From Betaproteobacteria bacterium (GTDB lineage Bacteria > Pseudomonadota > Gammaproteobacteria > Burkholderiales > SG8-41): a stretch of DNA of 64,000 nucleotides. This document shows, piece after piece, positions 1 to 64,000 of the stretch. A program made the position numbers and the translations under genes. How positions within the stretch are numbered: the stretch's first letter is position 1; each line of letters opens with the position of its first letter. Location of the stretch: contig CANKUB010000007.1 of assembly GCA_947486575.1 (NCBI GenBank), positions 1 through 64,000 on the forward strand, read 5' to 3'. The notes beneath the pieces were generated by a model. That model was not told the DNA's origin, made no database searches, and saw only the letters and a program-made list of their open reading frames with translations.

Positions 1-2
1 CT

Positions 3-1328
3 GCGCAAGCCTGCTGCGGCGTGATCAGTCGTGGCACTGCCACCATTTACAACGGCAAACTGTTCCGCGTCACGCTCGACAATCACGTGCTGGCGCTCGA
101 CATGAAAACCGGCAAGGAAATCTGGAAACAGAAATTCGCCGATCACAAGGAAGGCTACACCGCCACCAGCGCGCCGCTGATCGCCAATGGCGTGCTGATC
201 ACCGGCATGGCAGGCGGCGAATACACCACGCGCGGCTTTCTGAATGGCTGGGATCCTGAAACCGGCAAGCACCTGTGGCGCCGTTACACCGTCCCCGCGC
301 CTGGCGAGCCTGGTTCGGAAACGTGGCCGAAAGACACCGAAGCCTGGAAGTATGGCGGTGCGCCCACCTGGCGCAGTGGCGCATACGATCCCGAACTCGA
401 TCTCGTCTATTGGGGCACCGGCAATCCGGCGCCGTGGACGGCCAAAAGCCGTGATGCGCTTGACGGTCTGTACGCAAGCACGCTGCTCGCGATACGCCCC
501 AAGACTGGTGAAATTGTCTGGCATTACCAGTACACGCCGAACGATGTGTGGGACGTGGACGCCACCGACGAGCCGGTGCTCGCGGATATCACGTTTGAAG
601 GCAAGCCGCGCAAGGTACTGTTCCAGTTCAACAAGAATGGATTTGCCTACACCATTGATCGCACCAACGGCAAACTGCTGGCTGCGCACCCTTTCACGCG
701 CGTGAACTGGGCCTCACGCATTGATCTTAAAACCGGTCGGCCCGTAGTGAACGCCGAGCTTTACGATCAGATTCTCAAGGGCGAAGAAGTGTCGGTTTAT
801 CCGCAGCGCGGCGTGAACGCTGTGCCCATCGCTTATAACCCCAAGACTGGGCTGGCCTACACCAGTTCATGGGCCATCCCACGCATCTTCAAGGTCGCAC
901 CGCCAACCGGAAAGCCGCAAGTTATCGGTCAGCGCTCGACCGGGGTGATCGCGCGCCCCTACGTGGCGAAACCCGGTGAAGTGGTAGGTCACCACATTGC
1001 TTTTGATCCGGTAAGCGGCAAGAAAAAATGGGAAATTCCGCTGGTGGACCGCACCAACTCTTCAGGCATGCTGGCCACTGCGGGTGGCCTGCTTTTCACC
1101 GGCTCGGTGGAGGGCAAGTTCCTCGCGCTCGATGAAGAAACCGGCAAGACCGTGTGGGAATTCCAGACCAGCTCAGGCATCAATGCCACGGCCGTCACCT
1201 ACACACACAAAGGCCGGCAATACATCAGCATCGCCTCGGGCCTCGGCGGCAACTCGGCGCGCGCCATGTCGCGCGGCAATGTGCCGCTGGGTGGATCGAT
1301 GTGGACCTTTGCACTAATGCAAGACTAA
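3..1328 (+). CDS. PQQ-dependent alcohol dehydrogenase, 5'-truncated by window edge
   Basis: The reading frame is open to the left edge, so the gene starts outside the window. Its first visible residues include ACC, the adjacent-cysteine pair typical of methanol/ethanol-family quinoproteins, which lies about 100 residues into the family. Beta-propeller blade motifs follow (DMKTGKEIW, DPETGKHLW, RPKTGEIVW, DEETGKTVW). The stretch GTGNPAPW and then NDVWDVDATDE correspond to the PQQ site. WD holds the presumed catalytic Asp, and a second Asp lies two residues later, the position that separates lanthanide-type from calcium-type enzymes. The family oxidises alcohols in the periplasm and passes electrons to cytochrome c; a c-type cytochrome gene follows 19 bases downstream. 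Substrate unknown. Family call is firm; metal preference is inferred. Confidence 0.92.
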   Translation, partial: AQACCGVISRGTATIYNGKLFRVTLDNHVLALDMKTGKEIWKQKFADHKEGYTATSAPLIANGVLITGMAGGEYTTRGFLNGWDPETGKHLWRRYTVPAPGEPGSETWPKDTEAWKYGGAPTWRSGAYDPELDLVYWGTGNPAPWTAKSRDALDGLYASTLLAIRPKTGEIVWHYQYTPNDVWDVDATDEPVLADITFEGKPRKVLFQFNKNGFAYTIDRTNGKLLAAHPFTRVNWASRIDLKTGRPVVNAELYDQILKGEEVSVYPQRGVNAVPIAYNPKTGLAYTSSWAIPRIFKVAPPTGKPQVIGQRSTGVIARPYVAKPGEVVGHHIAFDPVSGKKKWEIPLVDRTNSSGMLATAGGLLFTGSVEGKFLALDEETGKTVWEFQTSSGINATAVTYTHKGRQYISIASGLGGNSARAMSRGNVPLGGSMWTFALMQD

Positions 1329-1347
1329 ACGACAGGAATCCGGCAAC

Positions 1348-1677
1348 GTGTTTTTTTTGAAATGGTTTTTATTGCTTCCCGTGTTGGCGTTCGCGAGTGG
1401 TGCGGGTTACGCACAGGCGCCCGGCGGCAGCGCATTCGCGCCGGCACAAATACAGCGCGGCGCGAATGTCTTCGCCAACTTCTGCACACCGTGCCACGGT
1501 GAACGCATGGGCAACCCGGAGTTGTTCAACCTGCGTGAATTTCCAAAAAGCGAGCGCGACCGCTTCATTAATTCCGTGTCCAACGGCAAAAACGGCATGC
1601 CGCCATGGCGCGGACAACTCAAGCCCGACGAGATTGAAGCCCTATGGGCCTATGTCTCGACAGGTGATAAAGACTAA
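1348..1677 (+). CDS. Small class I cytochrome c
   Basis: 109 residues beginning at GTG, with an N-terminal hydrophobic signal peptide (FFLKWFLLLPVLAFASG) ending near AYAQ-like residues. One heme site, CTPCH, lies near residue 48, and a GMPPW stretch near residue 86 offers the axial methionine. The C-terminal helix (PDEIEALWAYV) is typical of mono-heme cytochromes c. It sits 19 bases after the PQQ dehydrogenase and probably takes electrons from it in the periplasm. The size and the pairing fit a dedicated electron acceptor. The partner assignment is inferred from position only. Confidence 0.88.
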   Translation: MFFLKWFLLLPVLAFASGAGYAQAPGGSAFAPAQIQRGANVFANFCTPCHGERMGNPELFNLREFPKSERDRFINSVSNGKNGMPPWRGQLKPDEIEALWAYVSTGDKD

Positions 1678-1720
1678 TCGCTTACTCGACACTATTGCAG
1701 GCTCTATCTTCGGAGAATTC

Positions 1721-2683
1721 ATGCACCACCGCATCCTCGTCGCTGCAATCGTTTCTGCTTGCCTCTCGGTAACCTGCCTCGCCGCAGACTTCCCCGAAAA
1801 ATCGGTGCGCTTCATTGTGCCGTTTCCGCCGGGTGGCGGCACCGACGCGCTGGCGCGCATCCTCGCCTCAAAACTCACCGAGTCGTGGGGCCAGCAAGTC
1901 ATCATCGATAACCGTGGCGGCGCACAAGGCAGCCTTGGCACCGCGCTCGGAGCCAAGGCTGCGCCGGATGGCTACACGATTTTGCTCGGGCATTCGGGTG
2001 CGCTTGCGATCAATCCGCACATGTATTCCAACCCCGGCTATGATACGCTGAAAGATTTTGCGCCAGTAACGCGCGGCACCGAGATGCCGTACATACTGGT
2101 GCTGCACCCTTCGGTACCGGCGAAAACGATGAACGAACTCGCGCAACTCGCGAAGCAGCATCCGGGCAAACTCACTTTTGCCTCAACCTCTGCCGGCCCG
2201 CAATTGATGGGCGAACTGTTTCGTCTGATGACCAAAACAGACATGGTGCACGTGCCCTACAAAGGCGCGGGGCCTGCGGTAATTGATCTACTCGGCGGAC
2301 ATGTGGGGATCATGTTCTCCGTACCAAGCTCTGTGAATCCACACATCCGCGCGGGCAAGCTGCGGGCGCTGTCGGTTTCCGGCATGAAGCGCGATGAAAG
2401 CCTGCCTGATGTGCCCACGATGATTGAAGCGGGCTTCAAGGATTACGGCGATGCGCGCGAGTGGTACGGCATTCTTGCGCCCGCCGCAACATCGGCCGAC
2501 GCCGTGGCAAAGCTCAACGTGGCGCTGGTGCGCGCGCTGAATGCGCCCGATGTACACAAGCGCCTGCAGCCGCTGGCACAAAAGCCCGTGCCCGGAACAC
2601 CTGCTGATTTCGGTGACTATATTCGCACGCAGTACGGGCTTTGGAGCAAAGTGGTCAAGGTTACCGGCGCAAAAGCGGAGTAG
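1721..2683 (+). CDS. Tripartite tricarboxylate transporter substrate-binding protein (Bug/TctC family)
   Basis: 320 residues from the ATG at 1721, preceded by GGAG seven bases upstream; the ORF track extends this frame too far left. Signal peptide about residues 1-22. Family hallmarks in order: the ligand-loop motif PFPPGGGTD, DNRGGAQGS, APDGYT, HVPYKGAG followed by DLLGGH, and the C-terminal tail VTGAKAE. Bug proteins are periplasmic two-lobed receptors for carboxylates, working with TctA/TctB membrane proteins or in sensing. No tctA or tctB is present in this window. The ligand cannot be read from sequence. It follows the PQQ dehydrogenase and cytochrome by 43 bases and may be co-transcribed with them. 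Confidence 0.93.
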   Translation: MHHRILVAAIVSACLSVTCLAADFPEKSVRFIVPFPPGGGTDALARILASKLTESWGQQVIIDNRGGAQGSLGTALGAKAAPDGYTILLGHSGALAINPHMYSNPGYDTLKDFAPVTRGTEMPYILVLHPSVPAKTMNELAQLAKQHPGKLTFASTSAGPQLMGELFRLMTKTDMVHVPYKGAGPAVIDLLGGHVGIMFSVPSSVNPHIRAGKLRALSVSGMKRDESLPDVPTMIEAGFKDYGDAREWYGILAPAATSADAVAKLNVALVRALNAPDVHKRLQPLAQKPVPGTPADFGDYIRTQYGLWSKVVKVTGAKAE

Positions 2684-2857
2684 CGTGACCTGGCAAATTG
2701 CCAGCAGAATCATTCGCCTGCGGCACTTCGGTGCTAACCGTTGGGACACCATTACAACGCACTGACCCGGGAACACAGCCCTATTCGCCCCTCATCGTGC
2801 AAGTCAGGTTGCTTACAATTCCAGCAAGAATTGCTATCAACTCGAGAGGCAAGTACA

Positions 2858-3316
2858 ATGACAATGGATACAATGATCGCGCAGAGGCCAACCGGCCTTC
2901 CATTCATGCATGGGCTCAATATGGCAGAAAATACTCCCGAACGAAGTCTCCTGATCCGTTCTCGTGTGAGCGACGGGTATCACCTGAGCGAGAGCGGCCT
3001 CAAGGATTTGCAGCATGTGTTTACAGACTGGTTTCCGCGCACCATTTATTATGATCTGACCGACGATACGGTCAGCGTAGACGTTTCGGTGCGCAAGGAT
3101 TTCATCAGCGGCAAGGGCATGCTCACTGTTTCATTCAAAAGACAGGATGGCTCGGTGATCAAAAGCGGAGAGTATTCGCAGGACAGGCTGATCGGAAAAT
3201 CGTGCGAGTACTACGACAAAAAAAAGGCCCGTTACGATGGCAACAGAGACGGCTTCGATCATCGCATCGTACTGTATGACACAACACCCATCAGTACTTT
3301 GGGCCGCCTCAAGTAA
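2858..3316 (+). CDS. Hypothetical protein, 152 residues
   Basis: I do not recognise this family. The ORF track starts at 2741, but the ATG at 2858 has a good ribosome site (GAGAGG, seven bases upstream), so I place the start there. The product is soluble, with no signal peptide or membrane segment, and is rich in charged and aromatic residues (DWFPRTIYYDL, DGYHLSESGLKDL, KSCEYYDKKKARYDG). The alternating pattern around residues 55-100 suggests beta strands. It stands alone, 174 bases after a TctC gene, and is followed by about 100 bases without a gene. Normal codon use and a proper start argue that it is real. Confidence 0.6.
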   Translation: MTMDTMIAQRPTGLPFMHGLNMAENTPERSLLIRSRVSDGYHLSESGLKDLQHVFTDWFPRTIYYDLTDDTVSVDVSVRKDFISGKGMLTVSFKRQDGSVIKSGEYSQDRLIGKSCEYYDKKKARYDGNRDGFDHRIVLYDTTPISTLGRLK

Positions 3317-3370
3317 GCAGACGGACTTACCAATACCCAAAGCCAGCGTGATAGCCTCGCAGCATTGACC

Positions 3371-3396
3371 CATCGTAAGTTATTGTTTTTATTACT
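3371..3396 (-). repeat. Copy of AT-rich dispersed motif
   Basis: On the minus strand this reads AATAAAAACAATAACTTACG, close to the copies at 17484 and 62087. It sits in the gap between the hypothetical gene and the dioxygenase remnant. Confidence 0.5.
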
Positions 3397-3417
3397 TTTT
3401 TATAGCACTCCTGTCCG

Positions 3418-3720
3418 TCATAACGGTATTGCCATCCACGTATCAACACGTCGACCGTCAATCACTACGATGCGCTCCTCGAATTGAGCGCGCCCATTTT
3501 CACCCGCGACGTGTAGGCGGTCGTGGCAGCGACAGCGGCAGACAGCGCTGATGGTTCTCTGCGGTAGTGCGCGATAGCGCGCTTGCTCGACAATGAAATC
3601 TGGCCCCGCTTCTATCTGATCATCATCTATGGCACGCGCGTATCGCGCGAGCCGGTTCTCGACGCTTGGTTGCAGTTCAGTGTCCATGCGCGCACGCTCA
3701 AGCTGGATGAGCGTAGTCAT
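3418..3720 (-). pseudogene. Remnant of a ring-hydroxylating dioxygenase small (beta) subunit
   Basis: A 100-residue frame from the ATG at 3720. The N-terminal part (ENRLARYARAIDDDQIEAGP then ARYRALPQR) resembles the start of aromatic-ring dioxygenase beta subunits of the terephthalate TphA3 type. The C-terminus (FEERIVVIDGRRVDTWMAIPL) matches their conserved ending with D-T-x-x-A-x-PL. The family is about 150-170 residues long, so roughly 55 residues from the middle are missing: the two ends are joined through a low-quality stretch (SAVCRCRCHD). No alpha subunit is nearby. I read it as an internally deleted, non-functional relic. A very short divergent NTF2-fold protein is the alternative. 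The match is from memory of the family, not an alignment. Confidence 0.6.
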
Positions 3721-3787
3721 TTTGCGTCTACAATAACCCGCAGGATTACAATGACACCGGCTACGCCGCCAACTGTGGAGACACGCA

Positions 3788-4663
3788 ATGACCAAGACCT
3801 GCGAATTCATCACTGAAGACATCGAATACCTGCGTCACGGCGAGCGGGCGCTGAAGCTGCGACTCTATAAGCCGCAAGGCGCAGGCCCATTTCCGCTGGT
3901 GGTGGATTTACACGGTGGCGCATGGGGCAAGGGTAGTTTCGAAGAATGCGCGGGCCGCGACGAGGTTTTAGCGCGCGCCGGGCTGCTGGTCGCGGCGCTC
4001 GATTTCCGTGACGGCAAGGATGGGTATCCGACAGCGCTGGTGGACATCAACTACGCGATTCGCTGGCTGAAATCACGGGCCACGCAGCTCCACACGCGCG
4101 CTGATCGGGTGGGTATTTGCGGTCAATCGAGCGGCGGTCATCTTGCGATGCTGGCGGCGATGCTGCCACATAATCCGCGTTACACGGCGATTGCATTGCC
4201 CGCGGGGTCACCCGCCGTTGATGCCACGGTACGCAGCGTCGCCATGGCATGGCCGGTAATCAATCCGCTATCACGCTATCGCAATGCCCTGCGCGAACGC
4301 GCCAAAGGCACGGCGTGGGTTGGCGATATACCGGAACGACAAAGCGCATTCTGGAAGAACGACGAGAATATGATCGAGGGCAATCCGGTGCTGATGCTCG
4401 AACGCGGCGAGAAAGTATCCCTGCCGCCCGCGCTGTGGCTGCAGGGACGCCCTGATCCGGTACACGATTACCGCGATCCTGAGTCGCCTGTTGCACTCAA
4501 TGAGCCGGAGCGTTTCACAGCAATTTATCGCAAAGCCGGTGGCGCGATTGATCTGCTCTACGTTGATCAGGCTGCGCGCACCACAGCGGCCGCACGTGAT
4601 CCGATTGCGGCCTTTTTCCTGCGGGAAATGGCCGTTGCGCATGAGGTTGGCGCTACGGCATAG
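3788..4663 (+). CDS. Alpha/beta hydrolase (esterase-like)
   Basis: 291 residues, no signal peptide, so cytoplasmic. The oxyanion-hole motif HGGAW lies near residue 43 and the nucleophile elbow GQSSGGH near residue 115, as in the hormone-sensitive-lipase/BD-FAE-like esterases. The acid is probably in GRPDPVHDYRD near residue 226. A clear C-terminal catalytic His is not obvious in the last 50 residues, which leaves activity open. It lies 37 bases before a CaiB-type CoA-transferase on the same strand, so the two are probably co-transcribed and may act on the same carboxylic ester or acid. Substrate unknown. Confidence 0.85.
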   Translation: MTKTCEFITEDIEYLRHGERALKLRLYKPQGAGPFPLVVDLHGGAWGKGSFEECAGRDEVLARAGLLVAALDFRDGKDGYPTALVDINYAIRWLKSRATQLHTRADRVGICGQSSGGHLAMLAAMLPHNPRYTAIALPAGSPAVDATVRSVAMAWPVINPLSRYRNALRERAKGTAWVGDIPERQSAFWKNDENMIEGNPVLMLERGEKVSLPPALWLQGRPDPVHDYRDPESPVALNEPERFTAIYRKAGGAIDLLYVDQAARTTAAARDPIAAFFLREMAVAHEVGATA

Positions 4664-4700
4664 CAAACATAGACACCAGAAAAGATAGAGGATTATCACC

Positions 4701-5918
4701 ATGACGCAACCACGCGGCCCGCTAGATGGCGTAAAAATTGTAGCCTGCTCAACTGCGCAGGCCGGTACGGTGCCTTACATGCTGATGGCTGATCTGGGTG
4801 CTGAGGTGATCAAAATCGAAGTGCCCGGCAAAGGTGACAACTCGCGCACGTCCAGCGTGTTTCCCGGTTTGCCCAGCACCTATTTTGAAACCAATAACCG
4901 TGGCGTAAAGAGTTTTACGCTCAACATGAAATCTGCGGAAGCGCGTGAGATTCTGCACAAGCTGGTGGCGCGTGCCGATATCTTCGGTCAGAACTTTCGC
5001 CCCGGTGCTGCGGAGAAAAACGGTTTTGGCTATGAGGATTTGAAAAAGATCAATCCGAAGCTGGTGTACGTGTCGATTTCCGGCTATGGCCCCAAAGGCC
5101 CGAACGCCGCGCTACCGGGCACCGATTCGATGGCACAGGCGCTGGGCGGCATTGCTGAAGCTTATTCCACACCGGGCCAGCCTCTGCGCGCTGGCGTGGT
5201 GTCGGTGGCAGATGAAACTTGCGCGATTCTCGCCTTTGGCGGCATGCTGGCCGCACTGCACTGCGCCCGCACACAGGGCATCGGGCAAAAGGTTGATTGT
5301 TCACTACTGGGCGGACAGATACGCCTGATGGGCTGGACGCTGACCACCGCGATGTGGCGCAATCGCCCGCCCGTTACCGGGCAGGCGCGCGTCAACGGCA
5401 CGCCGGAGCGGCCCGGCCTCTCGGCCAGTTTTAACGACATCCATGGCAAGCCGCTGGTGTTCCAACTCAACGGCGCTGCCAAGTGGAAGCAGGCGATGAC
5501 GGCGCTGGGCTTCTACGACACGCTGTCACACGCAGGGTTTGCCGAACTCGGTGTGGTGATCGGCAACGATGAACAGCGCGAGACATTGCTTGCGACGCTC
5601 GATGGCCTGTTCGCAACCGGCCCGCGCGACAAATGGGTGGCGATTCTACGCGCTGCCGATATTGTTTCAGCACCCATCAACACGCTGCTCGAAGCCGCCA
5701 GCGATCCTGACGTGCTCGCCAACGGCTATATCACCGAGGTGGATTATCCGAAGCACGGCAAGAAGCTGAAAGTGCATGGATCACCGTGGCAATTTTCCGA
5801 AACGCCAGCGAAGATCGGTGTGGCGCCCGAACTCGGCGAACACAACGACGCCGTGTTAAAAGAGATCGGCTACAGCGCAACAGAAATACAAGGCTTGCGC
5901 GATCGCAAAGTTATCTGA
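4701..5918 (+). CDS. CaiB/BaiF family (class III) CoA-transferase
   Basis: 405 residues, the usual family length. The start DGVKIVACS, the segment DLGAEVIKIEVPGKGD near residue 30, NNRGVKSFTLN near 65, and VYVSISGYGPKGP near 120 are all family signatures. The conserved catalytic Asp is in PGTDSMAQALGG near residue 140. These enzymes move CoA between carboxylic acids by a covalent aspartyl-CoA intermediate. It follows the alpha/beta hydrolase closely and converges on a bicupin gene 12 bases beyond its end. It probably activates an organic acid brought in by one of the nearby TctC systems; that link is inference. Confidence 0.93.
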   Translation: MTQPRGPLDGVKIVACSTAQAGTVPYMLMADLGAEVIKIEVPGKGDNSRTSSVFPGLPSTYFETNNRGVKSFTLNMKSAEAREILHKLVARADIFGQNFRPGAAEKNGFGYEDLKKINPKLVYVSISGYGPKGPNAALPGTDSMAQALGGIAEAYSTPGQPLRAGVVSVADETCAILAFGGMLAALHCARTQGIGQKVDCSLLGGQIRLMGWTLTTAMWRNRPPVTGQARVNGTPERPGLSASFNDIHGKPLVFQLNGAAKWKQAMTALGFYDTLSHAGFAELGVVIGNDEQRETLLATLDGLFATGPRDKWVAILRAADIVSAPINTLLEAASDPDVLANGYITEVDYPKHGKKLKVHGSPWQFSETPAKIGVAPELGEHNDAVLKEIGYSATEIQGLRDRKVI

Positions 5919-5930
5919 CGAAACGACGCA

Positions 5931-6815
5931 TCATCCCGCAAACGCAAACCGCGTATCCTGCACCGTTACGATACGCGCGCCTTTCGTTCCCGCAACAATG
6001 CCGTGCGAAACCTGTGGCGGCACGTGAATCACGAAGCGTTCTTTCACGTGATGTGAATTATCCGCAACGGACGCCTGCACATCGCCTTCCGCTACCAGTG
6101 TAAATTGTTCATTCTCGTGCCCATGTGCGGGCAAGGTGGCGCCGGGTGCGAGATCAAGCACCGCCACTTGCAGTTTTTCACTAATCAACAAGCCACCACT
6201 CACACCACTGGCCAACTGCAAACCCGGCACCATGCGTGCGCTGCTGCCGCGCCCCGCCCTTTCCGAAAGATCATTAAAATCATATACATAGCGCGTTTTT
6301 TCGCCCTGCGGATCAGTGCCTGATTCAGTCATCATCTGGGTAGTGGTTCTTCTGGGCTCATCCGCGCGTTTGCCAAACCCCGGCAAATAAAACGGCCCGT
6401 CATACTTGCCATCAACCGGCGGGCCGGTGATGCCGTGGCGCGTATCTTTCATTGCAAAAAAGTACATGTCTTCGTCGGGGCATGCCTGCCCCGTGTGTAC
6501 CGACATCGAGGGCGTATGTACGATCATGCCTTTTTTGCCGAACGTTTTCATTGCCTCATTGATATCCGACACCATCACACCCTGCAGTATGTAATTAAAC
6601 TGCTCATTCGGATGCGTATGCGCCTTGGCGCCCGAACCTGCCGCCTGCATCGCCAACGCCACCGCGACGTGCTCGCCGTAGAGCACGGCACCGATAGTGG
6701 ACGACTTGCCAGTTTCCATAGTCGGCCCCGACAGTACGCGGCGCGGCGCGACCCTGGCGCTGGTCGGATTGTCAGGCGCGGTATTGAGTTCTTCGTAACC
6801 GTAGATGTATTGCAC
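5931..6815 (-). CDS. Two-domain cupin protein
   Basis: 294 residues with two cupin barrels. The first carries HTHPNEQFNYILQG near residue 81, the second PAHGHENEQFTLVAEG near residue 232. Both keep the H-x-H-x(n)-E pattern that binds a divalent metal, and the downstream cupin His is visible in domain 2 (PPQVSHGIVAG). This shape resembles bicupin dioxygenases and isomerases (gentisate 1,2-dioxygenase-like) but I cannot name a reaction. It reads divergently from the TctC gene at 6905, with 89 bases between, and converges on the CoA-transferase. No signal peptide. A role in aromatic or hydroxy-acid breakdown is a guess from context. Confidence 0.85.
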   Translation of the reverse strand: MQYIYGYEELNTAPDNPTSARVAPRRVLSGPTMETGKSSTIGAVLYGEHVAVALAMQAAGSGAKAHTHPNEQFNYILQGVMVSDINEAMKTFGKKGMIVHTPSMSVHTGQACPDEDMYFFAMKDTRHGITGPPVDGKYDGPFYLPGFGKRADEPRRTTTQMMTESGTDPQGEKTRYVYDFNDLSERAGRGSSARMVPGLQLASGVSGGLLISEKLQVAVLDLAPGATLPAHGHENEQFTLVAEGDVQASVADNSHHVKERFVIHVPPQVSHGIVAGTKGARIVTVQDTRFAFAG

Positions 6816-6904
6816 GATGGCACCTTTTTCACATAATCTGTCGGGACAAATTTACCATAGCATCCGGTAACATCGGCAGCGTGAATTAAATTGCGAGGCA
6901 TAAC

Positions 6905-7879
6905 ATGATCAGCAAAACGTTGTGCGCAGTAGCTGCGGGACTATCCAGTCTGCTTGCCCTCACCGCGCACGCGGCAGATGCTTATCCCGCACGCCCCATT
7001 CGCATGGTTATCGCCAACGGGCCGGGGTCAGCGGGCGACATTCTTGGCCGTATTGCGTTCATACGCACAGCAGAAATCCTGGGGCAGCCCATCGTTGTCG
7101 ATAACCGGCCAGGTGCGGGCGGCACTATCGGTGTGGAAATCGTTGCGCGCGCCGCGCCCGATGGCTACACGCTGCTGGGCACGTCGTTTGCCACGCTCGC
7201 GGTAGCGCCGCACACCTACAAAAATGTGTCGTACCATCCGGTGAACGACTTCGCGCCAGTGTCGTTGTTCGCCATCACGCAGGCAGGCCTGTGCGTCAAC
7301 GCCGCATTGCCGGTGAAATCCACACGCGAACTCATCGAACTTGCACGTGTGCGTCAGGGCAAACTGCTGATGGCCTCGGCCGGCATTGGCTCCACCAGCC
7401 ATCTCGCCGGTTTGATGTTCACCACCGCAGCTGGCATAGCAGTCACCCACGTGCCATACAAGGGTGGCGGCCCATCCGCTGCGGCCATCGGTGCGGGGGA
7501 AGCGCATTGGGCGCTGGGGCCGCTATCGGCGTATCTCGCAGCCTGGAAAACCGGCCGCGCGCGCTGCATCGCGGTCAGCGGCGAAAAGCGTTCGACCCTA
7601 TTTCCCGACCTGCCGACCATCGCCGAAGGCGGCGTGCCGGGGTTCAAATTCCTCGGATGGAATGGCGTGCTCGCGCCCAAGAACACATCGCGCGCCCTCA
7701 TCGACCGGCTCAACAGCGCGCTGGTGCAGGCACTGAAAACAGCCGAAGTGCGGCAGCTTTACGCTGCACAAGGCGAAGAACCCGCGTGGACCACGCCGGA
7801 GGAATACGCAAAAATAGTCCGTGAAGATTACGAGCGCTATGGCAAGGTGGTGAAAATGGCGGGGGTAAAAGCCGAGTAA
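6905..7879 (+). CDS. TctC-family substrate-binding protein
   Basis: 324 residues with a clear signal peptide (about 1-23, ending THAADA). The first ligand loop is unusual: IANGPGSAGDILGR instead of the common PFAPGGxxD, so the Gly-Gly pair is changed and ligand contacts may differ. The rest is standard: DNRPGAGGTIG, APDGYTLLG, HVPYKGGGPS and a MAGVKAE tail. It is divergent from the bicupin gene and is followed by a 317-base gap, so it is probably a single transcription unit. Confidence 0.9.
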   Translation: MISKTLCAVAAGLSSLLALTAHAADAYPARPIRMVIANGPGSAGDILGRIAFIRTAEILGQPIVVDNRPGAGGTIGVEIVARAAPDGYTLLGTSFATLAVAPHTYKNVSYHPVNDFAPVSLFAITQAGLCVNAALPVKSTRELIELARVRQGKLLMASAGIGSTSHLAGLMFTTAAGIAVTHVPYKGGGPSAAAIGAGEAHWALGPLSAYLAAWKTGRARCIAVSGEKRSTLFPDLPTIAEGGVPGFKFLGWNGVLAPKNTSRALIDRLNSALVQALKTAEVRQLYAAQGEEPAWTTPEEYAKIVREDYERYGKVVKMAGVKAE

Positions 7880-8196
7880 GCGATGGCGGAATTGCGTGAC
7901 TTTAGATTTGGACTGCGGAAGCTGATCTGACGGGCATCGTCAGACAGGATCGAACGTTGATCTCTAAAGCGGGCACCTAGATAGCTCGGGGAATGTACTT
8001 GGTAGCCGAAACAACCGGCGATAACCCGCCAGTCATGGGCGCGGTCCAATCGTTCCATTGGTTTGACATGGCACAGTCCGAAGGGACTGGGTTCTCCCAA
8101 AACTACAGATAGGCCAGCATATACCGGCGGAACACACTTGCAAGACGTTCGATTCAAATTCAACTAGACTCACGTTTTTCTGAGGAGGAAACAACC
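7880..8196. other. 317-base gap without a recognisable gene
   Basis: No convincing ORF. A 108-residue minus-strand frame overlaps the end of the TctC gene and looks like chance. Two perfect inverted repeats are present: TCTGACG/CGTCAGA at 7926-7944 with a 5-base loop, and CAGTCC/GGACTG near 8079. Neither has a T-run. The right end holds the strong ribosome site GAGGAGG of the next gene. Composition resembles a decayed gene, but I cannot identify it. Confidence 0.4.
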
Positions 8197-9309
8197 ATGA
8201 AGCACTTTGTCAGCCGTCGCAGGTTCGTGCTGGGTTCGGCCGCAGCCCTTTCACTTGGTGGCAGTGCCTACACCGCTTTCGGCCAGTCCGCCGCCGCGCT
8301 TAAGACGCCGGTCGTCGATTCTCTGGTGGTGCAGATCGTCACCGATAGTAGTTACGACACCCCGCGTCCGATGTCGCACAAACTCGTCAAAGTGCGCCGC
8401 AAGGGGTTTACCACCGCGCCCAGCATCAAAACACTGCACAGCGAATGGGGCCTCGCGATGACGCTCGAATCGCGCATCGGTTCCGATACGCGCAATCTGA
8501 TGCTCGACTATGGCTACACACCCGAAACGCTGTTGAATAACATCGAGTTCATCGGCGTGGATACCTCGAAGATTCAGGGCCTCATCATGAGCCACGGCCA
8601 CTTCGATCATTTTGGCGGGCTGATCGGGTTTCTGGAGAAGTACCGCAGCCGCCTGCCAGCTGACTTGACGCTGTACGCCGGGGGCGAGGAGAATTTCTGC
8701 AACCGCAAGGCCGGCACAGGCGTACCTGGGCACTTCAGCGATTGGGGGGTGCTGGACCGGCGCGAGCTTGCTCGGCTAAAAGTCAAGGTCGTGCTCTGCG
8801 AGCAGCCCACGGTGATCCAGGGTCACGCTTTTACCACTGGCAACATTCCGCGTAAGAGCTTTGAGACGATCTTCCCGAGTTCGCAGGTTTCTTACCGCAA
8901 ACGCGCCGACGGCGTGGGCTGTGATATGCCGGCCGAGGACGCGAAGTGGAAGGGCGATTATGCGGTGCAGGACAATCACCTGCACGAACACGCCACCTGC
9001 TTCAACGTAAAGGACCGCGGCCTAGTGGTCATCTCTTCCTGCGGCCACACCGGTATTGTTAATTCGGTGCGCCAGGCAATCGCGGTTTCCGGGGTCAGCA
9101 AGGTACACGCCGTCATGGGCGGGTTCCATTTATTCCCCGCAGACGAAGCCTATGTGCGGCGAGTGGTGGCCGAACTGGAGACGATGAACCCGGACGTTCT
9201 CATCCCGCTGCATTGTTCGGGCCCGGACATGGTCAACGTGGTGCGGGCGGTTTCACCGGGCAAGCTGCTGACCTCGACGACGGGTACAGAATTTACATTC
9301 GGCGCCTGA
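8197..9309 (+). CDS. Tat-exported metallo-beta-lactamase-fold hydrolase (COG1237-like)
   Basis: 370 residues, ATG preceded by GAGGAGG. The N-terminus has a twin-arginine signal (SRRRFVLGSAAAL), so the folded protein is probably exported. The metal motif SHGHFDHFGG lies at residues 132-141 (His133, His135, Asp137, His138). Further candidate ligands are in SSCGHTGIVN near 288 and in PLHCSG near 346. The arrangement fits the group annotated as dihydropterin/ribofuranosylaminobenzene phosphate synthase-like MBL proteins, whose bacterial function is largely unknown. The 3' end overlaps the SCO1-like ORF, so the two are probably translated together. Substrate unknown. Confidence 0.87.
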   Translation: MKHFVSRRRFVLGSAAALSLGGSAYTAFGQSAAALKTPVVDSLVVQIVTDSSYDTPRPMSHKLVKVRRKGFTTAPSIKTLHSEWGLAMTLESRIGSDTRNLMLDYGYTPETLLNNIEFIGVDTSKIQGLIMSHGHFDHFGGLIGFLEKYRSRLPADLTLYAGGEENFCNRKAGTGVPGHFSDWGVLDRRELARLKVKVVLCEQPTVIQGHAFTTGNIPRKSFETIFPSSQVSYRKRADGVGCDMPAEDAKWKGDYAVQDNHLHEHATCFNVKDRGLVVISSCGHTGIVNSVRQAIAVSGVSKVHAVMGGFHLFPADEAYVRRVVAELETMNPDVLIPLHCSGPDMVNVVRAVSPGKLLTSTTGTEFTFGA

Positions 9310-9923
9310 AACTACTCGGCGGCATCGGACTGGTCGTCGCGTTGTTGGCGGCGGCCGCGCATTTTTTCTTGCAGGAAGAGCCAGTAGACAGGCGTGCCGA
9401 CGCGGCCCGCCTGATGAATGAACTGATGTCCGGCAAGAAACCTGTGGGCGGGCCCTTCACGCTCGCCGATAGTTCCGGCACGTTGCGTTCACTTGCCGAT
9501 TTTCGCGGCAAGCTGGTGCTGCTGTACTTCGGCTATCTTTTTTGTCCCGACGTCTGCCCTACCGACCTCGCCCGCATCGCGGCCATGATGAATTCGCTTG
9601 GTGCCGAGGGAGCGGCGGTACAGCCCCTTTTCATCACACTCGATCCGCTGCGCGATACGCCGACGTTGATCAGGGAATACGCCGCCGCATTCCATCCGCG
9701 GATTATCGCCCTGCGCGGCAGTGAGGAGGAGACGCAGAAAATCGCCACGAGCTATAAGGTTTTTTATGAGAAGGTGCCACAAGGCGGCACCTACTTCGTC
9801 GATCACACCGCGTATACGTTCCTCATAGACCGCAACGGCAAGTACATCGCTTTTTTTCCGCCTGGGACGCACGCAGATCGTATGGCGGTGATGGTGCGCG
9901 AGGCGCTGGAGCAACGCAGGTAA
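9213..9923 (+). CDS. SCO1/SenC family copper chaperone / thiol protein
   Basis: The domain is clear: FRGKLVLLYFGYLFCPDVCP with Cys111 and Cys115 (CxxxC, copper-binding), the LDPLRDTP segment, and the distal His in VDHTAYTFLID. SCO proteins sit in the membrane facing the periplasm and help build the CuA site of cytochrome oxidase or act as thiol redox proteins. A hydrophobic anchor (LLGGIGLVVALLAAAAHFF) precedes the domain. The only ATG before the anchor is at 9213, which overlaps the upstream gene by 97 bases. A start near 9291-9306 at a rare codon would be more natural, so the start is uncertain. Coupling to a Tat-exported hydrolase is unusual for this family. Confidence 0.88.
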   Translation: MFGPGHGQRGAGGFTGQAADLDDGYRIYIRRLKLLGGIGLVVALLAAAAHFFLQEEPVDRRADAARLMNELMSGKKPVGGPFTLADSSGTLRSLADFRGKLVLLYFGYLFCPDVCPTDLARIAAMMNSLGAEGAAVQPLFITLDPLRDTPTLIREYAAAFHPRIIALRGSEEETQKIATSYKVFYEKVPQGGTYFVDHTAYTFLIDRNGKYIAFFPPGTHADRMAVMVREALEQRR

Positions 9924-10101
9924 CGACGAAAATCAGGCGCTGCGAACGACCGGTTCGATTTGAGTCCGCCGTGATCAACTATGCATAATGCTCCCTGTCC
10001 GCACTTGAGCGTGTTTGAGGTTAGAAACCACCGGAAACTGCCTATCAGGTAGGATTCTGATTTCCACACTTGTAAGCTAACCCCGCACCAGCCCCACCAC
10101 G

Positions 10102-11184
10102 CTAATTGCTTAGCGTCGCGTCGATCTTCAACAACTGCGCTGGATTATTGCAAAGGATCATTTCACGATCACGATGGGTGAGGCCCGGTATGGATTCGAC
10201 AAAATCCACCGGCTGCTTGACTGACATGGCCTGAGGAAAATCGGTGCCGGTAACGATACGGTCCACACCCACCAGATCGATCAGGTTACGCATGATCTGC
10301 GGGTGATGCGTTATCAGATCGTAGTGAAAGCGCCGCAGGTATTCGCCGGCGGGCTTTTTCAGGTGCTTCAGATGCGGCGTGACGTGCTGGGCGAGTTCCA
10401 TGCGGCCGATTAGCCACGGGAAGGTGCCGCCCGCATGCGGTAGAAAAACCTCCAGCTTCGGAAAGGCATCGAGCACGCCGCCGCACATCAGGCTGGTGGC
10501 GGCGTAGCCCGCTTCCTGCGGATTGCCGAGGGTGTTGATCATGAAGTAATCCTTCATGCGCTCGACGCCGGACGGATACAGGTTGGTCAGAAACAGCGGC
10601 AGACCCAGTGCTTCGGCGCGCTCGTAAATCGGCCAGAATTCTTTTTCGTGCAGATTCTTGCCGAGGATGTGCTCGGCAATAAACACCGCGCGCATGCACG
10701 GCTCTTTGCCCATGCGTTCGAGTTCCTGCGCGGCGAGTTGCAAGTCCTGCATCGGCAGAATGATGCAGCCGTAAAACTTGTCCGGATATTTGCGATGCGC
10801 CGCGACGCAGGCATCGTTGTGCGCGGCAGCCAGTTCCAGACCAAAACCCGGCGGCGCCCAGTACATCAGCGGGTTGGTCATCGACAGCGCGTAGGTATCG
10901 CATTGGCGCTTTTGCATGTCCGCGATGATGTCGTCGAGACGAGTCATGGTCTTGCGCATCACTGAAGTCTGCGTGCCATCAGGCACTGACAGCACCACTG
11001 GGTTGCCTTTGGCGTCCTCTCCCATGACCGCGCCGTGGGCCGGGCCTTTTTTGATCATCAGATCGACGAACTCTTGCGGATACCAGTGCATATGCGCGTC
11101 GATCACACGCGGGTAACGCCGTGCGGCACTGGTATCTGCTGCTGAGTTTTCCAGCGAGGCGTGTTTAAGCGGGTCTTCGTACAC
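10102..11184 (-). CDS. Amidohydrolase family protein (ACMSD-like)
   Basis: 360 residues. I place the start at the GTG at 11184 because AAGGAG lies six bases upstream; the ORF-track start at 11238 has no such site. Metal-site motifs run in order: DAHMHW near residue 25 (HxH), the FLPHAGGTFPW segment near 246 and TGTDFP near 311 (metal Asp). This is the amidohydrolase-2 group, with decarboxylases such as aminocarboxymuconate-semialdehyde decarboxylase and various C-C hydrolases. It is cytoplasmic. It is divergent from the CoA-transferase operon across 285 bases, which may hold shared promoters, so it may belong to the same pathway. Exact reaction unknown. Confidence 0.88.
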   Translation of the reverse strand: MYEDPLKHASLENSAADTSAARRYPRVIDAHMHWYPQEFVDLMIKKGPAHGAVMGEDAKGNPVVLSVPDGTQTSVMRKTMTRLDDIIADMQKRQCDTYALSMTNPLMYWAPPGFGLELAAAHNDACVAAHRKYPDKFYGCIILPMQDLQLAAQELERMGKEPCMRAVFIAEHILGKNLHEKEFWPIYERAEALGLPLFLTNLYPSGVERMKDYFMINTLGNPQEAGYAATSLMCGGVLDAFPKLEVFLPHAGGTFPWLIGRMELAQHVTPHLKHLKKPAGEYLRRFHYDLITHHPQIMRNLIDLVGVDRIVTGTDFPQAMSVKQPVDFVESIPGLTHRDREMILCNNPAQLLKIDATLSN

Positions 11185-11282
11185 GGCGTGCTCCTTTAGT
11201 TCGGTGTGAACGCCAGTATGGCGAAAAGTCACAGGCAAGAAAATGGAATCTCAAAACAGAGAGACAGTGTCAAGCCCATCAA

Positions 11283-11303
11283 TATATCTATTTGATTTTA
11301 AAC
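11283..11303 (-). repeat. Copy of AT-rich dispersed motif in divergent promoter region
   Basis: Minus strand reads TTTAAAATCAAATAGATATA. It lies in the 285-base gap between the amidohydrolase and CoA-transferase genes, the most AT-rich part of that gap, so it could also be part of a promoter. Confidence 0.45.
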
Positions 11304-11481
11304 ATTTTTTAATTTACCAATTGCAGTCAATGCGATGTCTACCCTGCACGCGAGCAGAAGGCTCAACTGCCAACGCGTGGTACCATGCTCGCTGATATAA
11401 GCTCGTGCCCTGTCTGAACAGGCGTGAGTAACCCGAATCCACGATTCGCCACGATTGGTATTCGATTAAATGGAGAACGCA

Positions 11482-12360
11482 ATGCGTGAAAAATTAACGA
11501 CGCTTGAACAAGCTGCGACTGCTATAAAAACCGGTTCCAAACTGGTCATGTCCGCCAATATACAGCGGGCACCGATGGCCCTGCTGCGCCAACTGGTGCG
11601 TCAGGGCACGCAAAAATTGCGTGTGATCGGCGTGGTGGGCGGTGATCTCAATCTCGATTTTGTGGTGGGTGCGGGCATGGTGGATGTGCTCGATACGTGC
11701 AGCGTTACGCTGGGGGAATTCGCGCGCACCGGGCCCAACTTTGCGCGATACGTAACCGCTAACCGGTTGCGCGTGCTCGATAATACTTGAGGGGTTCTCT
11801 ATTCACAGGCCCAGGCTGGGTCTATGGGAGTGCCCTACGTGCCGGTCGTAGGTTTGATTGGAACCGACTTGTTAAAGCGCCGTGACGACATGGTGATCGC
11901 CATTGATCCGTTCGATGGCAAAACAAAGACCGTTGTGGCCAAAGCATTGCGGCCCGATGTCGCGCTGTTTCATGTGCAAACGGCAGATCGGCATGGCAAC
12001 GTGTCGTGTGGCTATGATGCCGAAGTGGTGATGCTCGCCGAAGCTTCGAAACACGTCATCGTCACCGCCGAGCGCATTGTCGACCGGTTGACGGAAAAAG
12101 ACGCCAAAGGCACGTTCATCCCCGGCATACACGTGGATGCGGTAGTGCATGCGCCGTTTGGCGCACATCCCGCCGGGAGCGTGGGCCTGTATGCGCCGGA
12201 CAAGGTGCATATGCGCGAGTATGTGGTGGCCTCAAAGGATGACGAATCGTTCGCGGCGTATTTGCAAAAGTACGTGCATGGCGTCACCAGTCACCAGCAA
12301 TATGTCGAGCAATTCGTGCCGCTTGAATGGCGCGATCCGGTGCGCGCGGTGGGCACATGA
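11482..12360 (+). pseudogene. CoA-transferase alpha subunit (GctA/family I) interrupted by an in-frame TGA
   Basis: Start at the ATG at 11482, preceded by GGAGA. The frame encodes a family I CoA-transferase alpha subunit: LTTLEQAATAIKTGSKLVM, then LRVIGVVGGDLNLD, then a TGA at 11788-11790, and continues in the same frame as GVLYSQAQAGSMGVPYVP, LIGTDL, ALFHVQTADRHGNV and GIHVDAVVHAPFGAHP. Homologs read straight through this point (AGAMGxPF), so one base makes the stop. The ORF track therefore shows two pieces, 11470-11790 and 11824-12360. The end overlaps the beta subunit by ATGA, so the operon design is intact. It may be a true nonsense mutation, a sequence error or, less likely, recoding. 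Confidence 0.82.
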
Positions 12361-13106
12361 TGAACTACTCTGAGGCTGAATTGCTGGCTGTTCTGCTGTC
12401 GCGTGAAGTGCGCGACGGCGAAGTTTCCGCCTGCGGTGCGTTATCGCATATTCCCGCTGCTGGCCTGCTGCTGGCGCAGGCGACGCATGCGCCCAATGCA
12501 GAATTGATCATTCTCAATTCTGTTTTTAATCCGTTTCGCACCTCAAAGCAGTTTCATTTTCTGGCGCAGCGTGGGGATCTCGGTTTGTTTTTCGCCAGCG
12601 GCGTGCAAATTGATCGCCACGGCAATTACAACCTGCATCAGATCGGGCCTGACCCGGATCATCCGCAAGTACGCTTTCCGGGCGGCTACGGCGGCGGCAT
12701 GATCTATTATGGCGCGCGCCGTACCGTGGTGTTCCGTACCGAGCATACCGTGCGCTCGCTGGTGGAAAAGGTTGATTACATCTCCGCCTGCGGAAGTTCG
12801 CCGCCGGATGTCTTGCGCTATGGCAATCCCACCAAAGTGATCACGCCCAAGGCCATCTTCCGTTTTGAAAAAGACGTGGGTACACTGCAGCTGGATACCA
12901 TTCAGCCGGGCTATACCATGGACGAAATCCGCGATTGCACGGGGTTCGATCTGGGCGTCAATGACGACATAGCAGAGACACCCGCGCCCACTGAAGAAGA
13001 GCTGCGCGCGCTGCGGGTTGTAGTGCGCACGAAAATGATCGACACCGGTACCTATGCCGACTGGGCACGCAAGGTGCTGGGCGCCGATACGGCACAGATA
13101 GCGTAA
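12357..13106 (+). CDS. CoA-transferase beta subunit (GctB-like)
   Basis: 249 residues from the ATG at 12357, overlapping the alpha-subunit stop as ATGA; a second ATG follows directly. Family features: ELLAVLLSREVRDGE near the start, SACGALSHIPAAGLLLA near residue 25, then SVFNPFRTSKQF, FFASGVQIDRHGNYN and PGGYGGGMIY. Family I CoA-transferases are alpha-beta enzymes that swap CoA between an acyl-CoA and a free acid. The catalytic Glu expected in the beta subunit is not obvious here, and a Cys is present at the corresponding SACG, so the true donor and acceptor are uncertain. It needs the alpha subunit, which is interrupted. Confidence 0.85.
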   Translation: MMNYSEAELLAVLLSREVRDGEVSACGALSHIPAAGLLLAQATHAPNAELIILNSVFNPFRTSKQFHFLAQRGDLGLFFASGVQIDRHGNYNLHQIGPDPDHPQVRFPGGYGGGMIYYGARRTVVFRTEHTVRSLVEKVDYISACGSSPPDVLRYGNPTKVITPKAIFRFEKDVGTLQLDTIQPGYTMDEIRDCTGFDLGVNDDIAETPAPTEEELRALRVVVRTKMIDTGTYADWARKVLGADTAQIA

Positions 13107-13182
13107 CGTTTCTGAAGAATCGTTTGCGAACTGTTGGCGGAATACGATACGCAGCAGGCATCACCATTCAGTTCAAGCCACA

Positions 13183-14274
13183 ATGAGTCGGGAGAAAACT
13201 GCGCGCTTTTACGCGGTGGTGGCAGGCGCGTCGGGCGTCGTGGGCCGCCGTTTAGCCACGCACCTTGCCGCATTGCCCGATTGGGAAGTGACTGGCCTCT
13301 CGCGCCGAGCGCCTGCAAATGTCGCATTCAAAACCCTGGCCGTCGATCTCACCAACGCCGCCGATTGCCAGGCCATACTAGGCACACTCACCGATACCAC
13401 GCACATTTTCTACGCGGCGCGTTACGATCACAAGACTACCGCGCCCGAACCTATCGATCTCAATACCAATATGCTGCGGCATCTGGTCGACGCGGTTGAA
13501 CCACGCGCCGCGAACCTGCAGCACATACACATGGTGCAAGGCTCAAAGTACTACGGCTCAAACTTGCCATCGTACAAGACACCGGCGCTGGAATCCGATC
13601 CGCGCGTGGCCAACAACGCGAACTTCTATTACGCCCAGGAAGATTTTCTCGTCGCGCGCCAGCAGTCGAGTGGCCAGCGCTGGTCATGGAGCGCCAGCCG
13701 TCCGCACGCCATCTGCGATTTCTCCACCGGCTTCGCACGCGCGCTCGGCCTGTTGATTGCGGTTTACGCTTCGATCTGCAAAGCGCGCGGCGAGCCGCTC
13801 TCCTTTCCCGGCACCGTAGGCAACTACAACGCGCTGTATCAATGTACCGAAGCGAAGCTGCTCGCGCGCGCGATTCAATGGATGAGTACCGAGCCGACCT
13901 GCGCCAATCAGGCGTTTAACATCACCAACGGCGACTTTATCCGCTGGAAAAATTTGTGGCCGCTGTTCGCAGATTATTTCGGCCTGCCGCTCGGCGGCGT
14001 TAATACGCAGCGCCTGGGCGACACCACAACAACGCCGCAGGCCGCGCAGACGTGGGCGCAAATAGTCAAAAAATATCATTTAAAAACAAATAGTTATGTA
14101 ACATACGACAAGCTGGTGGTGTGGCCCTACGGCGACTTTGTTTTTGGCCCTGCGATAGACATCATGTCTTCCACCATCAAGGCGCGACAGCTTGGGTTTC
14201 GTGACGCCATGGACACCGGACGCATGTTCATCGATCTGTTCGACTACTACCGGCGCGAGAAAGTCATACCATAG
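13183..14274 (+). CDS. PRISE-like SDR family oxidoreductase
   Basis: 363 residues. The NADP-binding start is VVAGASGVVGRRLATHL with SRRAP near residue 43 as the phosphate-binding arginines. The pattern YGSNLPSYKTPALESDPR near residue 125 and NFYYAQEDFLVARQ near 147 are marks of the progesterone 5-beta-reductase/iridoid synthase (PRISE) group, where YxxxK is replaced by a displaced catalytic Tyr and Lys. These enzymes reduce activated C=C bonds of enones. SASRPHAICDFS near 170 also fits. It lies 76 bases after the CoA-transferase beta subunit and 39 bases before a TctC gene, within one plus-strand run. The natural substrate is unknown. Confidence 0.83.
   Translation: MSREKTARFYAVVAGASGVVGRRLATHLAALPDWEVTGLSRRAPANVAFKTLAVDLTNAADCQAILGTLTDTTHIFYAARYDHKTTAPEPIDLNTNMLRHLVDAVEPRAANLQHIHMVQGSKYYGSNLPSYKTPALESDPRVANNANFYYAQEDFLVARQQSSGQRWSWSASRPHAICDFSTGFARALGLLIAVYASICKARGEPLSFPGTVGNYNALYQCTEAKLLARAIQWMSTEPTCANQAFNITNGDFIRWKNLWPLFADYFGLPLGGVNTQRLGDTTTTPQAAQTWAQIVKKYHLKTNSYVTYDKLVVWPYGDFVFGPAIDIMSSTIKARQLGFRDAMDTGRMFIDLFDYYRREKVIP
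14074..14100 (+). repeat. Copy of AT-rich dispersed motif inside the PRISE-like gene
   Basis: ATCATTTAAAAACAAATAG then TTATGTAAC, nearly identical to the intergenic copy at 62087. Here it is coding and gives the residues YHLKTNSYVT. Confidence 0.6.
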
Positions 14275-14313
14275 TGCATTGATCACGTTTCATCTGAAAC
14301 ATCCGAGGAGCCC

Positions 14314-15315
14314 GTGTTTTCAAGATTGCCGTGTGTATTGATCGCAAGCCTGATTACGCTGACGGCTGGTGCTGCGCTCGCGCAGCCCAAGGCTGCGTCT
14401 GGTGCCTCTGGTACATCTGGCACCTATCCCACCAAACCCATACGCCTGATCGTACCGTTTTCACCGGGCGGTACCAACGACGTGCTCGCGCGCATGATTG
14501 CGCAGCATCTGACACAGACCTTCGGCCAAAGCGTTATTGTTGATAACCGCGCAGGCGGCGAAGGTCTGATCGGCACCGAAATCGCCGTGAAGGCGCCGCC
14601 CGATGGTTACACGCTGCTGCTGGTGTCGTCTGCTTACGTAATGAATCCCGCCGTACGCAAGATGCCTTACGATTCCATCAAGGCGATGGATTTCATCGCC
14701 AAGCTCGGCGCGAGCTTCACCGTGCTAAGCACCGGGCCGTCGCTGCCGGTAAACAATCTCAAGGATTTGCTGGCCGCTGCGAAAAGCCGGCCGGGCGAAC
14801 TGGTGCTGACCACCTCTGGCGGCTTTCAGTATTTTGCATCGGCACTGTTCGCCAGTCTGTCGAAACACGAATTCAACATCGTGCTCTACAAAGGTGCGGT
14901 GCCTGCCATGATCGATGTCATTGGCGGGCAAGCCCATGTCACCTTTGCCGTGAGCGTACCCGCGCTGCCGCATCTGCGCTCCGGCAAGCTGAAGGGGCTT
15001 GCCACCGGCACCCTGAAACGCACCGAGTTGCTGCCGGATATCCCCACGCTCGACGAATCCGGCATCAAGGGCTATGACGCCTCGAACTGGTATGCCATCG
15101 CAACAGCAGCCGGCACGCCACCAGCGGTCATCGCCAAGCTTCACAACGAAATCGAGCGCTATTTCAAGTTGCCCGAAGTGCAAAAGCAGGTGACAACGTT
15201 GGGCGCCGTGCTCGATCTCAAGTCACCGGAAGAAATGCGCAAGTTCATCCCCGCCGAAATTGCCAAGTGGACCAGGGTGGCTATCGATACGCGCATGCCG
15301 CGCACCGTGGATTAG
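14314..15315 (+). CDS. TctC-family substrate-binding protein
   Basis: 333 residues beginning at GTG with GAGGAG seven bases upstream. Signal peptide to about residue 23, then a low-complexity linker (AASGASGTSGTYP) before the mature domain. The loop motif is VPFSPGGTND, followed by DNRAGGEGLIG and PPDGYTLL. The middle is less typical: the usual HVPYKG is IVLYKGAVPAMIDVIGG, and the tail (IDTRMPRTVD) lacks the common GxKAE ending. It is followed within 17 bases by a second, different TctC gene, so two receptors are made from one message. Confidence 0.9.
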   Translation: MFSRLPCVLIASLITLTAGAALAQPKAASGASGTSGTYPTKPIRLIVPFSPGGTNDVLARMIAQHLTQTFGQSVIVDNRAGGEGLIGTEIAVKAPPDGYTLLLVSSAYVMNPAVRKMPYDSIKAMDFIAKLGASFTVLSTGPSLPVNNLKDLLAAAKSRPGELVLTTSGGFQYFASALFASLSKHEFNIVLYKGAVPAMIDVIGGQAHVTFAVSVPALPHLRSGKLKGLATGTLKRTELLPDIPTLDESGIKGYDASNWYAIATAAGTPPAVIAKLHNEIERYFKLPEVQKQVTTLGAVLDLKSPEEMRKFIPAEIAKWTRVAIDTRMPRTVD

Positions 15316-15332
15316 CGCCAGGAGAGGCCACC

Positions 15333-16313
15333 TTGAGAACCAGAATCGCGCTACCCGTTTTGGCCACTGCTGTTGCAGCCAGCGCTTTCACTCTGGCTGG
15401 CAACGCTGCGGCACAAGCGTGGCCGCAGCGCCCCATCCGCCTGATCATGCCCTTCCCGCCCGGTGGCGCGACAGACGCCAATGCGCGCGCACTGGCAAAA
15501 GAAATGGAAACCTCACTCGGTCAATCGATCATCGTTGACAACCGTAGCGGCGCCAACGGCATTATCGGCAGCGATATCGTGGCCAAGGCCGCACCGGATG
15601 GCTACACCATGATGCACATCTCCGTGGCTTTCGCGATCAACCCCAGCACCTACAAAAAGCTGCCGTTTGACCCGATCCGCGACTTTACGCCGATTACCAA
15701 CCCCATCGTCGGCAACGGGGCGTTGCTGCTGGTGCATCCGTCCGTGCCAGCGCGCACCGTCATCGAATTGATTGCCGTGGCCAAAAAACAGCAACTCGTA
15801 TTCAGCTCGCCAGGTATCGGCAATGTGCTGCATCTGATCAACGAGGCGTTTAACGCGCGCGCGGGCATACGCATGCTGCACGTGCCCTACAAAGGCGCGG
15901 GCCCGGCACTAGTGGCGCTGCTGGGCGCGGAATCCCAGGTGATGGTGGTACCGCCGCTCACCGCCACGACTTACGTGAAGGCCGAGCGGCTGCGTGCGCT
16001 GGCCTACAGCGGCGCAAAGCGTCTGGACACCCTGCCAGATATACCGACCATCAGCGAGGCCGGATTGCCTGGCTTCCAGATTGATACTGGCTGGCATGCG
16101 TGGTTCGCACCGCCGAAAACGCCAGACAGAATCGTCAATCAGATTTACGGCGCGATACAAAAAGCGGTGCAAACGCCGCGAATGCGCGACGTTTTCACGA
16201 CGGCGGGTTACCAGCCGGTAGCCGATCCGCCCGCAGTGTTTCAAAAAAATGTGGCTGCCGATATCAAGCGCTGGGGCGAGATTGTGCGGTCAGCCAATAT
16301 CGCGCCAGAGTAA
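15333..16313 (+). CDS. TctC-family substrate-binding protein
   Basis: 326 residues. The ORF-track start at 15267 lies inside the previous gene. I prefer the TTG at 15333, which has GGAGAGG just upstream and gives a proper signal peptide (LATAVAASAFTLAG, cleaved near NAAAQA). Mature motifs: MPFPPGGATDANARAL, DNRSGANGIIG, APDGYTMM, HVPYKGAGPALVALLG, tail SANIAPE. It is clearly not a duplicate of the preceding TctC gene, since the two differ throughout, so they may bind different acids. Confidence 0.9.
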   Translation: MRTRIALPVLATAVAASAFTLAGNAAAQAWPQRPIRLIMPFPPGGATDANARALAKEMETSLGQSIIVDNRSGANGIIGSDIVAKAAPDGYTMMHISVAFAINPSTYKKLPFDPIRDFTPITNPIVGNGALLLVHPSVPARTVIELIAVAKKQQLVFSSPGIGNVLHLINEAFNARAGIRMLHVPYKGAGPALVALLGAESQVMVVPPLTATTYVKAERLRALAYSGAKRLDTLPDIPTISEAGLPGFQIDTGWHAWFAPPKTPDRIVNQIYGAIQKAVQTPRMRDVFTTAGYQPVADPPAVFQKNVAADIKRWGEIVRSANIAPE

Positions 16314-16359
16314 ACGTCAGCAGAAGCTGACAGCCCGCAATAGTCGAGGATAACAAGAT

Positions 16360-17472
16360 ATGAAAGCACTGGTCATCGGCGGCACCGGCCCATCCGGCCC
16401 ATATATCGTCAACGGGCTGCTGGCGCGCAACTATGAAGTCACCATCCTGCACGGCGGCCAGCATGAAGTTGAGTTCAATCAACCGGTCGCACACATCCAT
16501 ACCGACCCGCATTTCGCCGAAACGCTGACGCCTGCGCTCGCCGGGCGAACCTTCGATATCGTGCTGGCAACGTATGGCCGCATGCGCATCATTGCCGAGT
16601 TGCTCAAGGGCAAGACCAAGCGCTTTATCGGCGCGGGTGGCTCCAGTGTGTATGCGCCGCGCAGCGATTCGCGCTGGGGGCCGTTGGGGCAACCGATGCA
16701 GGTGCCTGAAGACAGCCCACGCTGCGATGATCCTGCCGGGCTGAAATTCAATCATCTGATGTGGGTAACCGAAGAGACCGTGATGCAGGCGCATCGTGAT
16801 GGCCACTACAACGCCACCTATTTTCGTTACCCTTTGCTCTACGGCCCTCACGCACCGGGCAATTCCGATTGGGGCATCGTGCGCAGGATACTCGATGGCC
16901 GCAAGCACCTGCTGATCGCGGCCAACGGTTTACTGAAGCGGCGCGGCTACGCGCAAAATGTAGCGCACGCACTGCTGCTTGCGGTGGACAAACCCGCCGT
17001 ATCCAGCGGCCAGATCTACAACATCCGAGACGAACAGCAATATACGCAGCGCCAGTATGTCGAATTCATCGCGCGGCACATGCGCCACGAATGGGAAGTT
17101 GTCGAGGTGCCGCCCGCAATGGCGCAGCGCGTTTACAAAGGCGGCACGGCCACCTTGCGCGACGGCACCATCGAGTTTGATATCAGCAAAATCAAGACCC
17201 AGCTCGGTTACCGCGATCTTGTGACGCCCGCCGAAGCGCTCGCCCGGTCAGTGGACTGGCTGGCCGCCAATCGCCCACAGACCGGCGGCGAAATCGAGCG
17301 CCAGCTAGGTGACCCATTTGCCTATGCTGCCGAGGACGAACTGATCGCCGCCTGCAAGACGAGCTGCGCCGCCGCAGAAAGTGTGCAGTTTCCCGACATG
17401 CAGCTTGGACACATGTACCGCCATCCCAAGAAGCCCGGTGAAGCCTGGGCGCCACCGGCCAGCCCACAATAG
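16360..17472 (+). CDS. NAD-dependent epimerase/dehydratase family protein
   Basis: 370 residues with an N-terminal Rossmann motif GGTGPSGPYIVNGLL (GxxGxxG) and a strand-two segment TILHGGQ. The family active-site Tyr-x3-Lys is not visible where expected: the region reads KFNHLMWVTEE near residue 128, so catalysis may be altered. FRYPLLYGPHAPG near 155 is the usual substrate-side signature. The C-terminal 70 residues (from about 300) are a tail outside the fold. It closes the plus-strand run that begins with the CoA-transferase; the neighbouring PRISE-like reductase is a second extended-SDR relative in the same run. Confidence 0.83.
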   Translation: MKALVIGGTGPSGPYIVNGLLARNYEVTILHGGQHEVEFNQPVAHIHTDPHFAETLTPALAGRTFDIVLATYGRMRIIAELLKGKTKRFIGAGGSSVYAPRSDSRWGPLGQPMQVPEDSPRCDDPAGLKFNHLMWVTEETVMQAHRDGHYNATYFRYPLLYGPHAPGNSDWGIVRRILDGRKHLLIAANGLLKRRGYAQNVAHALLLAVDKPAVSSGQIYNIRDEQQYTQRQYVEFIARHMRHEWEVVEVPPAMAQRVYKGGTATLRDGTIEFDISKIKTQLGYRDLVTPAEALARSVDWLAANRPQTGGEIERQLGDPFAYAAEDELIAACKTSCAAAESVQFPDMQLGHMYRHPKKPGEAWAPPASPQ

Positions 17473-17483
17473 GATTTTACGAA

Positions 17484-17510
17484 AATATACAATAAAACAA
17501 TAGCTTACGA
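17484..17510 (+). repeat. Copy of AT-rich dispersed motif
   Basis: Reads AATATACAATAAAACAATAG then CTTACGA, between the ends of two convergent genes. The copy at 35612 shares the leading AAATATACA. Confidence 0.5.
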
Positions 17511-17543
17511 TTCCCGCTATCAACAACCCATGGAACAATTCCG

Positions 17544-18833
17544 CTAATGGACGAGCGCCTGATAAACCAGATGACGCATCAGCGCGCGCAACCGCTGCTG
17601 CGCTGGCGCCTGCACCATCATGATCACAATCATTTGCTCCTTCGGATCAACCCAGAATGCGGTGCCCGCAGCGCCATTCCAGTAATACTCGCCCACCGAA
17701 CCCGGCAACGGATTTTTACCTTGATCGGTGCGCACCACAAAACCCAGGCCCCAGCCCTGCCCCACATCGGGCGACGGCCCGGCTGCACCCTGCGTGATGA
17801 TGTGCGGCGTGTAGCGTGTGCTTGCGGGCAAATGATTGGTGGTCATCATCGTTACACTGTGCTTCGACAAAATACGCACACCGTCGAGTTCACCACCGTT
17901 AAGCAGCATCTGGCAAAAGCGCACATAATCCGACGCCGTAGCCACCATGCCGCCGCCACCACCGAAGCGCTGCGGTGGCACTTGCACGTTGCGCGGTGCC
18001 AGGCGTTGGCCCGTGGCTTTATCGATGTGCGATTCAGCGATGCGGCCATGATTCGCCTGCGGCACGGAGAACCCTGCATCGCGGATGCCCAGCGGCTTGG
18101 AAATGCGCTCGCGCAGAATGGTATCAAGGTCTTGCCCGGTAATCACTTCGAGCAAATGCCCCAGCACATCGGTTGCCACGCTGTAATCCCACGTGGTGCC
18201 GGGTTGATGCGCTAGCGGAATTTTCGACAATCGCGCAATGAACTCAGGTGCCGTGAGTTCAGCGCTGGAAATAGCCGCTTTGTCGTACTCGGTTTTCACC
18301 AGTGTCTTTGCACCGAACTGGCCATAGGTCAAACCGGCGGTATGCCGCAGCAAATCGTGTATGGTCATTTCACGCCGCGCGGGTTCAAGTGCGAGCGTAG
18401 TTTGCCCAGCGGAATTTTTTTGCTCAACGCCGACCTGCATGCCTTTGAACGCCGGCAAGTAGCGCGACACCGGATCATTCAGCACCAGCTTGCCTTCTTC
18501 GGCCAGCATCATCGTCGCCACCGACACAAACGGCTTGGTCATCGACGCCAGACGAAAAATAGCGTCCAGCGGCATCGCATCATTGGTCTGTGGATCGCGC
18601 ACACCCATCGTCTCGTAATAGGCCACCTTGCCGCGACGCGCCACCAGCAGCACCGCACCGGGCATGATGCCTTTGCTGACTTCCGCTTTGAAGGCATCGG
18701 TCAGGCGCTTAAGACGCTCGGATGACATGCCAACTTCTTCCGGGTTTTTCGCGCGCGGTAAACCCTGCGCGATCACTGTGAATGACAGCAGACATAACAC
18801 CGCGAAACCCGCTCGCTGCATGATTGAATGCAT
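17544..18833 (-). CDS. Exported serine hydrolase, class C beta-lactamase fold
   Basis: 429 residues with a signal peptide (about 1-24, ending VIAQG). The catalytic SxxK is SMTK near residue 97 in RLASMTKPF. The tyrosine motif is WDYSVATD near residue 217, where class C enzymes have YxN, so the third position is not Asn. HTAGLTYGQF near 164 and GGGGGMVAT near 293 are common in esterase- and peptidase-like members (EstB/CubicO group). It is a periplasmic hydrolase, probably acting on an ester or amide rather than a resistance enzyme. It is divergent from the sulfite dehydrogenase operon with 133 bases between. Confidence 0.88.
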   Translation of the reverse strand: MHSIMQRAGFAVLCLLSFTVIAQGLPRAKNPEEVGMSSERLKRLTDAFKAEVSKGIMPGAVLLVARRGKVAYYETMGVRDPQTNDAMPLDAIFRLASMTKPFVSVATMMLAEEGKLVLNDPVSRYLPAFKGMQVGVEQKNSAGQTTLALEPARREMTIHDLLRHTAGLTYGQFGAKTLVKTEYDKAAISSAELTAPEFIARLSKIPLAHQPGTTWDYSVATDVLGHLLEVITGQDLDTILRERISKPLGIRDAGFSVPQANHGRIAESHIDKATGQRLAPRNVQVPPQRFGGGGGMVATASDYVRFCQMLLNGGELDGVRILSKHSVTMMTTNHLPASTRYTPHIITQGAAGPSPDVGQGWGLGFVVRTDQGKNPLPGSVGEYYWNGAAGTAFWVDPKEQMIVIMMVQAPAQQRLRALMRHLVYQALVH

Positions 18834-18966
18834 GTTCTCCTCCTTGGCAGGATCAACCTTTAGCTATTCTGTCACAAAGCGCAAAAACAACGCCACGCAA
18901 TCCGCTTGCGTAGTCTAAACGGCAAGGTTATCGTCGCTCCATTCATGCAATTGAGCGGGAGTATCT

Positions 18967-20265
18967 ATGACAAAAGGGCTTGAACCCATAGCAATCGCTG
19001 CCAACGGCCTGCTCGACCGCCGCACCTTCATCAAAGGCGGCGCGGCATTCGCGGCAACGCTTAGCGGTTACACCGAAACCCAAGGCGCAACCGCCCAACC
19101 ACTTACGGACGATTCGTGGAGCCTTATCCCCGGTGCCACCACGCCACCGTACGAGCAGCGCTCACGCTTTGAAGCCAAAGTCACGCGCACGCTCACCAAC
19201 CCCAAGGGCGAAGCACGTGTGCAGAATGCGCGCACGCCGCTGCACTTAAGCCAGGGCACAGTCACGCCCAACGGCCTGCATTTTGTAGTGGCGCAAAGCG
19301 GCGCACCGGATATCGACCCGGCCAAACACCGCCTGGTGATACATGGCATGGTAAAGCGCCCGCTGATGTTTACGCTGGATGCGCTGGAGCGCTACCCCAA
19401 GGTGTCGCGCATGGCGTTTATCGAATGCGGCGGCAACAGCGCGCCGATGTTTTCGCCGCAACCGATACAAGCCAACCTGCAAACGCTGCACGGCATGGTG
19501 TCGTGTTCTGAGTGGACAGGCGTGCTGCTGTCAACCCTGCTCGCGGAAGCGGGCGTTGACCCGGAAGCCAAATGGCTGATTGCCGAAGGCGCAGACGCAC
19601 CCACCCTCACGCGCAGCGTGCCGCTCAAAAAGGGCCTCGACGACGCGATGATCGCGCTGTATCAAAACGGCGAACGCTTGATGCCCGCCAACGGCTACCC
19701 GATGCGGCTTTTTTTGCCCGGCTGGGAAGGCAATATGAGCATCAAGTGGCTGCGGCGCATTCAGGTGACGGACACGCCGGGCATGACGTTCCCCGAATCC
19801 AAAACCTACACGCAGCTTTTGCCCAACGGCAAGGCGTATCAGTTTTATTTTGTGGAAGAAGTGAAATCGTTCATCACACAACCCTCACCGGGGCTGACCA
19901 TGAATGGCCCCGGCACCTATGAAATTTCAGGTATCGCGTACTCCGGCGAAGGCTGCATCAAGCGCGTAATGGTATCGGCCGATGGCGGCAAAACATGGGC
20001 GCAAGCGGCGCTGCAAGCGCCGGTGCAGGACAAAGCCTTCACGCGATTTAGATTGCCGTGGCGCTGGGACGGCAGCCCCGCCATCCTGCAAAGCCGCGCG
20101 TACGACGACGCAGGCAACGTGCAACCCACACGCGCCGAATTCGTCACCGAGCGCGGCGAACTCAAAGCGCCGCTGCCGCCCGCCGCATTCCCCAATCAGC
20201 ACTTCAACGGCATCACCAGTTGGGCGATTGACGCCAAGGGCGAGGTGAAACATGTTTACGCGTAA
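18967..20265 (+). CDS. soxC: Molybdopterin sulfite dehydrogenase, SoxC-like
   Basis: 432 residues. A twin-arginine-type signal (DRRTFIKGGAAFAATLSG) sits at about 17-34, so export is by Tat with cofactor inserted. The molybdenum-ligating Cys is Cys154 in FIECGGNS. GMVSCSEWTGVLLSTLL near 178, GYPMRLFLPGWEGN near 245 and the C-terminal dimerisation domain (SADGGKTWAQA near 340) are those of SoxC/SorA proteins. The enzyme oxidises sulfite or sulfur intermediates in the periplasm. The gene overlaps the next one, a cytochrome c, by 14 bases, matching the SoxC-SoxD pair. No soxXYZAB is in the window, so it may serve free sulfite rather than a full Sox cycle. Confidence 0.9.
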   Translation: MTKGLEPIAIAANGLLDRRTFIKGGAAFAATLSGYTETQGATAQPLTDDSWSLIPGATTPPYEQRSRFEAKVTRTLTNPKGEARVQNARTPLHLSQGTVTPNGLHFVVAQSGAPDIDPAKHRLVIHGMVKRPLMFTLDALERYPKVSRMAFIECGGNSAPMFSPQPIQANLQTLHGMVSCSEWTGVLLSTLLAEAGVDPEAKWLIAEGADAPTLTRSVPLKKGLDDAMIALYQNGERLMPANGYPMRLFLPGWEGNMSIKWLRRIQVTDTPGMTFPESKTYTQLLPNGKAYQFYFVEEVKSFITQPSPGLTMNGPGTYEISGIAYSGEGCIKRVMVSADGGKTWAQAALQAPVQDKAFTRFRLPWRWDGSPAILQSRAYDDAGNVQPTRAEFVTERGELKAPLPPAAFPNQHFNGITSWAIDAKGEVKHVYA

Positions 20266-20776
20266 ATGCCTGGGCATCGGTTTGGTTATGAGCGCAAGCG
20301 TTGCGTACGCTGCGGACAGCCCCAATCTCGGCACGCCTGTCACGCCCGCCGACATCGCCGCATGGGACATCAGCATACTGCCCGACGGACGCGGCCTGCC
20401 CGCAGGCAGCGGCACTGCTGCACAAGGCGCGCCCATCTACGCGCAAAAGTGCGCGGCGTGTCATGGTGAAAACGGCAAGGGCGGCACAGCCTCAGCACTG
20501 CTGCCCAGAGGCCCGGTCACCAGCATCAACGGCGCCGAAAGAACCATTGGCAACTTCTGGCCGGTTTCAACCACGCTGTTCGACTACATCCGCCGCGCGA
20601 TGCCGTGGCAGCAGCCGAAGACGCTGACCAATGATGAGGTTTATGCGTTGACTGCTTATCTGCTGGTATTGAATAAAGTGATTGGTGAGAGCGATGTGAT
20701 GAACGCCGAGACACTACCGAAAGTGCGCATGCCGAACCGGGATGGGTTTATTGTTCGGTTTCCGGGGAAGATGTAG
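20252..20776 (+). CDS. Cytochrome c partner of the sulfite dehydrogenase (SoxD/SorB-like)
   Basis: 174 residues, signal peptide about 1-22 (ending VAYAAD). One heme site, CAACHGENGKGG, lies near residue 68, and the RRAMPWQQP segment near 113 supplies a likely axial Met. SoxD of Paracoccus is a longer di-heme protein, so this is the short single-heme version seen with many SoxC-like enzymes. The 14-base overlap with soxC implies coupled translation and a stoichiometric complex. It would hand electrons from sulfite oxidation to the respiratory chain. Confidence 0.88.
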   Translation: MFTRKCLGIGLVMSASVAYAADSPNLGTPVTPADIAAWDISILPDGRGLPAGSGTAAQGAPIYAQKCAACHGENGKGGTASALLPRGPVTSINGAERTIGNFWPVSTTLFDYIRRAMPWQQPKTLTNDEVYALTAYLLVLNKVIGESDVMNAETLPKVRMPNRDGFIVRFPGKM

Positions 20777-20918
20777 AGACAATGCCGCACCAAAATGCCC
20801 TCGCCGCGCTATTCAAGAAGGTAGGGAAACTACCCCAGTCGCCCCAATATTTTCTCAACCTCCTTACGACTTTGAATTGCCCATGCCTTCTTTTTTACTA
20901 TTGCTGGAGAATAATGTG

Positions 20919-20975
20919 ATGAAGGCCACACAGCACTGCAGGGACGCAATGGATTTTGCGTTTAATCAAGCATGA
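20919..20975 (+). CDS. Possible 18-residue leader peptide before the DUF2721 gene
   Basis: A short frame starting ATGAAGGCC with GGAGA upstream and ending in TGA that overlaps the next ATG as ATGA. The product MKATQHCRDAMDFAFNQA has no known relative. The surrounding 195 bases hold no other gene. The overlap suggests coupling, but chance is possible for something this short. Confidence 0.25.
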   Translation: MKATQHCRDAMDFAFNQA

Positions 20976-21448
20976 CTTCCGCACTGGTTTCACACGCCAT
21001 TCAACTGGCCGTAGCACCCGTGTTTATGCTGGCGGCAGTGGCGGCGATGATCGGCGCCGTGGCGACGCGGCTTGCACGCATTATCGATCGCGCACGCGTA
21101 CTGGATGAACGGCTGGAATCCGGCGCTCAAATAAATGCAGAGGCTGCCCATTGGGAACTTGACCGTCTGAAATTACGTGGCCGCTTCTGCAACTGGTCAG
21201 TGGGTTTTCTCGCCGTCTGCGCCATGCTGATCGGCGCAACGGTGATGGCGCTGTTTCTGGGCGAAACCAGTTTGCCGCTCACCGAGCGGCTGGTGCCGTG
21301 GACATTCCTGGGCGCGGTGGCCATCTTCGTGCTGGCCTTGGTGTTCTTTTTGATAGAAACGCTGCTCGCCACCCACACCTTGCGATTCGGAAAAACGCAG
21401 TTGCGTACTCAGTCGCGTACTCAATTGCGTAATCCGCCGCGCCAGTAG
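20972..21448 (+). CDS. DUF2721 family membrane protein
   Basis: 158 residues. The opening SHAIQLAVAPVFMLAAVAAMIGAVATRL followed by ARIIDRARVLDERL is characteristic of DUF2721. Three membrane segments are visible at about 8-33, 74-98 and 106-130, with a charged stretch between the first two that probably faces the cytoplasm. The last 20 residues are basic and repetitive (LRTQSRTQLRN). Function unknown. It follows the sulfite dehydrogenase pair by 195 bases and converges on a TctC operon. Confidence 0.87.
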   Translation: MTSALVSHAIQLAVAPVFMLAAVAAMIGAVATRLARIIDRARVLDERLESGAQINAEAAHWELDRLKLRGRFCNWSVGFLAVCAMLIGATVMALFLGETSLPLTERLVPWTFLGAVAIFVLALVFFLIETLLATHTLRFGKTQLRTQSRTQLRNPPRQ

Positions 21449-21482
21449 AAGAATAGCCTTCGCGCACCGAGACGCACTTGCA

Positions 21483-22448
21483 TCACTCCACACGCAACCC
21501 CGATTGCCTCACCGCAGCGCCGTTCTTGTCGTAATCCGCCCGCAGGAAAGCAGCGAATTCCTGCGGGCTATTGCCTACCGGGTCGCTGCCCTGCCCGATC
21601 AAACGCGCGCGTGTTTCGGGCGCTTGCACCACTTGCATGGCTGCTTCGTTAAGCCGCATCACGATCGCGCGCGGCGTTTTAGCGGGCACCAGCAGCCCCA
21701 GCCAGCTTCCGGCCTGAACACCGCGTAGCCCTGTGGCTTCATCCACCGTCGGCACATCGGGTAACAGCGACGAACGTGCCGCGCCAGCTAATGCCAGCGT
21801 GCGCAGCTTGCCGGTTTTGACATGCGGCAGCGCGGGCGGAATCGAATTCAGCATCACGTCCACACGCCCGGCGATCAAATCAATCACCGATTGCGGCGCG
21901 CCCGCGTACGGCACATGCGTGATGTTGATGCCTGCAATGCCTTTGAATATCTCCATGCCGATGTGATTGGCGGTGCCGTTGCCTGCGGTGGAATAGTTTA
22001 ACTTGCCTGGCGCGGCCTTGGCGCGGGCGATTAAATCCCTGGTGCTGGTAATTGGCGATGAGGCATGCGTCAGCAGCAACATGGCGCCGGTGGAAATCAA
22101 GCTCACCGGGATAAAATCTGTCAACGTGTTGTACGGCACCTTGGACATATGCGGCACGATGGTCAGGCACGGCGGGCTGGTCATGAACACGGTGTAGCCG
22201 TCCGGTGTGGCCGTTGCAATCATTTCAGCGGCGATACGCCCGCCTGCACCACCGCGATTGTCGATCACCAATTGCTGGCCAAGCAATGCAGACATGCCCG
22301 GCGTTACGGTGCGAGCGAGTACGTCTGGCGTGCCGCCTGCCGGAACGGATAACACCACGCGGATGGGCTTGTTGGGGTAGGCCTGCGCGACAACAACCTG
22401 CGCCACACCGGCCATGTACGCCGCCATCAATGTGCGCCGGTAACTCAT
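21483..22448 (-). CDS. TctC-family substrate-binding protein
   Basis: 321 residues. The start is the ATG at 22448, which overlaps the stop of the upstream TctC gene as ATGA; the ORF track begins too early. Signal peptide about 1-21 (MAAYMAGVAQVVVAQA). Mature motifs: VLSVPAGGTPDVLART (loop with PAGG), DNRGGAGGRIA, ATPDGYTVF, HVPYAGAPQSVIDLIAG where the usual YKG is YAG, and the tail RQSGLRVE. It is the last gene of a four-gene overlapping operon. Confidence 0.9.
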   Translation of the reverse strand: MSYRRTLMAAYMAGVAQVVVAQAYPNKPIRVVLSVPAGGTPDVLARTVTPGMSALLGQQLVIDNRGGAGGRIAAEMIATATPDGYTVFMTSPPCLTIVPHMSKVPYNTLTDFIPVSLISTGAMLLLTHASSPITSTRDLIARAKAAPGKLNYSTAGNGTANHIGMEIFKGIAGINITHVPYAGAPQSVIDLIAGRVDVMLNSIPPALPHVKTGKLRTLALAGAARSSLLPDVPTVDEATGLRGVQAGSWLGLLVPAKTPRAIVMRLNEAAMQVVQAPETRARLIGQGSDPVGNSPQEFAAFLRADYDKNGAAVRQSGLRVE

Positions 22449-23416
22449 TCCGCACGCATGCCGGAGCTTTTCACCACGGGCCGCCATTGCTCGATCTGCG
22501 CTTTGATGAATGCGCGATACTGCTCCGGCGTGCCCGCTACGATATCCATGGCAAAACCGTTGAGTTTTTCAGCCACGTCTGCGCGCTTTAAAATTTTTGC
22601 GGATTCTTCACTCAGGCGCGTGACGATGGCGGTGGGCGTATTCGCGGGCAGATGCAGTCCGTGAAAATTCAGCGCATCGTAACCCGCCACCACAATGGCA
22701 ATCGGCGGCACGCCGGGCAGATGCGGCGTGGGCTTGGCGCTGGTGACGCCGAGCGCGCGTATCTTGCCCGCCTGCACTTGCGCAATCGCCGTGGACACCG
22801 CCACCATCGCGTATTCCACTTCGCCCGCCAGCACGCCGGTCAACGCAGGGCCGCCGCCTTTATACGGCACGATCACCACTTTAATTTTTGCCAGGCTGTT
22901 CATCCACTCCGCAAACACATGCGACGAGGTGCCGATGCCCTGCGCGCCGAAGCGCAGCGCACCTGGTTTGGCACGCGCCTGATCGGTCAGGCTTTTCATA
23001 CTGGCGAGGGGAGAACCGCTGCTCACAATCAACGCCAGTGGAAACGTCACCCACAGCCCCGCGTGCGCATAATCGCGCTGCGGGTCGTACGGCAGCTTGG
23101 CAAATAACGTGGGGGCAATCGCCATGGTAGAAATCGCGCCAACCAATAAGGTGTAACCATCGGGCTGCGCTTTGGCGACGAGATCAGCGCCGACAATGCC
23201 GCCCGCCGCCGGACGGTTATCCACCACCACTGCCTGACCCAGGCTTTCCGTCAAACGTGCGCCGACAATGCGCGCCAGCGTGTCGGTTGAACCACCAGGT
23301 GCAAATGGCACCACCAGACGCAACGCGCGCTGCGGGAAGGGCTGCGCACTGGCGGCAGATGACAAGGCACACAAAGCCACTAACAGTGCGCCCGATATCG
23401 CTGCGTGCGCTTTCAT
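22445..23416 (-). CDS. TctC-family substrate-binding protein
   Basis: 323 residues from the ATG at 23416, whose A is shared with the TAA stop of the upstream HAD gene. Signal peptide about 1-24 (ISGALLVALCALSSAASA). Motifs: VVPFAPGGSTDTLARI, DNRPAAGGIVG, QPDGYTLLVG, IVPYKGGGPALTGVLAG, tail SSGMRAE. With the next gene it gives the operon two unlike receptors (different loops PAGG versus PGGSTD), so two ligands or one ligand with two affinities are possible. Confidence 0.91.
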   Translation of the reverse strand: MKAHAAISGALLVALCALSSAASAQPFPQRALRLVVPFAPGGSTDTLARIVGARLTESLGQAVVVDNRPAAGGIVGADLVAKAQPDGYTLLVGAISTMAIAPTLFAKLPYDPQRDYAHAGLWVTFPLALIVSSGSPLASMKSLTDQARAKPGALRFGAQGIGTSSHVFAEWMNSLAKIKVVIVPYKGGGPALTGVLAGEVEYAMVAVSTAIAQVQAGKIRALGVTSAKPTPHLPGVPPIAIVVAGYDALNFHGLHLPANTPTAIVTRLSEESAKILKRADVAEKLNGFAMDIVAGTPEQYRAFIKAQIEQWRPVVKSSGMRAE

Positions 23417-24111
23417 TACACGCCCCATAACATTTGTAAGTTCTTAATAGAATCAATTAGATATGAATGATTCTCACTGGCCAGTTTTTCACGTGTATGC
23501 GCGCCCGTTAGCACACCTACACTTACCGCCACGCCTGCGTTATGCGCCGCCTGCAAATCCGAAATGGTGTCACCAACGTTAAGCACATGACGCACGTTTA
23601 TCGTACCCGTCAGCTCCATCGCACGAAAAATCATGTACGGCGCAGGGCGGCCCTGGGGCACATCATCACCGCAGATTACGGCGGCGGCCACATCGCGCCA
23701 GCGCAAAGCATCCAACAGAATTTCTGTGATGTCACGATCAAAGCCAGTGTTGAGGGCGAGTTTAATGTCGTGCGCGCGCAACCACTCGAACGTTTCAACA
23801 GCGCCCACCACCGGCTCGACTTCGCGCGTGAACACACGCTGCAGGTGATTTTTAAACGAGGCGTAAACCACTTCTACGCGCGCTGCATCGCTGCCGTACT
23901 CATTTGCGTGCCTCGGCGCAATCAGGCGCGCAATCGCCTCGCGCTTGGATGCGCCACGCACGACGCTGATTTGTTCTGCCGAGGCTTCAACGCCGTGATC
24001 GGCGAGCGCTGCGGTAAAAGCACGCGCGACTTCGCCGCTGTCCTTGACGGTGGTGCCCGCCATATCGGACACCACCAGCCGTATCGAACGAAAACTAGCC
24101 TGCAAACTCAA
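23416..24111 (-). CDS. Phosphonatase-like HAD hydrolase
   Basis: 231 residues. The HAD nucleophile motif is SDMAGTTVKD near residue 15, the form seen in phosphonoacetaldehyde hydrolase (PhnX) and its relatives. VRGASKREAIARL near 50 carries a Lys close to where PhnX has its Schiff-base Lys, but this needs alignment. LALNTGFDRDI near 117 (motif II), ICGDDVPQGRPAPYM near 142 and NVGDTISDLQAA near 178 (motif IV Asp) complete the fold. It may cleave a C-P bond or a phosphate ester. Overlaps of 4 and 1 bases with its neighbours place it in one operon with a Vgb-like protein and two TctC receptors. No other phn gene is seen. Confidence 0.85.
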   Translation of the reverse strand: MSLQASFRSIRLVVSDMAGTTVKDSGEVARAFTAALADHGVEASAEQISVVRGASKREAIARLIAPRHANEYGSDAARVEVVYASFKNHLQRVFTREVEPVVGAVETFEWLRAHDIKLALNTGFDRDITEILLDALRWRDVAAAVICGDDVPQGRPAPYMIFRAMELTGTINVRHVLNVGDTISDLQAAHNAGVAVSVGVLTGAHTREKLASENHSYLIDSIKNLQMLWGV

Positions 24112-25760
24112 TCAAGCGGCTCAAGCTTGATAATCGATGCGCCGTGGTTGCTGCCTATCCAGAAGGTTGTACGTGGCCCGGATTGGTTTTCAACAAACAC
24201 GCGGCGAATGTTGACGTTATTGCGTGGCAACAGGTATTCCACGAACTCGCCCGTTTTGGTATCCAGGCGTGCCACGCGGTCATTCAGCATCGAGCCGGTC
24301 CACGCTTCGCCGTTTTTATCCAGCGCCACGTCGTAGGGCGCGGCCCACGGTGTCGGCACCAGCCACTCCTTGAACTCCATGCTCTTGGTGTCGAGCATGG
24401 CGATGCGATTGCCGCGGTATTGACCTATCCACAAACGATCCTGCGCATCCATTGACGCGCGGCGCGGGCCGGAGTTTTTAGTCGGCAAATCAACAATTTT
24501 GACTTCGCCGGTTTTGGCATCAATGCGGCCGATATGCTGATTGCCGATGTTGGTGAACCAGCCGTTGTTTTGCGAATCGGATATCACGTCATAGATATTG
24601 TGGCCTTGCGGCGACGCCTTGTACGGCTCCCACACTTCCCACTTGCCAGTTTTAAGATCAATGCGATGCACGCCAGCAAAGCCGTTGTTCTGCGCCCACA
24701 CTTTGCCGTCCACACCGATGTTCATCGGGCTGGTCATGTTGATTTGCGTGTTGGGGCGGTTCCATTCCGGCGGCGCTTCCCAGTGTTCGAGCTTGTCAGT
24801 TTTGGTGTTGTATTTGAGTACTGCCGCCTGATACATATTGCCCAGCCACATGTTCTCGTCTCGATCCATGCGGATTGACAATGCGCCCAGTGGCGAGCCT
24901 TTTTTCAGGATGGGTATGGGTATTTCCACCAGCTTGCCGGTCTTCGGATCAAACTTGCCGATGGTCTGCTCGCCAAAGTTGGAAAACCACGCCATGCCTT
25001 TTGAATCGACCACTACATCATGCGGCTCAATCGTCGGGCGCGGCAAATCCCACTCGGTGATCACCACTTTTGTCGCGCGGCCCTTCGGACGCGGAAACGT
25101 TTTCAGATCATATTCCCAGGTGGTGTGCGAATTAAGGTTCACGCTGGAAAAATACGCCGCCTGCGAGCGCAGTATGCGCGCACGGTCTTCGCCTACCAGA
25201 TCGGTGTCACGCCCGGTCAAACGGCGCTGCGGCAACAGCGGCGTACTCTGATTAGCGTAGGTACCCATGCGCGCAATGGTTTGCAGGAAACCATCCGCAT
25301 CGTATTTAGAACGCAGAATGCGCTCCAGCGTATGGCACGTCACACAACTTAACAGTGGACGTTTATCCTGATCACTGCCCGGCATGCTGTGCAGCCATTC
25401 CGCATTGGTAAGCTGCGAGGCAATATCGCGTGAGCGAATCAATTTAAGATCGCTTTGCGCGTCACCGCCAGCAGCGACATCCACCATCGCACGGCGCGCC
25501 AGATCGTAGCCCACCGCGCGTATCGACAGCGCGTATTTGCCCGGCTCCAGCTTCGCTGCTGGAAATTGGTATCGCCCTTTGTCATCGGTGACCACGGTAA
25601 TAGTCATGTTGGAGCCGGTGCGTCTGGCGTTGACCAGCACACCTTCCATGTTGCCTTCTTCGACAGACGACACTACACCCGACAACGCAGACTGCGCCGA
25701 CGCCGTGAACGGCATGCACGCAAACACCAGCAGCAACAGCGAAAGCATTTTGATTCTCAT
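24108..25760 (-). CDS. Exported Vgb-like beta-propeller protein with carboxypeptidase-regulatory domain and one c-type heme site
   Basis: 550 residues from the ATG at 25760, which has GGGGGG just upstream. Signal peptide about 1-24 (LLLLVFACMPFTASA). Residues about 26-110 form a carboxypeptidase-regulatory-like beta sandwich (ALSGVVSSVEEGNMEGVLV). A heme site CVTCH follows near 137. From about 220 on there are repeated propeller blades (FSNFGEQTIGKFDPKTGKL, VHRIDLKTGKWEVW, IGRIDAKTGEVKIV, VARLDTKTGEFVEY) as in virginiamycin B lyase relatives. The protein is periplasmic. First gene of the four-gene operon. Despite the Vgb likeness it is not a resistance lyase on this evidence. Confidence 0.85.
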   Translation of the reverse strand: MRIKMLSLLLLVFACMPFTASAQSALSGVVSSVEEGNMEGVLVNARRTGSNMTITVVTDDKGRYQFPAAKLEPGKYALSIRAVGYDLARRAMVDVAAGGDAQSDLKLIRSRDIASQLTNAEWLHSMPGSDQDKRPLLSCVTCHTLERILRSKYDADGFLQTIARMGTYANQSTPLLPQRRLTGRDTDLVGEDRARILRSQAAYFSSVNLNSHTTWEYDLKTFPRPKGRATKVVITEWDLPRPTIEPHDVVVDSKGMAWFSNFGEQTIGKFDPKTGKLVEIPIPILKKGSPLGALSIRMDRDENMWLGNMYQAAVLKYNTKTDKLEHWEAPPEWNRPNTQINMTSPMNIGVDGKVWAQNNGFAGVHRIDLKTGKWEVWEPYKASPQGHNIYDVISDSQNNGWFTNIGNQHIGRIDAKTGEVKIVDLPTKNSGPRRASMDAQDRLWIGQYRGNRIAMLDTKSMEFKEWLVPTPWAAPYDVALDKNGEAWTGSMLNDRVARLDTKTGEFVEYLLPRNNVNIRRVFVENQSGPRTTFWIGSNHGASIIKLEPLD

Positions 25761-25899
25761 GAATCCCCCCAGATTAAACTCGTTGTTGTAACTCGTTGTT
25801 GTTACAGCCAATCACGGCAATCGTAAGCCTAGTGCAGGCGTTAAGCAAATTTCACAGCGGCGTTCAGCGCAGCTATAACGCATAGGGCATTAATCAAAA

Positions 25900-25927
25900 A
25901 TTACTTAATAAAAACAGCTAGTTACAA
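25900..25927 (+). repeat. Copy of AT-rich dispersed motif
   Basis: ATTACTTAATAAAAACAGCT then AGTTACAAAATG, in the 189-base gap between the Vgb-like gene and the next hydrolase. It shares the AAAACAG variant with the copy at 46808. Confidence 0.55.
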
Positions 25928-25949
25928 AATGCCTGCCGCGATTGTCGCA

Positions 25950-26744
25950 TCAAACAGTGCCGCGCAGAAACGCCATCAAATCGCGGTTGAATTGTTCTGC
26001 ACGCGTGGTCGTGAACGAATGCCCACCACCTTTGCTCATCAACAATTTTGCGCCAGGAATCGCCTGCGCCAGCGCCTCCGAAAAATAGCTCGGCGTAATG
26101 AAATCGCTGTCGCTACCCATCACCAGCGTCTCGGCCTTGATCTTGGACAAACCCGCGCGACGATCAAATTTCAGCAGCGCGTTGATGCGCCCGATTGACA
26201 CCTCCACCGGCGATGATTTCGTCGGCGCACGCGCCCGCTCCGCTTCGATCTCGGCATCGTGCGCATTGACATAATCCGGCGAATACAAAAACAACGGATG
26301 AAACTGCGCATGCAAATCCGGCCCCGCCTGCATATACATGTCACGCCGCGCGTGAAACAACCGCCGGAACCAGGGATCGCAATGCGTCCAGGTACTGCAC
26401 AGCGCGAGTTTCATTACACGTTCAGGATGCTCTATCGCAATCGTCTGCCCGATCGCGCCGCCGGTGGACATACCCACAATATGCGCGCGCTCGATTTGCA
26501 GCACATCCATCAAGCCGACCAATTCTTCCGCCATTTGATCGACCGAGAATTCACGCTGGATGCGATCACTGCCGCCCGTGCCCCGCTGATCGTAGGTAAT
26601 CACACGAAAGTGCTTTGAAAACAGCGGCACCTGCGGCGTCCAATAACGGCCTACGCCATTTAACCCGCTGGCGAAAACAACGGGCTCGCCCTGGCCCACG
26701 TCTTCATATTGAATCTCGCCACCGGCAACAACTGCTTTTGACAT
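25950..26744 (-). CDS. Alpha/beta hydrolase
   Basis: 264 residues from the ATG at 26744 (AAGGGA upstream); the ORF-track start is inside the previous gene. The nucleophile elbow is GMSTGGAIG near residue 91, the oxyanion region FASGLNGVGRYW near 22, and the acid and His are in VMGSDSDFITP near 204 and GGGHSFTT near 240. The pattern of short N-terminal strands and YDQRGTGGSDR resembles enol-lactonase and homoserine-acetyltransferase-like enzymes. It lies 11 bases after the MmgE/PrpD gene and is probably in the same message. Substrate unknown. Confidence 0.88.
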   Translation of the reverse strand: MSKAVVAGGEIQYEDVGQGEPVVFASGLNGVGRYWTPQVPLFSKHFRVITYDQRGTGGSDRIQREFSVDQMAEELVGLMDVLQIERAHIVGMSTGGAIGQTIAIEHPERVMKLALCSTWTHCDPWFRRLFHARRDMYMQAGPDLHAQFHPLFLYSPDYVNAHDAEIEAERARAPTKSSPVEVSIGRINALLKFDRRAGLSKIKAETLVMGSDSDFITPSYFSEALAQAIPGAKLLMSKGGGHSFTTTRAEQFNRDLMAFLRGTV

Positions 26745-26755
26745 TTGCTTATCCC

Positions 26756-28129
26756 TTATTCTGATTTGCAGGCCAGCAACGCGCACAAATCCGCGACGTC
26801 GGGCGTGGCCAATCTTTCAAGATGATCCAGCATATCAATCACGCGTGAGAGCGTCGGCTCTGCCAGACGCGTGGCAAGGCAATCGTGAATTTTTGCGCGA
26901 TGCAGTTGATCGGGAATCGGCTCGCCCCAGGCGCCCGGCGGCTTGCGGCAAGTGCGGCTGATCACAGTGCCGTCACTCAGCGTGACGTCAATTACCACGT
27001 GCATGCGGCGGGTGTCTTTGGGAATATTCGGGTCTTGCTCAACCGCAATTTTATCCAGCAACGCAACCATATCCGCGCTGAAGCGCCGCTCGTCGGTAAA
27101 CGTTTTGCTGTCCACCACGCCATCCAGCAACGCCGCCGCTGCAACATACTGAAAGCTGAATTTCCCCTCCAACCCATTGCGTGGCTTGGAACGATTGGCA
27201 TCGGCGATTTCCGGCGTGACGATGCGCACTGACCGGATGTCAGCCACCCCGCCCGCATTGCCCACATCAGCGCGCGCTTCCAGCGCAGCCGCAATCGCAA
27301 AATGCGTCGGATATTTTGACGGATAAAACTTGATCGCCATGCCGGGATCGACAAAACGATACGGTTTGCCGTACTGCATCAACACGTCGTAGTCAAAATG
27401 CGTCGGGAAAAATGTTTCAACGTAACCACGCGGCGCATCGAATATCGACGGATGGGCAGTAAATCCACGGGCGGCCAGCGCCGCCGCTTCCAGACCCGCC
27501 GCAGCCGCATTGGCGCAGTGGGTGCATTTCACCATTGAGCCGGTGTTGGCCGACAACCCGCCGCAGCGCGATGCCGCCATACCGAACGCGTGCGCAAGCT
27601 GTTGCGGATTCAACTGCATCATATGCGCTGCCGCCACCGTAGAACCCATCACGCCAATCACACCCGGCGTATGAAAAGGCAACGAACCGCGCTTGGGATC
27701 GGCTGCCGCAAGCACGCGACCCTGCATTTCGAAACCCTTGGCACACGCTGTAATAATTTCACGACCATCGGAGTGCCGCGTCTCAGCCAGCGCAAACGCC
27801 ACCGGCACTGTGGGCGATACCGCATGCGTGGGTGGATTGGACATTGGCTCAAAATCCAGCACATGCATGGATGCCGCATTGACATACGCCGCGCGCATTG
27901 CCGTGGTTTTGTAGCCGATTCCCCATACCGTCGCACGCGCAGCACCGCCTTGGGTCAACACATGGTCAGCCAATATGCGCGGCGGCTCTTCCATGCTTCC
28001 GGCTATGGCAACGGCGATGCCATCCGTAATCAGCCGCTTCACCATCGCTACCGCATCCCGATCCAGATCGGCGTATTTGATCGGGCACACGCGTTCGGCA
28101 ATATTCAGTGTTGGGTTTTCAGCTGTCAT
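26756..28129 (-). CDS. MmgE/PrpD family protein
   Basis: 457 residues, the family length. MmgE/PrpD proteins include 2-methylcitrate dehydratase, cis-aconitate decarboxylase and iminodisuccinate epimerase. Visible marks: ATVWGIGYKTTAMRAAYVNAASMHVLDFE near residues 67-95, QLNPQQLAHAFGMAASRCGGL near 170, KCTHCANAAAAGLEAA near 205 and KFYPSKYPTHFAIAA near 266. The KxYP segment is close to the active site in the family. No prpB/prpC partner is near, so the methylcitrate cycle is not supported. Probably co-transcribed with the alpha/beta hydrolase downstream. Confidence 0.9.
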   Translation of the reverse strand: MTAENPTLNIAERVCPIKYADLDRDAVAMVKRLITDGIAVAIAGSMEEPPRILADHVLTQGGAARATVWGIGYKTTAMRAAYVNAASMHVLDFEPMSNPPTHAVSPTVPVAFALAETRHSDGREIITACAKGFEMQGRVLAAADPKRGSLPFHTPGVIGVMGSTVAAAHMMQLNPQQLAHAFGMAASRCGGLSANTGSMVKCTHCANAAAAGLEAAALAARGFTAHPSIFDAPRGYVETFFPTHFDYDVLMQYGKPYRFVDPGMAIKFYPSKYPTHFAIAAALEARADVGNAGGVADIRSVRIVTPEIADANRSKPRNGLEGKFSFQYVAAAALLDGVVDSKTFTDERRFSADMVALLDKIAVEQDPNIPKDTRRMHVVIDVTLSDGTVISRTCRKPPGAWGEPIPDQLHRAKIHDCLATRLAEPTLSRVIDMLDHLERLATPDVADLCALLACKSE

Positions 28130-28131
28130 GG

Positions 28132-28299
28132 CTACTCCGCTTTGATTCCTGCCGCACGTATGACGTTAACCCAAAGGACGATTTCCTGCTGCACGTACTC
28201 GGTGAAGGCTTCAGGTGTATCGGGCGCCGGTTCCGCAATCTGCGCGGTTGCGACAATTGCCATCGGCATCAGACCTGAATGCGTGAAACTCAAAGTCAT
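28132..28299 (-). pseudogene. C-terminal stump of a TctC-family gene
   Basis: The minus-strand frame ending at 28132 reads AEPAPDTPEAFTEYVQQEIV then WVNVIRAAGIKAE and stop, the standard tail of TctC proteins. Upstream of it only about 20 unrelated residues remain before the frame has no plausible origin, so more than four-fifths of the gene is gone. It sits directly before mmgE/prpD, the position a TctC gene often takes in this window, and is not in the ORF track. Probably a deletion relic at the edge of the accessory block next to hrpA. Confidence 0.8.
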
Positions 28300-28362
28300 A
28301 GCGACCTTCCTGTATACCTGTCAATGAGATGGTTTGTCAGCGCGGACACGGCGACAAGGCGT

Positions 28363-31300
28363 TCACTTCATCGCCGTCCAGAATTTTTCCAGTCGCTTGT
28401 ACGAAATCGGGTACGGCGTCTTCAAGCCCTGAGCATACAACGATACGCGAAGCTCTTCGATCTGCCAGCGAAATTCGCCGAGGCGTGGATCTGCCGTTCC
28501 AGCTTGCTCATGCCTTTGCACTAATTCCTCGTAGCGCTTCCACCACCCGCCTATGGTAGCGGCATGCCTGGCATCACGTTCAATATCGCGTGGATATTTA
28601 TCAAGACGCTGCGCCATGGCTTGCATATAGCGCGGTAGATGAGCGATCTGCTCCCATGGCGTCTTGTTGAAAAAACCCTTGAAAATCAATCGTGATAACT
28701 GCGCCCGCAGGTCAGCCACAGGCCGCGCCAAAGGGCTTTTGGCGGAGTTGAACAGCATCGACAACTGATGATATTCCGCAGCGATCACCGCCAGCAGTCG
28801 GCAGGCACCTTCACTTACCGCAGGCAGACGCGTTCGCGCGCGCTTCAATTGCGCCTCAAATTCCTTCTGCGTGCGTGGTAAACGATCTTCACCGATGAAT
28901 GCCCGATCGGTAATCGCAGCAAGCACGTCCTCCCGCAGCTCTTCCACGCCCGCCACGCTGCGTAACTGCATGGCCGTCTGCTCGAAACCACGCAGGTTTT
29001 TTTCCAATTGCTTCATCTGCTCTTTGAGCGCCAGACGCATCAATCGGATAACACCCAGGCGCATGGCCTCATCCGCCGCACGCTTGACATCAAACAACCG
29101 AATGGCCACGCTTTCACGCTCATCCACCAACGCTGGGTAGCCGGTGAGCTTGCGGCCATTGCGGGTAAACGCAATCTGCTCCGGCAGATCGCCACAATCC
29201 CATACTTTGATGTTATCGCGCTCAATGCCGGTTTCAGCTTTACCCATTTTGCCAAATGTCAGTTGCGCCGCTTGTCCCAGTTGAATTTTCAACGCAGCCA
29301 GGTCACGCCCGCTCGCCATTTCACGCCCGGCGTCGTCAACAACTCTGAAAATCATTTTCAGGTGAACAGGAATATCAGCGCCATCCCACACCTCCGCCCC
29401 TACCGGCTGTCCCGCGCGCTGCCTGACAAAATTCGCCAGCGCCTCAACGAAGGGTTTGCGTGAATCACTTCCGGTGAGAAATGCGGTCACTTGTTCCGGC
29501 ACCGGAAACAAGTGACGACGCAAATTCTTGGGCAGCGCTTTCAAATAGGTCGCCACCTTGTCCCGAATCATGCCGGGCGCCAGCCAGTCAAATGGCGTGT
29601 CTTCCAGCGTATTGAGCAGATGCAACGGCACTGTTACCGTAACGCCATCGAGTGGATGCGCAGGCTCAAATCGATAACGCAATTTGTAGCTTGCATCGCC
29701 AACACACAACGATTCCGGAAACTGCGCTTCGGTGATATCCATCGCAGCGTGCCGCATCAAATACTCGCGCGTGAGAAACAGCTTACATGGATCTACTTGC
29801 TCAGCCGCTATGCGCCATGTCTCAAACGCCGCGCCGTTGTGTATTTCTGGCGGGATCAATTCATCAAAAAAAGCGAATAGCGTTTGCTCGTCAACCAGCA
29901 CGTCGTGCTTGCGCGCCTTGTGTTCCAGCGCTTGCACTTCTTTTATAACTATTTGATTTTGAATGAAAAATTTTGCGCTGGTTTGGTAATCACTTTCAAC
30001 CAGTGCACGGCGAATAAATATTTCACGCGCCTCGAATGGGTTTATTGGCCCGTAGTGAACGCTGCGCTTTGGCACGATGGTCAAGCCATACAGCGTAACG
30101 CGTTCGTACGCGGTCACCATGGCGCGATCCTTCTCCCAATGCGGATCGAAGTAATGACGCTTGACCATTTCGCCCGCGATGCGCTCGATCCAATCGGGAT
30201 CGATTTTCGCCACGCAGCGCGCGTAGAGTCGCGCCGTTTCAACCAATTCTGCTGCCATCACCCATTTTGGCTGTGCCTTACGTAACACCGAGCCGGGGAA
30301 AATCGTGAACTTGATGCCACGCGCACCGAGATATTCGCCTTCGTCATTCTTGAACCCCAGATTTCCCAGCAACCCGGCCAGCAGTGCGCGATGTATTTGT
30401 TCAAACGTGGCAGGGATTTGATTCTCGCTCAAGCCCATCTCGGCCGTCAGCGTGGCAAGCTGGCCGTGGATATCGCGCCATTCGCGCAAGCGGCGCTGCG
30501 AGAGAAAATTCTCTGCCAACTGTTCAGCCAGTTTACGGTTGGATTTTTTATGCTTGATGGCCTCGTCGAAAAAAGCCCAGATTTTCAGATAGCCCATGAA
30601 ATCCGAGCGCTCATCCTGAAACGGCTGATGCGCGCGATCGGCGGCCTCGGTGCGGTCAAACGGTCGATCGCGCGGATCCTGCACGGATAAGGCCGAGGCA
30701 ATAATCAGCATTTCACTGAGGCAGTTCTCCTGCCTGGCAGCGATGATCATGCGCGAAATACGCGGATCCATCGGAAACTTCGCCAGTTGCCAGCCCACCG
30801 GCGTGAGTTGATTTTCGTCGTCTACCGCACCCAGTTCCGCCAGCAGTTGATAACCGTCAGCGATCATGCGCGGCGGCGGCGGTTCCAGAAACGGAAAATC
30901 CTCCACGTCGCCAATCTTCAGCGATTTCATGCGCAGAATTACCGACGCCAGCGAAGATCGCAAAATTTCGGGATCAGTAAATTCGTCACGCGCGGCGAAA
31001 TCTTCTTCGTCATAGAGACGTATGCACACGCCCGCCGCCACGCGCCCGCAACGGCCCGCACGTTGATTGGCGGAGGCGCGCGAGATTTTTTCGACTTGCA
31101 GCAACTCAACCTTGTTGCGATAGCTGTAGCGGTTGATGCGCGCAAGCCCGGGGTCGATCACATACCGTATACCGGGCACCGTCAACGATGTTTCCGCTAC
31201 GTTGGTCGCCAGCACAATACGCCGGTTGCCGTGCGGTTTGAACACACGGTCCTGTTCTTCAAACGACAGCCGGGCGAACAGCGGCAGAATCTCCGCGCCG

Positions 31301-32148
31301 CTGGGGTGGTGCTTGCGCAACGCTTCGGCGGTTTCGCGTATCTCGCGTTCGCCGGGCAGAAACACCAGAATATCGCCGCCTGACCTCTCCCGCGCGAGAT
31401 CGTCCACGGCATCAAGGATGGCCGTTTCGATGTCTTCGTCTTCCTGCACGATTTTCTCCCCTCCTCCTTTGAGCGAGGGGCCGGGGGTGAAGGAAGCCTT
31501 TGTTTTCAGCGGCCGATACCGCACCTCCACCGGAAACATGCGCCCTGAAACCTCAATCACGGGCGCCGCTGTTCCGTTGTGACCAAAATGCGTGGCAAAC
31601 CGCTCCGCATCAATCGTGGCCGAAGTCACAATCACTTTCAAATCCGGTCGGCGCGGCAACAGGCGCTTCAGGTAACCCAGCAGAAAATCGATATTCAAAC
31701 TACGCTCGTGTGCTTCATCAATGATCAGCGTGTCGTACGCACGCAAGTCACGATCACCTTGTGTTTCCGCCAGCAAAATGCCATCGGTCATCAGCTTGAT
31801 ATAGGTGTTACGCGATACCTTGTCAGAGAAGCGCACCTTGTAGCCCACGGCCTGCCCCAGCGGGCTTTTCAGCTCCTGCGCGATGCGCGTCGCCACCGTG
31901 CGCGCGGCGATGCGCCGTGGCTGTGTATGGCCAATAAGGCCAGTGACGCCGCGCTGCAAATCCAGACAGATTTTCGGCAACTGGGTGGTCTTGCCAGACC
32001 CGGTTTCGCCGCAGATAATGACGACCTGATTTTCACCAATCGCGCGCGCGATTTCATCCCGCATCGCCACCACGGGCAAATCATCCGGGTAAGCCGGTTG
32101 CGGCAAATTGGCGAGCCGTTCTTCTATTTCAGCCGGGGTGCGTCGCAT
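28363..32148 (-). CDS. hrpA: ATP-dependent RNA helicase HrpA
   Basis: 1261 residues from the ATG at 32148 (MRRTPAEIEERL); the ORF-track start adds 21 unlikely residues. DEAH-box helicase: Walker A GETGSGKTTQLPK near residue 44, IIDEAHERS near 142, SAT motif VTSATIDAERF near 175, ATNVAETSLTVPGI near 312 and QRAGRCGR near 360. The long C-terminal DUF3418 region fits HrpA of other proteobacteria (about 1300 residues). HrpA works on structured RNA and stalled ribosomes. Two oddities: a short GC-rich palindrome codes for FTPGPSLKGGGEK near residue 226, and an AT-rich motif copy lies at 29941. It is at the border between the accessory left part and more ordinary genes. Confidence 0.95.
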   Translation of the reverse strand: MRRTPAEIEERLANLPQPAYPDDLPVVAMRDEIARAIGENQVVIICGETGSGKTTQLPKICLDLQRGVTGLIGHTQPRRIAARTVATRIAQELKSPLGQAVGYKVRFSDKVSRNTYIKLMTDGILLAETQGDRDLRAYDTLIIDEAHERSLNIDFLLGYLKRLLPRRPDLKVIVTSATIDAERFATHFGHNGTAAPVIEVSGRMFPVEVRYRPLKTKASFTPGPSLKGGGEKIVQEDEDIETAILDAVDDLARERSGGDILVFLPGEREIRETAEALRKHHPSGAEILPLFARLSFEEQDRVFKPHGNRRIVLATNVAETSLTVPGIRYVIDPGLARINRYSYRNKVELLQVEKISRASANQRAGRCGRVAAGVCIRLYDEEDFAARDEFTDPEILRSSLASVILRMKSLKIGDVEDFPFLEPPPPRMIADGYQLLAELGAVDDENQLTPVGWQLAKFPMDPRISRMIIAARQENCLSEMLIIASALSVQDPRDRPFDRTEAADRAHQPFQDERSDFMGYLKIWAFFDEAIKHKKSNRKLAEQLAENFLSQRRLREWRDIHGQLATLTAEMGLSENQIPATFEQIHRALLAGLLGNLGFKNDEGEYLGARGIKFTIFPGSVLRKAQPKWVMAAELVETARLYARCVAKIDPDWIERIAGEMVKRHYFDPHWEKDRAMVTAYERVTLYGLTIVPKRSVHYGPINPFEAREIFIRRALVESDYQTSAKFFIQNQIVIKEVQALEHKARKHDVLVDEQTLFAFFDELIPPEIHNGAAFETWRIAAEQVDPCKLFLTREYLMRHAAMDITEAQFPESLCVGDASYKLRYRFEPAHPLDGVTVTVPLHLLNTLEDTPFDWLAPGMIRDKVATYLKALPKNLRRHLFPVPEQVTAFLTGSDSRKPFVEALANFVRQRAGQPVGAEVWDGADIPVHLKMIFRVVDDAGREMASGRDLAALKIQLGQAAQLTFGKMGKAETGIERDNIKVWDCGDLPEQIAFTRNGRKLTGYPALVDERESVAIRLFDVKRAADEAMRLGVIRLMRLALKEQMKQLEKNLRGFEQTAMQLRSVAGVEELREDVLAAITDRAFIGEDRLPRTQKEFEAQLKRARTRLPAVSEGACRLLAVIAAEYHQLSMLFNSAKSPLARPVADLRAQLSRLIFKGFFNKTPWEQIAHLPRYMQAMAQRLDKYPRDIERDARHAATIGGWWKRYEELVQRHEQAGTADPRLGEFRWQIEELRVSLYAQGLKTPYPISYKRLEKFWTAMK
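29941..29962 (-). repeat. Copy of AT-rich dispersed motif inside hrpA
   Basis: Minus strand reads TTCAAAATCAAATAGTTATAAAA, coding for IQNQIVIKE in the C-terminal third of HrpA. Confidence 0.45.
31455..31491. repeat. GC-rich palindromic element inside hrpA
   Basis: CCCCTC (31458-31463) and GAGGGG (31472-31477) form the arms, flanked by GCCGGGGGTGAAGG. It is translated in frame as FTPGPSLKGGGEK, a stretch with the composition of a dispersed repeat rather than of a helicase. Confidence 0.55.
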
Positions 32149-32262
32149 GGCAAGGCCAATTGTTGAAGGCGCGCATTCTACAACACGCGCGTGCATGCAC
32201 GTAGCACGCATACCCTAAAATAGTGCAACGGCAACAGTTATTTTTCTAACGGGCAATTTGTC

Positions 32263-33150
32263 ATGACACGAATACTGATTTTAATGCTTTGCCTCATTCC
32301 CACGCTGCTGTGGGCCGCCGCGGGCAAGCTTGATTCGTTCGAAGGCGATGTCAAGATTACCGCTAAAAACATCACCAAAAGCGCGGTAGCGGGTGTCGAA
32401 ATCAATGAAGGCGATTACGTGCGCACAGGGGCCAATTCCTGGGCCCTCTTTGAAATGAGTGATGGCGCGTCGATCACGCTGCGCCCGCTCACTGAAATCC
32501 GCATCAGCAAATACCGTTTCACGGAAGATGGCCCCGCCGCGCAAAACAGCAGCCTTATTGATCTGACCAAGGGCGCATTGCGCATGATCACTGGCCTGAT
32601 CGGGCAAAGCAATCGTCAGGGCTACGCCGTCAAAACGGCAACCGCCACCATCGGTGTACGCGGCACTGACCACGAACCCGCCTATTACCCGCCCGGCGAT
32701 GCCGAGGTCCGCGACCAGGAAGCGGGCTCGTTCGACAAGGTCAACGACGGCGAAACGTTTATCCGCAACGAAGGCGGGCAGGAAGTTGTAGTGCGGCGCG
32801 GGCGTATAGCCTTCATGTCGCAAAACCGGCGGCTGGCGCCACGGCTGCTTGATGGTGAGCCACAATTCTTCAGACGCATGGCGGCGTTCGACCGCCGCGT
32901 TGCCGTGCGACGCGAGGCCATGCACCAGCGTATCGATGAGCGCCGCAAGCAACGACAGGAACAGCGCAAGGAAAATATGGAACTGCGCCAGGAAGATAAG
33001 AAAATATCGCGTGAGCTGAAAAAAGAGGCAAGGCAGGAAGTTCAGGCAGACTTTAAAGCCGAGCGCGACGAGCGGCAGAAAAACATTCAGGAAAAACGCG
33101 AGCAGCGTTGCGCGGATAAAGGTGCGGAGAAGGGTGCAGAGCAGCGCTGA
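32263..33150 (+). CDS. FecR-domain protein with charged C-terminal coiled coil
   Basis: 295 residues, signal peptide about 1-19 (LILMLCLIPTLLWAAA). Residues about 30-180 form a FecR-type domain: GDYVRTGANSWALFEMSDGASITL, then GVRGTDHEPAYYPP near 130. From about 205 to the end it is an almost purely charged helix (RRKQRQEQRKENMELRQEDKK), probably a long coiled coil. There is no sigma factor or TonB gene nearby, so this is not a FecIR pair; it resembles periplasmic FecR-domain proteins of unknown role. It is divergent from hrpA and ends 10 bases from the convergent lipoprotein gene. Confidence 0.82.
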   Translation: MTRILILMLCLIPTLLWAAAGKLDSFEGDVKITAKNITKSAVAGVEINEGDYVRTGANSWALFEMSDGASITLRPLTEIRISKYRFTEDGPAAQNSSLIDLTKGALRMITGLIGQSNRQGYAVKTATATIGVRGTDHEPAYYPPGDAEVRDQEAGSFDKVNDGETFIRNEGGQEVVVRRGRIAFMSQNRRLAPRLLDGEPQFFRRMAAFDRRVAVRREAMHQRIDERRKQRQEQRKENMELRQEDKKISRELKKEARQEVQADFKAERDERQKNIQEKREQRCADKGAEKGAEQR

Positions 33151-33160
33151 TTTACAGAAC

Positions 33161-34252
33161 TTACAGCGCGCTGGCTGGCGCCACCATCTCAGCCGCAACT
33201 TTAGGCGTATAGCCACGCAACACCGCGTCGCGTGCCGCGCGATCCTGCCGTGCGAGCGCTTTCACCACGTCGAAAAATTTCGGCAGGTCACCACCTTGCT
33301 CGCGCAACATGGCCTCGAACGCCGGTACGCGCTGTGTATAAATCGCCACTGACGCCAACAAAGCATTGTTCGGCTGTTGCGCAAACCAGCGGTCATAGCC
33401 GGCAAAGCCACCCCATGATATTTTGAGTTTTTCGTAATCTCGCTGCATTTCATCAAAGTGCCGCTGTTTGGATGCGCGCATCACCGCAGGTGCGCCGCCT
33501 TGCTTGTACAGCGTATTGAGCCGCGTGCGATAGGTTTGCACCAGCCCAACAAAATCCGCGCGGCGCGCCTGACTTTTTTCGAATAGCTCGCGGTCCTGCG
33601 GGGTGCCGTGCAGGGCAATCCAGCGTCTGAGGCCCTCGCGTTCAACGGCAACCGCAAACGATTCATTGAACACGGAATCGTCTTTCACATACACCACTTG
33701 ATGCGACAATTCGTGAAAGATAATGCGCGCCAGTGTCACTGGCGCACTGTTCACAAAGGTGTTGAGCACAGGGTCGGCGAACCAACCCAGGGTGGAATAC
33801 GCCGGCACGCCGCCGACGTACACATCCTGTCCGCTGGCAGCTTCGGCAGCGAAGGCATCGGCATCGGCTTTTGCAAAATAGCCGCGATAACTCACGCAAC
33901 CCGCCATCACAAAACACCATTGCACCGGCCGCGTTGAAAACTCTGGCGTGGCAAAAACATTCCACACCACAAACGGGCGCTGCAAATCTGCATAGCGCTG
34001 GTAACTCTGATTTTGCGGCAAGCCCAAGTCGCTGCTCGCAAACGCGCGCACCTTTAGCACCAGCGCCAGTTTTTCACGCAGCGCCGGTGGTGACGCTGCA
34101 TCGCTGATGACCTCGGGAATCGGTCTTTCACGGCGCCAGATATCCAATTGGCCGCGTATCGATTGCGCGTAATAGCCCATTTGCGCACAACCTGAAAAAC
34201 CCAATAAAAACAATAAGATACATAACGCCCACAGCGTGCGCGCAAGTATCAT
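33161..34252 (-). CDS. Lipoprotein metalloprotease, predicted aminopeptidase (COG4324)
   Basis: 363 residues. Lipobox FSGC near residue 21 predicts an acylated outer- or inner-membrane lipoprotein. The zinc motif is IIFHELSHQ near residue 180 (HExxH), followed by FNESFAVAVEREG about 15 residues later, giving the third Glu ligand. QNQSYQRYADL and VVWNVFATPEFS near 80-100 are typical of the COG4324 predicted aminopeptidases. The start overlaps the end of the next gene upstream by ATGA (34249-34252), so it is translated together with an alpha/beta hydrolase. Biological substrate unknown. Confidence 0.88.
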   Translation of the reverse strand: MILARTLWALCILLFLLGFSGCAQMGYYAQSIRGQLDIWRRERPIPEVISDAASPPALREKLALVLKVRAFASSDLGLPQNQSYQRYADLQRPFVVWNVFATPEFSTRPVQWCFVMAGCVSYRGYFAKADADAFAAEAASGQDVYVGGVPAYSTLGWFADPVLNTFVNSAPVTLARIIFHELSHQVVYVKDDSVFNESFAVAVEREGLRRWIALHGTPQDRELFEKSQARRADFVGLVQTYRTRLNTLYKQGGAPAVMRASKQRHFDEMQRDYEKLKISWGGFAGYDRWFAQQPNNALLASVAIYTQRVPAFEAMLREQGGDLPKFFDVVKALARQDRAARDAVLRGYTPKVAAEMVAPASAL

Positions 34253-34893
34253 GAGCGCCCACCCCGCGAGAATTTTCCACGGCGCAAGAATTCACACACC
34301 TGCCGCACGACCGACTTCGATATCACCATACCGGTATGGCTGACGTGCAGCACGATATGATCCCGCGCGCCGGGCACCTGTGTTTCTGCAACACAGATCG
34401 TGCCGTCGTGCGGCTTGGGCAAATCCGGCACCACCATCATGCCAAGGCCGACAGCGAGATTGCCTGCAATGACACCAATTTCATAACGCGCAAGATTTTT
34501 CGGACGCGCGCCACGCAGCCATTCGCCTATGGATGCACCCACCGCCATACGCCCGAAGTGCAGGCGTGACAACCGCCGGGCGGCGAAACTGTCAGCAAAC
34601 GGTGACCCCATGAATACCACGCGTCCGATGTCCAGCCGATGCGGCTCATCCAGCATGCACGCAATCAGCAAGCCACCCAGACTGTGACCCGCAAGGTGCA
34701 GTGGATGGGCACCCAGCGTCTGACAAAACGCGGCAAGGCGGCTCGCGTTTTCCGCCATGTTCATGCGCACCGAGGGATAGGTATAGCAATGCACGGTGTA
34801 ACCGTTGTGCTCAATACGGCGCGCCATCCATGCCATTACCGCGCCATGCGTCCATAGCCCGTGAACCAGCACTACGTGCTCTTTAACAGGCAT
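34249..34893 (-). CDS. Alpha/beta hydrolase, lipase-like
   Basis: 214 residues without a signal peptide. VHGLWTHGAVMAWMARRI near residue 10 carries the oxyanion HG motif, and the nucleophile elbow is AGHSLGGLL near 69. A late His (LHVSHTGMV near 190) could finish the triad. The short length and GHSLGG suggest a small acyl-hydrolase of the PGAP1/lipase type. It overlaps the COG4324 lipoprotein gene by 4 bases and follows the histidine phosphatase by 21 bases, so three genes likely form one transcript. Confidence 0.85.
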   Translation of the reverse strand: MPVKEHVVLVHGLWTHGAVMAWMARRIEHNGYTVHCYTYPSVRMNMAENASRLAAFCQTLGAHPLHLAGHSLGGLLIACMLDEPHRLDIGRVVFMGSPFADSFAARRLSRLHFGRMAVGASIGEWLRGARPKNLARYEIGVIAGNLAVGLGMMVVPDLPKPHDGTICVAETQVPGARDHIVLHVSHTGMVISKSVVRQVCEFLRRGKFSRGGRS

Positions 34894-34914
34894 TGGCCAG
34901 TCCTATCGCAATCG

Positions 34915-35556
34915 TTACGCGGCGCGCCAGTCAAAATGCGTCACGCCCGCTTCGCTCAGGTGCGTAATATCGCCCCACGACATTTCCACCCACGCGCCAC
35001 CATCGCGACGGAAGGTATTCAAGCTCGCGTTGTACAGCGGCGCATCGCGTTTTTCACTAAGCGACATGTTGCGCGCAGCACGGTACAGGGTGTCGAGAAT
35101 CATGCCGTGCGTGACCACTACGACGCATTCATCAGGGTGCGCGTTTGCGATCGCATTCAGACACGCCAAACTGCGGTCAAAAAACTGGCGCGGGCTTTCG
35201 CCACCTGGCACAGCGTAGTCGGGATCACGCTGCGAAAAGCGCGCGTGTTCTTCCGGGTAACGCTGCGTCATCTCCGGATAGGTCAACCCTTCAAAAATAC
35301 CGAAGGTGCGTTCGCGCAACGCAGGATCACGCCGAATGTCGCGACCACTCGCACGCGAAATGGCAGCAGCCGTTTCATACGCACGCGACAAATCACTGCT
35401 ATAGAGTGCCGTAAATGAATGCTGCGCCATGCGCTGCCCCACCGCTTCGGCCTGCGCGCGGCCAATGTCAGAGAGTGGTGTATCGGTTTGCCCCTGCATA
35501 CGCCGCTCGCGGTTCCACGCGGTTTCACCGTGGCGTATCAAAATCATTTCTGTCAT
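34915..35556 (-). CDS. Histidine phosphatase family protein (phosphoglycerate mutase-like)
   Basis: 213 residues from the ATG at 35556 (MTEMILIRHGE), which puts the catalytic His at residue 9; the ORF-track start adds 18 residues. Phosphate-pocket residues are seen in RHGETAWNRERRMQG, the acid in LRERTFGIFEG near 81, and the second His in VVVTHGMILD near 151. These enzymes dephosphorylate sugar phosphates, alpha-ribazole phosphate or related compounds. The neighbours give no cobalamin context, so the substrate is open. First gene of a likely three-gene transcript. Confidence 0.92.
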   Translation of the reverse strand: MTEMILIRHGETAWNRERRMQGQTDTPLSDIGRAQAEAVGQRMAQHSFTALYSSDLSRAYETAAAISRASGRDIRRDPALRERTFGIFEGLTYPEMTQRYPEEHARFSQRDPDYAVPGGESPRQFFDRSLACLNAIANAHPDECVVVVTHGMILDTLYRAARNMSLSEKRDAPLYNASLNTFRRDGGAWVEMSWGDITHLSEAGVTHFDWRAA

Positions 35557-35611
35557 GTTCGGGATTACCCTTCTGCCTTCAGCAAAATATGATGGTGATG
35601 AGCGAGTCAAA

Positions 35612-35638
35612 AAATATACATTAAAACAATGGGTTGCG
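35612..35638 (+). repeat. Copy of AT-rich dispersed motif
   Basis: AAATATACATTAAAACAATG then GGTTGCGAT. It lies upstream of the histidine phosphatase gene, in the 129-base gap before the next gene. Confidence 0.5.
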
Positions 35639-35685
35639 ATGTATTGTGATACAGATACCCACTATCTCACGTTTAGCTAAAATCA

Positions 35686-36402
35686 TCAAAATAGAAAAAA
35701 TGAATTTTTTGGCGGGCCCGCCTTCTTATCCTGCTCACGCTTTTTTTGTGCCGCTGCACGCTCGACCTCCTGTTGCTCGCGTAACTGCCTGGCCTGCTCA
35801 CGTTCGGCCGCAGTTTGCTCCTTTTGCATGCGCTGGGCATCACGTGTTTCTTCGCCGCGTGCTTTTGCCGCCTCACGTTCAGGCGCTTCCGCATCACGCT
35901 TTGCGTCGCGCGCGGCCTTGGTAGCCGTTTTTTTCTCCGAGTCCTCACGTTGCGCCTTATCAGCCAGCGCCTGCCGCTGCTCGCGTGCCTTGGCGCGTTC
36001 AGCGCGTGCTTTGGCTTGTTCCGCTCGCGCTGCGTCACCGCGCGCTTTCGCCGCCGCCAATTCGGGCGCCTCTAGTTTCGCTAACGCTTCCTGATTCTGC
36101 TTGAGCGCGGCCTGACTGCGGCTCAACTGACTCTGACTTACGCGCACGCGGCTACTCGCGTTATCGATTCTCGCTTTGTCGCCACTCTTGCGAATGTCTT
36201 CGAGTGTTGCGCGATCACGCTTAAGCTGCGTCCGATCTTGCGCTACTTGCTGCCGGGCCGCTGCGATGTTGGCTTGAAGCGTCGGCTTACTGTCTGCCGC
36301 AAGCGCCGGGGCCACCGGAATGCCGGGGACGGACGGCTGCGCGCCAGCTTGGGAACCCAGCAGCATCAGTGCCAGCATCAGGATTGAAAATATTCTGCGC
36401 AT
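35686..36402 (-). CDS. Exported Ala/Arg/Lys/Glu-rich coiled-coil protein, unknown function
   Basis: 238 residues. Signal peptide about 1-21 (ILMLALMLLGSQAGA). After a short linker almost the whole protein is a charged helix: QQVAQDRTQLKRDRATLEDI, then repeated AKARGDAARAEQAKARAER-like runs and a Glu/Lys end. No domain is recognised. Composition is like TolA- or spacer-type periplasmic proteins and recalls the tail of the FecR-domain protein 3 kb away. It ends with an aromatic NSFFLF. Real coding is supported by a proper signal peptide and start. It is divergent from the TSUP gene. Confidence 0.7.
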   Translation of the reverse strand: MRRIFSILMLALMLLGSQAGAQPSVPGIPVAPALAADSKPTLQANIAAARQQVAQDRTQLKRDRATLEDIRKSGDKARIDNASSRVRVSQSQLSRSQAALKQNQEALAKLEAPELAAAKARGDAARAEQAKARAERAKAREQRQALADKAQREDSEKKTATKAARDAKRDAEAPEREAAKARGEETRDAQRMQKEQTAAEREQARQLREQQEVERAAAQKKREQDKKAGPPKNSFFLF

Positions 36403-36534
36403 GGTTTCTTGCGAGTTAAAAACCCAAAATCTGATAACGCAGTAACCAAACCATCGGTTAACGCGTCATTGTAACGGTTCTGGTTATACTCACCGCTGCT
36501 CATCCGATTGTTGCCGCGCGCCACGCCTTTCACC

Positions 36535-37272
36535 ATGCCGCCACTTGAAGTCCTGATTTTTGCGCCGCTAGTCGTGCTGATTGCCTATTTGATTTTCGGC
36601 ATATCCGGGTTCGGCTCTACGCTGATTGCGGTGCCGGTGCTGGCACACCTGATGCCGCTGAAATTCGTCATCCCCGTGGTGGTCTTGCTTGATTGTGTCA
36701 GCGCCATCAGCATGGGCGTCAAGCTGCGTGCGGATGTGTGGAAGAGCGAATTCATCCCCATGTTGCCGTTCCTGCTGGTGGGCCTGTTTATCGGTGCGTT
36801 TGTTTTGATGAATGTGTCTGCACAGTGGCTACTGCTGATATTGGGTGGATTTGTACTGCTATTCGGCATGAACTACCTGATCGACCGAAAATCACGCATC
36901 AGGCTGCCGCGCTGGGCTGTGGCACCCATTGGCGTCTTCGCGGGCACTACATCGTCTGCATTTGGTGTCGGCGGCCCGCTCTATGTGTTTTATTTTACCG
37001 CGCGCGGTGCAACGCCCGAACAAATACGCGCCACCGTGCCCGCAGTATTTTCATTTACCACCGTCGCGCGCATCGCCATCTTCGCCAGCGTGGGCTTGTT
37101 CAACACGCAAATGGTCATTGCCGCCGCTGCATTGTTGCCGGTGATGGCACTGGGGCTGTGGTGCGGCCACCGGCTGCACGGACGGCTCTCGCGCGAACAG
37201 GCGATACGCATTATTGGCGGATTGCTGCTGTTAAGTGGCACTTCACTCATCGTGCGCGCGGTTGCAAGCTGA
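36535..37272 (+). CDS. TSUP (TauE/SafE) family membrane permease
   Basis: 245 residues from the ATG at 36535; a TTG nine codons earlier is possible. About seven to eight membrane segments cover the whole length (for example FAPLVVLIAYLIFGISGFG at the start, MLPFLLVGLFIGAFVLM near 75 and WLLLILGGFVLLFGM near 98). The GFGSTLIAVP near residue 20 and GTTSSAFGVGGPLYVFY near 137 are the paired repeats of the TauE/SafE fold. TSUP proteins move sulfite, sulfonates, sulfolactate or similar anions out of or into the cell. A sulfite dehydrogenase is 16 kb away, so no operon link exists. Confidence 0.9.
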   Translation: MPPLEVLIFAPLVVLIAYLIFGISGFGSTLIAVPVLAHLMPLKFVIPVVVLLDCVSAISMGVKLRADVWKSEFIPMLPFLLVGLFIGAFVLMNVSAQWLLLILGGFVLLFGMNYLIDRKSRIRLPRWAVAPIGVFAGTTSSAFGVGGPLYVFYFTARGATPEQIRATVPAVFSFTTVARIAIFASVGLFNTQMVIAAAALLPVMALGLWCGHRLHGRLSREQAIRIIGGLLLLSGTSLIVRAVAS

Positions 37273-37301
37273 TTGCGGGCTGATTGCGGCCCGACTGCGG
37301 G
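37268..37301 (+). repeat. Three tandem copies of an 11-base unit
   Basis: GCTGATTGCGG, GCTGATTGCGG and CCCGACTGCGG follow one another at the stop of the TSUP gene, just before the convergent cyclase gene. The third copy has diverged. Probably slippage; no function seen. Confidence 0.6.
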
Positions 37302-38396
37302 CTAAGTCGTCGATCCGCCCTGTATCAGCAATTGTACAAAGCGCCGGATATTCACGTTACTTTGCGTACTCACGGATGTAAATTCAATACCGGCAAGGCG
37401 GCGGCCGTCTCGCTCAATCATGCGTAATACTCTTGCATACAGGTCTGTTGCTGCGGTACCTGCGATCGCCAGATTCAGATCGAGCTTGATATCAGCTTGC
37501 GCCGGCACCTCGATATCCAGCAAGGCCAGCACACCGTTGTAGCTGATATCCAGAATCGTGCCGCTATACATTTCAGGCGCGACTGATTTGCCCTTTAGCA
37601 GTTGAAATTTAAAGGAAATATTGGTTTCCACGCGCGGGCTTTTGCGGATTTCCTGACGCGGCACAATCTTGTTCGCCGACGGTATGCCCAACACTTCATA
37701 GAGATTGACCGGATTTTTCTTACCCTTGACGTACACATCCGTCGGCAATGCCGCCGTGACGAAATCGCGCACGAGCATAAAAGTGGCTTCGCTCACCAGA
37801 ATTTGCCCGCGTAAACTGTAGGCCTCAATGCGTGAAGCGAGATTCACTTCTTCGCCGATCACGGTGTACTCAGCGTAAATTTCCGAACCGAGTACGCCGG
37901 CCATCACGGTGCCGGTGTTGATACCGATACCCATGTTTAATTCCGGCATGCCATTCTTTTTATGCTGCTTGTTGATCTCAAACAGCGCGAGCTGCATATC
38001 CACCGCGCAGGAAACCGCACGGATGCTATCGTCGTCGCGGCTCGTCGGCGCACCGAACAAGACCATGATCGAATCACCGATGAACTTATCGACCGTGCCG
38101 CCGTGGTCAAAGGCGATTTCACTCATTTTGACCAGATAGCGGTTTAATACTTCCAGCAGTTCAGGTGCCGGATGGGATTCCAGAATCGCGGTAAATCCGC
38201 GCAAATCCGTAAATAGAATGGTAACAACGCGCGATGAAAATGTTTCGCCGTTGTTCAGACCCATCGCGCTATGGACCGCATCCTTCAATGCCAGTACAAG
38301 TTGTTGGCGCACGGCGGGCGGCAGCGGCGCGCCCTTTTCCCGCTCGATCAGGGTTTGTATGCTTTGCAGCATTAACGAGGGTGAGGGCGTTTTCAT
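37302..38396 (-). CDS. Class III adenylate cyclase with C-terminal PilZ domain
   Basis: 364 residues from the ATG at 38396. Residues about 55-240 form a class III cyclase: metal Asp64 in LFTDLRGFT and Asp108 in KFIGDSIM, purine-selecting Lys104 and Thr178 (in YTVIGEEVN), and transition-state Asn185 and Arg189. The Lys/Thr pair points to ATP, so cAMP. Residues about 250-360 form a PilZ domain with both c-di-GMP contacts: RKSPR (251-255, RxxxR) and DISYNG (283-288, D-x-S-x-x-G). The protein is soluble. It is therefore a candidate for c-di-GMP control of cAMP synthesis. It stands alone, convergent with the TSUP gene. Confidence 0.88.
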   Translation of the reverse strand: MKTPSPSLMLQSIQTLIEREKGAPLPPAVRQQLVLALKDAVHSAMGLNNGETFSSRVVTILFTDLRGFTAILESHPAPELLEVLNRYLVKMSEIAFDHGGTVDKFIGDSIMVLFGAPTSRDDDSIRAVSCAVDMQLALFEINKQHKKNGMPELNMGIGINTGTVMAGVLGSEIYAEYTVIGEEVNLASRIEAYSLRGQILVSEATFMLVRDFVTAALPTDVYVKGKKNPVNLYEVLGIPSANKIVPRQEIRKSPRVETNISFKFQLLKGKSVAPEMYSGTILDISYNGVLALLDIEVPAQADIKLDLNLAIAGTAATDLYARVLRMIERDGRRLAGIEFTSVSTQSNVNIRRFVQLLIQGGSTT

Positions 38397-38450
38397 TCGC
38401 AGATCATACGAGATACGAGGGGCATATTCGGGCAACGCATGGTGTCGATA

Positions 38451-39641
38451 CTACACCCGCGTGCTGCGCAATGGCGCGAGGTATTCACCGATGCGCCGCA
38501 CCCCCTCGCGCAGCCGCTCTACCGGGCGCGTATAGGCAAAGCGCACATGTTCGCACGCACGATGCGCGCCAAAATCGATGCCGGGTGTGATGGCTACACC
38601 CGCTTTTTCGAGCATATCCAGCGCAAAAGCGTGACTGTCGTGGGTGAAGCGTGAGCAATCGGCATAGACGTAAAACGCGCCGGGCGGCGTGTGTGGAATA
38701 TCAAATCCCAGCTCGCGCAACGCGGGCACCAGATAGTCACGGCGCCTGCGAAATTCCGCGCGGCGCGCTTCGCAGATGGCGAGTGTTTCCGGCTGAAAAG
38801 CCACTAGTGCAGCAAGTTGCGCGGGCGTGGGCGCAGAAAGGTAAATATTTTGTGACAGTTTATCCAGCTCGCGAATGTAGCGCTGTGGCACCACCATCCA
38901 GCCCAGCCGCCAGCCTGTCATATTAAAATACTTTGAAAAGCTATTGATGACGAAAACATTCTCACCCGCATCCACGGCAGTATGCGTGATGCCTTCGTAG
39001 ACTAGGCCATGATAGATTTCATCGACGATCAACGCGCCGCCACGCCCCTGCGCGAAAGCCGCCATCGCGGCGATCTCCGTTTGCGTAATCAGTGTGCCGG
39101 TCGGATTAGAAGGCGTCGCAACCAGCGCCGCAACGGTACGCGCACCCCAATGTTGTTCGATCAACGCCTGCGTCAATTGATACTGCGTGGCGGGGCCGAC
39201 AGGGATGCCGACTGCCTCACCCTCCATCATGCGTACGAAGTGCCGGTTAGCAGGATAGCCAGGGTCTGCCATCAGCACCTGATCGCCCGGATTCACCAGT
39301 GCGGCTATCGCCAGCAACAGCGCGCCGGATGAACCGGAGGTAATCACCACCCGCGAGGCATCCAGCGCAACGCCGTAGCGTGTCTGGTAAAAGCCCGCTA
39401 TGGCCTCGCGCAACTCAGGTATGCCCAATGCGGGCGTGTAAAACAACTCGCCGTGTTCCAGCGCGCGGATGCCCGCCTCGCACACCGGGCGTGGTGTTGG
39501 AAAATCCGGTTCGCCGATCTCCATATGAACGATGTCGCGCCCCTGCGCTTCCAGCGCCCTGGCGTGTGCCAGCAGCTCCATCACATGAAAAGGCTCGATC
39601 CCGCGCATGCGGTGCGCGAGCGGAGAAACGGATGGCGTCAC
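38451..39641 (-). CDS. Class I/II pyridoxal-phosphate aminotransferase
   Basis: 396 residues. The PLP Lys is in VINSFSKYFNMTGWRLGW near residue 230. The cofactor is also held by ATPSNPTGT near 170 (Asn) and DEIYHGL near 200 (Asp, Tyr), and the C-terminal Arg is in VRFAYTRPVERL near 370. MRGIEPFHVMELLARA-like start with MEIGEPDFPTP near 42 is usual for aspartate/alanine-type aminotransferases (AlaA/AAT I fold). It lies 51 bases from the DoxX gene and may share its message. The amino-acid partner is not determinable; the Lrp regulator and 2-oxoacid dehydrogenase 2 kb away hint at amino-acid use. Confidence 0.92.
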   Translation of the reverse strand: MTPSVSPLAHRMRGIEPFHVMELLAHARALEAQGRDIVHMEIGEPDFPTPRPVCEAGIRALEHGELFYTPALGIPELREAIAGFYQTRYGVALDASRVVITSGSSGALLLAIAALVNPGDQVLMADPGYPANRHFVRMMEGEAVGIPVGPATQYQLTQALIEQHWGARTVAALVATPSNPTGTLITQTEIAAMAAFAQGRGGALIVDEIYHGLVYEGITHTAVDAGENVFVINSFSKYFNMTGWRLGWMVVPQRYIRELDKLSQNIYLSAPTPAQLAALVAFQPETLAICEARRAEFRRRRDYLVPALRELGFDIPHTPPGAFYVYADCSRFTHDSHAFALDMLEKAGVAITPGIDFGAHRACEHVRFAYTRPVERLREGVRRIGEYLAPLRSTRV

Positions 39642-39692
39642 GAGAGCACTACTGATCGTTTCTTCCGACGGATGCAGGATTCTCGGCTATTT

Positions 39693-40112
39693 TCAACAGG
39701 CCTCGTCGCTATCCACACTCAACGCACCGCTGCCCATACCCAGAATCATCAGCAGTGCGCCAATGATGGCGAGATTTTTTACGAAGTGGTGAAACTGATT
39801 GAGTTGCAGCGGCTCCGGGTACGTCCAATAGCCGTGAAAATAAAGTGTGGTCGGGATCATGAAAACGATCAGTGCCAATGCGCCCCAGCGTGCTCGCCAG
39901 CCGACCAGAATCATCGTGCCGCCGATGAACAACGCGGCAATCGCCAGTGGCAGCAGAATTTGCGGTTCCGGTATGCCGCGCGCGGCCATCAGTGCAGTGG
40001 TTTTGCCATAGCTGAGCACTTTATCAAAGCCCGATTGCAAAAAAATAAACGCGAGCAAAATGCGCCCGAGCAATGGCGCAAAAGACTTTGACAGGCCGCA
40101 TAAAAAGCTCAC
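39693..40112 (-). CDS. DoxX family membrane protein
   Basis: 139 residues with four membrane segments (about 8-28, 50-72, 76-98 and 108-130). The opening FAPLLGRILLAFIFLQSGFDKVLSYGKT and the ILLPLAIAALFIGGTMILVGWRARWGALALIVF middle are typical of DoxX proteins. DoxX members are linked to thiosulfate:quinone oxidoreductase in archaea, and in bacteria mostly to redox stress. Lies 30 bases from the dienelactone hydrolase gene; the two are probably co-transcribed. Role here unknown. Confidence 0.9.
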   Translation of the reverse strand: MSFLCGLSKSFAPLLGRILLAFIFLQSGFDKVLSYGKTTALMAARGIPEPQILLPLAIAALFIGGTMILVGWRARWGALALIVFMIPTTLYFHGYWTYPEPLQLNQFHHFVKNLAIIGALLMILGMGSGALSVDSDEAC

Positions 40113-40142
40113 GGGATACTCCTGATGATAAGTGCCAACATC

Positions 40143-41075
40143 TTATGCGTTGACACCGTTGCGCTTGAACCATGCAAGACAACGATCCCACCCGTCAATA
40201 GCCTCTTTCTCGCGGTAACTGGTGCGATAGTCAGCGAAGAACGCGTGCGGTGTGTCCGGATAAATGTGTATCGTTGATGGCTCACTCATGAGTTTTTTGT
40301 TCAGTGCGGCCTTCATTTGCTCGATGTCCTTGATCGGTATCCCCGCGTCGCTGGCCCCATACAAACCCAGCACCGGCACACGGATGTTGTTGACGACATC
40401 CAGCGGGTGCATCGGCGTCGCAGCACTGATGTCTCCGGTTAAACGGCCATACCATGCCACACTGGCTTTCACGTAATCGTTGTGCGCGGGATACAGCCAG
40501 GCGATGCGCCCGCCCCAGCAAAAGCCCGTAATGCCCAGTTTATAACGACTGCCGCCGTTGATTTCTGCCCAGCGCACAGTGGCGTCAATATCGCGCATCA
40601 CCTGCCAGTCGGAAACCTTGCTGACAATTTGCTCGAAAATTTCCTTGTTGTCTTTCAGTTTCGACGCATCCCCCTGCCGGTGAAACAATTCCGGCGCAAT
40701 AGCGAGATAACCCTGCTGCGCAAAGCGGCGGCACACATCTTTGATGTGCTCATGCACACCAAAAATCTCCTGCACCACTACCATGATGGGCAGCGATGAC
40801 GGCGAAGCCGGCGTGCGCATCATGCTAGGCATGGCGTAGTACGCCGGAATAGTGCCGTTATCAGTGGGCACCTGCACCATGCGCACGGTGAGATTCAGCG
40901 CCCCGGTGTGAACCATCGTTTGTGCGCAAACCGGTTGCGCGGCCAGCGCAAAGCCCGCCACCACGGAACTCATGGAACCCGCCATAAAATCGCGACGCGA
41001 CCAATGCGGCTTATGGGTGTTATGGGTGGTTAGCGCCAGCAAGTCTTCGCGCGCGTTATTGCTGATGTTTCTCAT
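40143..41075 (-). CDS. Dienelactone hydrolase family protein, Tat-type signal
   Basis: 310 residues. A twin-arginine motif SRRDFMAGSMSSVVAG lies near residue 27, so it is probably exported. The catalytic Cys is in GITGFCWGGRIAW near 175, with Asp in YGASDAGIP near 235 and His in PDTPHAFFADYR near 279: the full Cys-Asp-His triad of dienelactone hydrolases. The family opens lactones in chlorocatechol breakdown, but many exported relatives act on other esters. It is upstream of doxX and the aminotransferase on the same strand. The palindrome at 41118 is in its leader. Confidence 0.88.
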   Translation of the reverse strand: MRNISNNAREDLLALTTHNTHKPHWSRRDFMAGSMSSVVAGFALAAQPVCAQTMVHTGALNLTVRMVQVPTDNGTIPAYYAMPSMMRTPASPSSLPIMVVVQEIFGVHEHIKDVCRRFAQQGYLAIAPELFHRQGDASKLKDNKEIFEQIVSKVSDWQVMRDIDATVRWAEINGGSRYKLGITGFCWGGRIAWLYPAHNDYVKASVAWYGRLTGDISAATPMHPLDVVNNIRVPVLGLYGASDAGIPIKDIEQMKAALNKKLMSEPSTIHIYPDTPHAFFADYRTSYREKEAIDGWDRCLAWFKRNGVNA

Positions 41076-41117
41076 GCCATCCTCAAGCTAACAATGAGTT
41101 GATTAACCATGACATTA

Positions 41118-41132
41118 TGCCAAATTTTGGTA
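41118..41132. promoter_or_regulatory. Short palindrome upstream of the dienelactone hydrolase gene
   Basis: GCCAAATTTTGGTA: arms CCAAA/TTTGG about one centre base, in an AT-rich gap between the Lrp gene end and the hydrolase start. Size and AT centre resemble an operator. A link to the neighbouring Lrp regulator is only a guess. Confidence 0.3.
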
Positions 41133-41201
41133 TCTGACAGGTAAGCCTTTCCCGGTTTGGCAATGGCCCGGAAATGCCGCATAAACTGCCTCTATTGCAA
41201 G

Positions 41202-41750
41202 CTATTTAGAACGATAGCGGCGTGAATTTGAAACTTTTGCAACCTTGGCAGGCAACGGCAGTGCGGTTTTGTATTTAACCTGCTTCAAGGCAAAGCTCGA
41301 ACGAATGTTGGATACGCCCGGAATTTTCGCCAGATAATCCACGATAAAACGCTCCAGCGACTGCATATCGGACACCACCACACGCAGCAGATAATCGGCG
41401 TCACCGGTCATCAGGTAACACTCCATCACCTCGTCGCGTGCCAGCACCGAGTTTTCAAACGTGTCGAGCGCATCGCGCATTTGTTTTTCGAGGCTGACTT
41501 GAATGAAAACGCTCACGGTAAGGCCCAGCTTGATCGGGTCCAACAACGTTACATAGCGGCGTATCAGCCCCGCCTGTTCGAGATCGCGCACGCGGCGCAA
41601 ACACGGCGACGGTGACAGAAATATCTTCTCCGCCAGATCGGCGTTGGTCAGTCGCGCATCGTGTTGTAGCGCCGCGAGAATGCGCCAGTCCGTTTCATCC
41701 AGCGTCACTGAATTCTGTAAATCAGCAATTTCCTGCTTTTTAGTATTCAT
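41202..41750 (-). CDS. Lrp/AsnC family transcriptional regulator
   Basis: 182 residues. Winged helix: [41 protein letters not shown] near residues 18-60, where the recognition helix is [13 protein letters not shown]. The ligand-binding (RAM/AsnC) domain follows ([16 protein letters not shown] near 115). A longer tail ([20 protein letters not shown]) is added at the C-terminus. Such proteins sense amino acids or 2-oxo acids. It is divergent from the homodimeric E1 gene over 152 bases, so it is very likely its regulator, as MdeR is for mdeB in Pseudomonas putida. Confidence 0.93.
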
Positions 41751-41902
41751 ATTAAAGAATATTATTGCTTACAGACTTACTTTTCAAGCAAAACACGCAA
41801 ACACACACCCAACGCAACCGCCTACCATTGGGTGCTTCGCCAAAATGCAACGAAAAGTTTTATTTCTGCAAAATCGTCCGATTCATCAGGATAACAACGC
41901 TC

Positions 41903-44551
41903 ATGGACTACATCCCCGACCCCGACGCTCAGGAGACCCGCGAATGGGTCGAATCCCTGCAATCGCTGATCAGCAACGAAGGTGAAGCGCGTGCAGAATT
42001 CATTCTGCAGCAGTTGTTCGATACCGCGCGACGCAGTTGCCGTGGCCTCAAATTCAACGCCACCACCGCCTACTGCAATACCATTCCGTTGTCGGAGCAG
42101 CCGCCCTACCCTGGCGATCTGGCGCTGGAAGAACGCATCACGGCGCTCGTACGTTGGAACGCGCTGGCGATGGTGGTGCGCGCGAATCGCGAACATCCAG
42201 AATTAGGCGGCCACATCGCAACATACGCGTCCGCTGCCGATTTGTTTGAAGTCGGCCTCAACCACTTTTTCCGCGCTGGACAGAATGGCGATCTGGTGTA
42301 TTTTCAGCCACATTCAGCCACCGGCATTTACGCGCGCGCGTTTCTCGAAGGGCGACTCTCTGAAGATCAACTAATGAAATACCGGCAGGAAACGCGCGGC
42401 GGTGGCTTGTCGTCGTATCCGCATCCGTGGCTGATGCCGGACTTTTGGCAGTTTCCGAACGCGTCGATGGGGCTGGGGCCGATTAATGCGATTTATCAGG
42501 CGCGCTTTATGCGCTACCTGGAAAATCGGGAGATCCGCCCGCCGTCGGATCGCAAGGTATGGGCGTTTGTCGGCGACGGCGAAATGGATGAACCGGAATC
42601 TCTGGCGGGTTTGTCGCTCGCCGCACGCGAAAAACTGGATAACCTGATTTTTGTGGTGAACTGCAATCTGCAGCGGCTGGATGGGCCGGTGCGCGGCAAC
42701 GGCTCCATCATTCAGGAGCTGGAGGGCCTGTTTACCGGCGCGGGCTGGAACGTCATCAAGCTGCTGTGGGGCAGCGACTGGGATGCGCTGTTTGCACGCG
42801 ACAAGGAAGGCATACTGCTGCAACGCCTGCACGAAACCGTCGATGGTGAATTGCAGAAATACGCCGCCACCGATGGGCGGTTTAACCGCGAGCATTTCTT
42901 CAATAAGTATCCTGAATTGCAGGCGCTGGTGGCCGATTTATCCGACGCCGACATCGACCGGCTGCGGCGCGGCGGGCACGATCCACTGAAAATTCATGCC
43001 GCGTATCACGCCGCCACACGCCAGCGCGGGCGCCCCACAGTAATCCTCGCGCAAACCAAAAAGGGTTACGGCATGGGCCAGTGGGGCGAAGGCAAGATGA
43101 CCGCGCACCAGGCCAAAAAACTGGAGACCGATGCGCTGCTGGCGTTTCGGGATCGCTTTGCGCTGCCGATTTCAGATGACGACGTGGCTGCCTTGCGCTT
43201 TTACAAGCCCACCGAACACTCTCAAGAAATCAAATACTTAAAGTCACGCCGCAAAACGCTCGGCGGCGCAATCCCGGCGCGCGTCAAAACAGCACCGGCG
43301 TTGCCTGCACCCAAATTGTCGCTATTCGCCCGCGTAATCGAAGGCTCAAACGAACGCGAAGAATCCACCACTATGAGCTTCGTCGCGCTGCTGTCACAAC
43401 TACTTAAAAGCCCCGACATTGGCAAACACGTGGTGCCCATCGTAGCCGATGAAGCGCGCACCTTCGGCATGCAAACGCTGTTCCGGCAATTCGCTATTTA
43501 CTCGTCTACCGGACAGATGTACGAGCCCGAAGACCGCGACGAATTGCTCTATTACAAGGAAGCCAAAAACGGCCAGATCATTGAAGAAGGCATCACGGAA
43601 GCAGGTGCGATGTCGTCGTGGATCGCCGCAGCGTCAGCCTACAGCGCGCATGGCGTAACCATGTTGCCGTTTTATATTTTCTATTCCATTTTTGGCTTTC
43701 AGCGGGTGGCCGATTTGATCTGGGCAGCAGGCGACAGTCGCGCGCGCGGTTTCTTGATCGGCGCAACCAGCGGGCGCACAACACTTTCCGGCGAGGGTTT
43801 GCAGCATCAGGATGGCTCCAGCCACGTTATTGCGGCGACATTTCCCAATTGCGTCTCGTACGACCCCACCTACGGCTACGAACTCGCTGTGATTGTGCAG
43901 GACGGCGTGCGGCGCATGCTGGACGAGCAGGAAGATGTGTTCTACTACCTCACCGTCACCAATGAAAACTACCGCATGCCGGCTATGCCCGCCGGGGTGG
44001 ACGAAGGCATTCTGCGCGGCATGTATTTGCTGCGCGCTGGCAGCAGCAGTGCGAAACACCGCGTGCAACTCATGGGCTGCGGCACCATCCTGCGTGAGGT
44101 GCTGGCCGCGGCAGAAATCCTCGAACATGATTACCACGTGGCTGCCGACGTATGGAGCGTCACCAGCTTCACCGAACTCACGCGCGATGGCACGGCGTGC
44201 GAACGCTGGAACCGGCTGCACCCGCAAGCCCCGCCCCGCGTCACATGGATAGAGCAATGCCTGAAAGAGCACAGCGGCCCTGTTATTGCCGCCACCGACT
44301 ACGTGCGGGCCTTCGCCGAACCCATACGCGCGTGGGTGGATCGCCCGTACACGGTATTGGGCACCGATGGGTTCGGCCGCAGTGATACACGTGAGCTGTT
44401 GCGCCGGTTTTTTGAGGTCGATCGCGCGCACATCACCGTTGCTGCGCTGAAAGCACTGGCCGATCAGGAAGCACTGCCTGCGGCCACGGTATCACGGGCT
44501 ATTGAAACATTTGGTATTCATGCGGATGCACTGGAGCCCTGGCATGCGTAG
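41903..44551 (+). CDS. Homodimeric 2-oxoacid dehydrogenase E1 (AceE/MdeB-like)
   Basis: 882 residues from the ATG at 41903 (MDYIPDPDAQE). Strong likeness to AceE: the YCNTIPLSEQPPYPG start, LGGHIATYASAADLFEVGLNHFF near 100, GDGEMDEPESLAG near 220 (thiamine-diphosphate site) ending in VVNCNLQRLDG near 252, and GWNVIKLLWGSDWD near 280. This E1 decarboxylates pyruvate or a related 2-oxo acid and passes the acyl group to a lipoyl E2. There is no aceF or lpd beside it. An Lrp gene is divergent, which fits MdeB, the 2-oxobutyrate E1 of Pseudomonas methionine catabolism, as well as AceE. No methionine gamma-lyase is seen in the window. Confidence 0.93.
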   Translation: MDYIPDPDAQETREWVESLQSLISNEGEARAEFILQQLFDTARRSCRGLKFNATTAYCNTIPLSEQPPYPGDLALEERITALVRWNALAMVVRANREHPELGGHIATYASAADLFEVGLNHFFRAGQNGDLVYFQPHSATGIYARAFLEGRLSEDQLMKYRQETRGGGLSSYPHPWLMPDFWQFPNASMGLGPINAIYQARFMRYLENREIRPPSDRKVWAFVGDGEMDEPESLAGLSLAAREKLDNLIFVVNCNLQRLDGPVRGNGSIIQELEGLFTGAGWNVIKLLWGSDWDALFARDKEGILLQRLHETVDGELQKYAATDGRFNREHFFNKYPELQALVADLSDADIDRLRRGGHDPLKIHAAYHAATRQRGRPTVILAQTKKGYGMGQWGEGKMTAHQAKKLETDALLAFRDRFALPISDDDVAALRFYKPTEHSQEIKYLKSRRKTLGGAIPARVKTAPALPAPKLSLFARVIEGSNEREESTTMSFVALLSQLLKSPDIGKHVVPIVADEARTFGMQTLFRQFAIYSSTGQMYEPEDRDELLYYKEAKNGQIIEEGITEAGAMSSWIAAASAYSAHGVTMLPFYIFYSIFGFQRVADLIWAAGDSRARGFLIGATSGRTTLSGEGLQHQDGSSHVIAATFPNCVSYDPTYGYELAVIVQDGVRRMLDEQEDVFYYLTVTNENYRMPAMPAGVDEGILRGMYLLRAGSSSAKHRVQLMGCGTILREVLAAAEILEHDYHVAADVWSVTSFTELTRDGTACERWNRLHPQAPPRVTWIEQCLKEHSGPVIAATDYVRAFAEPIRAWVDRPYTVLGTDGFGRSDTRELLRRFFEVDRAHITVAALKALADQEALPAATVSRAIETFGIHADALEPWHA

Positions 44552-44675
44552 CAGGAATGCACAACATCTCAGGCGGCCCTATAATTTGCTCACGCGTTTC
44601 TGCCCATGGAATTTCATTTCTTGATGAAGAGAGATGCAGGTCTCTACATTGACGGTCAGCCGACTTCGCACACAC

Positions 44676-45119
44676 ATGAAATTAGTCACGATCAAGCCGT
44701 TCGAGAACCTCAGTCACCGCGAGAAAGTTGTCGCGTTATGGGAGGCTGTGTTCGGCTACGAGACCGCCCACAACAACCCCCATCTTGTCATCGACAAAAA
44801 AATCGCTATCGACGACGGACTCTTCTTTGTTGCCATCGCTGACGTTGAGATCGTAGGCGCGATTATGGCCGGATACGATGGGCATCGCGGCTGGCTTTAC
44901 GTGGTCGCAGTGCAACCCAATGATCGCAAGAACGGCATCGGCTCTGATCTCGTGTTACATGCAGAGCGCGCATTGGCCGCGCGAGGTTGCACGAAGATCA
45001 ATTTGCAGATTATGCAGGGAAACGGGGCTGTCGCGGCATTCTAAGCCTCGCTCGGCTATTCCGAGGAGAAGCGCATTAGCATGGGTAAACGCATCAATAA
45101 AAATATCCCGGTCGCCTGA
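44676..45119 (+). pseudogene. GNAT acetyltransferase interrupted by an in-frame TAA
   Basis: The frame opens MKLVTIKPFENLSHREKV and has the GNAT core: WLYVVAVQPNDRKNGIGSDLV near residue 75 with the Q/R-x-x-G-x-G/A site (RKNGIGS), then INLQIMQGNGAVAAF. There it meets a TAA at 45042-45044 and resumes in the same frame as ASLGYSEEKRISMGKRI. In the family this point is FYxSLGY, so the TAA replaces a Tyr codon (TAT or TAC) by one base. The ORF track shows only the piece up to 45044. Either a nonsense mutation or a sequence error. It is close to YpeA-like acetyltransferases in shape. Confidence 0.83.
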
Positions 45120-45259
45120 CCGTCACAGTCGCAATCAGCGCGCATCATCGTCACCGTCGTTGTCATCGTTATGCTTGGCTCGTTAAGCGATAACCGGTAA
45201 CACAGGCATTCGGCCTACTGCTATCGCAAGTGATCCGGATGCATACTGCAAACGCCCTC

Positions 45260-46255
45260 CTAAAACACCGACCGCTGTGTCAGCTTCGCTATCTTCGCCA
45301 CCCGTGCCCATTTAATCAGCTCGCTGCTGATGTGCGCCGCCATTTGATCGGGCGTGTTGCCGATGGGATCCATGCCCATGCTCAGCAGCCGCGTGCGCGC
45401 CTCGGGCATCTTCAAGAATTTTGCGATCTCGCCATTGAGCCGTTCTATGTTCGCGCGCAGCGTGCCACCGGGGGCAATCACGCCGTACCAACCGGTCACG
45501 TCGTAACCCGGCACACCGGCTTCCGCTACAGTGGGCGTGTCGGGCATGGTGTGCCAGCGTGTTCCGCCCGTCACCGCCAGCGCGCGCAGCCGGCCGGATT
45601 TGATATGCGGTGCAGCGAGGCCCATCGGGCTGAACATCATTTCAACCTGTCCGCCCACAACTTCGGTCATGGCAGGCGCACCGCCTTTGTAGGCAATGAG
45701 GTGCATATCAATGCCAGTCATCGATTTAAACAACTCGCCTGCCAGATGGATGGTGTCGCCCACGCCGGAACCAGCAAAGTTCAACTGCCCCGGCCGCGCT
45801 TTGGCCAGCGCGATCAGTTCCTTGATGGAATTCGCGGGCACGCGCGAGTTCACCACCACTACGAAGTTGCTCGCCGCAAGCACAGTCACCGGCGCAAAAT
45901 CTTTGGCCAGGCTGTAGGGCAGATTGGTATAGACATTCGGATGGATAGTGGCGCCAGAGCTGATCATGCCGATGGTGTGGCCGTCCGCAGGCGCGCGGGC
46001 AACGATTTCTGTGCCGATGATGCTGTCAGCACCCGCGCGATTGTCGACGGTTACCGGCACGCCGAGGCTTTCAGTCAGCCGCACGCCGATCAACCGCGCC
46101 AGTGTGTCATTGGGGCCGCCTGCTGCAAAGCCCACGACAAAACGGATCGCTTTTGCCGGGTAAGGCGTTGCAGGCGTTTGTGCAGCGGCATTGAGAAATG
46201 CCATGCCCGGCAGAGCGGCGATCAGCAATGGAACTTTTTGCATGAAGAATTGCAT
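45260..46255 (-). CDS. TctC-family substrate-binding protein
   Basis: 331 residues from the ATG at 46255; an ATG four codons later is also possible, while the ORF-track start at 46372 adds sequence inside the previous gene. Signal peptide about 5-26 (LIAALPGMAFLNAAAQ). Loop: VVGFAAGGPNDTLAR (AAGG type), DNRAGADSIIG, APADGHTIG in place of APDGYT, and LIAYKGGAPAMTEVVGG. Last gene of the eight-gene minus-strand run, 17 bases after the SnoaL-like gene. Confidence 0.9.
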   Translation of the reverse strand: MQFFMQKVPLLIAALPGMAFLNAAAQTPATPYPAKAIRFVVGFAAGGPNDTLARLIGVRLTESLGVPVTVDNRAGADSIIGTEIVARAPADGHTIGMISSGATIHPNVYTNLPYSLAKDFAPVTVLAASNFVVVVNSRVPANSIKELIALAKARPGQLNFAGSGVGDTIHLAGELFKSMTGIDMHLIAYKGGAPAMTEVVGGQVEMMFSPMGLAAPHIKSGRLRALAVTGGTRWHTMPDTPTVAEAGVPGYDVTGWYGVIAPGGTLRANIERLNGEIAKFLKMPEARTRLLSMGMDPIGNTPDQMAAHISSELIKWARVAKIAKLTQRSVF

Positions 46256-46272
46256 AAACGATTCCCGATAAA

Positions 46273-46767
46273 TTAAGGCCAAGCCATCAACCGCTGCGCC
46301 AGCGCGGCAGCAAAGGTAGCTGAAGCTGCTGTACTCCAATCCAGCGTGTGCCGCCGCTCGCTGATGCGCCACTCACCATTCACACGGCGCAGTCGGTCAA
46401 GATATCGCAGGCTGCGCATGGCGATCTGCTCCGCCGGCTTGTCCGGTCGCACCAGAAACGCAATGGCGTAGGTTTCGGTCTCCGCAACATCTTTCTCCAG
46501 CACGTGAATAGTGAAATTACCCATGAAATGCGTGGATGCCAGCAGCTCGCCCGCAGCCAGCCGCCGGAACGTATTCATGGAGGCCATCAGATTTTCAATG
46601 CCATGCAGCGGCGAGCGGCCTTCGTAATAGGCCTTCACGTCTTCGGTGAAGCAGCTGCGCACCTGATCAGGAAGCCCGCGATCCAGACCCTGGTAGTAGC
46701 GCGTGAGCACTTCATGAATGGCGGTTTTATCCAGCAGGTACTGCAAATCGACTTGTGGCCGTGGCAT
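46273..46767 (-). CDS. SnoaL-like (NTF2-fold) protein
   Basis: 164 residues from the ATG at 46767; an ATG three codons earlier is equally possible. The opening LQYLLDKTAIHEVLTRYYQGLDRGLPDQVRSCFTEDVKAYYEG is the helix pair and cone typical of SnoaL-like and ketosteroid-isomerase-like folds, and the end MRSLRYLDRLRRVNGEWRISERRHTLDW is the closing sheet. Such proteins are small isomerases, dehydratases or aldolases, or subunits of dioxygenases. No catalytic residues can be assigned. It lies between two TctC genes in the alternating run. Confidence 0.83.
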   Translation of the reverse strand: MPRPQVDLQYLLDKTAIHEVLTRYYQGLDRGLPDQVRSCFTEDVKAYYEGRSPLHGIENLMASMNTFRRLAAGELLASTHFMGNFTIHVLEKDVAETETYAIAFLVRPDKPAEQIAMRSLRYLDRLRRVNGEWRISERRHTLDWSTAASATFAAALAQRLMAWP

Positions 46768-46807
46768 TGCAATCACCTCGCACGCGCACGACGACGGCGC
46801 ACATTAT

Positions 46808-46836
46808 ATTTGTAACCATCTGTTTTTAAATGATTA
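46808..46836 (-). repeat. Copy of AT-rich dispersed motif
   Basis: Minus strand reads ATCATTTAAAAACAGATGGT then TACAAA, in the gap between the SnoaL-like gene and its upstream TctC gene. Confidence 0.55.
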
Positions 46837-46845
46837 TTCATAGCT

Positions 46846-47823
46846 CTACTCTGCCTTGATGCCAGCATCGTCCAGCACTTTGGCCCAGCGCGTGTATTCG
46901 GATTTGATGTAAGCGGTGAACTGCGCCGGAGAACTACTCGATTGCAATTCAACACCCTGATTCGCAAAGCGGCTGCGGATATCGGGCGTTTGCACGAACT
47001 TCACGATCTCACCGTGCACACGCGTCAGGATTTCCAGCGGTGTGCCCGCAGGCGCCAGCATGCCATTGAAAATACTCGCCTGAAAGCCCGGCACGATTTC
47101 ACTGATAGCGGGCAAGTCTGGCAGCAGCGCACTGCGCACAGGGCTGGTAATCCCCAGCGCGCGCAACTTGCCGCCGCGCGCGTGCGCCAGCGAGGTACTG
47201 AGATTGTCGAACTTTACCGGCACCTGTCCGCCCAGCAAGTCAATGATGGCTGGGCCGTCACCATTGTACGGAATGCGCATGATGCGCACGCCCGCCATGC
47301 GGCCAAACAGCTCCAGCGCCAGATGCGACCCGGAACCGTTGCCGGACGTCGCGCCGTTCAGTTCGCCGGGGCGTGATTTCGCCAGTGCAATAAATTCCTT
47401 CAGATTTTTTGCGGGCAGCGACGGATGCACCACCAGCATTTGCGGCAAGGTGGCAATCAGGCTCACGCCCACAAAATCGCGCACCGGGTCGTAGGGCGGG
47501 TTGCGCATCATTTTCGCTGCCACCAGCGCACTTTGCGCCACCATGATGAAGGTATAACCATCCGGCGCCGCGCGCGCCACGCTGCCAAAGCCTATGGTGC
47601 TGTTGGCACCCGGACGGTTCTCAACAATCATACGCTGGCCCAAGCCTTCGCTGACCTTGTCGGCAACCGAGCGCCCCATCAGATCGAGATTGCCGCCGGG
47701 TTGCACAGAGACGATCAGGCGTACCGGTCTGGCGGGATAGGCCTGCGCCTGCGCTTCAGGCATGACGCTGTTCATCACCGTCAATGCACTGACCGCGGCA
47801 AAAAGCATTGATGTTCGCTTCAC
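46846..47823 (-). CDS. TctC-family substrate-binding protein
   Basis: 325 residues, signal peptide about 1-26 (AAVSALTVMNSVMPEAQAQA). Loop: IVSVQPGGNLDLMGRS, an uncommon form with QPGGNLD instead of APGGxxD. Then ENRPGANSTIG, APDGYTFI, RIPYNGDGPAIIDLLGG where YKG is YNG, and tail DAGIKAE. The altered loop and YNG point to a different ligand from its neighbours. It follows the alpha/beta hydrolase by 21 bases. Confidence 0.9.
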   Translation of the reverse strand: MKRTSMLFAAVSALTVMNSVMPEAQAQAYPARPVRLIVSVQPGGNLDLMGRSVADKVSEGLGQRMIVENRPGANSTIGFGSVARAAPDGYTFIMVAQSALVAAKMMRNPPYDPVRDFVGVSLIATLPQMLVVHPSLPAKNLKEFIALAKSRPGELNGATSGNGSGSHLALELFGRMAGVRIMRIPYNGDGPAIIDLLGGQVPVKFDNLSTSLAHARGGKLRALGITSPVRSALLPDLPAISEIVPGFQASIFNGMLAPAGTPLEILTRVHGEIVKFVQTPDIRSRFANQGVELQSSSSPAQFTAYIKSEYTRWAKVLDDAGIKAE

Positions 47824-47844
47824 GATGATTTCCCCAGGTGAACG

Positions 47845-48684
47845 TCAATGCGCTGCGCGCACAAACGCTTTCAATTCCGCCACACACCGATCCGGGGCCA
47901 GCAGGTTGACACCATGACCATAACCTTCAAAGGCCACCACCTTCGCGCGCGGCATGCGTTCGCGCATGGCGCTGCGGTGTGAATTATCAGCGATTTGGCT
48001 GTTGGCGCCGCCGAGGATCAGGGTTGGCGTCTGTATCTCGGGCAGCCGTGGCCAAAGGTCGCCGGCTGCGACAGCCTTGTCCATGCCGTTCGCCACATGC
48101 ACGGGCGTCGCGTCCATCTGCGCGATGTACCATTCGCACAACTCGGGTGATGCCCTGCTGGTGTCGATGCGGTAGGACAATGTTTGCCGGCACCAGCCGC
48201 CCACGCCGAATTTCTCAAATGCCGCCGCGCGCGTTTTTTCACCCAGCGTATAGGTGGACGCAATCTGCGACGAGCGTTTGAACGGCGTGTCGCACAAGGT
48301 CAACGACTGCAGGCGCTGCGGATGATTCAGCGCAGCGGTCATGCCGACAATGCCGCCCGACGATTCTCCGACCCAGCGCACACGATCAAGACCGAGTACA
48401 TCCATAAGTCCTATTGCGTCGTTCGCGAGTTGATCAAAGGTGTACACGCTGCCTGCGGGCGGCACGCTGGTTTGACCGCAACCCCGCGCGTCAAATCGCA
48501 ACACGCGGTAGTCAGCAGCCAGCAACGGCATCCAGGCCTGCCAAAACATCATGTTGCGCGCGTAACCATGGTAGAGCAGGACAGTTTCCGGCGGCGTTGT
48601 GCGCCACGGCGGCGTGTAATCCGCGAGCTCGTAGTGAATATCGAGATCACCTACGCGTGCGCTGCTGTACGTTTGTTTCTTCAT
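47845..48684 (-). CDS. Alpha/beta hydrolase
   Basis: 279 residues, no signal peptide. Oxyanion region LLYHGYARNMMFW near residue 36, nucleophile elbow WVGESSGGIVGMT near 106, acid in LILGGANSQIAD near 221 and His in EGYGHGVNLL near 258. FDARGCGQTSVP near 69 fits the enol-lactonase/meta-cleavage hydrolase group. One base separates it from the TctC gene upstream, so it is translated from the same message. Possibly it opens a ring lactone or cleaves a C-C bond in the pathway served by the flanking receptors. Confidence 0.88.
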   Translation of the reverse strand: MKKQTYSSARVGDLDIHYELADYTPPWRTTPPETVLLYHGYARNMMFWQAWMPLLAADYRVLRFDARGCGQTSVPPAGSVYTFDQLANDAIGLMDVLGLDRVRWVGESSGGIVGMTAALNHPQRLQSLTLCDTPFKRSSQIASTYTLGEKTRAAAFEKFGVGGWCRQTLSYRIDTSRASPELCEWYIAQMDATPVHVANGMDKAVAAGDLWPRLPEIQTPTLILGGANSQIADNSHRSAMRERMPRAKVVAFEGYGHGVNLLAPDRCVAELKAFVRAAH

Positions 48685-48685
48685 C

Positions 48686-49672
48686 TCAATCTGCTCTGGC
48701 GCCGGCGATTTTCACCACCTTCGCCCATTTGGCGATTTCGCTCCTGATGTAGGCTGCAAATACGTTCGGCGGGATACCACCGGGCGTTGTGCCTTCGGCG
48801 ATGAGACGCTGCGATACCTCAGGTGACAGCAGCGCCTTGGCCACTTCGCCATGCAGCCGGTTGACAATGACGAGCGGCGTGCCCGCAGGTACCACCACGC
48901 CCTGCCATGACACCGCCTCGAAACCCGGCACGCCCGATTCGGCGATTGTTGGAATATCCGGGGCCACGGGCAAGCGCTGTTCGCTGGTCATCGCCAGCGC
49001 GCGTATGCGTCCGGCGCGCGCCTGCGGCAACGCCACCTGCACCTGAATGCAGCTCATCTGTACCTCTCCCGCAATCAGCGCGGTCAGTTGTTCCGCCGCA
49101 CCTTTGTAAGGCACGTGCGTCATGTTCGCGCCCGTCATCGTCTTGAACAATTCCTGCGAGAGGTGATTGCCACCGCCGCTGCCTGCCGACGCATAATTGA
49201 TTTTGCTGGCAGGTGTTTTGGCCAGCGCGATAAAGTCCTTGATGCTGGCAGCAGGAAGCGCGGGGTTAACCGCGAACAGGTAAGGGCTCGATGTAGTGGT
49301 AGTCACCGGCAAAAAGTCACGCAGCGGATCGTAAGGCAGCTTGCTGTGCATGCTGACGTTGGTCGCGAGCGTGCTGATACTGCCCGCAAACAGCGTGTAG
49401 CCATCCGGCGGTGCTTTCGCCACCAGCACGGCGGCGACAATACCGGCGCCCCCTGCGCGATTGTCCACCACTACCTGCTGACCCATGCTTTCGGTCATCT
49501 TGCGGCTCAAGGTGCGGGCAATCATGTCGTTGCCGCCACCCGCACCAAAGCCGACGACGAATCGAATGGGTTTGGTGGGATAGGGCTGACCCGCGCCGGT
49601 TGCAGCTGTCTGCGCCTGCGCAAGACCCGCCATCAACGCACTCGCCAAAAAGATGTAACGTATTGTTTTCAT
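48686..49672 (-). CDS. TctC-family substrate-binding protein
   Basis: 328 residues, signal peptide about 1-20 (YIFLASALMAGLAQAQ). Loop: VVGFGAGGGNDMIARTL (GAGGGND), DNRAGGAGIVA, APPDGYTLF, HVPYKGAAEQLTALIAG and a tail IAGARAD. Ten bases from the iron alcohol dehydrogenase upstream and one base from the hydrolase downstream. The loop has AGG in common with the receptor at 45260 but differs elsewhere. Confidence 0.91.
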   Translation of the reverse strand: MKTIRYIFLASALMAGLAQAQTAATGAGQPYPTKPIRFVVGFGAGGGNDMIARTLSRKMTESMGQQVVVDNRAGGAGIVAAVLVAKAPPDGYTLFAGSISTLATNVSMHSKLPYDPLRDFLPVTTTTSSPYLFAVNPALPAASIKDFIALAKTPASKINYASAGSGGGNHLSQELFKTMTGANMTHVPYKGAAEQLTALIAGEVQMSCIQVQVALPQARAGRIRALAMTSEQRLPVAPDIPTIAESGVPGFEAVSWQGVVVPAGTPLVIVNRLHGEVAKALLSPEVSQRLIAEGTTPGGIPPNVFAAYIRSEIAKWAKVVKIAGARAD

Positions 49673-49681
49673 TTATTATTT

Positions 49682-50851
49682 TTAAGCCGCCGATTCGAGA
49701 ATTTCGTAGACCTGTTCCACGCTGGTTATTTTGCGCGGGTTGGTATGCAGCCAGCTGTCGTGCATGGCGTGATCCGCAATCATCGCAAACTGGTCATGCG
49801 TGACGCCAACCTCCAACAAACGGCCCGGCTGCTCCAATTCCTTGACGAAATCGGCAATCACGTCGGCCGCGTCGGCGCCTGGTCGCCCCATGGCTTCTGC
49901 CACCAGTTTCTGCCGTGCGGCATTGACGGAGCGGTTGTAGCGCAGCACCGGCGCCAGCATCACGCAGGAAGTATGGCCATGCGGCACGTCGCAACTGCCG
50001 CCCAGCACATGGCCAATCGCATGACTCGCGCCCATATTAATGCCGCCCTGCCGCCCCTGCATCGCCAGCCACACGCCCAACTGGCAATCAAGGCGCGCGT
50101 CGAGATCGCCAGGATCTTTTTTGACGCGCAATAACCCCTGGCTGAGCAGCTTCAGCGCATGCAGAAAGCTCGCATCGCTCGCCGGATTAGAACTGCCGGA
50201 ACAGATCGCCTCCGTGGCATGATCAATCGCGCGCACGCCGCTCGACAACCAAACCCACAGCGGCGTGTGAACAGTCGGGGCAGGGTCCAGTATGGTCACA
50301 CGCGGTATCAGCAGCGGATGGCGGTAACTTTGCTTCACCTTCGTGCGATTATCAGTACAACCGCCGCCGGGCTGAAACTCACCGCCTGAAAGCGTGGTGG
50401 GTATGGCAATCTGGCGCACCTTCGGGCCGTCGAACTCGGGCACCCTGCGCGTGCCATCAGCTTTGACATCAACATGGTATGCGTCAAATTCTTCGTGCTT
50501 CGTAATATTGTGCCGCAGGCAAATCTGCACCATCTTGCCTGCATCGGTCACCGAGCCGCCGCCAAAGGTGACAATCAGATCAGCATCCGCCGCGCGCGCG
50601 GCCTGCGCCACATCCAGCACGGCATCACGCGGCGTATGCGCCGGCATGCGGTCGTACAATCCGGCGAAACGGTCACCCAGCGCGTCGTGCACTTTGCTGA
50701 TTTCATCGGTCGTGCGATTCATGGTGCCGCTCACCAGCAGAAACACACGCTGCGCCTTCAGACGTTCTGCTTCAGCACGCAAGGCCTGCGCTGCCGGTTG
50801 GCCGTAAACAATACGCTCTACTGCTGTAAACACAAACATGCCGGAAAACAT
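49682..50851 (-). CDS. Iron-containing alcohol dehydrogenase (maleylacetate reductase-like)
   Basis: 389 residues. The NAD-binding motif is VTFGGGSVTDAGKM near residue 96. Metal-site residues are seen around SSGVRAIDHATEAICSG near 209 (Asp, His) and INMGASHAIGHVLGGSCDVPHGHTS near 272 (two His in the GASHAIGH and PHGH segments). This arrangement places it in the group with maleylacetate reductase and lactaldehyde-type dehydrogenases. It is cytoplasmic. It precedes TctC and hydrolase genes in the same run, which would fit aromatic-ring lower-pathway chemistry, but no dioxygenase partner is intact in the window. Confidence 0.91.
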   Translation of the reverse strand: MFSGMFVFTAVERIVYGQPAAQALRAEAERLKAQRVFLLVSGTMNRTTDEISKVHDALGDRFAGLYDRMPAHTPRDAVLDVAQAARAADADLIVTFGGGSVTDAGKMVQICLRHNITKHEEFDAYHVDVKADGTRRVPEFDGPKVRQIAIPTTLSGGEFQPGGGCTDNRTKVKQSYRHPLLIPRVTILDPAPTVHTPLWVWLSSGVRAIDHATEAICSGSSNPASDASFLHALKLLSQGLLRVKKDPGDLDARLDCQLGVWLAMQGRQGGINMGASHAIGHVLGGSCDVPHGHTSCVMLAPVLRYNRSVNAARQKLVAEAMGRPGADAADVIADFVKELEQPGRLLEVGVTHDQFAMIADHAMHDSWLHTNPRKITSVEQVYEILESAA

Positions 50852-50862
50852 GGGAATTCCTT

Positions 50863-51831
50863 TCAGTTGGAGACTTCGAATTTTACGGTCTTTGCCAGCT
50901 TGGACCAGCGCGTGAGTTCCGCTTTGAGGTAGGTTGCCATGTGCGCCGGGCTGCTGCCCACAGGTTCGCCACCGACAGTTTTCATGCGTTCACGCACCTC
51001 CGGCTTTTGCACGGCATCAACGATAGCGCCATTCAAACGATTGATCGCGGAAGCGGGGGTTCCGTGCGGTACAAAGGCTCCGAGCCATGTATTGACCTCA
51101 AAACCGGGCAACGCGGATTCGGCGATGGTTGGTATATCCGGCAGGGTACTGCTGCGCTTGAGGCTGCTGACCGCCAGCGCACGCACCCGGCCGGAAGTAA
51201 TCGCGCCGTACGCAGCGGGGATGGTTGCAAACACAAAGTTCAACCGCCCGCTCATCAGGTCTGTCATAAAGGCGCCAGCACTTTTGTAAGGCACGTGCGA
51301 CAACTGCAATCCCGCTGCATTGGCAAACATCTCGGTTACCAAGTGATTACCCGAGCCGTTGCCGACTGAGCCATAGTTGAGTACACCGGGCTTCGCCCTG
51401 GCGAGCGCAATCAGGTCGTTGGCGGATTTAACGGCCACGCTGGGATGCACCACGAGCACGGCAGGCACAACGGCGATCAGGCTCACCGGCGCGAAATCCT
51501 TCTCGGCATCGTACGGCAATTTCCTGAAAAGGATCGGGTTCGACGCAAGATTGGATGCGGAAATCAGCAGCGTATAACCATCCGCCTGCGCCTTCGCCAC
51601 CAGTGTGAATGCAGGCAATCCCGCGCCACCGCCACGATTGTCGATCACCAGCGACTGGCCCAGATTGGCCGATATGCCCGGCGCAATAATCCGCGCCAGC
51701 ACGTCCGCACTGCCGCCTACGCCATAAGGGATCACCGCGCGCAGGGGGCGTTCCGGAAAAGCATGGGCGCCAGTCACGCTGCCAGCAAAGACCAGCGCTG
51801 CAGGGGCTAAAGCAGCGCGCCTCAGCACCAC
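50863..51831 (-). CDS. TctC-family substrate-binding protein
   Basis: 322 residues. The start is one of two adjacent GTG codons at 51831 and 51828, overlapping the end of the NIPSNAP gene by 7 to 10 bases; the ORF-track start at 51912 is inside that gene. Signal peptide follows (LRRAALAPAALVFAGSVTGAHA). Loop: VIPYGVGGSADVLARI, an unusual YGVGG in place of FxPGG. DNRGGGAGLPA, HVPYKSAGAFMTDLMSG (YKS instead of YKG) and the tail VKFEVSN are also divergent. It is the most atypical receptor of the run. Confidence 0.87.
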   Translation of the reverse strand: MVLRRAALAPAALVFAGSVTGAHAFPERPLRAVIPYGVGGSADVLARIIAPGISANLGQSLVIDNRGGGAGLPAFTLVAKAQADGYTLLISASNLASNPILFRKLPYDAEKDFAPVSLIAVVPAVLVVHPSVAVKSANDLIALARAKPGVLNYGSVGNGSGNHLVTEMFANAAGLQLSHVPYKSAGAFMTDLMSGRLNFVFATIPAAYGAITSGRVRALAVSSLKRSSTLPDIPTIAESALPGFEVNTWLGAFVPHGTPASAINRLNGAIVDAVQKPEVRERMKTVGGEPVGSSPAHMATYLKAELTRWSKLAKTVKFEVSN

Positions 51832-52442
51832 GGGGAAAAAGCCACCGGTGTCATCAGGCTCGATTGAATGTCCTCCACCATCGTGCCGTGCTGCTTCAGG
51901 AACGCGCGCCACTCGGCGCTTTGCATGATCTGTGCTGGCGTCTGCGTGGCGGCGTGCGCGGATAAATGCACGACTTCATTCACGTCGCCGCTGTTGCCCG
52001 TCCATACGGCAACCGTTGCACCCCACAAGGGCGCAGGCAATTCATCCTGCAAAAGCCGGGCAAAGGCTGCAGTCTTGCCGGCCCGTGTGCGAAAAATCCG
52101 CAGGTGATACAGATTATCCGGCAGCTTCGGCAGATTAGGTTCCGCCAACGGCGTCAGCAGGCGCGACACCTGCCGCCGCATCAGCGGTTGCGAGTGCGGC
52201 AGATACTCGTTGCGCCACACATCCTGCTCTTGCAATTTGGCGCGCAACACTTCGCGCGTGGTAACCGACTCATGCTCCCACAGGTTAAATACACCATTCA
52301 CTGCGCCGATTTCGCACGCCCAAAAGCCCAGCAACTTGCCGTAGTCGTCACCACGAAACGGCACCGCCACCTTGCCCGCATGATTGATGTAATCGTCCAA
52401 ATGTCCTGCCGCGATTTCGTAGAAGCGCAGCTCATGCAGCAT
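51822..52442 (-). CDS. NIPSNAP family protein
   Basis: 206 residues. The opening MLHELRFYEIAAGHLDDYINH and the WACEIGAVNGVFNLWEHES near 43 are typical of the NIPSNAP alpha-beta fold. A second, weaker copy starts near 110 (YHLRIFRTRAGKTAAFARLL), so the protein holds two NIPSNAP modules. Such proteins are often found in catabolic operons of unknown function. It is the first gene of the eight-gene run and overlaps the TctC gene that follows. The promoter should lie in the 217 bases upstream, shared with the divergent gene at 52660. Confidence 0.87.
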   Translation of the reverse strand: MLHELRFYEIAAGHLDDYINHAGKVAVPFRGDDYGKLLGFWACEIGAVNGVFNLWEHESVTTREVLRAKLQEQDVWRNEYLPHSQPLMRRQVSRLLTPLAEPNLPKLPDNLYHLRIFRTRAGKTAAFARLLQDELPAPLWGATVAVWTGNSGDVNEVVHLSAHAATQTPAQIMQSAEWRAFLKQHGTMVEDIQSSLMTPVAFSPWC

Positions 52443-52659
52443 GGTGAATCCTTCCGCTTAAATGGGTTTCAGAGACGAAGCGCGATTTTAGTCGCAATGC
52501 TTATCACGGCACGACTTGATGCGGAAATACACCGAGCAAGCCGTATGTTTACCCTGGTTATAGCGCAGCACGTAAAGCGGTGTATAAAGAGTACCGCGTA
52601 CTCATGCGTAGGCGGAACGCCAGCCCAGCATTCATACCAACCACTTAAGGAAAATTTTA

Positions 52660-53415
52660 ATGAAATCAATAAGTTACAAAAACACTTCGCGGCGCGAATT
52701 CATGCGTGTGGCAACCGCTGTGATCGCGCTCAGCAGCCTGCCCACCGTGGCATTCGCACAGTACGGCGCAAGCCCTAGCGCTAGTAACAAAATGAAAATC
52801 GGCATTATCGGCTCCGGCAGAGTGGGTAGCGCCGTCGGCGGCGCGTGGGTCAAGGCCGGGCACGAAGTGATGTTCTCGTCGCTTGATCTGGAAGCCGACA
52901 AAAAGCTGGCCGCCAGCCTCGGCGGAGGTGCAAAGGCCGGTACACCGCGTGAAGCAGCCGCGTTCGGCACAGTGCTGGTGGTTTCGGTGCCCTACAAGGC
53001 GCTGCCGAGTGTTGGCAAAGACCTTGGCGAACTGCTCAAAGGCAAGATCGTCATTGATACCTCTAACCCCATCGTCGCACGCGATGGCGATATGGCCGTA
53101 GCTGCACGCGAAAAAGGCGCGGGTCAGTCTTCAATGGATTTTTTACCCGGCGCGCGCATCGTGCGTGCCTTCAACGCCATCGGCGCCGCACGCATGGCCG
53201 AAGCCGCCAGCAAAAAAGAAAATATCGGCATGCCTATCGCGGGTGATGACAAAGCCGCCATCGATACCGTCTCCGCGCTGGTGCGCGACGTGGGCTACGA
53301 GCCGGTTCTGGTGGGTAACCTCGCCACCATGGGCAAGCATCTGATACCGGGCACACCGCTGGGCGGTGAGCGTTCGCCGGATGAAGTGCGCAAGGTGGCA
53401 GCTACGTTGAAGTAA
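52660..53415 (+). CDS. NADP-dependent oxidoreductase (F420-dependent reductase-like) with export signal
   Basis: 251 residues. The first about 35 residues are a twin-arginine-like signal (TSRREFMRVATAVIALSSL ending FAQYG). The Rossmann domain follows: MKIGIIGSGRVGSAVGGAWV near residue 46 (GxGxxG), then LVVSVPYKALPSVGKDL near 105 and VIDTSNPIVARDGD near 129. GARIVRAFNAIGAARM near 160 and a final LGGERSPDEVRK complete the fold of the NADP/F420-dependent reductase family. NADPH and F420 are not found in the periplasm, so export of such a protein is strange. The ATG lies within a copy of the AT-rich motif. Confidence 0.83.
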   Translation: MKSISYKNTSRREFMRVATAVIALSSLPTVAFAQYGASPSASNKMKIGIIGSGRVGSAVGGAWVKAGHEVMFSSLDLEADKKLAASLGGGAKAGTPREAAAFGTVLVVSVPYKALPSVGKDLGELLKGKIVIDTSNPIVARDGDMAVAAREKGAGQSSMDFLPGARIVRAFNAIGAARMAEAASKKENIGMPIAGDDKAAIDTVSALVRDVGYEPVLVGNLATMGKHLIPGTPLGGERSPDEVRKVAATLK

Positions 53416-53434
53416 GCGTTCAAAGGCTGTACAT

Positions 53435-53457
53435 GTGGGCACAAAGTTCGTGCCCAC
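53435..53457. repeat. Perfect hairpin, 8-bp stem
   Basis: GTGGGCAC and GTGCCCAC are separated by AAAGTTC. It follows the oxidoreductase stop by 19 bases and has no T-run, so it is not a classic terminator. It may act as one, or be a palindromic dispersed element. Confidence 0.6.
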
Positions 53458-53490
53458 CCTTGCTCGCCGCAAGAGCCGCCCCTATCCCGA

Positions 53491-53580
53491 GTAGGGCGTC
53501 AATAAGCGTAGCGCATTGCGCCGCATGACACATTTGTAATCCGCATACGGCGCATTGCCCTTCGGCTAATGCGCCCTACG
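53491..53580. repeat. Imperfect palindromic element, about 36-base arms
   Basis: Left arm begins GTAGGGCG and runs to GCGCATTGCGCCGCATG; the right arm, reverse-complemented, is GTAGGGCGCATTAGCC and GCAATGCGCCGTATG. Together they form a long imperfect stem. It looks like a REP/MITE-type dispersed element. The right end overlaps the last codons of the hypothetical gene at 53566. Confidence 0.7.
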
Positions 53581-54234
53581 AGTTCTGCCCATGCCCAAGA
53601 GTCGGGCGAAGCCCGCTGCAATCCAGTCCCGTTTGACCACAGAGTTAGAGCACTTTGAAGAACTGTCGCTCAACTTCATTGACATACCCCTCGTAAAATT
53701 TAAGCCCAAGTTCAGCAAGTGCAACCGGGTGATGATTTGTAACTGGCTGTTCGGATGGCTAGTTGGTGGGTTGAACCATTCGCCATTGTTCTTCACAGAG
53801 ACAGCCACCGGCTGTGGGGCCTTATCTTCCACCAATATGGGATCTCCCTCGTAGGTTGTGATTTCACCTCCACGAATCTCCATATGATTTATGTAACCGC
53901 CGCGAGGATTGACGAACCGAATGCTGCGTGAGCCGGGTTCAATCTTTGTGAAATCTTGGATGGAGTGATTATCGGCTTCGCGCGCCTGCTTGAGGTAGCG
54001 CAACAGCATGTCCTTCTTTCTTAGACGATGATAAGTGCCCTGCCATGGCTCAAAACGACTACGTATTGATTGGCAACTACGCTCAACTTTGTTCCAAACT
54101 TTTTCGAGACAGGCAAGAAATACCTTCCATTCGGCCTCAAACACATCAAGCGATTTGGCGCTTCGCATGCCATCGAGCGATCTCGCAGCAGCTCGCAACT
54201 CGGCACGTGGATGTTTCAGGACTTCGTGCGACAT
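53566..54234 (-). CDS. Hypothetical protein, 222 residues
   Basis: Not recognised. Soluble, no signal peptide. Residues about 30-100 are helical and rich in charge (DVFEAEWKVFLACLEKVWNKVE, KKDMLLRYLKQAREADNHSIQD), and 105-190 look like a beta domain (IRFVNPRGGYINHMEIRGGEI). The pattern recalls AbiEii-free, phage-defence-adjacent or accessory proteins, but no domain can be named. The C-terminus (GMGRTRRAH) runs into the palindromic element, which supplies the stop, so the end of the gene may have been altered by that insertion. AT content is higher than the neighbours, a hint of transfer. Confidence 0.5.
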   Translation of the reverse strand: MSHEVLKHPRAELRAAARSLDGMRSAKSLDVFEAEWKVFLACLEKVWNKVERSCQSIRSRFEPWQGTYHRLRKKDMLLRYLKQAREADNHSIQDFTKIEPGSRSIRFVNPRGGYINHMEIRGGEITTYEGDPILVEDKAPQPVAVSVKNNGEWFNPPTSHPNSQLQIITRLHLLNLGLNFTRGMSMKLSDSSSKCSNSVVKRDWIAAGFARLLGMGRTRRAH

Positions 54235-54479
54235 AGGGTACGAGCGTCCCGACTAGTTTTAACCTGCAAAAGCGCCTGTTAACATCCGGGCGCACCCATT
54301 AACATCCCACTCGGAATTCAATGATATTCCCATAAAAACAAAGCTTTACAGAACTCCTCTGCATTTATAAATGCCGCTAAAACTAGCACAAAAAAACTTG
54401 CCTTTATCTACTGTATCAGCGCCACAGATAATCTGTCGGAATCTGCAGGCAAATGGCTGCGACGTTGAAACAACCCGCG
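54235..54479. other. 245-base gap, no gene seen
   Basis: AT-rich sequence between the unknown gene at 53566 and the enolase-superfamily gene. The only frames are short and run over neighbouring genes. It probably holds the promoter of the minus-strand unknown gene. A short stretch GCATTTATAAATGC at 54360 is a near-perfect palindrome. Confidence 0.4.
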
Positions 54480-55574
54480 TTACGCCACCCGCTGCCGCTC
54501 AACAATCCGCATATCCGGGTCTTTCCCCAACCCCGGCTCCTGCGGCACCGCAAAGTCGCCGTTCTTCGGAATGATCTGCTCGCCAAATGGCGTTTCGGCG
54601 AAGTCACAGTAGTAGCGCTCAATCGGGATTTCGCGCGCGGCGGCGGCGCAGACGTGTATCGACGCCAGCAGGCCGGGGCCGAAGTATGGCGAGTGCGGCA
54701 CGACGGTGATACCCGTCGCTTCGCCCAGCGCGAACACTTTGCGCATTTCGGTAACGCCGCCGATTTTGGTGATGCTGGGCTGGGCGATGCTGACGCCGCC
54801 GATTTCGAGCAGGCGTTTGAATTCCATGAAGTTGGAGATGTTTTCGCCCGCCGCCAGCGGCGTGGTGCTGGCGGTGCGCAAGCGCGCGAGGCCGCTGTGA
54901 TCGTCCGGCGGGTAGATCGGTTCTTCGATCCATGCGAGTTTCATGTCGGCCCACTCGCGCGCGATCCCGATGGATTCGTCCACCGTCCACGGGCAGGAGC
55001 AATCGACCATCAGTGGCAAATTTGGCCCGCAGGCTCTGCTCGCCGCACGCACAATATCGGTTTTATTTTCGTGCAGTTTGATCAAGCGGTAGCCACGACT
55101 GCGCGCCTCGGCAATTTTATCCACCACCATTTTTTCGTTGCCGTAACGCAGCAGGCTCGCGTACGCGGGCAGCGTAGCGCGTGCGCTACCGCCGAGCAAT
55201 TTATACAGCGGCAAGCCCGCACGCTTGGCCGCAATATCCCACAGTGCGATGTCCAGCCCAGAGACGGCAAACACCACCGCACCGCTACGACCTGTGTTGT
55301 AAAGGCCGCGATGCAGGTCGGCCTGAATTTGCGAAATCTGCGAGGGATCTTTGCCGATCACACGCGGCGCAATAATTTGCTCGACTGCGGTGCGGGTGGC
55401 GAGCCAGCCCGCGTTGGAAAACGCCTCGCCCCAGCCGGTGATGCCTTCGTCGGTCTCGACTTTGACCAGCAAGGTGTGGACATCATTTTTTGGTGCGCCA
55501 CTCGCTTGTGGCACTGCGCCGTCGAGCACCAACGGCGTACGGATGAGTATGGGTTCAATGCGGGTGATTTTCAT
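54480..55574 (-). CDS. Mandelate racemase/muconate-lactonizing enzyme family protein (enolase superfamily)
   Basis: 364 residues. Capping domain to about 125, barrel after it. The three metal ligands are visible: Asp in LMVDCSCPW near 194, Glu in WIEEPIYPP near 220 and Glu in LAAGENISNF near 247. The second-strand base is KLHENK near 168, that is K-x-H where mandelate racemase has K-x-K. At the seventh strand a His is in VVPHSPYFGPG near 297, but the partner Asp is replaced by Ser in QPSITKIGG near 270. So the superfamily half-reaction is kept, with a non-standard set of acids and bases. Likely an acid-sugar dehydratase or racemase of unknown substrate. A TctC gene follows its start. Confidence 0.9.
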   Translation of the reverse strand: MKITRIEPILIRTPLVLDGAVPQASGAPKNDVHTLLVKVETDEGITGWGEAFSNAGWLATRTAVEQIIAPRVIGKDPSQISQIQADLHRGLYNTGRSGAVVFAVSGLDIALWDIAAKRAGLPLYKLLGGSARATLPAYASLLRYGNEKMVVDKIAEARSRGYRLIKLHENKTDIVRAASRACGPNLPLMVDCSCPWTVDESIGIAREWADMKLAWIEEPIYPPDDHSGLARLRTASTTPLAAGENISNFMEFKRLLEIGGVSIAQPSITKIGGVTEMRKVFALGEATGITVVPHSPYFGPGLLASIHVCAAAAREIPIERYYCDFAETPFGEQIIPKNGDFAVPQEPGLGKDPDMRIVERQRVA

Positions 55575-55587
55575 CGGTTATCCCTTA

Positions 55588-55612
55588 TTTCATAAGCTAT
55601 TGATTTTATTGA
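55588..55612 (-). repeat. Copy of AT-rich dispersed motif
   Basis: Minus strand reads AATAAAATCAATAGCTTATG, in the 42-base gap between the TctC gene and the enolase-superfamily gene it precedes. Confidence 0.5.
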
Positions 55613-55616
55613 GTAA

Positions 55617-56609
55617 TTATTCAAGCGTAACGCCAGCGGCTTTGATAATTTTTCCCCAGGTAACGGTTTCTTCGCGGATGAACGCGGCAAACTGTTCCGG
55701 CGTGGTTGAACGCGTTTCAGCACCCTGTGACATCAAGCGCTCTTTGGTATCCGGCGCGTCCAGCGATTTCGCCAGCGCTGCGTGCAATTTCGCCACGATG
55801 TCTTTGGGCGTCGCTGCCGCAACCACCACACCGTACCAATTGTCGGCACGCACGCTGGGGTAGCCCGCCTCAGTCATGGTGGGCACATTCGGCAGTGTGG
55901 CTTGCCGCTTTGCGGTAGCGACCGCCAGCGCGCGCATTTTGCCCGCCTTCACGTGCGGCAGCAGAACCGGCACATCAAGTATGGTGAACAATACATGCCC
56001 GCCCAGAAGATCAATCACCGCCGGTGCGGCACCCTTGTATGGCACATGGATAATATCTATGCCCGCCGCCACGCGCAGTGACTCCACTGCCAGATGCGGC
56101 ATGCCGCCGCTGCCGGTGGAACCATAAACCAGCTGTTTGGGTTTTGCCTTGGCCAGCGCGACCAGATCCCTGGTGGTTTGCACAGGTAGCGACGGATGCA
56201 CCGCCAGCATTTCCGGCACGGTGACAGCCAGCGTCACTGGCGCCAGGTCGCGGGTAATATCAATCGGCAGCTTGGCATATAAATTGGGCGCAAAGGTCAA
56301 CACGCCGGTGCCCGCAAAATAGATTGCGTAGCCATCGGCTGGCGCGGTACGCGCAATGTGTTCGGCGGCGATCATGCCGCTGACGCCGACACGGTTATCG
56401 ATGACGACCTGCTGGCCGATGACTTCAGTCATTTTTTGCGCAATGGTGCGCGCAAAAAAATCTGCCGGCCCCCCCGCCGGAAAACCGACCAGCATGCGTA
56501 TCGGCTTGGTGGGGAAATTTGCGCCGGGTGCTTGCGCGAACGCGGCCATGGCACAAGGCAGGGTTACGGCAACAGCAAAACTGCGCATAAAATTACGCAT
56601 TAGACGCAT
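55617..56609 (-). CDS. TctC-family substrate-binding protein
   Basis: 330 residues from the ATG at 56609, which has a textbook ribosome site (GGAGGAG); the ORF-track start at 56735 is wrong. Signal peptide about 5-26 (SFAVAVTLPCAMAAFAQA). Loop: LVGFPAGGPADFFART (PAGG type), DNRVGVSGMIA, APADGYAIYF instead of APDGYT, HVPYKGAAPAVIDLLGGH and tail AAGVTLE. It precedes the enolase-superfamily enzyme on the same strand; together they would take up and convert an acid sugar or similar compound. Confidence 0.92.
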   Translation of the reverse strand: MRLMRNFMRSFAVAVTLPCAMAAFAQAPGANFPTKPIRMLVGFPAGGPADFFARTIAQKMTEVIGQQVVIDNRVGVSGMIAAEHIARTAPADGYAIYFAGTGVLTFAPNLYAKLPIDITRDLAPVTLAVTVPEMLAVHPSLPVQTTRDLVALAKAKPKQLVYGSTGSGGMPHLAVESLRVAAGIDIIHVPYKGAAPAVIDLLGGHVLFTILDVPVLLPHVKAGKMRALAVATAKRQATLPNVPTMTEAGYPSVRADNWYGVVVAAATPKDIVAKLHAALAKSLDAPDTKERLMSQGAETRSTTPEQFAAFIREETVTWGKIIKAAGVTLE

Positions 56610-56738
56610 CAACTCCTCCGATACTGTGTTTTCATTTTTCAAACGACCCCAAGCGCGGGGGCAGCAAACATACCATACCCGTTGCGTTGCATCGATCCCG
56701 AACCCACGCTGGCGGGGCAGTGTTTTGTTACACAATGC

Positions 56739-56834
56739 TTTCAGTCGCCGCCTTGTGCGTGATATAATCTGTATCTTATTGAATTTAAAGGGTTTGCTGC
56801 GGGGTCACCGCAGACAATCTTCAGCGATAAAGCG
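56739..56834 (+). promoter_or_regulatory. lpxC promoter and leader
   Basis: A perfect -10 hexamer TATAAT at 56763-56768 with a weak -35 (TTTCAG) 18 bases upstream. The leader then holds CTGCGG-GGTCA-CCGCAG at 56797-56813, a 6-bp stem and 5-base loop, ending 21 bases before the ATG. The hairpin may influence lpxC translation or be incidental. Confidence 0.5.
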
Positions 56835-57752
56835 ATGATTCGGCAGCGCACACTTAAAAACGTCATCAGCGCCACAGGCATCGGTGTTCACACCGGTGAA
56901 AAGGTGTATATGACGCTGCGTCCGGCAGCCGCTGATACCGGCATTGTATTCCGCCGCGTTGATTTGCCGCAGGTGGTGGAAATCAAGGCGGATCCGTATG
57001 CGGTGGGCGACACACGGCTGGCGTCTTGTCTGGTCAAAGAGGGCGCGTCGGTGGGCACGGTGGAGCATTTAATGTCTGCGCTGGCTGGTTTGGGCGTCGA
57101 CAATGCTTACGTCGATTTGTCCGCTGCCGAAGTGCCGATTATGGATGGCAGCGCGGGGCCGTTTGTGTTTTTGCTGCAATCGGCGGGCATCGAGGAGCAA
57201 AACGCCGCCAAGCGCTTTATCCGCATTCTCAAAACGGTTGAAGTGCGTCACGGTGATAAATGGGTGAAACTTGCGCCGTTTAACGGCTTCAAGCTCGACT
57301 TGGGTATTGAGTTCAACCATCCGGTATTTGATCGCTCGCGCCAGACCGTGAGCTTTGATTTTTCGTCCACCTCTTACGTTAAAGAAGTCAGCCGCGCCCG
57401 CACCTTTGGCTTCATGCAGGATGTGGAAGCCATGCGCGCGCAGGGCTTGGCGATGGGCGGCAGTCTAGAAAATGCCATTGTGATGGATGAATACCGTATC
57501 CTGAACAGTGATGGCCTGCGCTACGATGACGAATTCGTGAAACACAAAGCGCTGGATGCCATCGGCGATTTGTATTTGCTCGGCCACCCGATCATCGGCG
57601 CGTTCAGCGGCTTTAAATCTGGCCACGCGTTGAATAACCAACTATTGCGCGCGCTGCTTGAAGACAGCCAAGCATGGGAGTTTTGCAGTTTCAACAAGCC
57701 CGAAGAAGCCCCCCACTTCATTACCTGGCAACCGCAGACCGCTGGTGCGTAA
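56835..57752 (+). CDS. lpxC: UDP-3-O-acyl-N-acetylglucosamine deacetylase LpxC
   Basis: 305 residues, the usual length. First committed enzyme of lipid A synthesis, a cytoplasmic zinc deacetylase. Zinc ligands: His78 in [12 protein letters not shown], and His and Asp in [14 protein letters not shown] near residue 237. The catalytic His is in SGHALNN near 263. The start [24 protein letters not shown] is typical. Its place downstream of the ftsZ cluster and before secA is the standard betaproteobacterial order, and it marks the switch from accessory to essential genes. Transcribed from the promoter at 56763. Confidence 0.98.
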
Positions 57753-57784
57753 GCTGGTGCGCTATACCGCGCGCGAAACTGCTC

Positions 57785-58246
57785 TTAATCGCCTGATTTA
57801 GTTCTGTTATTGACCAAGTTAGTTAAGGCTAACTTTAGGGAAGGATCACGTACAGCCTTCGACAATTTTGAAAATTGTTCAATAGAATCAATGGTTAACT
57901 TGTTTTTTTTAACCCGCGCTACCGGCTTTTGCTGAGGGAAATTCACTTGCAGCTCCACTTTAATTACAGTAACCTCCGCTTCCAGTTTACTGAATAAGGG
58001 CAGCAAGCGCGGTAGCAGTTGGCGCAGTTTCGCCGCAACGGCGGCTTGGTCTGCCAGCAAATAAAGCGTACCTGCCTTGATGTAACCCACACGACTTGCC
58101 TTGGAGAGAGAGGCGAATTCGACCGGGGCGTAGCCAAAATAGTCCATGTAAGCCTGTTGCAATATCGCCTGTCGCTGTGCCTTTTTGCGCACTGCATCAA
58201 GTTCGCTTGAAGCGCCGATCAGGCGCCGAATATCATGCAACGGCAT
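57785..58246 (-). CDS. DUF721 family protein (DciA-like)
   Basis: 153 residues on the strand opposite to its neighbours. The fold is the small DUF721/DciA type: VGYIKAGTLYLLADQAAVAAKLRQLLPRLL near residue 52-84, then a short strand VTVIKVELQVNF near 95. DciA proteins load the replicative helicase; many divergent DUF721 proteins have no known role. The C-terminal 45 residues (VKKNKLTIDSIEQFSKL) are a linker and helix. The gene lies between lpxC and the M23 peptidase, as in other betaproteobacteria, and is convergent with lpxC by 33 bases. Confidence 0.83.
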   Translation of the reverse strand: MPLHDIRRLIGASSELDAVRKKAQRQAILQQAYMDYFGYAPVEFASLSKASRVGYIKAGTLYLLADQAAVAAKLRQLLPRLLPLFSKLEAEVTVIKVELQVNFPQQKPVARVKKNKLTIDSIEQFSKLSKAVRDPSLKLALTNLVNNRTKSGD

Positions 58247-58269
58247 AAGTAGCTGCCTGGAGGTAAGCG

Positions 58270-59181
58270 TTGAACATTATTCTCGTTTCTGGACGCCTGG
58301 CGAAAGCGCGCACCATCAATTTGGGTGCCAAGCATATCGCAGGTGCCGCTGGCAGTGTGTTGTTGTCCGTAGTGGTTCTCGCCTGTGCGATTAATTTCGT
58401 CATGATGCGTTTTGCTTCAGACCTGCCCTTCATGAAAAATCAGGTGTTGTCGATTCAGCAAACGCAGCAAACCGAGAACGAATCGTACATGCGCGACAAT
58501 CTTAACGCCATGGCGCAGCGTTTGGGCCAGATGCAGGCGCAACTGCTGCGTCTCGATACGCTGGGCGAGCGACTAGCTAAGTTGGCTGGCTTCAAACCCC
58601 AGGATTTTCAGTTCAACGAAGTACCCGGTCGCGGCGGTGCACCATCGTCGGTGCCGAGTCGTGATGCCTCGCTGGGCGATCTGACGCGGCAGGTAGACCA
58701 ACTCACACGCCAAGTGGATGACCGTGGCGATACACTCAGCATACTCGAATCACTGCTCACCCGCGAAAGCGCCAAAAAGAAGCTGATCCCGACCATGATG
58801 CCGGTGATCGGCGGCGGCTACAACTCCAACTTTGGCTGGCGTATTGATCCGTTTAACGGTCAGCACTCCTATCACGAAGGCATTGATTTTGCAGGCGGCC
58901 TGGGCACACCCATTTTGGCGGCAGCGGGCGGTGTGGTGGTCTACGCGGAATACCACGCGGCCTATGGTAATATGGTGGAAGTTGATCACGGCAACGACTT
59001 GATTACGCGTTACGCTCACGCATCAAAATTGCATGTCAAAGTGGGCGAAATGGTATTGCGCGGGGCCAAAATCGCTGAAATGGGCAGTACTGGTCGCTCA
59101 ACGGGCACGCACCTGCACTTTGAAGTGCGCCAACGCGGTGTATCGGTGAACCCTGCTCAGTTTTTGCAGTTGCCAGGCTGA
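58270..59181 (+). CDS. M23 family metallopeptidase (LytM/NlpD-like), membrane-anchored
   Basis: 303 residues starting at TTG; GGAGGT lies five bases upstream. An N-terminal membrane anchor (IAGAAGSVLLSVVVLACAINFVMMRF) at about 22-49 is followed by a coiled coil (QTQQTENESYMRDNLNAMAQRL) to about 170. The peptidase domain carries HSYHEGIDFAGGLGTP near 205 (H-x3-D) and HLHFEVRQRG near 280 (HxH), so all zinc ligands are present and it should be active, unlike degenerate EnvC/NlpD. It probably cuts peptidoglycan crosslinks in the periplasm. Sits just before secA. Confidence 0.92.
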   Translation: MNIILVSGRLAKARTINLGAKHIAGAAGSVLLSVVVLACAINFVMMRFASDLPFMKNQVLSIQQTQQTENESYMRDNLNAMAQRLGQMQAQLLRLDTLGERLAKLAGFKPQDFQFNEVPGRGGAPSSVPSRDASLGDLTRQVDQLTRQVDDRGDTLSILESLLTRESAKKKLIPTMMPVIGGGYNSNFGWRIDPFNGQHSYHEGIDFAGGLGTPILAAAGGVVVYAEYHAAYGNMVEVDHGNDLITRYAHASKLHVKVGEMVLRGAKIAEMGSTGRSTGTHLHFEVRQRGVSVNPAQFLQLPG

Positions 59182-59211
59182 ACCAGCCTACGATCGCAAG
59201 ATCAAATGCGA

Positions 59212-59240
59212 GGGGTGGGGATTTCCCCGCCCCTTTTTTT
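59212..59240 (+). terminator. Rho-independent terminator between the M23 peptidase and secA
   Basis: GGGGTGGGG, loop ATTT, CCCCGCCCC and then seven T: a strong 9-pair stem with one G-U pair and a U-run. It would end the M23 peptidase transcript before secA. Confidence 0.9.
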
Positions 59241-59266
59241 ATTTGCGCAGGAGCGTGTAGCAGTCC

Positions 59267-62074
59267 ATGGTTACCGGAATTCTCAAAAAAATATTTGGCA
59301 GCCGCAATGATCGCCTGCTAAAACAATATCGCCGCAAGGTGATAGCCATCAACGCGCTGGAAGCAGGCATTTCCAAGCTTTCAGACGATGCCCTGCGCGC
59401 TAAAACGGATGAATTCCGCAGCCGCATCGCAGCCCAACTCGCCAGGCTCGAAGAAGGTGCGGGTGCGGCCCGTGGCAAGGAAGCAATGGAATTAGCGCAG
59501 GATCGCGAACGCCGCGAAATGCTGGAAGAACTGCTGCCCGAAGCGTTTGCGGTCGTACGTGAAGCCTCAAAGCGCACCCTTGGCATGCGCCATTTCGACG
59601 TGCAAATGCTGGGCGGCATTGCGCTGCATAGCGGTAAAATATCTGAGATGCGCACTGGCGAAGGTAAAACGCTGATGGCCACCTTGCCTGCCTATTTGAA
59701 TGCGCTGACCGGACGTGGCGTGCATATCGTCACAGTCAATGATTACCTCGCGCAGCGCGACGCAGAGTGGATGGGCACAATATACAAGTTCCTCGGCCTC
59801 ACCGTCGGCGTAAATCTGTCGCAGATGGAGCACGATCTCAAGCAGCAGGCGTACGCGGCAGACATTACCTACGGCACCAACAACGAGTTTGGCTTTGATT
59901 ACCTGCGCGACAACATGGTGTATCAAAATGCGGAGAAAGTGCAGCGCGTCCTGAGCTTCGGCATTGTGGATGAAGTGGATTCCATCCTGATTGATGAAGC
60001 CCGCACGCCGCTGATTATTTCCGGCCAGGCCGACGACACCACTGAGCTGTACATCAAAATGAATGTGGTGGTACCCAAGCTCACGCGCCAGAAAGAAGAA
60101 AAGAGCGAAGAAGGCGATTATTGGGTTGATGAAAAAGCGCATCAGGTCATGCTGTCCGAAGAAGGCCATCAGCATGCGGAAGAATTGCTGGAGCAGGCAG
60201 GCATGTTGCCGCCAAATACCAGTTTGTACGATCCGGCAAACATTGGCCTTATGCATCACCTGAATGCGGCATTACGCGCGCACACGCTCTATAACAACGA
60301 GCAGCAGTATGTGGTGCAAAACGGCGAGGTCATCATTGTCGATGAATTCACCGGGCGCTTGATGGCGGGTCGGCGCTGGTCCGAGGGCTTGCATCAGGCG
60401 GTTGAAGCCAAAGAAGGCGTGGAGATTCAAAAGGAAAATCAAACGCTGGCGACGATTACCTTTCAGAATTATTTCCGCATGTATAAAAAACTCGCTGGCA
60501 TGACCGGCACGGCGGACACTGAGGCTTACGAGTTCCAGCAGATTTACGGTTTGGAAACCGTGATCATTCCGACGCATCACCCGATGATCCGCAAGGACAA
60601 GAACGATCTGGTGTATCAATCCACACCGGAAAAATACAAAGCGGTGATCGAAGATATCAAGGATTGTTACCAGCGCGGCCAACCGGTACTGGTGGGTACC
60701 ACGTCGATTGAAAGTTCGGAGCTGCTGGCGGGATTGCTGCAAAAAGAGGGTGTTCCGCATAACGTGCTGAATGCCAAGCAGCACGCGCGTGAAGCAGAAA
60801 TTGTCGCACAGGCGGGTCGGGCGAAAATCGTCACCATCGCCACCAATATGGCAGGGCGCGGCACGGACATCGTGCTCGGCGGTAGCATCCATCGCGAAAC
60901 CGAAGCGATACGCAACGACGCGTCGATTGACGACGCCACACGAAAAACCCGTCTCGCAGATCTACAGCACGATTGGCAGATATTGCACAATCAGGTGGTC
61001 GCACTGGGTGGCGTGCATATCATCGGCACCGAGCGGCATGAGTCGCGCCGCATCGACAACCAGTTGCGCGGGCGTTCGGGACGACAGGGTGATCCTGGCT
61101 CCAGCCGCTTCTATTTATCTCTCGACGATTCGCTGATGCGCATATTCGCCGGCGAGCGTGTGAAGTCGATCATGCAGCGGTTGAAAGTGCCGGAAGGCGA
61201 ACCGATTGAAGCGGGCATCATCAACCGCTCGATTGAAAACGCGCAGCGTAAAGTTGAAGCGCGTAACTTTGATATTCGCAAGCATCTGCTCGAATACGAT
61301 GACGTTGCCAATGATCAGCGCAAGGTGATTTATCAGCAACGTAACGATTTGCTCGACGCAGAAGATATGTCGGAAACCGTGACTGCCATGCGCGCCGATG
61401 TCGTCAGCGGCTACGTCGCGCAGCACATTCCCGAAGGCAGCCTCGAAGAACAGTGGGACGTGCCGGGCCTGGAGCGCGCGCTGGACAGTGAACTCATGCT
61501 GCCGCTGCCGGTACATCAGTGGCTTAAAGACGAATCCGGCCTCGAGGAAGAAGATTTGCGCAAGCGCATCGTCGAGGCGGCGCATAAGGCGTACCACGAC
61601 AAAATAGCGACGGTGGATGCGCCGGCGATGCGTCAGTACGAACGCGGCTTGATGCTGCAAAGCATTGATACCCACTGGCGTGAGCATCTGTCGTCGCTCG
61701 ATCATCTGCGGCAGGGGATACATCTCAGATCGTATGCGCAAAAAAATCCCACGCAGGAATACAAGCGCGAAGCCTTCGAGTTGTTTTCGCTGCTGCTCGA
61801 CACCATCAAAGGCGAAGTCACCAAAACGCTGATGACCGTGCGCATCCGTAGCGCCGAAGAATTGCAGGCGGTGGAAGAACACGAAGCACTCACCAACGTG
61901 CAGTACCAACATGCCAATTTTGATGGTAGTGGTGGCGAGGCAGAAGCAGCGCCCGGCGACACCCCACCGTCAGCGCAGCCGTTTGTACGCACGGGGCAGA
62001 AGGTAGGCCGCAATGATCCGTGCCCGTGTGGTTCGGGCAAGAAATACAAGGTTTGTCACGGCCGTTTAACGTAA
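59267..62074 (+). CDS. secA: Protein translocase ATPase SecA
   Basis: 935 residues. Motor of the Sec pathway, at the inner membrane. [14 protein letters not shown] near residue 128 is Walker [17 protein letters not shown] near 235 includes Walker B, and [11 protein letters not shown] near 527 is the second ATP-site region. The peptide-binding cross-linking domain and helical scaffold follow in normal order, and the C-terminus ends in a zinc-binding SecB/ribosome domain ([14 protein letters not shown]). Length and order match betaproteobacterial SecA. It follows a strong terminator, so it has its own promoter in the short gap or lies just past a leader. Confidence 0.98.
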
Positions 62075-62086
62075 TCAGCAACAACA

Positions 62087-62113
62087 GATTATTTTTTAAA
62101 AACAAATAGTTAC
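62087..62113 (+). repeat. Copy of AT-rich dispersed motif
   Basis: ATTATTTTTTAAAAACAAAT then AGTTACAGAA, between secA and argJ. Best example of the family with the copy at 63353, which flanks the other side of argJ. Confidence 0.6.
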
Positions 62114-62124
62114 AGAACTCTCTC

Positions 62125-63354
62125 ATGGCCGTAAATCTCTCAGCGCCTGACCCTGCCAAGCTCTCCGCGATTAGTGGTGTAGAACTAGGCTTCGCGGAAG
62201 CGGGCATACGCAAAGCCGCGCGCCGCGATTTAATGCTGATGCGTCTGGCGCAGGGCTCGCGTGTGGCGGGCGTGTTCACGCAAAACAGTTTCGCTGCGGC
62301 GCCCGTGCAGATATGCCGCGAACACCTTGCGGCTAACCAGTCAATCAGCGCCATTGTCGTCAATGCCGGTAATGCCAATTGTGGCACCGGTGAACAAGGC
62401 TTGGCCGCCGCACGCAAAACGTGCGAAGCCACCGCGCGACTGCTGGGTTGTGCGCCCGAAGCTGTGCTGCCGTTTTCAACCGGCGTGATTCTCGAACACC
62501 TGCCGGTGGAGCGTATCAAAGCCGCGCTGCCAGCCTGCGTGCAAACGCTGGCGGCCAATCATTGGGCCGATGCTGCCGCAGCGATCATGACTACCGACAC
62601 TGTGCCCAAGGGCGCATCGGCCAGCGCCGTCATCGGCGGCAAGCCGGTGCGCGTCACTGGCATCGCCAAAGGTGTCGGTATGCTGCAACCGAATATGGCA
62701 ACCATGCTGACTTACATCGCCACCGATGCCGCCGTCGCGCAACCCGTGTTGCAGCGCATGGTGAAAGAAGTTGCCGACCGTTCGTTTAACCGCGTGACGG
62801 TGGATGGCGATACTTCGACCAATGATTCGTTTGTGCTAATCGCCACAGGCCGTGCAGGCCATGGCGAGATCACCAGCGCCGATTCTTCCGATTACACCGC
62901 GTTGCGCGAGGCTGTGCTCGCAGTGGCCGTGCCGCTGGCGCAAGCCATCGCGCGCGATGGTGAAGGCGCAACCAAGTTCATCACCATCCGCGTCAGCGGC
63001 GCGGCTGATGAGACAGAAGCCGCGCGCGTGGCCAAGTGCATCGCGCATTCCCCGCTGGTGAAAACAGCTTTCTTTGCCTCCGACCCGAATCTGGGACGTT
63101 TGATTATGGCGATTGGTAACGCGGGCGTGACTGAACTGGATGTCGCGAAAGTGTCGATCTGGCTCGGCGATGTTCGTGTGTTACTCAATGGTGGGCGCGA
63201 TCCGGCTTATCGCGAAGAAGACGGCGCGCGCGTGATGAAGCCTGCGGAAATTAGCGTGCATGTTGCGCTGGGACGTGGCAACGCAGAACAAACCGTGTGG
63301 ACCTGCGATTTTTCGTACGATTACGTCAAGATCAACGCAGAATACAGAACATAA
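62125..63354 (+). CDS. argJ: Bifunctional glutamate N-acetyltransferase / ornithine acetyltransferase ArgJ
   Basis: 409 residues. ArgJ carries out the first and fifth steps of arginine synthesis, moving acetyl from acetylornithine to glutamate. The self-cleavage point and nucleophile Thr are in [18 protein letters not shown] near residue 195: the ATML segment ends the alpha chain before Thr. [16 protein letters not shown] near 80 and [18 protein letters not shown] near 232 are also family signatures. Cytoplasmic. The AT-rich motif copies at 62087 and 63353 flank it closely on both sides. Downstream lies the DUF815 gene, as in other betaproteobacteria. Confidence 0.97.
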
Positions 63355-63378
63355 AATTCTCAATAAAAACAAATAGTT
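63353..63378 (+). repeat. Copy of AT-rich dispersed motif
   Basis: TAAAATTCTCAATAAAAACA then AATAGTTG, in the 31-base gap between argJ and the DUF815 gene. The ATG of the next gene lies eight bases further on. Confidence 0.55.
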
Positions 63379-63385
63379 GCTGTAT

Positions 63386-64000
63386 ATGACTGATGTAAGC
63401 CAACTGCTGGCGCACGCAGAATCGCTGGTGGCGCGGCTGGAAAAATTACTCCCCGCCGAAGCCGCGCCTACCGATTGGAAAGCCTCTATCGCGTTTCGCT
63501 GGCGGAAAATCAATGGCCGGGGTTTGCTGCAAGCAGTGAATCAGGTTCACCGCATTGCACTCAAAGACCTGCGCGGCATCGACGAACAAAAATCACTGGT
63601 CGAGCAAAACACGCGACAGTTTGTCGAAGGCTATCCCGCCAATAATGTACTGCTCACCGGCGCGCGCGGCACCGGCAAATCTTCGATGATCAAGGCGCTG
63701 CTGACCAAGTATGCGCCGCGTGGTTTGCGCGTGATCGAAGTCGAAAAACAGGATTTGATTGACCTGCCGGAAATCGTAGAACTGATTGGCGAACGGCCCG
63801 AACGCTTTGTGTTGTATTGCGATGATCTTTCGTTTGAGGCTGACGAGCCGGGTTACAAGGCGCTTAAAGTCATACTTGACGGCTCTGTAGCCGCGGCCTC
63901 GGAAAATTGCCTGATTTACGCCACATCGAACCGGCGTCATCTGATGCCGGAATTCATGAACGAAAATCTTGAATACAAACACGTCGGCGAAGAAATTCAT
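63386..64000 (+). CDS. DUF815 family ATP-binding protein, 3' end outside the window
   Basis: The frame from the ATG at 63386 is open to the right edge (205 codons), so the track could not list it. Walker A is LLTGARGTGKSSM near residue 92, and CDDLSFE near 150 gives a Walker B-like Asp-Asp. FRWRKINGRGLLQAVN near 36 and LIYATSNRRHLMPEFM near 180 are typical of DUF815, a family of AAA-type ATPases of unknown role. It follows argJ by 31 bases and likely shares its transcript. Confidence 0.92.
   Translation, partial: MTDVSQLLAHAESLVARLEKLLPAEAAPTDWKASIAFRWRKINGRGLLQAVNQVHRIALKDLRGIDEQKSLVEQNTRQFVEGYPANNVLLTGARGTGKSSMIKALLTKYAPRGLRVIEVEKQDLIDLPEIVELIGERPERFVLYCDDLSFEADEPGYKALKVILDGSVAAASENCLIYATSNRRHLMPEFMNENLEYKHVGEEIH

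Follow-up and report, generated by a model that had tools for sequence, protein, structure and literature searches.

A lanthanide-type quinoprotein family in a likely PQQ-scavenging betaproteobacterial genus, with one member that appears to have become a selenoprotein

The function of the vicinal disulfide beside PQQ in PQQ-dependent alcohol dehydrogenases (PQQ-ADHs) has long been debated. Regarding the metal site, Asp299 and Asp301 are among the lanthanide ligands listed for the XoxF enzyme of structure 4MAE (PMC11845868), and lanthanide (Ln) coordination in XoxF and type 2b enzymes reportedly requires an extra Asp, located two residues beyond the catalytic one (PMC11996626). The same D-x-D signature occurs in membrane glucose dehydrogenase (m-GDH), an enzyme that accepts Ca, Mg, Zn or Sr (PMC11996626), and PedH is able to bind Ca (PMC11845868). 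Therefore, D-x-D predicts but does not prove Ln dependence. A survey by Voutsinos et al. 2025 revealed D-x-D in 61% of ocean PQQ dehydrogenases and genomes with up to 70 D-x-D dehydrogenase genes (PMC11996626). In view of this survey, quinoproteins with D-x-D in multi-copy genomes are an already known kind, and the signature described below adds one more lanthanide-type enzyme to a class whose wide distribution is established. The gene that carries it lies at the left edge of a stretch of 64,000 nucleotides (the window), and the most surprising result of its analysis, an apparent Cys-Sec quinoprotein, is encoded outside the window.

The left edge of the window is the start of contig C7 in a 5.35-Mb genome of 282 contigs, and this contig start cuts the 5′ end of the gene. 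The reading frame (frame +3) is accordingly open at the edge and ends with a TAA stop at 1326-1328 (Table 1). The end of another contig, C232, is identical to window positions 3..134, so that 132 bases inside the gene are shared, and it encodes an N-terminal part with a signal-peptide-like start and the first blades. Owing to this match and the signal-peptide-like N-terminus, C232 is probably the missing half of the window gene, or else a near-identical or strain allele; a mismatch at window base 2, which is synonymous, suggests strain variation or near-identical copies. Full-length orthologs of the window gene encode 555-559 aa and score 543.8 and 536.3 bits against TIGR03075, above its curated cut-off of 480 bits, and the 5′-cut window copy scores 446.9 bits. 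By these model scores, the gene product is assigned to the PQQ-dependent methanol/ethanol dehydrogenase family.

An initial annotation of this DNA had read the active-site segment NDVWDVDATDE with Asp at 552 and 558, and the codons of frame +3 confirm it (N540 D543 V546 W549 D552 V555 D558 A561 T564 D567 E570). In a phmmer alignment, WDVDATDE falls on WDYDGVNE of 4MAE (XoxF, SolV). The second Asp is thereby placed on Asp301, in agreement with the proposal that it occupies the lanthanide-ligand position of XoxF and PedH, and the Glu, the Asn and the catalytic Asp are present as well. The Ca enzymes differ at the second position, which is Thr in 1KV9 and 1YIQ and Ser in 1FLG. The PQQ-stacking features, namely the vicinal Cys pair, a Trp and an Arg, were also found. 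The Trp is the equivalent of MxaF Trp243, a position that stacks on PQQ.

Table 1. Coordinates of the features discussed (window positions unless a contig or locus is named).
Feature	Position	Strand	Remarks
PQQ-dependent alcohol dehydrogenase, methanol/ethanol family, D-x-D type	3..1328	+	C-terminal 441 aa
Vicinal Cys-Cys (TGC TGC)	12..17	+	disulfide stacking on PQQ in characterized enzymes
Glu, predicted metal ligand	219..221	+	by alignment; MxaF Glu177 / XoxF SolV Glu172 equivalent
Trp, presumed PQQ-stacking position	369..371	+	on GGtTW of 4MAE
Asn, predicted metal ligand	423..425	+	MxaF Asn261 / XoxF Asn256 equivalent
Active-site segment NDVWDVDATDE	540..572	+	
Catalytic Asp	552..554	+	XoxF Asp299 / MxaF Asp303 equivalent; phmmer alignment
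Extra Asp, putative lanthanide ligand	558..560	+	XoxF Asp301 equivalent
Arg of IDRTNG, invariant	660..662	+	MxaF Arg331 equivalent
Small secreted c-type cytochrome (CTPCH)	1348..1677	+	Pfam Cytochrome_CBB3 6.9e-17
TctC-family solute receptor	1721..2683	+	Pfam TctC 4.2e-62
PqqU-type TonB receptor	G000:C223:3351-5345 (L201)		carries each of the five PQQ-binding residues considered in PMC12124388
In-frame TGA of the C19_1 orthologs	L076 917, L077 2758, L078 and L079 (minus strand)		G011:C149, G013:C39, G005:C122, G001:C155

All 14 window-gene orthologs retain the D-x-D signature, together with the Glu, the Asn, the Cys-Cys pair and the Arg. The signature also occurs in all 19 paralogs of the same genome in which the site is readable, among about 20 such PQQ-ADH genes, and in 140/140 distinct PQQ-ADH proteins of the fetched relatives. 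This conservation, with neighboring residues that vary, argues against chance. D-x-D is a feature common to a large family, not a rarity. In a phylogenetic tree that included five structural references, the window gene, its paralogs C221, C279, C143_1-4, C19_1-4, C56 and C117 and five window-gene orthologs form a clade of their own (support 100/99), apart from PedH/ExaA, XoxF and the type II enzymes; in this tree, the window gene falls in neither the XoxF nor the PedH clade, lying apart from 4MAE and from 6ZCW/1FLG. Its highest identity to the five characterized references is 41%. An AlphaFold model of an ortholog 92% identical to the window gene (L081; mean pLDDT 73.6, moderate) has the lanthanide-dependent PedH (6zcv/6zcw) as its closest solved structure (E 1.8e-40), with Ca enzymes close behind. 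As the active-site loop of this model (298-306) is poorly predicted, the model was left out of the judgement of ligand geometry.

Several observations on the paralogs and their sources may be added. Contig C143 of the window genome (G000:C143, L023 2102-9307) carries four PQQ dehydrogenase genes on the same strand, in which the vicinal Cys pair is replaced by GG, ST, SG or SS; in these four enzymes, the Glu metal ligand is replaced by Asp and D-x-D is retained. The contigs L083, L084, L085, L088, L093, L096, L100 and L101 are of freshwater-type betaproteobacterial MAGs with the public title Bordetella parapertussis, a label that looks wrong because their genes match the genus of the window genome.

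The invariance of the extra Asp may be read in a second way, namely that it is an inherited family feature of a metal-promiscuous enzyme that performs with Ca2+ at least as well as with lanthanides. D-x-D is present in all 140 relatives whatever their other ligands, including 18 with the Glu to Asp replacement, which fits such an enzyme, as do the metals used by m-GDH and the Ca binding of PedH. These two cases also show that the initial annotation, in stating that the enzyme needs a rare-earth metal, was right about the lanthanide-type motif but overstated the dependence. On the other hand, the reported requirement for the extra Asp in Ln coordination, together with its absence from the Ca references 1KV9, 1YIQ and 1FLG, speaks against promiscuity, which we consider unlikely. 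The lanthanide reading of the window enzyme is the likeliest, and its assignment to the lanthanide type is well supported by sequence, short of proof. The interpretation given in the initial annotation is, as a whole, partly supported.

Downstream of the dehydrogenase gene lies a separate cytochrome c gene, the product of which is the probable electron acceptor of the enzyme; of 14 relatives, six likewise have a cytochrome beside their ortholog of the PQQ gene. The TctC-family receptor gene that follows had been taken as an unusual neighbor, the gene being counted among the few of its kind beside a TctC receptor. This does not hold, because TctC receptors are dense here and are found beside six or more further PQQ-ADH loci. 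In the window genome, TctC genes adjoin PQQ-ADH genes at C221, C56, C143, C19, C8 and C4, and the 64-kb window contains 11 TctC-family ORFs spanning 1721-56735, a very large expansion. An orthologous TctC gene (78-86% identity) is found directly downstream of the PQQ gene in six other relatives, and this arrangement occurs in the window gene's own subclade.

Regarding the supply of the cofactor, model searches for PqqC and PqqE gave no score in any of the 14 genomes of the genus; as a control, five (PqqE) and six (PqqC) other genomes of the order exceeded the cut-offs. PqqU-type TonB receptors, which are 39-47% identical to E. coli PqqU (44% in G000), were found once per genome in eight of the nine genus genomes checked, the remaining one (G011) being an 84% complete genome without a match, and also in a genome of a sister genus. 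The PqqU signature consists of an aromatic residue at 99, Arg304 and Arg365 (PMC12124388). Each of the eight receptors of the genus has F99, R304 and R365, the signature is also kept in the sister-genus copy, and the G000 receptor additionally keeps K274 and R536. The genus is likely a PQQ scavenger that apparently must import PQQ, and the window enzyme probably runs on scavenged PQQ. As no PQQ synthesis genes were found, the enzyme could be an idle apoprotein unless PQQ is supplied. Since the genus has some 20 such enzymes and a PQQ importer but yielded no genes for PQQ synthesis, its rare-earth-dependent alcohol oxidation would need the cofactor of other organisms. The possibility that these proteins hold PQQ no longer and serve another role, which would fit a genus that does not make PQQ, the loss of the vicinal Cys pair from several paralogs and a second-best NCBIfam match to the model of acido-empty-quinoprotein group A (far under its cut-off), is very improbable, given that the PQQ and metal residues of the window gene are fully conserved, that a PqqU-type importer with the binding signature is present, and that the cut-off of TIGR03075 is passed and that of TIGR04528 is not.

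The explanation that we regard as probable as a whole is a periplasmic lanthanide-type PQQ alcohol dehydrogenase of the methanol/ethanol family that uses imported PQQ and a neighboring cytochrome and is one of about 20 paralogs. In this mechanism, Ln3+ would be positioned against PQQ by four residues: the Glu, the Asn, the catalytic Asp and, two positions later, the extra Asp. The alcohol substrate would be oxidized at PQQ, and the product of the neighboring gene, the small cytochrome c, would take up the electrons. The cell would not synthesize PQQ but import it through the PqqU-type TonB receptor. The D-x-D paralogs are a lineage-specific expansion, and the individual enzymes probably differ in the alcohol that they act on.

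One line of this expansion departs from the others at the vicinal Cys pair. In four genomes of the genus (G001, G005, G011 and G013), the ortholog of the paralog C19_1 has an in-frame TGA in place of precisely the second Cys codon of VVCCGQSYRG, and the same codon is TGC or TGT in 13 other C19_1 orthologs. The window copy, which has Cys-Cys, and the paralogs of its genome have no such UGA. A pseudogene or sequencing error was rejected, since the same codon is affected in four separate assemblies with otherwise intact frames of 83-87% identity. An 8-bp hairpin follows each TGA (TATAGAGG-CGTGTC-CCTCTATA; in G001, the variant TATAGGGG/CCCTCTATA); its loop opens with C-G-U, 17 nt downstream of the UGA, and its folding energy is -9.2 to -10.2 kcal/mol. 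Bacterial SECIS elements are defined by a loop of 3-9 nt with G in the first two positions, a distance of 16-37 nt from the UGA and a dG of -7.5 or lower (PMC13188914), and all four hairpins lie within these constraints. The observed energy is reached by about 1% of synonymous shuffles, and the Cys orthologs fold more weakly at this site (-7.7 kcal/mol at most). The Arg codons in the hairpin are AGA/AGG, in place of the CGN codons found where a Cys ortholog has Arg at that site.

The machinery for selenocysteine (Sec) insertion is encoded in the same genomes. Genes for tRNA-Sec exceed the cut-off in G000, G001, G005, G011 and G013, and SelB does so in G000, G001, G005 and G011; in G013, SelB is split over contig ends. 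SelA adjoins SelB in G000, G001 and G005. The Sec forms cluster together in a tree (support 94/96) and retain D-x-D, in the form FDLDANWE. By the combination of UGA, SECIS-like hairpin and Sec machinery, the TGA-containing C19_1 orthologs are apparently a bacterial selenoprotein, which looks like a selenocysteine PQQ dehydrogenase. Outside the genus, a TGA form was found neither among near-orthologs (E <= 1e-225) in 399 genomes of the order nor among candidates (E <= 1e-120, three scored per genome) in 369 genomes of the class. In 399 genomes of the phylum, the sole match to the pattern C-U-D-x-V-N-R-G (G1059) was rejected as chance, its frame being full of stops. Another PQQ dehydrogenase copy (L080, G003:C105, about 1648-2988) has an in-frame TAG near its C-terminus; it was set aside, as the TAG is away from the Cys pair and the gene looks like a broken copy.

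The 119 prokaryotic selenoprotein families inventoried in 2026 include no PQQ enzyme, and full-text searches of an open-access library found no report of selenocysteine together with PQQ, a quinoprotein or methanol dehydrogenase. If true, the assignment would add a selenoprotein family missing from that inventory, and a lanthanide, PQQ and selenocysteine would be expected together in one enzyme, with a Cys-Sec bridge under the quinone. The Sec sister line would also give a natural Cys/Sec pair with which to probe the role of the vicinal disulfide. Taken together, it is probable that the genus scavenges PQQ for a lineage-specific family of lanthanide-type quinoproteins, and that a single member of this family has turned into a selenoprotein with a UGA and a SECIS-like hairpin.

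Compared with the characterized enzymes, the window enzyme has the D-x-D, Glu, Asn, vicinal Cys pair and fold of PedH/ExaF (lanthanide-dependent ethanol dehydrogenases, ADH type 2b; 6ZCV/6ZCW), its top structure match. However, it is 40% identical to them, belongs to a separate clade and comes from a host with about 20 paralogs and no PQQ synthesis genes found. With the XoxF lanthanide methanol dehydrogenases (4MAE, 6DAM, 6OC5, 7O6Z) it shares the whole set of metal ligands, D552/D558 corresponding to Asp299/Asp301, whereas it is 37% identical to 4MAE and lies outside the XoxF branch, and no xoxG or xoxJ was seen beside the window gene. The type II quinohaemoprotein ADHs (1KV9, 1YIQ; Ca) give the best phmmer score, at 41% identity, but have Thr where the window enzyme has the extra Asp. 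Their chains of 668-689 aa continue beyond the match into a haem domain; the window ORF ends there, at 1328, so that a fused C-terminal haem-c domain is absent and the cytochrome c is a separate gene. Finally, the multi-copy Ln-PQQ dehydrogenase genomes described by Voutsinos et al. 2025 (UBA9145, Acidobacteria MAGs) also show large D-x-D expansions per genome. In contrast to these, the family described here belongs to freshwater betaproteobacterial MAGs, forms a different clade and includes one apparent Sec paralog line in four genomes.
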